A stretch of 35,483 nucleotides of DNA, taken from positions 1 to 35,483 of the forward strand of contig JAOZSE010000006.1 in assembly GCA_029939835.1 (NCBI GenBank), in the 5' to 3' direction. A program made the translations under genes and the position numbers. Below the pieces are notes generated by a model. That model was not told the origin of the DNA. It saw only the letters and a list, made by a program, of their open reading frames with translations, and did no database searches. Below are positions 1 to 35,483 of the stretch, piece after piece. The DNA is from Pontiellaceae bacterium (GTDB lineage Bacteria > Verrucomicrobiota > Kiritimatiellia > Kiritimatiellales > Tichowtungiaceae). The first letter of the stretch is position 1. Each line of letters opens with the position of its first letter.

Positions 1-111
1 GAACGAATAGGAGATGCCGGAAATCCTTTTTGCAGAACTTGACGCACACAACTAATGTGCGAAAGATTTTGTACGCTATCTCCCTACCTTTCGACGGACG
101 CATTCATCTCC

Positions 112-157
112 GCGGCTTGGTCAAGCGACCCGCGCTCTGCGGAGCGCGGCTACAGAA
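112..157. repeat. Dispersed GC-rich palindromic repeat (family B copy)
   Basis: A hairpin built on CGCGCTC and GAGCGCG ends in GGCTACAGAAG. The same plan, a GC-rich hairpin followed by CTACA, recurs near 5590, 5974, 6049 and 12344. The remaining bases of 1-172 show no gene, only a 13-codon open stretch at 14 that I do not consider coding. Confidence 0.5.
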
Positions 158-172
158 GATTGTTGCAAAAAA

Positions 173-1507
173 TCAATAGGTATATTCACTGCCGCCGATG
201 AACTCACGGAAGAGGGATTTTCCGGGAACTATGGAATCGTCGGCCCAGTCGGTGAGTGGATCAAGCAGATCAAAAACGCGTCGGGCGCGGATGTAGGCGT
301 CCTGCCGTTTGGGATTGCTTTTGAACTGCTCCATGGCGGCGGCGAAGCAGGGAAAGAGTTTGTTTTTTAAAATCGGGATTTCGTAGGGCATGGCGCTGTT
401 GACGAGAAAATCGACAGAGTCGTTGAAGGGAATGATGTGCTGCAGTTCGCTTTTGCGGACGTAGTGCCAGTGGGTAATGGTCTCTTCGGGCGCGTGGTTG
501 CGATGCCAGCTGTCGCGGATCATGCGGCGCATGAGGCGATGGTCAGCCCAGCGCATAAATTCGCCGGAAGCGCTGCGAAGCTGCCCGAGCGTTTCGATAT
601 AGAGCCTAAATTTTTTGTGAGCCGGGATGCCTTCAGTCATGGCGGGGGTCAGCCCGTGCAAGCTGTCGATGAGCAGCATTTCATCGGGTGCTAGGCTGAG
701 TTCATGCACATCGAGGGTGCGGCGACCGGTTTTAAAGTCGTAATTAGGTGTACGGATGGTTTCGCCCGCGAGCAGATGGCCGAGGTGGCGGTTGATGAGT
801 TCGAGATCGAGTGCCTGCGGTGTTTCGTAGTCATAATCACCGAATTCATCTTTGGGATGATCTTCGAGGTTGAAGAAGTAGTGGTCTATGTTGATGGCTT
901 TGAGTGACCAGCCTTCGCGGTGCAGGGATTCCATAATTTTGGTCGTGGTCGTGGTTTTGCCGGAGGAGGAAGGACCGGCAACGATGATCATGCGTACGTC
1001 GCCGCTGTGCGCGAGGATATTTTCGGCGACGGCGCGGCATTCGCCAAAATAGCGTTTTTCGCAGGCGGCTACGAGTTCGGGGAACCGGTCATCGGCTATA
1101 ATGCGGTTAAGGCCTTCGACGGACTCGCAGCCGTGATCAAGATTCCAGCGCAGAACGTTGTAGATTTTTTTATAGGGGATGTTGTTGAAGGTGGCTGCGG
1201 CTTGATCGGCGCGGCTCTCGCGCCGCCGGGCGCGGCGGCCACGATAGGAGATGTAGGCGCGGGAGGTATTGACGTGACCCTCTTCGACGAGCACCGTTTC
1301 GACCAAGTCCTGAATGTCTTCAACCGTCGGTGCTTCGGAGCCGTACATTTCTTCGAGACGTTTTTCGACCAAAACAGCCAGTTGTTCGGACTCTTCGCGG
1401 TTCTCGCCGCCGACGGATGCGGCGGCGTTGAAAACGGCGGTGGCGATGCGGTCGCGGTCATAGGCCGCGCGGGTTCCGTCGCGCTTGATGATCTGTTCAA
1501 TGCTCAA
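173..1507 (-). CDS. ATP-cone domain fused to uridine kinase-type nucleoside kinase
   Basis: Predicted cytoplasmic nucleoside kinase of 444 residues. An N-terminal ATP-cone (about residues 5-95, beginning IIKRDGTRAAYDRDRI) is the allosteric ATP/dATP-binding module known from ribonucleotide reductases and NrdR. The C-terminal half is a P-loop kinase of the uridine kinase/phosphoribulokinase group. Its Walker A GPSSSGKT is near residue 178, followed by a conserved-looking PKDEFGDYDYETPQALDLEL stretch and a C-terminal REFIGGS. This half matches the kinase part of the common TGS-domain/uridine kinase fusions, with the ATP-cone in the place of TGS. The EGIHGLNP motif of those proteins reads DSLHGLTP here. 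I chose the TTG at 1507 because GAGAG lies 7 nt upstream; a TTG at 1528 is also in frame but has no ribosome site. The gene lies 56 bp after rpoD and is probably cotranscribed. The substrate is inferred. Confidence 0.85.
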   Translation of the reverse strand: MSIEQIIKRDGTRAAYDRDRIATAVFNAAASVGGENREESEQLAVLVEKRLEEMYGSEAPTVEDIQDLVETVLVEEGHVNTSRAYISYRGRRARRRESRADQAAATFNNIPYKKIYNVLRWNLDHGCESVEGLNRIIADDRFPELVAACEKRYFGECRAVAENILAHSGDVRMIIVAGPSSSGKTTTTTKIMESLHREGWSLKAINIDHYFFNLEDHPKDEFGDYDYETPQALDLELINRHLGHLLAGETIRTPNYDFKTGRRTLDVHELSLAPDEMLLIDSLHGLTPAMTEGIPAHKKFRLYIETLGQLRSASGEFMRWADHRLMRRMIRDSWHRNHAPEETITHWHYVRKSELQHIIPFNDSVDFLVNSAMPYEIPILKNKLFPCFAAAMEQFKSNPKRQDAYIRARRVFDLLDPLTDWADDSIVPGKSLFREFIGGSEYTY

Positions 1508-1563
1508 TGTACAACTCTCAATTCTCAATATTCAATGGTCATTGTTTATTGAACATTGCTTCC

Positions 1564-3555
<1,992 letters not shown>

Positions 3556-3592
3556 GAACGTCTCCGATTTCTACTAAAGACACAAAAATCCC

Positions 3593-3621
3593 ATTATACC
3601 CGCAAACCGTAGATTAATGAA
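3593..3621 (-). promoter_or_regulatory. Candidate sigma-70 promoter for rpoD
   Basis: On the minus strand a perfect TATAAT (3598-3593) is preceded 17 nt upstream by TTCATT (3621-3616), a weak -35 box. Transcription would begin about 30 nt before the rpoD start codon. Confidence 0.5.
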
Positions 3622-3695
3622 GATTGGAGGCGCCCCCGTCAAGGTAATTACCTCTGCAATTCCCCCTGCAAAAACAGCGGTTTTTAATTAATTTA

Positions 3696-3711
3696 TGGAA
3701 TATATCCTGCT
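3696..3711 (+). promoter_or_regulatory. Candidate sigma-54 promoter of pilT
   Basis: TGGAATATATCCTGCT has GG and GC exactly 12 nt apart, as in the sigma-54 consensus TGGCACG-N4-TTGCW, though the -24 half departs from it. Predicted +1 is near 3722, giving a leader of about 40 nt that contains AGGAG. Confidence 0.5.
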
Positions 3712-3761
3712 ATTTTAAACCCCGTTCTACCGGGGGCGGCTTTTAACAACAGGAGTACATT

Positions 3762-5222
3762 GTGAACAAACTCGACGAATTACTTGAATTGACCAGGGAA
3801 CTCAAAGGCAGCGACCTGCACGTCTCCGCCAATTACCGGCCCTGCATCCGGGTTGACGGCAACATGAATTTCCAGACCGATTATCCGACCACCACCCCTC
3901 AGGAATCCCACGAAATGCTTTACGCCATTATGCCGGAGCATAACCAGACTGAATTTGAGGAGCGCTGGGAAACCGACTTCGCCTATTCGCCGGCGGGCGG
4001 CGGTCGTTTCCGGGTCAATATATTCAAAGACATACGCGGCACCGGCGGTGTATTCCGCCCCATTCCGGACAAGGTACCGGCGTTTGAAGAGCTGGGCATG
4101 GGGTTTTCGGACGCCATCCGCAATCTCTGCACTTACCAGAAAGGGCTGGTCATCCTGACCGGCCCCACCGGCAGTGGAAAATCCACTACTCTGGCCGCTA
4201 TGATGGATTTGATCAACCGCACCCGTACCGACCACATCGTCACGATTGAGGATCCGATTGAGTTTATTCACCAATCCAAAGGCTGTCTGGTGAACCAGCG
4301 GGAAGTGCATACACATACCCGCAGTTTTGCCGGTGCCCTGCGCGCGGCCCTGCGCGAAGACCCCGATGTGATTCTGCTCGGCGAAATGCGCGACCTGGAA
4401 ACCACCGAAATCGCGCTGGAAACCGCCGAAACAGGCCATCTGGTGCTGGCTACACTGCACACCAATACCGCTACATCCACCATTGACCGGATCATAGACA
4501 AGTTTCCCGGCGACCGCCAAAACCAGATTCGCACCCTGCTGGCCGACACCCTTCTCGCCGTCGTGGCCCAGACGCTTTGCCGCCGCAAAGACAGCGGACG
4601 GGTGGTGGCCACGGAAACACTGATTGCCACCTCAGGGGTAAAAGCCAACATTCGGGACGGCAAAACCCACCAGCTGCCGAGCGCCATTCAGACGGGACGC
4701 AATGTCGGCATGCATTCATTCAACGACTGCCTGCTGCAGCTGGTCAAAGACGATGTAATTGATCCGATGGAAGCCTACCTCCGCTCAGTAGATAAGAAGG
4801 CCCTGGAAGACAAATTCAAACAGGAAAACATTGATCTGGTCAAATCGGTGGAGGAAATTGATCAATTCACCGGCGATCAGAGCGCCGAGCGCGCCAGCGC
4901 GGAAATGAACTCCCCCCGCGTGCTGCGGGAACGCGCCTGGAAACTGGCTACGGATCGCAACACGCTGGCGCGCGATGGAAAGAAAGCCGTGGAACTGGCC
5001 CGCCGGGCTCTGGGTCTGGAAGGAGCTGAACGGGATGCGGACAGCCTGATGGTGCTGGCCGCCGCACTGGCTCAGGATGAGGATTTTGCAGGCGCCATGG
5101 AAACCGTCAAAGAGGCGATGCAGGAAGCCCGCGCAAAAGGGGCCAAAGACCGGGCAAAAGAGCTCCAGCACCACATGAACTGCTACAAACGCTCCAAAGC
5201 GCTCCCCGGCACCCTCAAGTAA
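3762..5222 (+). CDS. pilT: PilT-family type IV pilus retraction ATPase with C-terminal helical extension
   Basis: Secretion-type hexameric ATPase of 486 residues that would power pilus retraction from the cytoplasmic face. Walker A GPTGSGKST is at 133-141, the Asp box is TIEDPIEF, Walker B is DPDVILLGEMRD (about 200-211), and the His box is TGHLVLATLHTN. The GTG start is set by AGGAG 6 nt upstream. The core ends near residue 350, about the usual PilT length. The remaining 135 residues form an Ala/Glu-rich helical extension that looks like one or two TPR-type repeats (RARRALGL, then LAAALAQDEDFAGAMETVKE). It is divergent from rpoD and has its own sigma-54-like promoter. PilU or PilT2 is an alternative paralogue assignment. 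Confidence 0.93.
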   Translation: MNKLDELLELTRELKGSDLHVSANYRPCIRVDGNMNFQTDYPTTTPQESHEMLYAIMPEHNQTEFEERWETDFAYSPAGGGRFRVNIFKDIRGTGGVFRPIPDKVPAFEELGMGFSDAIRNLCTYQKGLVILTGPTGSGKSTTLAAMMDLINRTRTDHIVTIEDPIEFIHQSKGCLVNQREVHTHTRSFAGALRAALREDPDVILLGEMRDLETTEIALETAETGHLVLATLHTNTATSTIDRIIDKFPGDRQNQIRTLLADTLLAVVAQTLCRRKDSGRVVATETLIATSGVKANIRDGKTHQLPSAIQTGRNVGMHSFNDCLLQLVKDDVIDPMEAYLRSVDKKALEDKFKQENIDLVKSVEEIDQFTGDQSAERASAEMNSPRVLRERAWKLATDRNTLARDGKKAVELARRALGLEGAERDADSLMVLAAALAQDEDFAGAMETVKEAMQEARAKGAKDRAKELQHHMNCYKRSKALPGTLK

Positions 5223-5225
5223 TAC

Positions 5226-5244
5226 GGCGTCCCGCAGGGACGCG
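5226..5244. repeat. Hairpin repeat, first copy
   Basis: GGCGTCCCGCAGGGACGCG folds into a perfect 7-bp stem (GCGTCCC with GGGACGC). It sits 4 nt after the pilT stop codon and could end transcription or protect the 3' end, though no T-run follows. It is identical to 5436-5454. Confidence 0.7.
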
Positions 5245-5435
5245 CAGCTTGTTGATTAACCCGTTCGACCGGTCAACTCAGCCAAAAACCTCTTCGTCTG
5301 CGTTTTTTTTGGCAAAATCATTAAGGGTAAAATCATTTTTCTAAGCAACTGCACATGAAGCGGTAATAATTTTGCCTATATCCCTTTGCACATGTAGCGG
5401 TTAATTTTAGGGAAATTTGCTGGAGTGGTACTTTA

Positions 5436-5454
5436 GGCGTCCCGCAGGGACGCG
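5436..5454. repeat. Hairpin repeat, second copy
   Basis: All 19 bases are identical to 5226-5244 and in the same orientation, 210 bp away. It is flanked by TGGAGTGGTAC-type sequence. Confidence 0.7.
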
Positions 5455-5589
5455 GAGTATTGGAGTGGTGGTGGAGTGGTACGTTTCAAGGGCTTATACC
5501 CTTTCCCGCAAAATATCCGGCTACAATTTTTCGGTGCAGGCACCCCGAGTCGAGGGCGCTCGCGAAACTTTCGTGGAATCTCGACCCTT

Positions 5590-5625
5590 CGAATCGGAGC
5601 GCGGTCACCGCCCGCACCTACAGAG
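5590..5625. repeat. GC-rich palindromic repeat ending CTACAG (family B copy)
   Basis: GCGCGGTCACCGCCCGCACCTACAG resembles the cores at 5988 and 12356 in degenerate form (GCGGGG-TCACGG-CCCCCGCCCTACA). Confidence 0.4.
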
Positions 5626-5731
5626 GTTGTAGCAGCACGCGGCTTGTCTTCCATAGCTCAAAGAGCGACAGAGAGGGTGAGCGCGGCAAAAATAAACCGC
5701 TCATACGAGCTTGTATTACACACGCTCTCCC

Positions 5732-6037
5732 TCACGAAGAAGTGCGTCCTGAACGGCTGTGTTCGGCAGCCGCCAGTGCCTGCCCGGCCTCTTCCTGAAT
5801 CGGCGCGGATAAATAGTCCCGGCACAAGCCCTTTCCCACGGTCTCCCTGACCGTTTGCGCGGGCAGGAACCGCTGCATTTCTTTGACAAAACCAAGCCGC
5901 AGAGCGGGGTCGGTATTCAACCGATCCGTCCGTTCGCGCAAAAGGGCGGAAAACTCCGTAAGGGTTCTTTTATGATCGCGGAGCCTCGGCGGGGTCACGG
6001 CCCCCGCCCTACAAAGGAAAAATACCAGCCGTGACAT
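5732..6037 (-). pseudogene. Possible gene remnant or small hypothetical protein
   Basis: An open frame of 101 codons. Its first 20 codons are made of the family B repeat (FLCRAGAVTPPRLRDHK, the same phrase as in the gene at 11897-12412). The rest (LTEFSALLRERTDRLNTDPALRLG, written here only in part, through ALAAAEHSRSG) has the composition of a helical protein domain, not of repeat DNA. I do not recognise a family. It could be the surviving end of a larger gene cut by repeat insertion, a small real gene, or chance. Confidence 0.3.
5974..6014. repeat. GC-rich palindromic repeat, family B
   Basis: GATCGCGG is followed by GGCGGGGTCACGGCCCCCGC and CCTACA. The 26-base core is the same as at 12356-12382. 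It lies inside the start of the 5732-6037 fragment. Confidence 0.75.
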
Positions 6038-6048
6038 TTTTTAAAACG

Positions 6049-6105
6049 CTGCAGCCGCCCGCGATGAGGGCGGCCGCGAATCCGCGGTCAACGCCCGCCG
6101 CTACA
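6049..6105. repeat. GC-rich palindromic repeat, family B variant
   Basis: CTGCAGCCGCCCGCGATGAG continues into GGCGGCCGCGAATCCGCGG and CCGCCGCTACAA. It shares the CTGCAGCCGC opening with the copy at 12328 and the CTACA end with the others. Confidence 0.55.
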
Positions 6106-6130
6106 ACTTTGAAAGGGTGCTTTTTCTTCT

Positions 6131-6186
6131 GCGGCACCGCTTCCCGGATACGGGTAAGCGATCCTGCATTGTAGAGAACGTTTACC
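6131..6186. repeat. Modular repeat shared with 17347-17423
   Basis: ATTGTAGAGAACGTTTACC (6168-6186) is present as its exact reverse complement at 17405-17423. GCTTCCCGGATACGGGTAAG (6139-6158) matches the reverse complement of 17349-17368 with one difference. The two modules are in a different relative order at the two places. Confidence 0.75.
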
Positions 6187-6251
6187 TGAACCTGTGAGGG
6201 ACCTGCGTGTCCCTCCGCAGCCTTTGGCGAAGGCGCGGAAGAGGCCGGATA

Positions 6252-6281
6252 AAAAAAGAGCGCCCCGGAATCCGGGGCGCT
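6252..6281 (-). terminator. Bidirectional intrinsic terminator after the secretin gene
   Basis: A 10-bp perfect stem, AGCGCCCCGG with CCGGGGCGCT, has an AAT loop. On the minus strand it is followed by a run of seven T, 40 nt past the secretin stop codon. On the plus strand TTTCTGTTTTT follows, so it can work both ways. Confidence 0.85.
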
Positions 6282-6321
6282 TTCTGTTTTTCCCGGAATG
6301 TTTACCGGAAAGGTATGGTCT

Positions 6322-8496
6322 TTACTGTTTTTTGGACAGGCGGTTGCTTTCGGCATTGCGCACCGCATTCACCATTTCTTCGAGCCGCTCCTGCTCCTGT
6401 GTTTCGAGCGTCTTGATTTTTTCGCGCTCCACGGCCCGGTCGGTGCCGGAGGTCAGCCGGTAACGCCGCGCCAGTGAAGCATCCTCGGGAAGACCAGTCT
6501 CCATCGTGATGCGGTCAGGATTGGCCAGCCCAACCGTAACAAAAATGATTGTTTCGGTTTGAGAGTCAATCGTTTGCTCGTAAGAAAAGAAACGGCCCAG
6601 CAAAGGAATACTTCCCAAAACCGGAATCTTCCGATCCACGTTGTCGGATGAGGTTTGCGTCAGCCCGCCGATGGCTGCGGTCTGCCCGCTCTCCAGTGAA
6701 AAGACCGTGTTGATGGTTTTTGTGCTTTTTCCATAAAACAGTGTTCCATCCGGAGCCATGGTCGGAATGCCGTCGAGCCGATCCAGGGTCGGCTGAATAT
6801 TAACCGTTATGTTGCTGGCCGTGTTGACCGTCGGTGTGACATTGACCTTAATTCCGTCCTCAAAATACGGCTCGTTTTCATCCAGCCCGTACGTTCGATT
6901 GACTTGGGAATCGCCCGCTGTTTGTATCGAACCTTTGACGTTGGGCTTTTTATTTCCGATGTGAATCATCGCGGTTTCTTCGTTGGCCACGATGACTTTC
7001 GGATTGGATACAATCTTCGCCCCGTTGATCTCTTTGAGTGCGGCCAGAACCAGATTGAACTTATCGGCATTAAGAAGCGCCGTGACGGTCTGGCTTTCCA
7101 GTGTCTGTGAAAACTCGGGACTAATGAACGGCTGGAACAGGGCAGAGCCTGCGGGCGTTTCATATATCGCCGGCGGATCATCGTCCGTATTACCCATTTG
7201 AGGGTCTGAGGAGGTCTGCGTATCGGTTTCGGTTCGGCTGTAATTCCCCCCGAGAGGTCCGGCAGAAACGCCGTAGCCGCCGAGCACCTGCCAATCTATG
7301 CCAAGCTGATCAGAGGCGCTGTCGCTCAGCTCCATGAATTTGGCTTCGATGAAGACCTGTTCGCGCGGCAGGTCAATGCGTTCGACAATCCCTTCAAGAT
7401 CGCTCAATATTTTGGCGGTGCCTTTAACGACAATCACATTGCGCGCCGGGAAGGCGGAGATTTGCCCGTCGCCCACCAGGCCGCTCATCATATTGGTCAC
7501 CGAGGAAACGGTGGCGTAGTCGAGCTTGAACACCTGCACCTCCATCGGTTCGGGCGCATCTGGAATTTTGTTGCGTATTCCGTAGACTTCGGTGCCGGGG
7601 ATTTTTTCGTACAGCTCCATGCCCTGTGTTTCCAGAATGGCCTGCAGCGCGGGTTTCCACTCGACGTCATTGAGGTTCACGTCAATGCGACGTTCGACTT
7701 CCTCGCCTTCAGCCAGATCGGGCACAATGATATTGGCATTGGAGAGACGGGTAAAGAGGCGCACCACTTCCTGCAAGGTGACGTCCTTCAGGGTCAGCGA
7801 AATGCGGGTGTCCTCCATTTCGCTGCCGGTGACCGCTTCGTCGTTCATGCTGATTTCATCGGTCTTTTCAGCCTCGGCAGGAGCATCTGACACGTCCGCG
7901 TCCGGCTCTATTTCCACTGTAGTCTCTTCGGGTGCCGCAGAAGCATCTGACACATCCGACGTATCGGACAGATCAGCAGAAATTTCCTCCGGCTGTATCA
8001 ACTCTTCCATTATGTCCGCAACGGTTTCCTCTTCCGCAGGGGTCTCTGCTTCCGCTGAAGCTTCCTCCGTCGCTAAAGCTATGGAGGGCGAGTCGGCGGA
8101 CAGGCTGGAGGACAAGTCCTCTTCCGCAGAAGCCTCTTCTTCCGTCAGTACTACGGGTGTTTTCTCCAACACTGCGGGGGTATCCGCAGGGGGAGTCGGA
8201 ACTTCCGTCTCCGTCAAGACTTCTTCCTCCGTGCCGATCTCCTGCATTGCCGGAATTTCCGCCTCTGCCAAGGCTTCCTCCGTCGCTAAAGCTATGGAGG
8301 ACAAGTCGGCGGACAGATCCGTCAGCGCGGGAATTTTTGCCGGCGACGGGGCTGGTGCGGCCGGAGCCGCAGCGACGGTCTGTGTGGAGACCGGCTCAAA
8401 GGTTTCCAGAGCCTGTAGAACTTCTTCCACATCCTGTGCAAAGAGGAGAGCGGTACATGCCGCTGTAAGGATACTTGTCATTCTGATATATTTCAT
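6322..8496 (-). CDS. pilQ: Secretin (PilQ/GspD-like outer-membrane channel)
   Basis: Outer-membrane ring protein of 724 residues through which the pilus or pseudopilus would pass. A signal peptide (MKYIRMTSILTAACTALLFA) is followed by a long acidic Glu/Ala/Ser/Thr linker (about 40-230), an N0/STN-like domain (about 231-315), and a NolW-type domain (VQVFKLDYATVSSVTNMMSG). The C-terminal beta-barrel secretin domain carries the hallmark VDRKIPVLGSIPLLGRFFSY. The start is the ATG at 8496, with AGGAG 7 nt upstream. Upstream in-frame codons are excluded by this ribosome site and by the preceding stop 1 nt away. The linker contains SIALATEEA twice (67-75 and 138-146), encoded by a palindromic repeat also found between genes at 21775. 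It is last in the block with the two PilP-like genes. Confidence 0.95.
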   Translation of the reverse strand: MKYIRMTSILTAACTALLFAQDVEEVLQALETFEPVSTQTVAAAPAAPAPSPAKIPALTDLSADLSSIALATEEALAEAEIPAMQEIGTEEEVLTETEVPTPPADTPAVLEKTPVVLTEEEASAEEDLSSSLSADSPSIALATEEASAEAETPAEEETVADIMEELIQPEEISADLSDTSDVSDASAAPEETTVEIEPDADVSDAPAEAEKTDEISMNDEAVTGSEMEDTRISLTLKDVTLQEVVRLFTRLSNANIIVPDLAEGEEVERRIDVNLNDVEWKPALQAILETQGMELYEKIPGTEVYGIRNKIPDAPEPMEVQVFKLDYATVSSVTNMMSGLVGDGQISAFPARNVIVVKGTAKILSDLEGIVERIDLPREQVFIEAKFMELSDSASDQLGIDWQVLGGYGVSAGPLGGNYSRTETDTQTSSDPQMGNTDDDPPAIYETPAGSALFQPFISPEFSQTLESQTVTALLNADKFNLVLAALKEINGAKIVSNPKVIVANEETAMIHIGNKKPNVKGSIQTAGDSQVNRTYGLDENEPYFEDGIKVNVTPTVNTASNITVNIQPTLDRLDGIPTMAPDGTLFYGKSTKTINTVFSLESGQTAAIGGLTQTSSDNVDRKIPVLGSIPLLGRFFSYEQTIDSQTETIIFVTVGLANPDRITMETGLPEDASLARRYRLTSGTDRAVEREKIKTLETQEQERLEEMVNAVRNAESNRLSKKQ
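8059..8301 (-). repeat. Two in-frame copies of a 24-base palindromic repeat inside the secretin gene
   Basis: The sequence CCTCCGTCGC-TAAAGC-TATGGAGG occurs at about 8064-8087 and 8278-8301. In reverse complement it differs by only two bases from 21775-21798, between genes. Each copy reads SIALATEEA, followed by SAEAE or LAEAE. Confidence 0.75.
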
Positions 8497-8497
8497 T

Positions 8498-8959
8498 TTA
8501 CTTCTCCTGTTGAATGCCCGCCGTAACTGTTTTGACGGCATACCGCTCAAGATTAACTTTCCCGTCCGGCTGAATACGCCGAACTTTCCACTGATACATT
8601 TGTCCGTTGTGACGAACCTCAACCAAATCTCCAAGGCCACTGAATTTCCCGTTGATAATGGCTACGGTTTTCGTGCCCATCCGGCTGGTTCCCGTAACAT
8701 GGATTCCGGAAGCAGGCGCATCCCAGGCCGCGTCCGGTGCAGACGGAGAGATGGTTTCCGCAGCGAAAGCGGGTGGGACTTCTGCAGCCAGCATCGCCGG
8801 TGCGGCAACGGCGCCGTGAATAGCCAGAGCTTCCGTGGCAGGCCGTTTCGGATACGATTTTTCGCCTTCCAGTTCTTTGGAAATCTCCTCTGCTTCCTGG
8901 GCAAAGAGCCAGGCCGCGCACACCGCTGTCAGTATAACTGTAATTACGATATAGTTCAT
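8498..8959 (-). CDS. PilP/GspC-like periplasmic protein, chimeric paralogue
   Basis: Exported protein of 153 residues. The signal peptide MNYIVITVILTAVCAAWLFA is nearly the same as that of the secretin just downstream. A low-complexity Ala/Pro/Glu part follows. The C-terminal domain (GIHVTGTSRMGTKTVAIING to QWKVRRIQPDGKVNLERYAV) is clearly homologous to that of the gene upstream (8956-9408). The small beta domain with one 'VxGT..MG..TVAI.N' strand set resembles PilP and GspC, which link inner-membrane parts to the secretin. That assignment rests on context and pattern. It overlaps the upstream gene by ATGA and ends 1 nt before the secretin start, so the three genes are one transcript. The ribosome site is weak (AGAGCG), consistent with translational coupling. 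Confidence 0.8.
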   Translation of the reverse strand: MNYIVITVILTAVCAAWLFAQEAEEISKELEGEKSYPKRPATEALAIHGAVAAPAMLAAEVPPAFAAETISPSAPDAAWDAPASGIHVTGTSRMGTKTVAIINGKFSGLGDLVEVRHNGQMYQWKVRRIQPDGKVNLERYAVKTVTAGIQQEK

Positions 8960-9408
8960 TTTACGCTCTTTGGTTGAAAGCCCGCCGTATCCGTTTTGAC
9001 GGCATACCGTTCCAGATTAACTGTTCCGTCGGGCTGAATGTCCTGAACCTTCCACTGGTACACACGGCCGTTGTGACGAATCTCCACCAGTTCCCCGATG
9101 CTTTTGATTTCGTTGTTTACAATAGCGACCGTCTGATCGCCCATCTGGCTGGTTCCACTAACCCGCAGTTGAGCTTTCGGCTCGGCCCAGCTCGTGTCCG
9201 GAGGGGCGGACGGTTCATCCTCACCGGTTTTCGCCCAGCTTTCGGGCAGATAGCCCACCGGCCAGAACGGATTGCGCAGCCTTTCGGTCATAAACGGCGG
9301 ATTTTTGGAAGCGAGAGCGGTTTCGTCTGCTGGAATCCCGGATGCCGCAGCGATCCACAGCAGTGCCGCCAGTCCGGTAATCCAGTATCTGTTGATGTGT
9401 CGGCTCAT
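8956..9408 (-). CDS. PilP/GspC-like periplasmic or anchored protein
   Basis: Protein of 150 residues with an N-terminal hydrophobic segment (WITGLAALLWIAAASG), a RLRNPFWPVGY motif and a C-terminal small beta domain (VSGTSQMGDQTVAIVNNEI to QDIQPDGTVNLERYAVK). The domain and its place directly before a secretin gene fit a PilP/GspC-type connector, an inference from pattern and neighbourhood. The start is the ATG at 9408, with GGGAGAG 6 nt upstream; an in-frame codon at 9432 lacks a site. It opens a three-gene block with its own sigma-54-like promoter and is the apparent parent of the duplicated copy at 8498-8959. Confidence 0.82.
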   Translation of the reverse strand: MSRHINRYWITGLAALLWIAAASGIPADETALASKNPPFMTERLRNPFWPVGYLPESWAKTGEDEPSAPPDTSWAEPKAQLRVSGTSQMGDQTVAIVNNEIKSIGELVEIRHNGRVYQWKVQDIQPDGTVNLERYAVKTDTAGFQPKSVK

Positions 9409-9451
9409 TCGAATCTCTCCCAAATAATCCACTCGTTATCAGGTTAAAGTT

Positions 9452-9467
9452 AGCAGATTATGTGCCA
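9452..9467 (-). promoter_or_regulatory. Candidate sigma-54 promoter of the PilP-like/secretin block
   Basis: On the minus strand, TGGCACATAATCTGCT: perfect -24 TGGCAC, -12 CTGCT, GG to GC exactly 12 nt. Predicted +1 is near 9441, 33 nt before the start codon at 9408. Confidence 0.7.
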
Positions 9468-9573
9468 TGAAACGGGCGTTTTATCAAATATGAGATTCAG
9501 CCTCGGTGGAAAAAGCTTTCACGGGACAGGGATACGGGATGTGTCATTCAAAAAACATGTCGGTACATATAAC

Positions 9574-9624
9574 GTAGGACAGGCTTCCAGCCTGTCTGGA
9601 CAGGCAGGATGCCTGTCCTACTTT
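9574..9624. repeat. Twin-hairpin repeat (family A), copy 1
   Basis: GTAG closes with CTAC around two hairpins, GACAGGC-TTCCA-GCCTGTC and GACAGGC-AGGAT-GCCTGTC. The two arms can also pair with each other into one long hairpin. Copies are at 23350 and 24586. It lies between pilO and the next promoter, where it could end transcription (TTTTT follows on the plus strand). The surrounding 9409-9689 holds no gene. Confidence 0.9.
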
Positions 9625-9689
9625 TTAGACCGAAATGTTTTTGAAAATGGTATGAGATGCGAATCGCTGCTCGAAGAACAGCTTCTCCC

Positions 9690-10271
9690 TCAGATTCCGG
9701 CTTTCTCAACCGCAACGGCTGAGGGCCACTCGATGACAATAGCCACCTGCTGACGGAGCGGCTCGTCCGGTATCCGGTTGACCGTGACTTCTTTAATCCG
9801 AAGCAGCGGATTGCCGGTTTCGAGCCGCCAGAGAAAATCGGTCAGCACCGCAAAGCCGCACTGCGTGGACACCCTTATTTCATAGGGGCAAGAGGCCTCG
9901 CTTTGGTCTGTTTCGAACCGTGCGCTTTCTTCAAGACTGTCTATTTCAATGCCCGCCAAAGTGGCCCGGCGGGAAACATATTCATACGCCCAGGCATACC
10001 GGTCCGATGAATTGGGTGCATAGACCATCAATTGTTCGAGCCGTTCAACACTCTCGTTCAGGTCCGACCGGATGAGCGCTTCCCGGCTGATTATTTGCGC
10101 GGCATCGACGAGTTTTTTCTGCAGATCGTGCAGCTCTTCTCTCACACCCGCCGATTCGGAAGGCCGTGTCCAGCCCAGGAAATGAGCCAGCAGGAAAATC
10201 TGAATAACGGCCAGCACGACGGTGGCCAGGACCATCTTCTGCTGTTTTTTTGTCAGGGCCGACCAGTTCAC
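9690..10271 (-). CDS. pilO: PilO/GspM-like inner-membrane alignment protein
   Basis: Bitopic inner-membrane protein of 193 residues. A short cytoplasmic end precedes one transmembrane helix (MVLATVVLAVIQIFLLAHFL), then a coiled coil (about 45-85) and a periplasmic ferredoxin-like domain containing ADLTDFLWRL-like sequence (FAVLTDFLWRLETGNPLLRI). This is the normal PilO/GspM plan and length. The GTG start at 10271 overlaps the pilN stop as GTGA and has GGAGG 7 nt upstream. With PilM and PilN it would form the platform that couples the ATPase to the secretin. Confidence 0.85.
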   Translation of the reverse strand: MNWSALTKKQQKMVLATVVLAVIQIFLLAHFLGWTRPSESAGVREELHDLQKKLVDAAQIISREALIRSDLNESVERLEQLMVYAPNSSDRYAWAYEYVSRRATLAGIEIDSLEESARFETDQSEASCPYEIRVSTQCGFAVLTDFLWRLETGNPLLRIKEVTVNRIPDEPLRQQVAIVIEWPSAVAVEKAGI

Positions 10272-10864
10272 TTTTCATCCTCCACCGGCTTGCGCCCTTC
10301 CAGCGCAAAGATCCAAACCTCTCCCATTTCGCGCTGAGAGGAAACCAGCCGGATTTCATTGCAGAAATTACGAATCACATCATTGGCGTTGAGACTGCGT
10401 TTAAATTCGACCGCCAGGAGATTACCGCCCTTTCCAACCGCCCAGCCGTTCAACTGCAACTGGTATTCGGAGCGTCCGCTCCCTTCATTCGGCATAATGC
10501 CCGCATACAACCGCGAAAGCTGCATCTGCGCCGGAACACTGCGCTGCAATTCGTGCATGATTTTATACATCGGCGCACCGGTGCGTTTCGACCATCCCTC
10601 CAGTACAGTGAGGGTGCGGTGGTTGCTCGCGGCGGCCTCGCTCTGTTTGCGGATGGCGGTCACTATCGATTCCTGGCGGCTCCATTGACGGCGCGCGCGC
10701 TCGATATTGGCGTTGAGCGTTACCCTGGCAACACTGGAGAGCAGGAAGAAAATCAGCAGAATCCCGACGAACACCGCGATGGAGCCGGCGATCAGCACCT
10801 TCATGCTGACGATGCCCTGATAGCGCTGCTCGCTTTTTTTCAGCAAATTGATCTGAAGGTTCAT
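10268..10864 (-). CDS. pilN: PilN/GspL-like inner-membrane protein
   Basis: A 198-residue protein beginning MNLQINLLKKSEQRYQG, close to the conserved INLL motif by which PilN binds the cytoplasmic PilM. One transmembrane segment follows (VLIAGSIAVFVGILLIFFLL), then a coiled coil and a periplasmic domain ending VWIFALEGRKP. The start overlaps pilM by ATGA and the end overlaps pilO by GTGA. Size, topology and order match PilN of type IV pilus systems. Confidence 0.87.
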   Translation of the reverse strand: MNLQINLLKKSEQRYQGIVSMKVLIAGSIAVFVGILLIFFLLSSVARVTLNANIERARRQWSRQESIVTAIRKQSEAAASNHRTLTVLEGWSKRTGAPMYKIMHELQRSVPAQMQLSRLYAGIMPNEGSGRSEYQLQLNGWAVGKGGNLLAVEFKRSLNANDVIRNFCNEIRLVSSQREMGEVWIFALEGRKPVEDEK

Positions 10865-11880
10865 GAGTCCCCCTCGATGCCGGCCAGTGCCGCACCGACC
10901 GCTGCGGCGAAGCGGGGTTCGTGGGCAGCCAGTTTTTCAGGAATCACCTCCGGCGCAACGTCCAGTTTTTCAAACGGGCTCCAGACTTCGGGGTTAACGC
11001 CCAGCGCATCGCGCAGCACGACACCCCAGTGCGAAGAGAGGGCCAGCCCGCCGGAAAGATACACTCCGGACAACGTGCTTTTGTTCTGCCGTTCAACAAA
11101 TTCCTTATAGATGGAAAGCTGCTTAAGAAACGGGCCCGCGACGGAACGTACCGGCCCGGCCACATCCACAGAGGAGTCGGCCGTCAGAATGGTGCGGGAC
11201 ATTTCCTCGTCCACACCGAGCACGCGCTGGACCTCTTCGCTGAGCGCGTCGCCCCCGATGTCAAAACGGTTTGCAATCTGCAGCTGGTTGCAGGTTAAAA
11301 AAGCGGCATAGGTGTAGCGCGAACCGGCCTCGATCAGACAAACGGTTTTATCGGCCACCTCGTCGCCGCGGGTAAACAGAAACGCCGACATGGCCGTCAG
11401 GCCGGACAGTTCGAACGAGCGGGGCGCCGGGGCACCACCGGCAAAAAGTTTCAGGAAATGCTGAACGGTTTTTTCCGGAACGGCCACACCGAGCATCGTA
11501 CATTCACGCCGAACGGAACGAATCACACTGCCGCCGATGCGGCAGTCCGCAGGAACGGTCAGATGCTCCCGTACCGCATCTTCCACATTCCCATCCTCTG
11601 GAAGCTGCGTGTTGAACACCCGCAGCATGGCCCCTTGGACGGTGGCGGCCAGCGCCACATAATAGTCGGAAAGCGGTTTGGGGATCGACGGGCGTTCGGT
11701 GGCATCGGCATCCAGCGGCGGAAGAAGGTCAACCGCCGCAAGCGCGGGACGTTCTTTGCCCTTTTTGATGCGCACCGCTTTAATGCCGCTGGTGCCGAAA
11801 TCCAGCCCCAGCAGATTCGGGGGTTTTCGTCGCGCGGGGTCGGTGCCGTTTGTTGTCTGTTTCTTCAAAGCCGGGCTCAT
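10861..11880 (-). CDS. pilM: PilM-like actin-fold ATPase of the pilus platform
   Basis: Cytoplasmic actin-like protein of 339 residues. The phosphate-1 loop GLDFGTSGIKAVRIKKGK is at about 25-42. A second nucleotide-binding segment (VCLIEAGSRYTYAAF) follows, and the adenosine-loop region is GVYLSGGLALSSH. This is the FtsA/PilM fold. It has 16 nt to the preceding gene, no clear ribosome site, and a four-base overlap with pilN. Its usual role is binding the PilN N-terminus and transmitting the ATPase state. Confidence 0.88.
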   Translation of the reverse strand: MSPALKKQTTNGTDPARRKPPNLLGLDFGTSGIKAVRIKKGKERPALAAVDLLPPLDADATERPSIPKPLSDYYVALAATVQGAMLRVFNTQLPEDGNVEDAVREHLTVPADCRIGGSVIRSVRRECTMLGVAVPEKTVQHFLKLFAGGAPAPRSFELSGLTAMSAFLFTRGDEVADKTVCLIEAGSRYTYAAFLTCNQLQIANRFDIGGDALSEEVQRVLGVDEEMSRTILTADSSVDVAGPVRSVAGPFLKQLSIYKEFVERQNKSTLSGVYLSGGLALSSHWGVVLRDALGVNPEVWSPFEKLDVAPEVIPEKLAAHEPRFAAAVGAALAGIEGDS

Positions 11881-11896
11881 AGAAAAAATCCGTTCG

Positions 11897-12412
11897 TCAG
11901 AATGTATCGGTATCCGCTTCGCGTGTCAGGTGTTTTATCCACCAAGTTATGCCGCCGACCGCCAGCAGTCCGAACACACCAAAAACCCAGCTCCCGCGCT
12001 TCCCTTTTTTGGAAGAAGCGGGATGGGAAACCCGACCCGAACTTTTATCCGCAGCCGAAGCCGAGGATCCCCGCCGCCACGGCGGCTTTTCCATTTCCTG
12101 CTGAAGGCGTGCCTCCTCTTTAACCGCCAGCCGGTGGTGAGCCTTCTGCCGTTCAGCATAGTCTGCCCGCTGCCGCTGCTGAGACTTAAGCATTTCTTGC
12201 GAACGATACTCCGCATCCTGCTCGAACATGCCCGCCCGGGCCGGGAGGGTGAGGGAGAGGAGCGTTATGGCAAGAACAACAAATTTTTCTAAAACTCCCC
12301 GGCGTTTATTTTTTTGCGCCGAAAAACTGCAGCCGCGATCCATGATCGCGGAATCCGGCGGGGTCACGGCCCCCGCCCTACAGAAACGGGATAAAGCAAA
12401 GACGGTCTTCAT
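11897..12412 (-). CDS. Unknown exported/membrane protein with a palindromic repeat at its N-terminus
   Basis: I do not recognise a family. The 171-residue product starts MKTVFALSR and then reads through the family B repeat (FCRAGAVTPPDSAIMDRG). What looks like the original signal peptide follows (LEKFVVLAITLLSLTLPARA). After it comes a Gln/Arg/Glu-rich probable coiled coil (about 62-110), a Ser/Lys-rich stretch, and a transmembrane segment near the end (WVFGVFGLLAVGGITWW). The ATG at 12412 overlaps the previous stop as ATGA and has GGAG 8 nt upstream. No ATG, GTG or TTG lies in frame between the repeat and the signal peptide, so the repeat is really translated. Its position between the PilX-like gene and pilM suggests a pilus assembly role. 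Confidence 0.65.
   Translation of the reverse strand: MKTVFALSRFCRAGAVTPPDSAIMDRGCSFSAQKNKRRGVLEKFVVLAITLLSLTLPARAGMFEQDAEYRSQEMLKSQQRQRADYAERQKAHHRLAVKEEARLQQEMEKPPWRRGSSASAADKSSGRVSHPASSKKGKRGSWVFGVFGLLAVGGITWWIKHLTREADTDTF
12328..12383. repeat. GC-rich palindromic repeat (family B) inside a coding sequence
   Basis: A perfect CCGCGATC-CAT-GATCGCGG hairpin (12333-12351) adjoins GGCGGGGTCACGGCCCCCGC and CCTACAG. The second part is the same as at 5988-6013. It covers roughly codons 10-28 of the gene at 11897-12412. Confidence 0.85.
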
Positions 12413-14199
12413 GGCGTCATCTCCAGCCAGGTGATGGTGTTGGCCGGGGTCAGTTCCATCGGCAGATAGGGTTTGAAGTCCGTGTCCGACGAAATCCGCG
12501 AATCCCAGTTCATATAGAGAGGGCCGTTGACCAGAAGCGCTTCGTCGCGGCAGATAATGCCGCCGTTCACCACGCCCTCATTAAATCCGCCCGTGGTGAT
12601 GTGGTTGTTGTAAATAAACCCGTCAATATGGGTAATTCTCCGGGCGGGGGAGAGGGCGGCGAACATGGCCTCGGAGACGCTTGTTTGATAATATCTTCGA
12701 TCCACGCCGACGGCGGGATCGGCATCGGAGCTTTTTTCGCCGTAGATGGCGGTATAGTCGCCGTCAAAATACCAGTCGTCGCCCACCTGATACTGCGCAT
12801 AACCGATATCGGCATCGGTCACCGACACCTCATACGGCTGCGTGAACGGCGGCTGGGCATAATTAAGTATCCAGGTGTCCTGATTATAGTCGCCCAGAAT
12901 AATGCTCCCCTTGGAGCACAGGCCGAGAAAATCCGCGTCGAGATTGTCCGGCAGGGTGTTGTTATTAAAATTCGTAACGGTATCCGGATGGTTCCACGCC
13001 GGTGGATTCACGGCGATGAGATTATCGAGCACATGCACATTGCGCCCGGCATAAATGGTGCCCTGCCCCGTATAATAGCCTTTGATCAGAAGGTCCTCCC
13101 GCACCACCACCGGGCCGTCAATCACGATGGGATCGGCCAGCGTGCCCTCCAGCACAAAGCAGCCTTCATCGGGCGCGTTGGTAATCCCGCTCGGGCCGGT
13201 ACCGCTCCAGACATTGCTGATCAGCACCGTGCCGCCCTGGGAAATGGTTCCGTTTTTGTCCCGCGCATATTCTTCGAAGTCGCTGAGGGTGCCGATATAG
13301 GGCATTTCGAGCGGCTCAACACCGTCGTAAATGTTGCCGCTGTCTGTATAGTCATAGCCCATTTCGTACAAACTGTTGGTATTGGAATAGTTCTGGTCCA
13401 CATGATAAAATGGGCGGAAATCGGCGTGGCCGCCGTCGGTCAGATAGGTGGTGGAGTTCCAGGTGCTGAAAGGCTTGAGCACGTTATTAAGACCGGCGGC
13501 ATAGGTTTGGCCGTTGATGACCAGATCATCTGATCTCAGCGCCATGTCATAGTTGGAGCGGATATCGCCGTTGACCACAATGTTCACGCCGTACCACCAG
13601 CCGAAGTTGTTCATGAAGTAGGCATAATCAAAGACGGTGGATTTGCTGAGTTTATAGACAAAAACCTCTTTAATCTTGCGGGTCATGCCTTCATAGACAG
13701 CCTCGGCAGTTACAGTAATGGACACGCTCCGCTCTTCGAATGTGGCATCGTCCACGGCTTCATTCGTCACGGTAATATCTACCACCGCGTTGGAATAGGG
13801 AAGGTTTGACTCCATGGCCACATAGTTCCCCGCTGTGTTGGTTCCCAGAATCTGCCACAGGGGCCCGCTGACAGCATAGTTGGTGGCCTGTTCCTCGACC
13901 CAGTAGATATTGTTCCAGCTGTAAGTGCTTTTGTGGTAATCACGGAAATCGTCGTACAGGTTGGATTTAACTCTTTCCAGGCCGGTCTGCGCCGCCAGCA
14001 ACGCGTCGTCATAGGTATGCCAGCGGTTAACGACCGGCAGGCTCTGGCGCGCGGAAAACATAAACCCGCCCGCCGCGATCGCCGCCACCACGATCAGCAT
14101 CATTACGCCGACCATTACGAAGCCGGCCTTTGAGGCCGGCATGGCGCCGGGAGCCTTACTCGTTGACGAGATAGGCCGAAATGCTTTGTGGTTGTACAT
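12409..14199 (-). CDS. Large PilX/GspK-like minor pilin subunit
   Basis: Predicted pilus or pseudopilus tip-complex protein of 596 residues. A prepilin-like start (PASKAG, cut, FVMVGVMMLIVVAAIAAGGF) lacks Glu at +5, as GspK-type subunits do. A PilX-like segment follows (YDDALLAAQTGLERVKSNLY). The remainder is a long Tyr/Asn/Asp/Thr-rich extracellular region with many short beta-type repeats (VINGQTY, IVIDGPVVV, LLIKGYY, ALLVNGPLYM). The ATG at 14199 has AGGAGG 8 nt upstream and lies inside the end of the previous gene, so the two overlap by 44 bp. At about 14122-14140 a perfect GCCGGCC/GGCCGGC hairpin encodes the leader. The size is far above the roughly 200-330 residues of ordinary PilX or GspK. 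It could cap the pilus or serve in adhesion, an inference. Confidence 0.8.
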   Translation of the reverse strand: MYNHKAFRPISSTSKAPGAMPASKAGFVMVGVMMLIVVAAIAAGGFMFSARQSLPVVNRWHTYDDALLAAQTGLERVKSNLYDDFRDYHKSTYSWNNIYWVEEQATNYAVSGPLWQILGTNTAGNYVAMESNLPYSNAVVDITVTNEAVDDATFEERSVSITVTAEAVYEGMTRKIKEVFVYKLSKSTVFDYAYFMNNFGWWYGVNIVVNGDIRSNYDMALRSDDLVINGQTYAAGLNNVLKPFSTWNSTTYLTDGGHADFRPFYHVDQNYSNTNSLYEMGYDYTDSGNIYDGVEPLEMPYIGTLSDFEEYARDKNGTISQGGTVLISNVWSGTGPSGITNAPDEGCFVLEGTLADPIVIDGPVVVREDLLIKGYYTGQGTIYAGRNVHVLDNLIAVNPPAWNHPDTVTNFNNNTLPDNLDADFLGLCSKGSIILGDYNQDTWILNYAQPPFTQPYEVSVTDADIGYAQYQVGDDWYFDGDYTAIYGEKSSDADPAVGVDRRYYQTSVSEAMFAALSPARRITHIDGFIYNNHITTGGFNEGVVNGGIICRDEALLVNGPLYMNWDSRISSDTDFKPYLPMELTPANTITWLEMTP

Positions 14200-14788
14200 A
14201 ACTGCGTCCTCCTGTTGAATATTTAAGATCATAGGTCACGGTAATGGTATCGCCGGTGCGAGCGGCCGTGAATAAATCCGCCTTGATTTCCGGTGTGTCG
14301 GAAGCACCTTTCCATCCGACCTGAACCGCCCAGGCCCATTGATTGTCGGACTTCCGGTACATCTTTATCTGTTTCCCGTTTTCGGTACCGGATACCCAGC
14401 CCTGCGTTTTGTAAAAGTTGGCCGGATCGTCTTCCGGGATATAATATTTTAAAATCTGCCAGTTTTCGTTTCTGGATATTTTCACCTTGAGCTTGGACGA
14501 GGAGAGCAGCCCGGCCCCGTCGGCGAACCCGCCGTGGAGAATGCGGGTTCGGGTGACCCGCGCCGCCTGCGCCAGCCGCCAGTGGGCCATACCGTCCTTC
14601 CAGGGAGCAAAGCTCCGCACCAGAATAATGCCCATGGCAAAGAAAACCGCCACAGAGATGGTGCTGGCCAGCAACACCTCCACCAGGGTGAAGCCTTTTC
14701 GGGATCCCGCTACGCCAAGGCTTCGCAGGACAGGTGCAGGATGCGGGATATGACCTCTGACCCCTGACTTCTGACCTCTGTTTTTCAT
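14156..14788 (-). CDS. Pseudopilin (PilW/GspJ-like) with repeat-derived leader peptide
   Basis: Type IV prepilin-like protein of 210 residues. The cleavage motif RKG-FTLVEVLLASTISVAVFF has Gly at -1 and Glu at +5. The leader before it is about 34 residues long, where 6-15 is usual, and is written by two palindromic repeat families (KNRGQKSGVRGHIPHPAPV then LRSLGVAGSRKG). The body is a mixed alpha/beta minor-pilin domain (ILKYYIPEDDPANFY, QVGWKGASDTPEIKADLF). The ATG at 14788 follows the previous stop by one base and overlaps the PilX-like gene at its end. PilW or GspJ is suggested by its position before the PilX/GspK-like gene. Confidence 0.83.
   Translation of the reverse strand: MKNRGQKSGVRGHIPHPAPVLRSLGVAGSRKGFTLVEVLLASTISVAVFFAMGIILVRSFAPWKDGMAHWRLAQAARVTRTRILHGGFADGAGLLSSSKLKVKISRNENWQILKYYIPEDDPANFYKTQGWVSGTENGKQIKMYRKSDNQWAWAVQVGWKGASDTPEIKADLFTAARTGDTITVTYDLKYSTGGRSYVQPQSISAYLVNE
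14702..14780. repeat. Composite palindromic repeat (families G and H) in a prepilin leader
   Basis: On the minus strand ATCCCGC and GCGGGAT close a stem around CACCTGTCCTGCGAAGCC and TTGGCGTA (14702-14750). The same sequence occurs at 21744-21813, where 30 extra bases interrupt it. Next to it, 14751-14780 holds the TGACCTCTGACCCCTGACTT type repeat that also occurs at 29455 and 29881. Confidence 0.8.
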
Positions 14789-14789
14789 A

Positions 14790-15257
14790 TCACCGGTCCC
14801 CCCGATAGCGCCAAACCGTGTATTCCGCCAGCGGTTCGGGATATTCGGCCAGGATCGTGCCGTCATCATCCACCACCGAAAAAAGTATGCTGTTGCTCGG
14901 CGCCCACACCTGCACCGTCATTTCCCAGCGCTTGCTGCTGGATACATCGTTGGTTTTGGGAAAGATAAAGAGATTCACGATGCCGTTGGTGGAAAGGATG
15001 CTCTGTGCGGGCGTTGAAAAGGTGCTGAGCGTGGCAACGTCCGGCAGGTCGTCATAGTCCCTGTTAAACTCAAGCCAGAGCGCATCAAAGGCGATGCCCT
15101 GCGCTTCGAGTTTGGCGCGGGAACGCAGCAGCGTCCGGTAGGAATAATGTATGCCCTGATATACCGCAACTGCGGCCACGCCCACCAGCACCACGCCGAT
15201 CAGCACTTCCACCAGTGTGAAGCCGCGCCGTGATTTGTGATGTCCTTTTCGTTTCAT
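14790..15257 (-). CDS. Pseudopilin (PilV/GspI-like)
   Basis: Minor prepilin of 155 residues. The leader MKRKGHHKSRRG is followed by the cleavage site and FTLVEVLIGVVLVGVAAVAV, with Glu at +5. The rest is a small domain ending EPLAEYTVWRYRGDR. I chose the ATG at 15257 because GAGGA lies 9 nt upstream. An ATG at 15266 overlaps the previous stop as ATGA and is the alternative, but the site would then be too close. It is second in the pseudopilin block, and order and size suggest PilV/GspI. Confidence 0.85.
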   Translation of the reverse strand: MKRKGHHKSRRGFTLVEVLIGVVLVGVAAVAVYQGIHYSYRTLLRSRAKLEAQGIAFDALWLEFNRDYDDLPDVATLSTFSTPAQSILSTNGIVNLFIFPKTNDVSSSKRWEMTVQVWAPSNSILFSVVDDDGTILAEYPEPLAEYTVWRYRGDR

Positions 15258-15262
15258 AAGGT

Positions 15263-15745
15263 TCATTCCTCAATAATGTAGTGATACTGCGAACCGACCT
15301 TGCGGAACCGGCCGGTGTTCAGGTCGCCGTCATCCACCATGCTGTCAAACTTTGTCAACTGCGCCTGCGATTTGGACGGCTGCCAGATAGATACGGAAAA
15401 GGCGAATCCATGATACCCGACATCCCAGTCCCAGCGTCCGCCCAGCGCGGTGGTTTCGTCCCACCAGTCGATTTTAAAATACGGAAAATAATAGGCATCC
15501 ATCAGCGGCACGGAGATTTCGGAAGGAACAACCTGATCAGGCGGATACTCGCCACCGTGATCGGCCGCATACATTTCAAACGCCTGCACCGCCTGCATCA
15601 GCTTGCGGGCCGCCCCGGAGTTTTCCCGGTATTGCATTGCCATGGTGATCCCCGGAACCAGAAACGCCGCCAGCAGGCCAATGATAGAAACCACCATCAC
15701 GATTTCAACCAGCGTCATTCCCTGTTTTGGACGGTTGCTTTTCAT
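15263..15745 (-). CDS. Pseudopilin (GspG/GspH-like), first gene of the pseudopilin operon
   Basis: Prepilin-like protein of 160 residues: leader MKSNRPKQG, then MTLVEIVMVVSIIGLLAAFL with Met at +1 and Glu at +5. GspG-like features follow (RENSGAARKLMQAVQAFEMY, then DHGGEYPPD, the pattern of small-residue pseudopilins). The ATG at 15745 is the only prepilin-compatible start and is not preceded by a Shine-Dalgarno sequence. A near-perfect sigma-54 promoter lies so close that the leader would be about 6 nt. It heads the minus-strand series running to pilO. Confidence 0.87.
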   Translation of the reverse strand: MKSNRPKQGMTLVEIVMVVSIIGLLAAFLVPGITMAMQYRENSGAARKLMQAVQAFEMYAADHGGEYPPDQVVPSEISVPLMDAYYFPYFKIDWWDETTALGGRWDWDVGYHGFAFSVSIWQPSKSQAQLTKFDSMVDDGDLNTGRFRKVGSQYHYIIEE

Positions 15746-15761
15746 TTCACGTAATAAAAGG

Positions 15762-15777
15762 AGCACTCGCCGTGCCA
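15762..15777 (-). promoter_or_regulatory. Strong candidate sigma-54 promoter of the pseudopilin-pilMNO operon
   Basis: TGGCACGGCGAGTGCT on the minus strand: complete -24 TGGCACG and -12 GTGCT, GG to GC exactly 12 nt. Predicted +1 is near 15751, only about 6 nt before the ATG at 15745. Confidence 0.75.
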
Positions 15778-15907
15778 GTATCACGCTGTTTTTCTCAAAA
15801 ATGATTTCCAAAAAAAGCAGGGTAAACGTATGATCTGCACGATCTGTCGAATCCGTTCGATTTGTCGGATCCGTCTGATTACGGAATTCCAGTTGATGGA
15901 GACCCTT

Positions 15908-16351
15908 ATGGAACAAACCGAACAACAACAGAAAACGGGCCGGAGAACACCGGCGGGAATCAAATGGATTCTGCTGGCCATCCTCTTTGCGGCCTCCTTT
16001 GGCGGGCTGGGATACGGCGGGTATATCCTTTTCCGCTCGGTGCGCACCGCCGCTGACGGCATCCCGCCCCTTCTCCCTTCGGATCAAGTTGAGCAGGCTG
16101 CCCCAAAGAGCACCAAAGCGCCGGAAAAAACCTTTCTCGGCCTTAAGAGGAAACCTTCGTCCGCTGTTGTTTTTCAGGGCACCGCATCGGGTCAAAACGG
16201 TGAAATGCTGGCTCTCATCAGCGGGGAGACCGGCGCAGCCGGCGCGGAACTGCACGGGGTCAAGGTGCTGAAGATTACCCGGCAAAGCGTGCTGCTTGAG
16301 TTCGACGGGCAGGAATACCTGCTGGAGCCGGGTGAACGGCTTAGGCCGTAG
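15908..16351 (+). CDS. GspC/PilP-like single-pass inner-membrane protein
   Basis: A 147-residue protein with a short cytoplasmic end, one transmembrane helix (WILLAILFAASFGGLGYGGY), a Pro/Lys-rich linker, and a compact periplasmic domain (VVFQGTASGQNGEMLALISG to LEFDGQEYLLEPGERL). The domain follows the GspC homology-region pattern, in which a small beta barrel contacts the secretin N0 domain. That role is an inference. The ATG at 15908 is chosen for GGAG 6 nt upstream; an ATG at 15896 is possible. It is transcribed away from the pseudopilin operon. The upstream stretch 15835-15885 contains GTCGGATCCGT-type repeats. Confidence 0.72.
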   Translation: MEQTEQQQKTGRRTPAGIKWILLAILFAASFGGLGYGGYILFRSVRTAADGIPPLLPSDQVEQAAPKSTKAPEKTFLGLKRKPSSAVVFQGTASGQNGEMLALISGETGAAGAELHGVKVLKITRQSVLLEFDGQEYLLEPGERLRP

Positions 16352-16360
16352 AGAATGACG

Positions 16361-16418
16361 AAAAGTAAAGCAAGCGTCTCGCTTGCTGAAAACGAGCGAG
16401 ACGCTCGTTCTACTTTTT
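16361..16418. repeat. Twin-hairpin palindromic element between convergent genes
   Basis: AAAAGTA and TACTTTTT close around two hairpins, GCAAGC-GTCTC-GCTTGC and AACGAGC-GAGAC-GCTCGTT. The loops GTCTC and GAGAC are exact complements, and the arms AGCGTCTCGCT and AGCGAGACGCT are reverse complements. It lies between the stops of two convergent genes and has T-runs on both strands, so it could be a bidirectional terminator. Confidence 0.85.
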
Positions 16419-16441
16419 ACCGAATCGTTGCCGTGATGGTA

Positions 16442-17272
16442 TTACCCGTCCAGCGCTTTTTTCATGAGTCCGAGGCGTTCGTCATACTCCTGCGGCATCA
16501 CCAGATAGGGGTGGCAGCGCCGACCCGTCATTTTCTCCACCCGATTCACCAGTGTACGATCATACGGGTTCAGTACACCGACCAGCAGATCCTCTCCCAC
16601 TGCGGCAAAGGGCATGACGGCACAACGGCCCATAAATTCAAGAGACACCAGCTGGTAGAGGTCTTCCTGCTCCTCAAACTGGCTGAGGTTGATAATGGGG
16701 ATATTTTTCTTCTGGCACAGATGCGTCAGCAGCTTTTCAAAACGGCTGAACTGGCGGTCGTGCAGCACATGCAGCACTGTTACCGGAACCCCCAGCTGAC
16801 GGGATGCCATTTCCGTCAGATCATGCAGCACGCCGGAATACTCTTCCTGTGAAAGCTGCTCGTCCTGAAGAAGCTCCCACGCCATCTTCATTTCCGATTC
16901 GATAACCTCCGTGCCGGAAAGCACCGCGCCTGTCTTGACGTCCGGGGCGATATCCGGCGCTTCTTCGCCGAGACTTTCGAGCAGCTCACTCAACCGCCCG
17001 ATCCGGGCCTGAACCTCCGGCGAAGCATCTTCAAGCGCTTTATACTGATTCAGTACAAAATGGACATTTTCGAGGTTCTGGGTCGAACGCGCCAGATCGT
17101 CCAGCCGGGTCAGATAGTCAAAGGCCTTTTCCGGCTGCTCGAGATGCAGCGTGGTGTCGTAGAGCGCACGCAGCGTAAAAAGGTCGTCCGGCATAACTTC
17201 CAGAATCTGCTCAAGCATTTCGGCGGTCTGCTTCAGTTCCTCTATTCCGTTTTTTTTCATGACTTCAGCCAT
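16442..17272 (-). CDS. Stand-alone GspE/PilB N-terminal-type (MshEN-like) domain with TPR-like helices
   Basis: Cytoplasmic protein of 276 residues without an ATPase domain. The first half is helical with TPR-like repeats (LEQILEVMPDDLFTLRALYD, then LEQPEKAFDYLTRLDDLARS). The second half resembles the GspE/MshE N-terminal domain: THLCQKKNIPIINLSQFEE, then LVSLEFMGRCAVMPFAAVGE, then LLVGVLNPYDRTLVNRVEKM. In some ATPases that domain binds cyclic-di-GMP; whether this one does is unknown. The ATG at 17272 has GGAG 7 nt upstream. It is divergent from pilB and has its own sigma-54-like promoter. A regulator or adaptor of PilB is a reasonable inference. Confidence 0.75.
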   Translation of the reverse strand: MAEVMKKNGIEELKQTAEMLEQILEVMPDDLFTLRALYDTTLHLEQPEKAFDYLTRLDDLARSTQNLENVHFVLNQYKALEDASPEVQARIGRLSELLESLGEEAPDIAPDVKTGAVLSGTEVIESEMKMAWELLQDEQLSQEEYSGVLHDLTEMASRQLGVPVTVLHVLHDRQFSRFEKLLTHLCQKKNIPIINLSQFEEQEDLYQLVSLEFMGRCAVMPFAAVGEDLLVGVLNPYDRTLVNRVEKMTGRRCHPYLVMPQEYDERLGLMKKALDG

Positions 17273-17312
17273 AACCATTCTCCATTTTCATAGCAACCAT
17301 GCCGCGTTTTGA

Positions 17313-17328
17313 AGCACGTTCTGTGCCG
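17313..17328 (-). promoter_or_regulatory. Candidate sigma-54 promoter of the GspE-N-like gene
   Basis: CGGCACAGAACGTGCT on the minus strand, with GG to GC exactly 12 nt. Predicted +1 is near 17302, giving a 30-nt leader with GGAG. Confidence 0.6.
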
Positions 17329-17346
17329 GGGCGGGTAATGGAGGGC

Positions 17347-17423
17347 CGCTTACCCATATCCGGGAAGCAGTGCAGCCCTCAACGTTTGCCGTCGCTTCGC
17401 TTCGGGTAAACGTTCTCTACAAT
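17347..17423. repeat. Modular repeat shared with 6131-6186
   Basis: It contains CGCTTACCCATATCCGGGAA near 17347 and GGTAAACGTTCTCTACAAT at 17405-17423. Both occur inverted in 6131-6186, and an internal CGTTTGCC/GGGTAAACG hairpin is added. It lies between the two divergent sigma-54-like promoters. Confidence 0.75.
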
Positions 17424-17463
17424 TGTACGACCGCAACCCCGCATCCTATGTCCCTCATCGCCT

Positions 17464-17479
17464 TGGCATCTTTATTGCT
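17464..17479 (+). promoter_or_regulatory. Strong candidate sigma-54 promoter of pilB
   Basis: TGGCATCTTTATTGCT: -24 TGGCA, complete -12 TTGCT, GG to GC exactly 12 nt. Predicted +1 is near 17490, about 3 nt before the pilB ATG. Confidence 0.72.
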
Positions 17480-17492
17480 TTGTTAAGCCCGC

Positions 17493-19202
17493 ATGAGCAA
17501 AAAGTCCTATAAAAGTCTGATCGAACTGCTTCTGGAACGCGTCAGTATTCCGGCCGATGCACTGGAAAGCGCCCGCGCAGAAGCCGAAACGGGCGGCCAT
17601 ATGCTTGAGGATGTGCTGGTGGATCAGGGCCTGGTTCCGGCGCAGGTCATGCTGCTGGCCAAATCAGACTATCTGGAGATGAGGCCCGTCACCCTGAACG
17701 GTTTCAAGCCGGATCATGACCTGCTCGACCTGCTGCCGCGCTCCACCTGGATGCACCTCAAAATGCTTCCCCTGTGTAAAACCGGCAAACTGCTGACGGT
17801 GGCGGCAGCTGATCCGTTCAATATCATGGGAATCGAAACCCTGAAGGTTCAGATTGACTACAACATCTTCCCCGTCGTCGCCGACGAAAAAGAGCTGCTT
17901 GGCGCCATCGAAGATACGGCCAAGGATTCTGCCATCGCGCTCGAAGACATTCTGAAGGACATGGAGGACGACAGCGACCTTGAACTCGGCAAAGACGAAA
18001 CGAGCCACGAGAACCTCGACGAAATGCTCGAGAGCGCTGAGGACGCACCGGTGGTGCGCATCGTCAACTCCATTCTGATTGAGGCCCTCCGGAGGCACGC
18101 GAGCGATATTCATATTGAGCCGATGGAAAAGAAAATCCGCCTGCGCTACCGCGTGGACGGCGTACTCTATGAAAACCCCAGCCCGCCCAAGAGTGTGCAG
18201 TCGGCCATTTCATCGCGCATCAAAATTATGTCCAACCTCGACATTGCGGAGCGGCGCATTCCGCAGGACGGCCGTTTTAAAATCAAGGCACTGGGCAAAG
18301 AAGTGGATTTGCGTGTCAGCTATCTGCCGACGGTGTTCGGCGAAAAAATCGTCATGCGTATTCTTGATAAAAGCGCCCTCGCCCCCAGTCTCGAAGCGCT
18401 CGGCCTGAACCAGAAGGCGCTCGAAGATCTCCAGTTTGCGGTCGGCAAACCGCACGGCATGATTCTGGTGACCGGCCCGACCGGCAGCGGCAAAACCACC
18501 ACGCTCTACTCCGCGCTTCAGGAACTCAACAAAGAAGACGTCAACATTATCACCGTGGAAGACCCGGTGGAATATCAGCTCGCGGGCATCAACCAGGTGC
18601 AGGCGCGCCCCGAAGTGGGCCTGACTTTTGCCTCCGGACTGCGATCCATTTTGCGTCAGGATCCGGACATTGTGATGATCGGGGAAATCCGCGACCACGA
18701 GACCGCTTCGATCGCCGTGCAGGCGGCGCTCACCGGCCATCTGGTGCTGAGCACGCTGCACACCAATGATGCCGCCGGTGCCATCGCCCGGATGGCCTAT
18801 ATGGGTATTGAGCCGTTCCTGCTTTCCTCCTCGCTGGTGATGACCCAGGCCCAGCGCCTTTACCGAAAGCTCTGCCCTTTCTGTAAACAGGAAATCAATC
18901 TGCCCGCTGAAACCCTGCGCCTCAACCACCTTGATCCCGATCAGTTCAAAGGCACGACCTTTTATGAAGCGAAAGGCTGCCCCAAGTGCAGCGGTTTCGG
19001 CTACAAAGGCCGGGGCGCCCTGATGGAGATTTTGCTTCTTGAGGACACCATCAAAGCCAAGATGCTGGAAACTGCCGAAGCCAGCGCCCTGCGCGAAGTG
19101 GCTGTGAAAAACGGCATGCAGACGTTGCGGGACACCGGCATTCAGAAAGTGATTGAAGGCGAAACCACCATTGATGAGATCCTTCGGGTCACCAGTGAAT
19201 AA
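17493..19202 (+). CDS. pilB: PilB/GspE-type assembly ATPase
   Basis: Hexameric cytoplasmic ATPase of 569 residues that would drive pilus extension. An N-terminal MshEN/GspE-N domain (about 5-140) is followed by a linker and the catalytic domain. Walker A GPTGSGKTT is at 328-336, the Asp box is TVEDPVEY, Walker B is DPDIVMIGEIRD (about 390-401), and the His box is LTGHLVLSTLHTND. The zinc tetracysteine motif is CPFC (461, 464) and CPKC (496, 499). The ATG at 17493 has no Shine-Dalgarno sequence, and the predicted sigma-54 start is about 3 nt before it. pilC follows 16 nt downstream. Confidence 0.96.
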   Translation: MSKKSYKSLIELLLERVSIPADALESARAEAETGGHMLEDVLVDQGLVPAQVMLLAKSDYLEMRPVTLNGFKPDHDLLDLLPRSTWMHLKMLPLCKTGKLLTVAAADPFNIMGIETLKVQIDYNIFPVVADEKELLGAIEDTAKDSAIALEDILKDMEDDSDLELGKDETSHENLDEMLESAEDAPVVRIVNSILIEALRRHASDIHIEPMEKKIRLRYRVDGVLYENPSPPKSVQSAISSRIKIMSNLDIAERRIPQDGRFKIKALGKEVDLRVSYLPTVFGEKIVMRILDKSALAPSLEALGLNQKALEDLQFAVGKPHGMILVTGPTGSGKTTTLYSALQELNKEDVNIITVEDPVEYQLAGINQVQARPEVGLTFASGLRSILRQDPDIVMIGEIRDHETASIAVQAALTGHLVLSTLHTNDAAGAIARMAYMGIEPFLLSSSLVMTQAQRLYRKLCPFCKQEINLPAETLRLNHLDPDQFKGTTFYEAKGCPKCSGFGYKGRGALMEILLLEDTIKAKMLETAEASALREVAVKNGMQTLRDTGIQKVIEGETTIDEILRVTSE

Positions 19203-19218
19203 ATGAGGAAACAAACTT

Positions 19219-20304
19219 ATGGCCACGGCAACCAATAAAAAACAAACCCGCCGGATACCCGGTCTGCGGCGCATCCGCTTGAAAGAACTTCCCGTCTACA
19301 CCCGCCAGCTGGCCGCGATGATTTCCTCGGGCATGCCGCTGGTGCAATCCATCACGGCACTGGAGGAACAGACCACTCACAAAGGGTTCCGCGAAGTGCT
19401 CTCGACCGTCCGCGCAAACATTGAGGGCGGCGCCATGTATTCGGAGGCGCTGGCAGGCTATCCCCAGGTTTTTGACGAGCTTTATGTCAACATGATGCGC
19501 GCCGGGGAAACCGGCGGTATGCTCGCTGAAACCTGCGAGCGGGTCGCGGGATTTCTCGAATCATCCAACCGCCTTCGCAACAAAGTGAAATCCGCAATGA
19601 TGTATCCCGTGGTCGTCCTGTCGGTCGCCACGATTATTTCATCGGCTCTGGTTATTTTCATCGTGCCGATTTTTGCCGGCATGTTCAGCGGCCTTGGCGG
19701 CGAGCTGCCCGCGCCTACACAGGCCTTGATGAATGTCAGCGATTTTGTCAAAACCTACTGGTATATCGTTCTGGCCACCGTGGCGGCGACGGTTTACAGC
19801 CTTCGCCGTTACCTCAAGACCGAGAAGGGGCATTACGCCTTTGATAACATGCGCCTCCACTTCCCCCTGCTGGGCACCCTCGTGCAAAAAATCGCCATTG
19901 CCCGTTTTTCTTCGACCTTCGCACAGCTGATGTCCAGCGGGGTGCCGATCATTCAGGCCATGGACATTGTCGGCGTGGCCACCGGCAACAAGGTGATCGG
20001 CAAAGCCATCCTGGACGCCCGCTCCAGCGTGGAACAGGGCAACACGATTTCCGGCACACTGAAAAGCAACAAGGAATTTCCCCCCATGCTCGTCCACATG
20101 CTCTCCGCCGGCGAGCAGACCGGCCAGATGGAGGAGATGCTTTCCAAACTGGCTGAATTCTACGAGGAAGAGGTCCACACCATGCTTGAAGGACTCACCT
20201 CCATGCTGGAGCCGCTGCTGATGGTGATCATCGGGGTGATGATCGGGGGTATCGTGCTTTGCATGTTCCTGCCGATCTTCAAGATGTCTGAACTGGTGAT
20301 GTAA
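19219..20304 (+). CDS. pilC: PilC/GspF-type polytopic inner-membrane platform protein
   Basis: Inner-membrane platform of 361 residues on which pilins are assembled. It has two tandem GspF domains: the first has YTRQLAAMISSGMPLVQSIT and MMRAGETGGML, the second has FSSTFAQLMSSGVPIIQAMD and MLSAGEQTGQMEEML. Three hydrophobic helices are seen (VVVLSVATIISSALVIFIVP, WYIVLATVAATVYS and the C-terminal LLMVIIGVMIGGIVLCMFLP). GAGGA lies 9 nt before the ATG. The length is a little under the roughly 400 usual for PilC, mainly at the N-terminus. It is cotranscribed with pilB. Confidence 0.95.
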   Translation: MATATNKKQTRRIPGLRRIRLKELPVYTRQLAAMISSGMPLVQSITALEEQTTHKGFREVLSTVRANIEGGAMYSEALAGYPQVFDELYVNMMRAGETGGMLAETCERVAGFLESSNRLRNKVKSAMMYPVVVLSVATIISSALVIFIVPIFAGMFSGLGGELPAPTQALMNVSDFVKTYWYIVLATVAATVYSLRRYLKTEKGHYAFDNMRLHFPLLGTLVQKIAIARFSSTFAQLMSSGVPIIQAMDIVGVATGNKVIGKAILDARSSVEQGNTISGTLKSNKEFPPMLVHMLSAGEQTGQMEEMLSKLAEFYEEEVHTMLEGLTSMLEPLLMVIIGVMIGGIVLCMFLPIFKMSELVM

Positions 20305-20318
20305 ACACGGAATGTGTG

Positions 20319-21575
20319 ATGAAAAAACGCGAAAACAGCGAAGTCCAAGAAGTTTCCTGGGCCACCATGACGGGCCTGCTGGGTGCGCGGCTGGCGGCGA
20401 TAACCGGTTTTTTGATCCTTCTTTCCTTCATCCTAGCCAAAGACGGCCTGGCGTTTTACGCCCTGATGGCCTTTGCCTACATCATCACCATCCCCTACTC
20501 CCTCTGGATGCGCAGCCAGGACCGCATGCGGCGGCTGGCGCCTCTGCAGTTTCTGGCGGATCTCGTGGTGGTTTCCGGGCTGGTGTATTTCACCGGAGGA
20601 CTCACCAGCGATCTCACGCTGCTCTACCCGCTCATCATTCTCTCGGCCGGCATCGTACTGCCCCTGATCCAGACCATCCAGATCACCGCGCTCTCCATCC
20701 TTTCCTATGTGCTGATCGTGCTGCTGATGTCGCAGAATATTCTCGTGCAATACCCGCCGGCCGCGACCGGCGAAACCCTGGCGGGTGCCGGCACTTCTAT
20801 GGTTCTGCGCATTTTCATTTTTGTTTTTTTCGGCATCACCAGCGCCTATGTGTCGCGCCGCTGCGATTACATCAACAAAAAAGAAAAACAGTTCAGCACG
20901 TTGACGGAAATCATTTTTAAAAACGTGAAAACCGGCCTGCTGCTGCTCGATGCCGATGATCATATTCTGATGGCCAATGACCGCGCCTGCGTCCTGCTCG
21001 GCTGGGATGAATCCGAGTTGACCGGCAAAGCACTTTCCTCGCTGGAAGTCAGTCCCTCTGCGGATACCGCGGCCAATGACGATCTGCTTAGGGCCGCCCG
21101 CTATTTTCGGCGGTCCGACGGATCGCTCCTCCCGGTCAGTATCGAAAGCGCCTCCCTCACGCTCCCCGCTGAAGCGCTTCCGCATACCCCCGCCCCTCCG
21201 CATACACTGGTTGATACGCGCGTGCTCAGCTTCAGCGATATCTCCCGCCTCCTGCGCCTCCAGAGCCAGACCAACCAGCTCGAACGGGTTAAGTCCGCGG
21301 CCCATATGGCTAAAGAAATGGCCCACCGGATCCGCACGCCGCTCACCGGCATTTCCGGTGCCGTGCAGCTCCTGCAGATGACGTTCGAAGGAAACGGATC
21401 GCCGGATGTTGAAAAAAACCGGCAAGAGCAGGATGAATTCTGCAACCAGATTGTTACGGAATCCGTCCGCATGGACAAAGTGATTCAAAGCTTCCTGGAT
21501 TATGCGGAATTCTCCCCGCAGGATGTCCGGGAACTCATCCGGATGGATATTGATCAGGAAACCAAAAAATGCTGA
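20319..21575 (+). CDS. pilS: PilS-like membrane sensor kinase lacking the catalytic ATPase domain
   Basis: A 418-residue protein with six predicted transmembrane segments (about 20-180), a PAS domain (about 190-310) and a HisKA dimerisation helix. The phospho-acceptor is His336 in KEMAHRIRTPLTGISGA. It ends at residue 418, directly after the second dimerisation helix (FLDYAEF). No N, G1 or G2 box of a HATPase domain exists, and I find none in any frame up to pilR. PilS proteins normally have about 530 residues including that domain. It lies 14 nt after pilC with the NtrC-type regulator after it, the normal pilS-pilR order. It may be a split kinase acting with a separate ATPase, a sensor without kinase activity, or a truncation product of the repeats behind it. 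Confidence 0.85.
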   Translation: MKKRENSEVQEVSWATMTGLLGARLAAITGFLILLSFILAKDGLAFYALMAFAYIITIPYSLWMRSQDRMRRLAPLQFLADLVVVSGLVYFTGGLTSDLTLLYPLIILSAGIVLPLIQTIQITALSILSYVLIVLLMSQNILVQYPPAATGETLAGAGTSMVLRIFIFVFFGITSAYVSRRCDYINKKEKQFSTLTEIIFKNVKTGLLLLDADDHILMANDRACVLLGWDESELTGKALSSLEVSPSADTAANDDLLRAARYFRRSDGSLLPVSIESASLTLPAEALPHTPAPPHTLVDTRVLSFSDISRLLRLQSQTNQLERVKSAAHMAKEMAHRIRTPLTGISGAVQLLQMTFEGNGSPDVEKNRQEQDEFCNQIVTESVRMDKVIQSFLDYAEFSPQDVRELIRMDIDQETKKC

Positions 21576-21902
21576 GGCGGGTTGCGCGCTTCGCGATACG
21601 GGATGAATTTTGAGCACTGTTTGTAGCACCGGCTTTAGCCGGAAATCATGCCGCCTAATACCACGATCAAAAACTTTTGCCTCTTCGTCACTTTGAGTGG
21701 GCAGGAAATAAGAGTATCTGCAATGCAGCTCCCTCGCATCCCGTATCCCGCACCTGTCCTGCGAAGCCTCCTGACCTCCATAGCCTTGGCGACGGAGGTT
21801 GGCGCAGCGGGATCACAAATCAGCTCATTTATCCTTGGACGAAATTTCTCGAAAATGATAACGTCCCCGCGTTTACAAAATTAAGAAACGGGTATTAATG
21901 AT
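21576..21902. repeat. Repeat-filled gap between pilS and pilR, with a nested repeat
   Basis: There is no gene in this 327-bp stretch. CACCGGCTTTAGCCGG (about 21627) is a small hairpin. At 21744-21813 stands a copy of the family G element of 14702-14750. Between its GAAGCC and TTGGCG halves 30 bases are inserted (21769-21798), including the CCTCCATAGC-CTTGGC-GACGGAGG palindrome that also occurs twice in the secretin gene. Confidence 0.8.
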
Positions 21903-23291
21903 ATGGCACGCATTCTAATCGTAGATGATGAACCAACCATTTTGAATCTGCTCAATAAGATTCTGGTCGGGCAGGGTTATGAGGTTCGTCCTGCAGGCAA
22001 CGGTGAAAAAGCACTTGAATTTCTCAATACCGAGACCTTCGATCTGATGGTTTCGGATATCAACATGACACCGATTGACGGCATGGAACTGTTGCGTAAA
22101 GCCCGAAAAGACTATCCCGACATGGGCGTCATCATGCTGACCGCCTACGGCACCGTCGGCACCGCGGTCGAAGCCATGAGAGAAGGCGCCTTCGATTACA
22201 TCACCAAACCGTTCAAGCTCGACGAACTCGTGCTGACCATTCAGCGGGCGCTCGAATATCACAATGCCTTCACAGAAAACAAAGATCTCAAGGCCCAGAT
22301 CGTCCATCTGGAAAAGCTCGAAGGAATTATCGCCGAGAGCCCCGGCATGCGCAAAGTCTGCGACATGATTGAACGCGTCGCACCCACCAGCACCACCGTC
22401 CTCGTCTACGGTGAAAGCGGCACCGGCAAAGAACTCGTCGCCCGCGCCTTGCACCGTTACAGCCCGCGCAAAGACGAAACCTTTATGGCCATCAACTGCG
22501 CAGCCCTGCCCGCCCAGCTGATGGAATCGGAAATGTTCGGTCACGTCAAAGGCGCCTTCACCGGTGCCACCGCCACCAAAGCGGGTCTGTTCGAAACCGC
22601 TCACGGCGGAACCCTATTCCTCGACGAAATCGGCTCCATGCCGCTCGAAATCCAGTCCAAGCTGCTGCGCGTGCTGCAGGATAAACAAATCCGCAAGGTC
22701 GGCGGCTCCGACCATACCGAAGTGGATGTGCGCATCATCGCCGCCTCCAACGAAAAACTGGAAAATCTGATCGAGCAGGAAAAATTCCGCGAAGACCTTT
22801 ATTACCGCCTCAGCGTCATCAGCATTGATATTCCGCCGCTGCGCACCCGCCCGGAAGATATCCTCCCGCTGATTGATCATGTGCTGCGCCGCGAACTGGG
22901 CCCCAATGCCGAGATCCCGCTGATGGATCACGAGGCGCAGAAAGTCCTCGATAACTACAACTGGCCCGGCAACGTGCGCGAACTCGAAAATGTGATTCAG
23001 CACGCGCTGGCCTTTGTCCAGCAAGGCGGCAATATCACCAAGGATGTTCTGCCGGCCAAAATGGTTGATGCGGTCGAAGAAGGACTCAAATCCGGCATCA
23101 TCACCAGCCGTCACGAGCAGTATAAAGGCAAATCGCTCAAGGCCTTTCTGCACGACAGGGAATGTGAATTTCTCCAGCGAACCATCGAAAGTATGGGCGG
23201 AGACAAGGAAAAAGCCGCCCAGAAGCTGGGCATCAGCCTGGCCACGCTCTACCGAAAGCTTCCCGCGGATAATAAAAAGCAAGACGCTTGA
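21903..23291 (+). CDS. pilR: PilR-like NtrC-family response regulator, sigma-54 activator
   Basis: Response regulator of 462 residues. The receiver domain (1-120) has phospho-acceptor Asp52 in VSDINMTP and the conserved Lys in ITKPFK. The AAA+ domain (about 140-375) has Walker A GESGTGKE at 170-177 and the GAFTGA loop at 217-222 that contacts sigma-54, with GGTLFLDEIG as Walker B. The C-terminal Fis-type helix-turn-helix is GDKEKAAQKLGISLATLYRK. The intact GAFTGA loop shows it can act with sigma-54, and sigma-54-like promoters stand before the pilus genes in this window. It follows the shortened sensor gene. Confidence 0.95.
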   Translation: MARILIVDDEPTILNLLNKILVGQGYEVRPAGNGEKALEFLNTETFDLMVSDINMTPIDGMELLRKARKDYPDMGVIMLTAYGTVGTAVEAMREGAFDYITKPFKLDELVLTIQRALEYHNAFTENKDLKAQIVHLEKLEGIIAESPGMRKVCDMIERVAPTSTTVLVYGESGTGKELVARALHRYSPRKDETFMAINCAALPAQLMESEMFGHVKGAFTGATATKAGLFETAHGGTLFLDEIGSMPLEIQSKLLRVLQDKQIRKVGGSDHTEVDVRIIAASNEKLENLIEQEKFREDLYYRLSVISIDIPPLRTRPEDILPLIDHVLRRELGPNAEIPLMDHEAQKVLDNYNWPGNVRELENVIQHALAFVQQGGNITKDVLPAKMVDAVEEGLKSGIITSRHEQYKGKSLKAFLHDRECEFLQRTIESMGGDKEKAAQKLGISLATLYRKLPADNKKQDA

Positions 23292-23349
23292 AGAAAAAAC
23301 AGCGGAAATGAACAAATGTTCAAAGTCTGAAGTTAATACCGCCGCTAAA

Positions 23350-23400
23350 GTAGGACAGGCTTCCAGCCTGTCTGAACAGCCAGGATGGCTGTCCTACCTT
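23350..23400. repeat. Twin-hairpin repeat (family A), copy 2
   Basis: GTAGGACAGGCTTCCAGCCT continues to GGATGGCTGTCCTAC. The layout is that of 9574-9624, with compensating changes in the second hairpin (ACAGCC with GGCTGT). It lies in the 415-bp gap after pilR, which otherwise contains only the pilin promoter and leader. Confidence 0.88.
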
Positions 23401-23583
23401 GTTAATATATCCCAAATCATCTCTTTATTGAGAAAATGAGCGGTTTAATAAACAGCGGGCAGTGCAAAAGAAATCGGGAGCCGTTTTTACCCTGAACAAT
23501 TTTCTATGTAAGTTGTTTGATTATAACGGGTAACATATATTGTTAAAAATGCTAAAGTCGATATACAGCTTGTAATATCCATT

Positions 23584-23599
23584 TGGTACAGATACTGCT
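23584..23599 (+). promoter_or_regulatory. Candidate sigma-54 promoter of the first pilin gene
   Basis: TGGTACAGATACTGCT, with GG to GC exactly 12 nt. Predicted +1 is near 23610, with a leader of about 97 nt. In Pseudomonas, pilA is likewise driven by sigma-54 and PilR. Confidence 0.65.
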
Positions 23600-23706
23600 T
23601 ATTAATTCAGTTCGGATACGAACCGGCACACAAAACAAAGCGTCACAGGCACAAGACCGATAGCCGGGATAAAAAACAAAAACAAACACTAATAAGGACA
23701 CTAAAA

Positions 23707-24042
23707 ATGAAAAAGACAAAAAAACAGGGCTTCACCCTGGTTGAAATCATGATCGTTGTAGCGATCATCGGCCTCCTGGCCGCTATCGGTATTCCCTCAA
23801 TCCTGAACGCGATGAGCAATGCTCAGGATAAAGCCAAGCTGCGCAACATCGCGGATGTGATGAAAGCCAAAGGCATGTGCGTACTTCCCACGGATATGGG
23901 TGGAATCAACGCAACGAATGGCCAGGTTGTAGCCGCCGGAATCATTCTCAGCCATATGGACGGCGTGAGTACCCTGAGCGACCTCGAGGTCGGCGGTGAT
24001 CCCATCACGATCGGCGCCATTGGAACCGAACCGACCTACTAA
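23707..24042 (+). CDS. pilA: Small type IV pilin, probable major pilin
   Basis: Prepilin of 111 residues with a leader MKKTKKQG, cleaved after Gly. FTLVEIMIVVAIIGLLAAIG follows with Glu at +5. The globular part is only about 75 residues (DKAKLRNIADVMKAKGMCVL to TIGAIGTEPTY), close to the size of GspG-type pseudopilins. AAGGA precedes the ATG. It stands first of three pilin genes and has the longest leader and a terminator, so I take it as the main subunit. A single Cys (about residue 58) makes a classic C-terminal disulfide loop impossible. Confidence 0.9.
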   Translation: MKKTKKQGFTLVEIMIVVAIIGLLAAIGIPSILNAMSNAQDKAKLRNIADVMKAKGMCVLPTDMGGINATNGQVVAAGIILSHMDGVSTLSDLEVGGDPITIGAIGTEPTY

Positions 24043-24071
24043 ACGTTAGTTTTGGTCTGAATCGAAACCTC

Positions 24072-24097
24072 GCCCCGAACCTTCGGGACGGGGTTTT
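24072..24097 (+). terminator. Intrinsic terminator after the first pilin gene
   Basis: CCCCG and CGGGG pair around a TTCG-containing loop, with TTTTT directly after, 30 nt past the stop codon. Confidence 0.75.
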
Positions 24098-24115
24098 TGA
24101 TTCCCCCCTTTTTTC

Positions 24116-24131
24116 CGGCGCACTTGATGCT
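24116..24131 (+). promoter_or_regulatory. Candidate sigma-54 promoter of the second pilin gene
   Basis: CGGCGCACTTGATGCT, with GG to GC exactly 12 nt. The following TTGATGCTTCTA is shared with the third pilin promoter. Predicted +1 is near 24142. Confidence 0.55.
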
Positions 24132-24169
24132 TCTAATCTGTATCTGTACCATGATATGGAGAACGTGTT

Positions 24170-24502
24170 ATGAAAAACAAAACTGCATTTACGCTGGTTG
24201 AGGTGATGATTGTCGTAGCGATCATCGCCCTGCTCGCCGCCATCGGTATTCCCTCCATCCTGAACGCGATGAGCAAGGCTCAGGACAAAGCCAGAGAGCG
24301 CAACGTCGCGGATGTCCGGAAAGCCAAAAGCATGTGTATACTGCCCGTGGACATGGGCGGACAGGCCGCGACGAACGGCCAAGTCGTAGAAACCGGCATC
24401 GTTCTCGGCTATATGGACGGCGTGGATTCCCTGGACGACCTCAAAGTCGCCGGTGATCCCATTACGCTTGGCACCATCGGAACCGACCCGGAGTATGAAT
24501 AA
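24170..24502 (+). CDS. Small type IV pilin, paralogue 2
   Basis: Prepilin-like protein of 110 residues, about 60-65% identical by eye to the preceding pilin (SILNAMSKAQDKARERNVAD, LDDLKVAGDPITLGTIGTDP). Its leader is very short (MKNKTA), and the residue before the cut is Ala, not Gly; FTLVEVMIVVAII follows with Glu at +5. GGAG lies 9 nt before the ATG. The bases after both stops also match (AAACGTTAGTTT), so the duplication included the 3' flank. Confidence 0.9.
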   Translation: MKNKTAFTLVEVMIVVAIIALLAAIGIPSILNAMSKAQDKARERNVADVRKAKSMCILPVDMGGQAATNGQVVETGIVLGYMDGVDSLDDLKVAGDPITLGTIGTDPEYE

Positions 24503-24531
24503 ACGTTAGTTTCGGGTCTGGATGAAACCCC

Positions 24532-24554
24532 CGGTGCAGTTCGCGCCGTTTTTT
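24532..24554 (+). terminator. Intrinsic terminator after the second pilin gene
   Basis: CGGTGC-AGTTC-GCGCCG hairpin followed by six T, 30 nt past the stop codon. Confidence 0.65.
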
Positions 24555-24585
24555 CCCGCCCCGCCTTTCGGTACAGATTCCCAAC

Positions 24586-24638
24586 GTAGGAAAGGCTTCC
24601 AGCCTGTCTGAGACAGCCAAGATGGCTGTCCTACTTTA
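24586..24638. repeat. Twin-hairpin repeat (family A), copy 3
   Basis: GTAGGAAAGGCTTCCAGCCT followed by GACAGCC-AAGAT-GGCTGTC and CTAC. The same plan as 9574 and 23350. It lies between the terminator of the second pilin and the promoter of the third. Confidence 0.85.
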
Positions 24639-24668
24639 TACCAAAAAGTGCCTGGCCCAGAATCATTC

Positions 24669-24684
24669 CGGCACGTTTGATGCT
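24669..24684 (+). promoter_or_regulatory. Candidate sigma-54 promoter of the third pilin gene
   Basis: CGGCACGTTTGATGCT: nearly full -24 element, -12 ATGCT, GG to GC exactly 12 nt. Predicted +1 is near 24695, with a 25-nt leader carrying GGAGG. Confidence 0.68.
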
Positions 24685-24719
24685 TCTATCTGTTCTGTAC
24701 AATGAATGGAGGACGTATC

Positions 24720-25037
24720 ATGAAGAAAAAATATGCATTTACCCTGGTTGAGGTGATGATCGTTGTGGCCATCATCGCCCTGCTCGCCGCAGTCGGCATC
24801 CCCTCGTTTCTCAATTCGCGCCAGGGCGCGGAAACCAATATGAAGGGGGTCAATGTGTCCACTATTAACGCCGCCAAGGATCAGTGGGCCATCCTGAACA
24901 ACCAAGCGGCCGGCACCTCGGTGTCGTGGAATGATATTGCGGATTATGTCGGCGGCGGCATCACCAGCCAGTCGGATCTGGATATCGGCGGCTGCAGCAT
25001 CACCCTCAATGACATCGGCACCACCGCCGCGTATTGA
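24720..25037 (+). CDS. Small type IV pilin, paralogue 3
   Basis: Prepilin-like protein of 105 residues: leader MKKKYA with Ala at -1, then FTLVEVMIVVAIIALLAAVG. The body (AKDQWAILNNQAAGTSVSWN, DLDIGGCSITLNDIGTTAAY) has drifted from the other two but ends in the same I-T-L-x-x-I-G-T pattern. GGAGG lies 7 nt before the ATG at 24720; an in-frame ATG at 24702 would add a non-prepilin stretch and is rejected. It may be a minor or alternative pilin. The following 25038-25183 holds only a GGGGTG/CACCCC hairpin and a CGGCGAAGCTTGGCGAAGAT repeat. Confidence 0.88.
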   Translation: MKKKYAFTLVEVMIVVAIIALLAAVGIPSFLNSRQGAETNMKGVNVSTINAAKDQWAILNNQAAGTSVSWNDIADYVGGGITSQSDLDIGGCSITLNDIGTTAAY

Positions 25038-25183
25038 GAAAGTTTGGGGGTCTTGGGTAAGGGGTGTATGGCCCACCCCGGCGACGTGTCTCGGCGAAGC
25101 TTGGCGAAGATGGAAGCCTCTTTTCCCCTCATTCTGCGAAAAAAAGCACAAGGGAAGAGGATTTGCAGAATGATGGGAAGAAT

Positions 25184-26950
25184 TTAATGGCCACCCATTC
25201 TCTGCTCTATCACCCCGCGGACCTGATCTATCAGTTCGCCGGCCTGAAACGGTTTTTTGATGAAGTCCGTGTGCGGATGGTCCTCGAATTTCTGCATCAC
25301 CTGTTCGCGCGGATAGCCGCTCATAAACAGCACCGGTACCGTCGGGTTGATCTGCCGAATGCGCCGGACTGTCTCATCCCCGTCCATCTGCGGCATGTTG
25401 AGATCCATTAGAAGCAGGGTAATGTCATCGCGTTTCGTGAAAATCTCCAGCGTCTCCACGCCATCCGCGGCGGTCACCACGTTGAAACCGGTGCGCTCCA
25501 GCAGAGCCGTGGCAATGGCGCGAATGGCCTCTTCATCGTCAGCCACCAGTGCGGTTCCGAAGCCGCGCCAGCTTTCGCCGTTCGCAACGGGTTCTTCTTC
25601 GTCTGCCGTGTCGCTGTCCTGCACCTCCACGGGAAAATAAACACGAAAAACCGTGCCCTCCCCGATATGGCTTTCCACGTCAATGGCGCCGTTGTGGCGC
25701 TGCACCACGTTAATCACGGAGGCCAGCCCCAGCCCGCGACCGGTAATTTTTGTCGTAAAGAGAGGCTCAAAAATCTTCTGTATCGTCTTTTCATCCATTC
25801 CGCACCCGGTATCGGAAACCTCAAGCTGCACATAGTTTCCGGGCGGAATCCCGCCGCGCGGGAAAGCCTTTTCCAGCTCCCCGGTCTTGAGCTCCAGTTC
25901 GTGAATACTGATGGCAATTACGCCGGCCTGACCGCCGATGGCTTCGGCGGCATTGGTGATCAGATTCATGGCCACCTGCCGGATCTGGGAAATATCGCCG
26001 CGAATCGGGTTCAGCTCTTCGGCAAGGCAGTATTTCATACGCACTTTTTTCGAAATGGAAACGTCGAGCAGGTGTCCCATTTCCTTCACCACAGTGCTGA
26101 GATTGATGCTGCTGAGCACCAGCTCCGTCTTGCCGGAATAAACCAGCATCTGATTGGCCAGCTCCGACGCACGAAGTGCCGCCTTCTTGATCTCATCAAG
26201 CGCCCGGCTGTCCGGATCGCTGTGTTTCATCAGGGCCAGCTCGGTATTGCCAAGCACAACGGTCATCAGGTTGTTGAAGTCATGCGCAATACCGCTGGCC
26301 AGCAGTCCCAGCCCGGCCATTTTATGCGCTTCCTGAAACCGCTTTTCTAGAACCCGCAGGTTGTCTTGCAACTGCGCCACCGGGGTAACATCACGCACAT
26401 AACCGCTCACATAAACGGGTTCGCCTTCTTCGTTGTAGCGCATGTTCAAATGGTCGCTGAAGGAACGATACTGCCCGTCGCAGTGTTTAAAGCGATATTC
26501 CACCATGCCCAGCCATTCCCGCTCCTGCGACGGCTGCCGCAGCTGTTCCATAAGCCTTCCGATTTCTTCCCGGTCGTCGGGGTGCACGTTCTCCAGCAGG
26601 TTCTGCGGAATCATCCGCTCAAGCTCTTCGGCGGTAAAGCCGGTCAGGCTGAAACTGGACGGACTGAGGTAGTCGAAATGATGCTGTTGCAGATCGTAGC
26701 CGAAGAGCGCTTCGCGGGAGTGCTGGAGAATATTTTTCAGCTGCCGCTCCAGCCCCCTGTATTCGTCCGCGGTGCGGCGGAGGGCGGCGTTGCGCCGGAA
26801 ATGCATCACCAGCCAGAAAAGAGCCACAGCAAGAACAACCAGCCACAGCGCGAGGTGCAGCAGGTTCACATCCCTGCCAAACAGCACCAGCGGAGGCAGC
26901 CAGCCCCAGGTGCCGTCACAGCGACATCGGTCACACAAATGGTTTTTCAT
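25184..26950 (-). CDS. Hybrid sensor histidine kinase (PAS-HisKA-HATPase-REC)
   Basis: Membrane-linked hybrid kinase of 588 residues. A Cys cluster lies at the very N-terminus (CDRCRC, residues 6-11), followed by one transmembrane helix (LHLALWLVVLAVALFWLVMH) and a PAS domain (about 70-195). His223 is in SGIAHDFNNLM, a kinase of the HDFNN type. The N box is NLITNAAEAI (about 330), the G boxes are SDTGCGM and GRGLGLA, and the C-terminal receiver has Asp516 in LMDLNMPQMDG. It overlaps the upstream regulator by four bases. The signal is unknown. It is the only complete HATPase domain in the window. Confidence 0.92.
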   Translation of the reverse strand: MKNHLCDRCRCDGTWGWLPPLVLFGRDVNLLHLALWLVVLAVALFWLVMHFRRNAALRRTADEYRGLERQLKNILQHSREALFGYDLQQHHFDYLSPSSFSLTGFTAEELERMIPQNLLENVHPDDREEIGRLMEQLRQPSQEREWLGMVEYRFKHCDGQYRSFSDHLNMRYNEEGEPVYVSGYVRDVTPVAQLQDNLRVLEKRFQEAHKMAGLGLLASGIAHDFNNLMTVVLGNTELALMKHSDPDSRALDEIKKAALRASELANQMLVYSGKTELVLSSINLSTVVKEMGHLLDVSISKKVRMKYCLAEELNPIRGDISQIRQVAMNLITNAAEAIGGQAGVIAISIHELELKTGELEKAFPRGGIPPGNYVQLEVSDTGCGMDEKTIQKIFEPLFTTKITGRGLGLASVINVVQRHNGAIDVESHIGEGTVFRVYFPVEVQDSDTADEEEPVANGESWRGFGTALVADDEEAIRAIATALLERTGFNVVTAADGVETLEIFTKRDDITLLLMDLNMPQMDGDETVRRIRQINPTVPVLFMSGYPREQVMQKFEDHPHTDFIKKPFQAGELIDQVRGVIEQRMGGH

Positions 26951-27567
26951 GAACGGCGATCCGCTTCCATCTTTTCCAGCACCGGTTTCACATGTTTCTC
27001 GTAACAGTCGGGACAGACCGAATGGCTGAACGCCACATCGGAATGCCGGGAAATGTAGGTTTCCACCTGTTCCCAGTAATCTTCATCGTTGCGGATTTTA
27101 GTACAATACGAACAGATCGGCAACAGTCCGCGCAGTTGTTTCACATCCTCAATCGCCGTTTCCAGCTGTTTGATCTTTTCGGCCAGCGTCCGCTCCAGCC
27201 CGATCACGCGCAAGCCCACATCAATGCGTGAGCGCAGTTCGCGCGCCGCAAACGGCTTGGTCATATAATCATCCGCTCCGGCACTCAGCCCCTCGATAAT
27301 GTTATCCACCCCCTGCCGGGCGGTCAGCAGGATGAAATAAAAGCTTTCATCCGGAAACTTTTCACGGATACGGCGACAGAGTTCCGTCCCCTCCATGCCC
27401 GGCATGAGCCAGTCGAGAATGCACAGCCGCGGCGGGTCGGGCTCGCAAAGCCGCTTCAAAGCGGTTTCGCCATTCGTACAGGACTCCGTCTCGAAACCCC
27501 ACTGGTTCAGGGTTTTTTCAAGCCGCAAGCGAGTCACTTTTTCATCTTCGACGATCAAAATACGCAT
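26947..27567 (-). CDS. Response regulator with C-terminal CxxC...CxxC module
   Basis: A 206-residue receiver protein without a DNA-binding domain. REC occupies 1-120 (Asp52 in LDWLMPGMEG, KPFAARELRSRIDVGLR), then a short coiled coil (125-147). The module LLPICSYCTKIRNDEDYWEQ and VETYISRHSDVAFSHSVCPD follows, with Cys 152, 155, 185 and 188 likely to bind a metal. I know this module as a frequent partner of PAS kinases and receivers but not its function. I chose the ATG at 27567 (standard receiver start); a GTG at 27576 is possible. It is cotranscribed with the hybrid kinase. Confidence 0.87.
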   Translation of the reverse strand: MRILIVEDEKVTRLRLEKTLNQWGFETESCTNGETALKRLCEPDPPRLCILDWLMPGMEGTELCRRIREKFPDESFYFILLTARQGVDNIIEGLSAGADDYMTKPFAARELRSRIDVGLRVIGLERTLAEKIKQLETAIEDVKQLRGLLPICSYCTKIRNDEDYWEQVETYISRHSDVAFSHSVCPDCYEKHVKPVLEKMEADRRS

Positions 27568-27684
27568 AATTGCCACCCCGTTTTTCTTCCTGGACGCAGG
27601 AGCCGGAAAACCGGTGATTACTCGTAATAGGATACAGATTATTCCTGCCTGCTAAAGACAGCATTTCACGGGCCAACCGGCACC

Positions 27685-29454
27685 TTAAACCACCATAAAA
27701 TCAACGGACCGCTCCCAGCCGTCTTTTTTCTGCTTGAGCTGATAAAGCTGCTGGGTGATCTCCCGCGCCTCATCGCCCCTGCCTGCGGCCTGCAATTCCC
27801 GTCGGCGGGCCGTCAACGCCTGGCGCCAGAGGGCCATGACCATATCCTTGGCGGCCCGCTCCGGAGATATATCGTCCCCGCGCAGCTTGCTCTCCTCCTC
27901 CATCTGAAGGCGCACCGCCAGCCGCTGCGCTTCCGTCCGGTTTTCCGGAATGCGCTCCATCAGTCCGGAGGGATCTTCAAGAAGCAGTTCAAAGAGCAGC
28001 CGGCAGTCCGGATCCGTGAGGTGGCCGGGCGGTAAATGGTCGGCTGCAACCAGCGTTACCTCGGCCGGATGCAGCAGCAGCAGCTGGACAAACGCCGTCT
28101 CCCCGGCAGGATGCTGTACCGGGGCAGCCGGTTCCGGTGTTTCACGGGGGCGCGCGGACCGGGCCGTTTTACGCGCCAAATCCCGCCGCAGCGCGGCGGG
28201 CGAAAGACGGAGCCGCTCGGCGGCCTGCTGAATCATACGGTCGCGCTGTACGGCGCCGGGCGCCTGCGCAATCAGTCCCTGCACCGCGCGGGCCGCGCGC
28301 AGCAATCCGGCCTCTGTCTCCAGATTCTCCTTCGCCGCGAGGGTATCGATCAAAAAATCGAGCGCGGACGAAGCCGCGGATACCAGTGAAATCAACACCT
28401 CAGGCCCCTGTTTTCGAATGAGCGAATCGGGGTCTTCCCCTTCGGGGAGCGAAGCCACGCGTACGCTCAGTTCCTCGGCCACAAACGCTTCGGAAGAGCG
28501 CAGCGCCGCCTTCTGGCCTGCGGCATCGGCATCGAGCACCAGCACTACTTCGTCGGCATAGCGGCGAACCATGCGCGCATGGTCACTTGTGAGCGCCGTA
28601 CCCTGCGAAGCGACCACGTTGTGGATACCCGCTTCATGACAGCGGATGGCATCGAGCTGGCCTTCGCATACAATCGCGGTACGGCTTTCGGCCATCGCGC
28701 GGCGGGCTTTATCAATGGCAAAGAGCACGCGGCTTTTGTGAAAAAGCGGTGTTTCGGGACTGTTGACGTATTTGCCGCCGCGGTCTTCCGGATCAATCAA
28801 CCGACCGCTGAAGCCGATCACCCGGCCCGCTTCGTCACGGATCGGGAACATCAGGCGTTTACGGAAACGATCATAATAGCCGCTGCGCTTGTCGGATTTG
28901 ATCATCAGGCCCGCCTGCTCCATCAGCTCAAGCGGAATTTTTTTCTGCGCGGCCCATTTTTCGAGCGCGTCGAAGCGGTCCGGCGCGAAGCCGATCTGAA
29001 AATCCTTCACGGTCTGCTCCTGAAGCGCGCGCGTGGCGAGATAGGCGCGGCCCGCGGCGCCGGATTCGTGCTCAAGCAGAATGCGGTGGTAGAGCTGCGC
29101 GACGCCATCGTGGATGCGGAAAAGCTGCCGCTTATCCACGCCGCCTCCCGCACTCTCTTCAAAGTCCAGCTCGACGCCGGCTCGGTCGGCCAGCATTTTG
29201 AGCGCTATCATGAAATCGACTTTTTCATACTCCTGAATAAAGCGGATTACGTCGCCACCCGCGTCGCAGCCGAAACAGTGATATATCTGCCGATCGGGGC
29301 TAACGGTGAAGGAGGGCGTTTTTTCCTTATGGAACGGGCAGAGCGCCTTGAACCGCGTTCCGGCGGGCTTGAGCGGAAGATAAGAGCTGATCACCTCGGC
29401 AATGTCGTTGCGCGCCCGGATTTCCTCAATGGTTTCTTTGGGGATCTGTTTCAT
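27685..29454 (-). CDS. dnaG: DNA primase
   Basis: Replicative primase of 589 residues that makes RNA primers at the fork. The zinc-binding domain has Cys39, His42, Cys60 and Cys63 (CPFHKEKTPSF, then YHCFGCDAGGD). The RNA-polymerase domain and Toprim follow (AIVCEGQLDAIRCHEAGI, LDADAAGQKAALR), with a helical helicase-binding C-terminal part. The start MKQIPKETIEEIRARNDI is canonical, but no Shine-Dalgarno sequence precedes it, because a family H repeat ends 3 nt before the ATG. Translation may depend on coupling to the gene ending 5 nt upstream. Confidence 0.97.
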   Translation of the reverse strand: MKQIPKETIEEIRARNDIAEVISSYLPLKPAGTRFKALCPFHKEKTPSFTVSPDRQIYHCFGCDAGGDVIRFIQEYEKVDFMIALKMLADRAGVELDFEESAGGGVDKRQLFRIHDGVAQLYHRILLEHESGAAGRAYLATRALQEQTVKDFQIGFAPDRFDALEKWAAQKKIPLELMEQAGLMIKSDKRSGYYDRFRKRLMFPIRDEAGRVIGFSGRLIDPEDRGGKYVNSPETPLFHKSRVLFAIDKARRAMAESRTAIVCEGQLDAIRCHEAGIHNVVASQGTALTSDHARMVRRYADEVVLVLDADAAGQKAALRSSEAFVAEELSVRVASLPEGEDPDSLIRKQGPEVLISLVSAASSALDFLIDTLAAKENLETEAGLLRAARAVQGLIAQAPGAVQRDRMIQQAAERLRLSPAALRRDLARKTARSARPRETPEPAAPVQHPAGETAFVQLLLLHPAEVTLVAADHLPPGHLTDPDCRLLFELLLEDPSGLMERIPENRTEAQRLAVRLQMEEESKLRGDDISPERAAKDMVMALWRQALTARRRELQAAGRGDEAREITQQLYQLKQKKDGWERSVDFMVV

Positions 29455-29497
29455 GACTGTCAGGGGTCGGGAATCAGGGGTCGGGAGTCAGGAATCA
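29455..29497. repeat. Family H repeat (GGGGTCNGGANTC tandem units) at the dnaG start
   Basis: CAGGGGTCGGGAATCAGGGG is followed by TCGGGAGTCAGGAATC. Related units are at 14751-14780 and 29881-29912. It supplies the last codons (LIPDSRPLIPDP) of the four-helix-bundle gene and lies where the dnaG ribosome site should be. Confidence 0.75.
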
Positions 29498-29864
29498 ATA
29501 AGAACTTTTTTGGACTCTTAAGCATGGCACCAATCATTTTTCCGACTTCGTGGTTAAGCTCTGTCAGTCCGGAGTGTTCTTCTTCCTGAATGTATCCACA
29601 GTCGCGTGCAAAGTCCCAGCACGTATCCGTCTCCGAGTTCGCTCCGTCGCAATCCGTTAGCTTGCTGATAAAATGTGCCTCATATCGACGCTTTGCCCAT
29701 GCTTCTCTCAGGTTTTGGCAAACGGAGCGCGATGCGCGCCTGCCCTGACTGGTCAGCGCGTACCGCTCTTCCGGCGGAAACCGTTTGCTGATCTTGAAAA
29801 AGTCCATGGCCTGCTGATAGGCCTTCTTACACACGATCAGTTCCTTAATGCTCTGAACAGCCAC
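29460..29864 (-). CDS. Four-helix-bundle protein (S23/23S rRNA intervening-sequence family)
   Basis: A 134-residue helical protein of the S23 family, whose genes were first found inside 23S rRNA intervening sequences and are widespread elsewhere. Their function is not settled. Typical features are SIKELIVCKKAYQQAMDFFK, FPPEERYALTSQGRRASRSV and ISKLTDCDGANSETDTCWDF, then ARDCGYIQEEE. The GTG start at 29864 has AGGAGG 5 nt upstream; the longer reading from 29894 begins in repeat DNA. The last 12 residues are encoded by a family H repeat, and another copy lies just upstream. This suggests the gene came into a cvpA-dnaG neighbourhood as a unit. Confidence 0.82.
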   Translation of the reverse strand: MAVQSIKELIVCKKAYQQAMDFFKISKRFPPEERYALTSQGRRASRSVCQNLREAWAKRRYEAHFISKLTDCDGANSETDTCWDFARDCGYIQEEEHSGLTELNHEVGKMIGAMLKSPKKFLLIPDSRPLIPDP

Positions 29865-29880
29865 AGCTTCCTCCTCTCTC

Positions 29881-29912
29881 CTGTCCCCTGCCACTTGCTC
29901 CCTGACCCCTGT
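29881..29912. repeat. Family H repeat copy upstream of the S23-type gene
   Basis: CTGTCCCCTGCCACTTGCTC then CCTGACCCCTGTG. With 29455-29497 it brackets the S23-type gene. Confidence 0.55.
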
Positions 29913-29914
29913 GT

Positions 29915-30439
29915 CTAATTTTCCTCCCGGTCAAACACGGGCAGTTCGAGGAGTCGCGGATGCAGCCAGGGGGTGAGTGTGTTGCAGACCCAGCCGCCCA
30001 CCACCGATTTTTCGGAAAGCGTCTCATAAAGCCGCTCGCTCGGCAGCAGGCTGAGCGCTGAGATAACAGCCAGTCCAATCACCGCGCCGCGCAGCGCACC
30101 GACGCCGCAACCGGACATATGATCGACCGCCGCATCCATGCGGGCCTTAAAAAGCTGTTTGAACATCGCCCGTACCGTACAGAAAAGCAGAAACGCCGTA
30201 AGTACCATCACGATGATCAGTGCCGTCTGAACGGCCGCCGTCGGCAGGTAAGACCAGATGCGCGCCGCCCCCTGCGACAGGGATGGATAAAGGAAACAGA
30301 TCACACTCAGCATGATGATCACCGTCAGAATATGCGCCAGCTCACCCGACAGTCCGCGACGCAGGCCGCGCACGGCGGAAAAGAGCACAAAACCAAAAAA
30401 CAGGATATCAATGGTATACAGCCAGTCTGGAAAATTCAT
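29915..30439 (-). CDS. CvpA-family inner-membrane protein
   Basis: A 174-residue protein with four hydrophobic helices (IDILFFGFVLFSAVRGLRRG, ILTVIIMLSVICFLYP, VQTALIIVMVLTAFLLFCTV, ALRGAVIGLAVISALSLLP). The CvpA signature FxAVRGLRRGLSGEL follows the first helix. The ATG at 30439 is set by GAGGTGG 5 nt upstream; longer in-frame starts have no site. CvpA is named for colicin V production, and in other bacteria it contributes to envelope homeostasis. The role here is unknown. The S23-type gene and dnaG follow on the same strand. Confidence 0.82.
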   Translation of the reverse strand: MNFPDWLYTIDILFFGFVLFSAVRGLRRGLSGELAHILTVIIMLSVICFLYPSLSQGAARIWSYLPTAAVQTALIIVMVLTAFLLFCTVRAMFKQLFKARMDAAVDHMSGCGVGALRGAVIGLAVISALSLLPSERLYETLSEKSVVGGWVCNTLTPWLHPRLLELPVFDREEN

Positions 30440-30702
30440 ATCAGCCACCTCGGTACACTTTTTATAACACAACCCGCGAGAGTCCAAAATATATTTCCAA
30501 TGAAGTGCAAATCGTGGCAATCCGCAGCCGGACAAATAAAAAAAATAAAAAAATATTAACATTGGCGGCACCCTGAGTTCAGAACGGCTTTGGCACCATA
30601 TAGTTATGAAAAGCACAAGATGTAGTGGTTTCATTTGACAGACCAACACTATTTAGGTAGCTTTTGCCGTGTTGCTTGTAGCGGTACAGACACAGAATTT
30701 AG

Positions 30703-30724
30703 TTATCAACAGGTTATAAACAGG
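30703..30724 (+). promoter_or_regulatory. Tandem 11-base repeat directly before nrdD
   Basis: TTATCAACAGG and TTATAAACAGG stand head to tail, one helical turn apart, 12 nt before the nrdD ATG. The second overlaps the purine-rich ribosome site (AGGGGGAAGG). They resemble DnaA boxes (TTATCCACA) but differ at one and two positions. The remaining 30440-30702 shows only A/T-rich sequence. Confidence 0.35.
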
Positions 30725-30735
30725 GGGAAGGTGCT

Positions 30736-33456
30736 ATGGCTGAAACAATTACAAAAAAAGACGCCCTATTCGACGGATTCCAGAAACGCTCGGGTCTTGT
30801 CGTCCCGTTCAGCCGCAAAAAAATTGAGATGGCTATTCACCGCGCCGTCGAGGAAGTTTCCCGCAAACAGAATGTTCCGCGCAACGAAGGACTCGCCTCA
30901 AAAATCACGGCGCAGGTCATCGAACAGCTCAACAACCCGCAGTCTGAATTCTACGTACATCCCGACAATGAACAGAAGCGCATTCCCCGCATTGAAGACG
31001 TGCAGGACCTTGTTGAAATTCTGCTGTCCGAAAATGGCGAAACGCTCGTCGTCGCATCCTACAAGCGCTATCGCAAGCAGCGCGAAATCGCCCGCAACAA
31101 TATTCGCGTGCGCGACGGCAGCACGCAAAAAGACAAGGTAGACGTCACCGATGCCAGCCTGCTGCTGGTCGAATCAACCTCTGCCGAAGTCACCCTGCCC
31201 TGGGATCGCAAACGCATCGTAAAACAGATTATCGACAAAACCGACCTCGCCGTCGACACCGCCATCAGCATCGCCAAGTCGGTTGAAAACCGGATCATCG
31301 CCGGCAAAATGAACACCATCAACACCACGCTTATCCGCGAGATGGTAAACAATGAACTGGCCGAGCGCGGCCATCAGGCGCAGCTGCGCGACCTCTCGCT
31401 CTACGGCGTGCCGCTCGACTATGTTGAAAGCCTGATGTTCACCAAGTCCACCGAGAACAGCAACATCGTCAACAACAACCCCGAAGCCGTCAACCTCGGC
31501 ATCGCCGAACTCGTTCTCAAACAGTGGGCACTCGACACCATCTTCGATCCCGAAATCAAACGGGCGCACAACACCGGCGCCGTGCACCTGCACGACCTCG
31601 GCTATCCGCACCGCGTTTACTGTTCGAGTCACTCCATTGAGTATGTGAAAAAGTACGGCCTGCGCGGCCTGATCAACCTCAACACCGAATCGAGCCCGGC
31701 GCGCACCGCCTCCGTGCTCACCGGCCACCTCAACACCTTCCTCGCCTCGATGCAGGCCAACTATGCCGGCGCACTCGGCATCGCCTACATCAACATCCTC
31801 TACGCGCCGTTCCTCGAAGGCATGGACGCCAAAGGACTCAAACAGATCGCGCAGGAACTGATCTTCAACGGCTCGCAGAACGCCTTCAGCCGAGGTGGAC
31901 AGACGCTCTTCCTCGACTTCAACATCCACTCGGGCGTACCGAACTACCTGAAAACCGTGCCCGCCATCGGCCCGGGCGGCAAATACATGCTCAAACTCAA
32001 GAGCGGCGAAAAAGCCCCGCTCGAAGAAGTGCTGCGCGACGAATGCGACACCAGCGGCTATAAAATGATGGATCTCTACCTCGAAGAAGACGGCGCGAAA
32101 CGTCTGGTGATGCGCGAGATTGTCGGCAAGGAAGGTCTTGAATACGATGCTGACCTCGCCGCCGACCTCGAAAAGCGCGGTGAAAAAGTTGTCACCTACG
32201 GCGACTACACCACCGAGACACAGGAATTCTGCCGCGCCCTCCTCGAAGTCTGGGGCGACGGCGACCGTAACGGGCGCATCTTTGAATTCCCGAAGTGCGA
32301 CTTCCACATCTGTGACGAAACCTTCACCGATCCCGAGCAGTACGACATCTATCAGGCCGCCTGCGAACTCGCCGCGAAAAACGGTTCAACCTACTTCATC
32401 TTCGACCGCGATGAAGTCACGCTCTCCGCCTGCTGCCGCCTGCGCACCACCATCAGCGACAACCGCATGCTGCGCCACCCCGAAAACATGCGCTTCTGCG
32501 GCTTCCAGAACGTCACCATCAACATCCCGCAGGCCGCCTACCGCGCGGCGCGCAAAGGCGGCGACATCCTGCAGGACTTCTACGGCGAGATCGACAAAAT
32601 GATGGAGCTCGTCGCGCAGGCCCACCTGCAGAAGAAGGAAAAGAGCGCCGAAATGATCAGCGGCAACGGCCATCCGCTCTGGCAAATTGGAAAAGAGTCC
32701 TGCGACGGCAAACCCTACGTCAACCTCGACACCTGCACCTACATCATCGGACTCATCGGTGTCAACGACGCCGTCAAATTCCTGATCGGTCAGGATCTGC
32801 ACGACAGCGAAGAAGCGCAGCAGCTCGGCCTGCGCATCGTGGCACATATGTACACCCGAACCAAAAAGCTCAGCAAAAAGCATAACCTCAAATTCACCCT
32901 GGAGGAATCGCCCGCCGAAAGCGCCGCGCGCCGCCTGGCCAAAACCGACCTCGTCTACTTCCGCGACGAAGCCAAAGATATCGTCAAAGGTGAAACCGAG
33001 GACGTCTGCTACTACACCAATTCCGTGCACCTCACCGCCGAAGCGCCTGTCGGGCTGGTCGAACGCATCCGCGAACAGGCCAAATACCACAGCCTGATCG
33101 AGTCCGGTGCCATCACCCACGCCTTCGTCGGCGAAGAACAGCCCTCAGCCGCATCCATCGAAAAACTGATGACCGAAACCTTCTTCCGCACGCAGTCGGC
33201 TCAGGTGTGCATCTCGCCCGAATTCACCTTCTGCAACCACTGCCACCACCAGACCCGCGGCCTGCTGGAACGCTGCCCGGCCTGTGATTCGACCGAGGTG
33301 GTCGGCGAAACCCGCGTCGTCGGCTACTTCAGCAAAATCCAGAACTGGAATAAGTCCAAGCGTTACGGCGAGCTCGTCGCCCGTCAGGCCGGAAAATACA
33401 ACGTGGAAACCGCTGATGAAGGTGCCGGGCAAAAACTGGTAAAGGTGGAAAGCTGA
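30736..33456 (+). CDS. nrdD: Anaerobic (class III) ribonucleoside-triphosphate reductase with two ATP-cones
   Basis: Glycyl-radical enzyme of 906 residues that makes deoxynucleotides without oxygen. There are two successive ATP-cone domains (about 15-120, VVPFSRKKIEMAIHRAVEEV; and about 150-220, VTLPWDRKRIVKQIIDKTDL). The ten-stranded barrel follows (FSRGGQTLFLDFNIHSGVPN, SACCRLRTTISDN), then a zinc site (CNHC and CPAC). The glycyl-radical loop TRVVGYFSKIQNWNKSK has Gly at about 863. Most NrdD proteins have about 600-720 residues and one cone, so the second cone accounts for much of the extra length. A purine-rich site precedes the ATG. The redoxin and activase genes follow. Confidence 0.96.
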   Translation: MAETITKKDALFDGFQKRSGLVVPFSRKKIEMAIHRAVEEVSRKQNVPRNEGLASKITAQVIEQLNNPQSEFYVHPDNEQKRIPRIEDVQDLVEILLSENGETLVVASYKRYRKQREIARNNIRVRDGSTQKDKVDVTDASLLLVESTSAEVTLPWDRKRIVKQIIDKTDLAVDTAISIAKSVENRIIAGKMNTINTTLIREMVNNELAERGHQAQLRDLSLYGVPLDYVESLMFTKSTENSNIVNNNPEAVNLGIAELVLKQWALDTIFDPEIKRAHNTGAVHLHDLGYPHRVYCSSHSIEYVKKYGLRGLINLNTESSPARTASVLTGHLNTFLASMQANYAGALGIAYINILYAPFLEGMDAKGLKQIAQELIFNGSQNAFSRGGQTLFLDFNIHSGVPNYLKTVPAIGPGGKYMLKLKSGEKAPLEEVLRDECDTSGYKMMDLYLEEDGAKRLVMREIVGKEGLEYDADLAADLEKRGEKVVTYGDYTTETQEFCRALLEVWGDGDRNGRIFEFPKCDFHICDETFTDPEQYDIYQAACELAAKNGSTYFIFDRDEVTLSACCRLRTTISDNRMLRHPENMRFCGFQNVTINIPQAAYRAARKGGDILQDFYGEIDKMMELVAQAHLQKKEKSAEMISGNGHPLWQIGKESCDGKPYVNLDTCTYIIGLIGVNDAVKFLIGQDLHDSEEAQQLGLRIVAHMYTRTKKLSKKHNLKFTLEESPAESAARRLAKTDLVYFRDEAKDIVKGETEDVCYYTNSVHLTAEAPVGLVERIREQAKYHSLIESGAITHAFVGEEQPSAASIEKLMTETFFRTQSAQVCISPEFTFCNHCHHQTRGLLERCPACDSTEVVGETRVVGYFSKIQNWNKSKRYGELVARQAGKYNVETADEGAGQKLVKVES

Positions 33457-33482
33457 TGATTTCGAATTCAGGAGACGTAACG

Positions 33483-33878
33483 ATGGCAAAACCCTACAAA
33501 ATCCAGATCTTCGGCAAAGAAGGCTGCGCGAAATGCAAAACCCTCAACCAGCGTCTCGACAAACTGCTTAAGGAAAAAAAGTGGTCCGATTTTGAAAAAG
33601 AATACTGCGATGTCGAAACGGTTGACGGACTCGTCGCCTTCGCCACCGCTGAATGTATCAACCCCCAGCGGATTCCTGCCATGCTCGTTACTCAACGGCA
33701 GGAAGAGACCGAACGCTACGTTCCGGTTCAGACCGCCAGCCCGCAGCCGTGCGATGAGGTCTGCGGCAAATCAAAGCTCTACCAGTACGTCGGCCTGCAA
33801 ACCGACTACACCGACGAAGGTAAAGGAATCATCTCCCCCAAGATGATCACCGCGGTACTCGATGAGGCCCGCAGGTGA
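33483..33878 (+). CDS. Glutaredoxin/thioredoxin-like protein, likely electron donor of NrdD
   Basis: Small redoxin of 131 residues. An active-site-like CAKC (Cys15 and Cys18, FGKEGCAKCKTLNQRLDKLL) follows the first strand. The cis-Pro motif is IPAMLVT after NPQR. A further Cys pair (PCDEVC) lies near 100. The ATG at 33483 has GGAG 8 nt upstream. It sits between nrdD and the activase gene and overlaps the latter by one base (TGATG). Some class III reductases use thioredoxin or an NrdH-type redoxin instead of formate, and this position fits that, an inference. Confidence 0.82.
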   Translation: MAKPYKIQIFGKEGCAKCKTLNQRLDKLLKEKKWSDFEKEYCDVETVDGLVAFATAECINPQRIPAMLVTQRQEETERYVPVQTASPQPCDEVCGKSKLYQYVGLQTDYTDEGKGIISPKMITAVLDEARR

Positions 33879-34627
33879 TGCCCCCCGGAGCGTCAGCTCC
33901 GCGTAAACAGGCGGCCGGAGGCCGCAATGGTGCCGAGTCGCCTGTTTACGCATTTTTAGAAAAGCCATCCCTCATTGATTATCCCGGATGCCTCTGCGGC
34001 GTCTTTTTTGTGAGCGGCTGCAACTTTTCCTGCGGTTTCTGTCACAACGCTTCGCTCATGGGTGCTAAACAAAAAGGCATCCCGTGGAGCCGCCTCGAAG
34101 AGGTCTGCCGTAAATTCAAAAACGAATGGGTGGACGCCGTCTGCATTACCGGCGGCGAACCGACCCTTGCCGCCGACCTCATCAAACTCATCGAATTCTT
34201 CCGCGGCTTCGGCTTCAAGATCAAACTCGACACCAACGGAGGCAGCCCGGAGTTTCTCAAGAAGTGCCTGCCGCTGGTGGATTACGTCGCTATGGATATC
34301 AAAGCCGGACTCTCCGGTTATTCCGAACTCACCGGCTTCAAAGACACCGGTAAAATCCGGGAATCCATCCAACTCATCATGGACAGCGGCAAAGAATATG
34401 AATTCCGCACCACCGTCATCGAATCCGTCCACACCGACGAACAAATGCATGAAATCGGCGAATTAATTCAGGGAGTCAAACGCTATGTCTTGCAGGCCTT
34501 CGTCCCGCAGGACACCCTGCCCGGCACCGAATTCCGCGCCCTCAAACGCACCCGCCCCGAACGCCTCCGCCAGCTCGAAAAACTCATGGCCCCCTGTGCC
34601 GACGAAATCATCGTAAGGGGGGCGTGA
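33878..34627 (+). CDS. nrdG: Radical-SAM activating enzyme of the anaerobic reductase (NrdG-type)
   Basis: Iron-sulfur radical-SAM protein of 249 residues that would generate the glycyl radical on NrdD. CNFSCGFC is the CxxxCxxC cluster motif, after EKPSLIDYPGCLCGVFFVSG. ITGGEPTL is the SAM-binding GGE motif. The order and length fit the NrdG group related to TIGR02495. The ATG overlaps the redoxin stop. Codons 2-26 (PPGASAPRKQAAGGRNGAES) are a palindromic repeat, and no other in-frame start exists between it and the conserved part, so the repeat is translated. Confidence 0.92.
   Translation: MPPGASAPRKQAAGGRNGAESPVYAFLEKPSLIDYPGCLCGVFFVSGCNFSCGFCHNASLMGAKQKGIPWSRLEEVCRKFKNEWVDAVCITGGEPTLAADLIKLIEFFRGFGFKIKLDTNGGSPEFLKKCLPLVDYVAMDIKAGLSGYSELTGFKDTGKIRESIQLIMDSGKEYEFRTTVIESVHTDEQMHEIGELIQGVKRYVLQAFVPQDTLPGTEFRALKRTRPERLRQLEKLMAPCADEIIVRGA
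33887..33951. repeat. Multi-hairpin palindromic element inside the nrdG start
   Basis: GGAGC-GTCA-GCTCC comes first. A perfect 12-bp stem follows (GCGTAAACAGGC at 33901 with GCCTGTTTACGC at 33940), enclosing GCGGCC-GGA-GGCCGC. TTTTTA comes after it. Confidence 0.88.
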
Positions 34628-34633
34628 ATATTC

Positions 34634-34730
34634 TTTGGAGTGCGGTGATAAAGGCCCCCGCCGTATCACCGCTTTTCTCTACGACTTAAGTTCAATAAAA
34701 AGCGGCGCATACGAAGCGCCGCACTCCAAA
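34634..34730. repeat. Large twin-hairpin element between convergent nrdG and the beta-barrel gene
   Basis: TTTGGAGTGCGG and CCGCACTCCAAA form the closing 12-bp stem. Inside are GCGGTGAT/ATCACCGC and GCGGCGC/GCGCCGC hairpins. It lies between the two stop codons and probably ends transcription from both sides. Confidence 0.85.
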
Positions 34731-34741
34731 AAGGAGCCTGC

Positions 34742-35398
34742 CTACCATCTGAATCCAAAACCAAGGTTCAGTGCGTGGACATCTTCGACGGATGCCAGGT
34801 CGTCCATATACTGGTACCGGTAGTCCCCTTTGATAAACATTTTTGCGATCACATCCACTTCAACACCTGCACCCGCATTAAAGCCAATGCTGTCGTCGTT
34901 CAGCAGCCAACTCCCGTCCTCGTCCCATTCAGCATATGCATAGTTTATGCCCAGCAGCAGGTAACACGAAGCCGACTCCGTAAACGGCTGACTGAAAATA
35001 ATATCTAGACCTGCCATAAGCGCCCACGCTTCCACATCCGTATCATTTTTATACCGCCTACCATATACAGATGAGAATGAACCTTCTAAAGCGAACCGAT
35101 CTAAAAAATATTCGCCGACAAAGATACGGTCGCCAAAAAAATCTCTTGGGAAGTAGTCGTTGAGCCCGTCATTATAATTTACCCGTATATACTGTGGGCC
35201 AATTCCAACGTAAACCCCTTTATCTTTTACTCCTTTTCCTTCTTTTGTTTTCCTTGTCTTTTTTGAACTTGTGGTCAGATAAACTTTCCCGTCTTTTCGA
35301 TAGAAGGTGTCCGGTAAAGACCGAAATCTAGGTTCCTGAGCGCCTGCGCTGATCGCAATACCAAGCACCAGCAACATGATCGCAATAACTCTTTTCAT
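34742..35398 (-). CDS. Outer-membrane beta-barrel protein (OmpA-N/OmpW-like fold)
   Basis: Exported protein of 218 residues: signal peptide MKRVIAIMLLVLGIAISAGA, a Lys-rich stretch (about 40-65), then alternating polar/aromatic strands (VYVGIGPQYIRVNY, FALEGSFSSVYG, CYLLLGINYAYAEW, IGFNAGAGVEVDVI, MFIKGDYRYQYM). The C-terminus HALNLGFGFRW ends in an aromatic residue, as barrels do. The ATG at 35398 has AAAGGA 5 nt upstream; the reading from 35440 lacks this. It forms an eight-stranded-barrel-sized protein without a peptidoglycan-binding domain. Function unknown. The bases after it (35399-35483) hold no other gene. Confidence 0.8.
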   Translation of the reverse strand: MKRVIAIMLLVLGIAISAGAQEPRFRSLPDTFYRKDGKVYLTTSSKKTRKTKEGKGVKDKGVYVGIGPQYIRVNYNDGLNDYFPRDFFGDRIFVGEYFLDRFALEGSFSSVYGRRYKNDTDVEAWALMAGLDIIFSQPFTESASCYLLLGINYAYAEWDEDGSWLLNDDSIGFNAGAGVEVDVIAKMFIKGDYRYQYMDDLASVEDVHALNLGFGFRW

Positions 35399-35483
35399 CT
35401 TTGTCCTTTCATATTTTGTACAACCAACATGCACCTCCAAAATGAGTTTCTCTTCGAATCCCTAAATTCAGGCATAAGCCAGA

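Follow-up and report, generated by a model that had tools for sequence, protein, structure and literature searches.

The window analyzed here, that is, the whole stretch of 35,483 nucleotides, comes from contig C131 of a draft genome (1.93 Mb in 183 contigs, 87% complete) whose relatives are uncultured Kiritimatiellota/Verrucomicrobia MAGs; Pontiellaceae appears to be the sister family. Three consecutive genes with overlapping ends on the forward strand encode an anaerobic ribonucleotide reductase, a redoxin and the reductase activase, with a palindromic element located at the redoxin-activase boundary. The features are as follows.

30736-33456, + strand: nrdD, anaerobic ribonucleotide reductase, the first gene of the operon (TIGR02487, 365 bits; PF13597)
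33456-33878, + strand: glutaredoxin-like redoxin gene, with ends overlapping nrdD and nrdG (PF05768/TIGR00412; synteny in relatives)
33876-33880, + strand: TGATG, overlap of the redoxin stop codon and the nrdG ATG, with a shared A (from the sequence)
33878-34627, + strand: nrdG ORF, NrdG2-type activase, 249 amino acids (TIGR02495)
33887-33900, + strand: small hairpin GGAGC-GTCA-GCTCC, directly 5' of the terminator-like stem (from the fold)
33901-33913, + strand: 5' arm of the terminator-like stem, GCGTAAACAGGCG (longest perfect stem in the window; covariation)
33914-33938, + strand: apical region of the hairpin, with 6 nt more than in congeners owing to an in-frame indel (from the alignment)
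33939-33951, + strand: 3' arm of the stem, CGCCTGTTTACGC, ancestral nrdG codons S-P-V-Y-A (from the NrdG N-termini of relatives)
33953-33957, + strand: U tract TTTTT, part of the codons for Phe26 and Leu27 (TTT TTA; from the sequence)
NrdG N-terminus, + strand: predicted translated extension, MPPGASAPRKQAAGG...

The identification of the third gene as the activase in the original prediction is confirmed by a TIGR02495 score of 164.8 bits, above the cutoff, whereas the PF05768 and TIGR00412 scores of the redoxin are both weak and fall under the curated cut-offs. The overlap of the redoxin stop and the nrdG start is located where it had been described, and TGATG is likely to be a termination-reinitiation site. 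Outside the window, the same genome contains a second, distant NrdD-like stretch (G000:C77:2682-3611; 27% identity, E 8e-13).

The 5' end of the nrdG ORF had been singled out as a strong palindrome, and folding bears this out: the minimum free energy (MFE) of the RNA is -46.4 kcal/mol, compared with the mean of -28.8 kcal/mol for shuffled sequences (z = -5.3), and none of the 200 shuffles equals it. The closing stem is perfect, as proposed, but consists of 13 rather than 12 bp (33901-33913 paired with 33939-33951); no other perfect short-loop stem in the window is as long. The three hairpins of the original prediction are reduced to two, the sense strand forming a small hairpin and a long one; the third corresponds to GCGGCC-GGA-GGCCGC, an alternative inner pairing dependent on an insertion peculiar to the window genome. 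All five pairs of the small hairpin are retained in eight of the nine sequences that have it, and four of these pairs are invariant. Overlooked at that stage was the TTTTT at 33953-33957, which begins one base past the stem (A-TTTTT, 33952-33957) and makes the element terminator-like. A simple terminator scan did not list this site because only loops of 3-8 nt were allowed, and an Rfam search with the element and the whole window produced no match at the gathering score, only two at chance level (E 2.7 and 7).

Comparison with the relatives shows that, in ten genomes of the genus, the interval from the redoxin stop to the NrdG core contains a GC-rich stem that covaries and, straight after it, a U tract of T4 to T6. 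The U tract is short (T5 in the window, T4 in G013), and in G008 and G012 the stem is imperfect and the fold less stable (around -26 to -28 kcal/mol). The genus tree, built on NrdD, redoxin and the NrdG core, consists of two clades. Clade B includes the window genome (G000, placed at the base with weak support, 77/61), G002, G006, G007, G008, G012 and G013, along with G004 and G005, in which the contigs end. In the first seven of these genomes, the window genome and six congeners, the hairpin lies in frame inside the ORF (M-xPGAxAPRKQAALPQGESPVYAFLEKPS), with the 5' arm encoding a tail of about 19 amino acids and the 3' arm together with the U tract encoding SPVYAFL; the predicted start is TGATG or TAATG in six of the seven and an ATG inside the redoxin end in G006. 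In the other three genomes (clade A: G003, G009 and G010), the homologous hairpin is free, following the redoxin stop, and is itself followed by T4-T6, a ribosome-binding site and a separate ATG, with a short tail such as MNAEQKPADSASPVYAFLEKPS. One more genome, G001 (locus L015), nested in clade A among the hairpin-bearing genomes, has no hairpin, with nrdG starting 13 nt past the redoxin stop; thus, the element can be lost and its function is dispensable.

In the sister family, nrdG typically begins a few codons ahead of S-[VI]-YAYLEKPS, and 14 of the 18 redoxin-nrdG junctions contain another stem with a T-rich tail (12 strong, 2 weak), whereas the remaining 4 of the 18 examined have no terminator-like match, so that the terminator is not universal in this family. 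Given these 14 junctions, a terminator at the redoxin-nrdG junction looks like a recurrent feature of the operon; in the genus, the position of the element between co-directional genes is conserved in clades A and B. In five sister-family sequences (L017, L020, L025, L028 and L029), the redoxin stop is followed by a different, 15-bp hairpin with a variable stem sequence in which pairing is kept, a T-rich tail and a conserved CCTCC-rich loop, ACCTCCTCCCTC, that resembles an anti-Shine-Dalgarno sequence. This hairpin was considered as a dispersed repeat and rejected: the pattern matched one site in each of just four genomes, all on nrdG contigs.

The comparison also redefines the protein extension, which had been delimited as codons 2-26. 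The NrdG N-termini of all relatives carry SPVYA or a close variant; because SPVYAFLEKPS is ancestral nrdG sequence, the 3' arm and the T tract correspond to codons 21-27 (SPVYAFL), of which 21-26 had been counted as extension, and only codons 2-20 are extra. The palindrome itself is very probably translated as the N-terminus of NrdG, judging from the TGATG or TAATG start, the frame that is open from TGATG through the hairpin to NrdG, the in-frame indels that recur in the fused congeners, and, as already claimed, the absence of a later start: there is no in-frame ATG, GTG or TTG from codon 1 to the NrdG core, and the next candidate, the GTG of codon 45, is inside the fold. The expectation that the extension would be missing where the element is missing holds only in part, given that clade A has the element, but outside the gene.

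The extension had further been described as repeat-encoded, by analogy with the Rickettsia palindromic elements (RPEs). Translation of the element is one thing and repetition is another: in the assembled part of the genome of origin, no other copies of the element were found, the residual matches being 13-15 bases long, two of them between one stem arm and the other. The window genome and six congeners each have a single instance of the exact core, GGAGCGNNAGCTCCGCG, always at the nrd locus, and its one-mismatch matches elsewhere are unrelated. A covariance model of the ten genus genomes yielded strong matches (59-101 bits), among 58 genomes, solely at the same ten redoxin-nrdG junctions; its other matches either lay on the opposite strand of these stems or scored close to chance. 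As a positive control, the same search method detected 59 matches in the window genome for a dispersed palindrome, GTAGGACAGGCTTCCAGCCTGTC. Empty sites, expected in relatives for an RPE- or MITE-like insertion, were not found, with the hairpin present at the junction in 10 of the 11 readable genus genomes.

An origin of the element as a mobile or repetitive palindrome inserted in frame into nrdG accordingly appears extremely unlikely. Like RPEs (PMC10969869), the element is self-complementary and in frame, and extends a metabolic enzyme by a peptide, but it is single-copy and locus-specific across the genus, compared with 59 matches for a true dispersed palindrome, the codons in its 3' arm are ancestral to nrdG, and synteny of the hairpin is preserved even in the genomes that have it outside the gene. 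Vertical inheritance in synteny and a 3' arm made of nrdG's own codons imply that the element did not enter the gene as a finished unit. RPEs comprise multi-copy families of ∼150 bp in unrelated genes, with 44 insertions reported in R. conorii (PMC10969869), so that the analogy fails on the defining feature. What the nrdG element shares with RPEs and MITEs is that palindromic DNA is read in frame within a metabolic enzyme; unlike them, it is bound to a single locus and derives in part from the host gene itself.

Bona fide repeats do occur in the window. The dispersed palindrome (GTAGGACAGGCTTCCAGCCTGTC with its inverted partner) is found at 9570-9627, 23346-23403 and 24583-24640, with the 59 genome-wide matches counted at up to two mismatches, and a related copy is located near 16373-16419. 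Another short palindrome, GGAGCGGGCGCTCCGCG, is present in several genus genomes (G000:C116:8370-8386, G003, G004, G007, G013 and G006), including three copies 121 bp apart, in tandem, at G006:C62:772-1030. In the region 23699-24814 of the window, direct repeats of 109-300 nt are spaced ∼500 nt apart and share 72-82% identity; they are probably tandemly duplicated small genes.

The stem of the nrdG element is under constraint. In the alignment of the ten genus genomes, 95.1% of the stem cells are paired and two-sided changes are seen in six pairs; at 0.223, the covariation score exceeds those of shuffled (0.146; 0 of 500) and slid alignments (at most 0.111). In G006, a 17-bp stem with a different inner sequence tracks this genome's own nrdG codons. 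The U tract is marked by codon choice: the Leu after A-F/L is encoded by TTA in all seven fused genes, although TTA accounts for only 13 of the 842 Leu codons in the ORFs of the window (1.5%) and none of the 79 in nrdD. In unfused nrdG, the same Leu is encoded by TTA in one of four clade A and two of 18 sister-family genes, a difference from the fused genes that reaches p = 7.7e-5 in Fisher's test with kinship ignored, the seven fused genomes being related by descent, so that the codon statistics are not independent. This choice of codon suggests selection on the U tract.

Substitution rates, calculated for six clade B genomes with G006 excluded, point in the same direction as the pairing. The pS values for the extension, SPVYAFLE and the core are 0.34, 0.21 and 0.51, respectively, and the pN/pS values are 0.57, 0.18 and 0.25. 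With synonymous sites evolving slower than in the core and amino acids relatively faster, the extension appears to be constrained more as RNA than as protein. Retention of the extension for the sake of the protein, as a functional N-terminal tail of NrdG with an incidental palindrome, would be compatible with pN/pS below 1 and with the APRKQAALPQGES motif that is common to several congeners, but is rendered very unlikely by these relative rates, by the covariation of the stem and by the lack of the tail in NrdG of clade A and the sister family. Moreover, AlphaFold2 confidence (pLDDT) is below 50 for residues 1-15, the core being modeled confidently, and the tail of about 19 amino acids is probably disordered. 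Taken together, covariation, the TTA codon, synonymous divergence and low AlphaFold confidence lead us to infer that what is conserved is the RNA signal (stem and U tract), with the tail tolerated as a by-product.

If the RNA is what is conserved, it could act in more than one way. A hairpin controlling translation, by blocking or timing reinitiation at TGATG or by slowing early elongation, would thereby set the synthesis of NrdG. The hairpin lies downstream of the TGATG stop, at a distance of ∼8 nt, and in G000, G007 and G013 its loop GTCA could alternatively base-pair with the TGATG region, albeit in the MFE structure of G007 only. However, this alternative pairing (TGATG...GCGTCA) is available in a few genomes only, being absent from G002, G008 and G012, and the clade A hairpin is kept, with its T tract, outside any translated gene, which makes translational control improbable. 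Neither a competing antiterminator nor a fold sequestering the Shine-Dalgarno sequence is conserved among these genomes; there is one conserved fold of two helices. Alternatively, the stem might act on the stability or processing of the mRNA, protecting the 3' end of nrdD-redoxin or providing an endonuclease site, with differential decay in place of termination. A strong conserved stem between genes whose products are probably needed in different amounts would fit this scenario, and differential decay within operons is widespread (PMC5927463). Still, an effect on stability seems unlikely as it explains neither the rare TTA and the U tract after the stem, present in 7 of 7 fused genes and mostly released in unfused nrdG, nor the fact that the free copies are built like terminators.

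The element is thus probably an attenuator of the nrdD-redoxin-nrdG operon that is conserved, resembles an intrinsic terminator and forms part of the nrdG reading frame. Under the proposed mechanism, RNA polymerase that has passed the redoxin gene would terminate part of the time at the hairpin, so that nrdG would be produced at a lower level than nrdD-redoxin, the activase being presumably required in smaller amounts than the reductase. Ribosomes that end at the redoxin TGA would restart at the overlapping ATG, enter the hairpin, which in clade B lies ∼8-75 nt downstream of the stop-start, and melt it; readthrough into nrdG would then depend on coupled translation. The tail would be tolerated as the price of holding an RNA signal in frame. 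A more specific version, a leaderless, ligand-free, translation-gated attenuator in which the 3' arm and the U tract code for the very gene that is throttled, and which switches between the intergenic and in-ORF states via a duplicated 17-bp sequence, is possible but doubtful.

Partial terminators within operons are familiar from the rpsU-dnaG-rpoD operon of Escherichia coli, where such a terminator sets gene ratios. The nrdG element is similar in consisting of a hairpin and a U tract between co-directional genes with products required in different amounts; the differences are that the known partial terminators are intergenic, whereas in one of the clades this hairpin is inside the ORF, with the 3' arm and the U tract serving as codons, and that partial termination is predicted here from sequence comparison. 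The intra-operon terminators (ioTTSs) of Methanococcus maripaludis similarly lower the output of downstream genes (PMC10450193). In E. coli, RNA 3' ends have been mapped within coding sequences, some of them intrinsic-terminator-like (Adams et al. 2021, PMC7815308). These ORF-internal or 5' premature termination sites and the putative terminator of nrdG share a location within a coding sequence, but the former are mapped as RNA 3' ends, whereas the case for nrdG is comparative and includes a sister clade with the element outside the gene. The trp and his leaders are ribosome-mediated attenuators, in which translation of overlapping codons decides whether the terminator forms. The same would apply to the putative nrdG terminator, although it has no separate leader peptide, regulatory codon run or conserved antiterminator pairing. 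In the literature searched, which mostly did not extend to subscription journals, no nrdG attenuator was found. On the comparative evidence, the element would be best classified as a variant of the intra-operon terminator/attenuator.

The two forms of the element are connected by a duplicated sequence. In clade A, a 17-mer of the terminator 3' arm, CGCCYGTTTRYGCATTT, recurs almost unchanged in the nrdG codons at a distance of 88-89 bp (at most one mismatch to the pattern). Chance is far from sufficient to explain such a pair, which implies a duplication or, in the case of clade B, a deletion between the copies. As the 17-mer belongs to nrdG by origin and is complemented by the 5' arm, the fewest steps would be required by an ancestral hairpin that used nrdG codons and a subsequent duplication in clade A; the opposite order, with the free form first and a deletion in clade B, agrees with the free terminators of the outgroup. 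A search of the clade A spacer between the 17-mers for decayed nrdG codons, which would betray a tandem duplication, gave scores no higher than those of shuffled sequences in 3 of 3 genomes.

The mobile-repeat account is hence replaced by one in which a probable operon signal has been absorbed into, or has budded from, the coding sequence of the gene that it apparently controls. This would account for an odd N-terminal extension of the kind that annotation pipelines would silently retain or remove. The same ∼75 bases are free, and putatively regulatory, in one clade and fused, both putatively regulatory and coding, in the sister clade of the same genus, so that it is possible to measure how codon choice and RNA signal conflict, as illustrated by the TTA codon. 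The attenuator reading also yields a simple prediction for the NrdG:NrdD stoichiometry.
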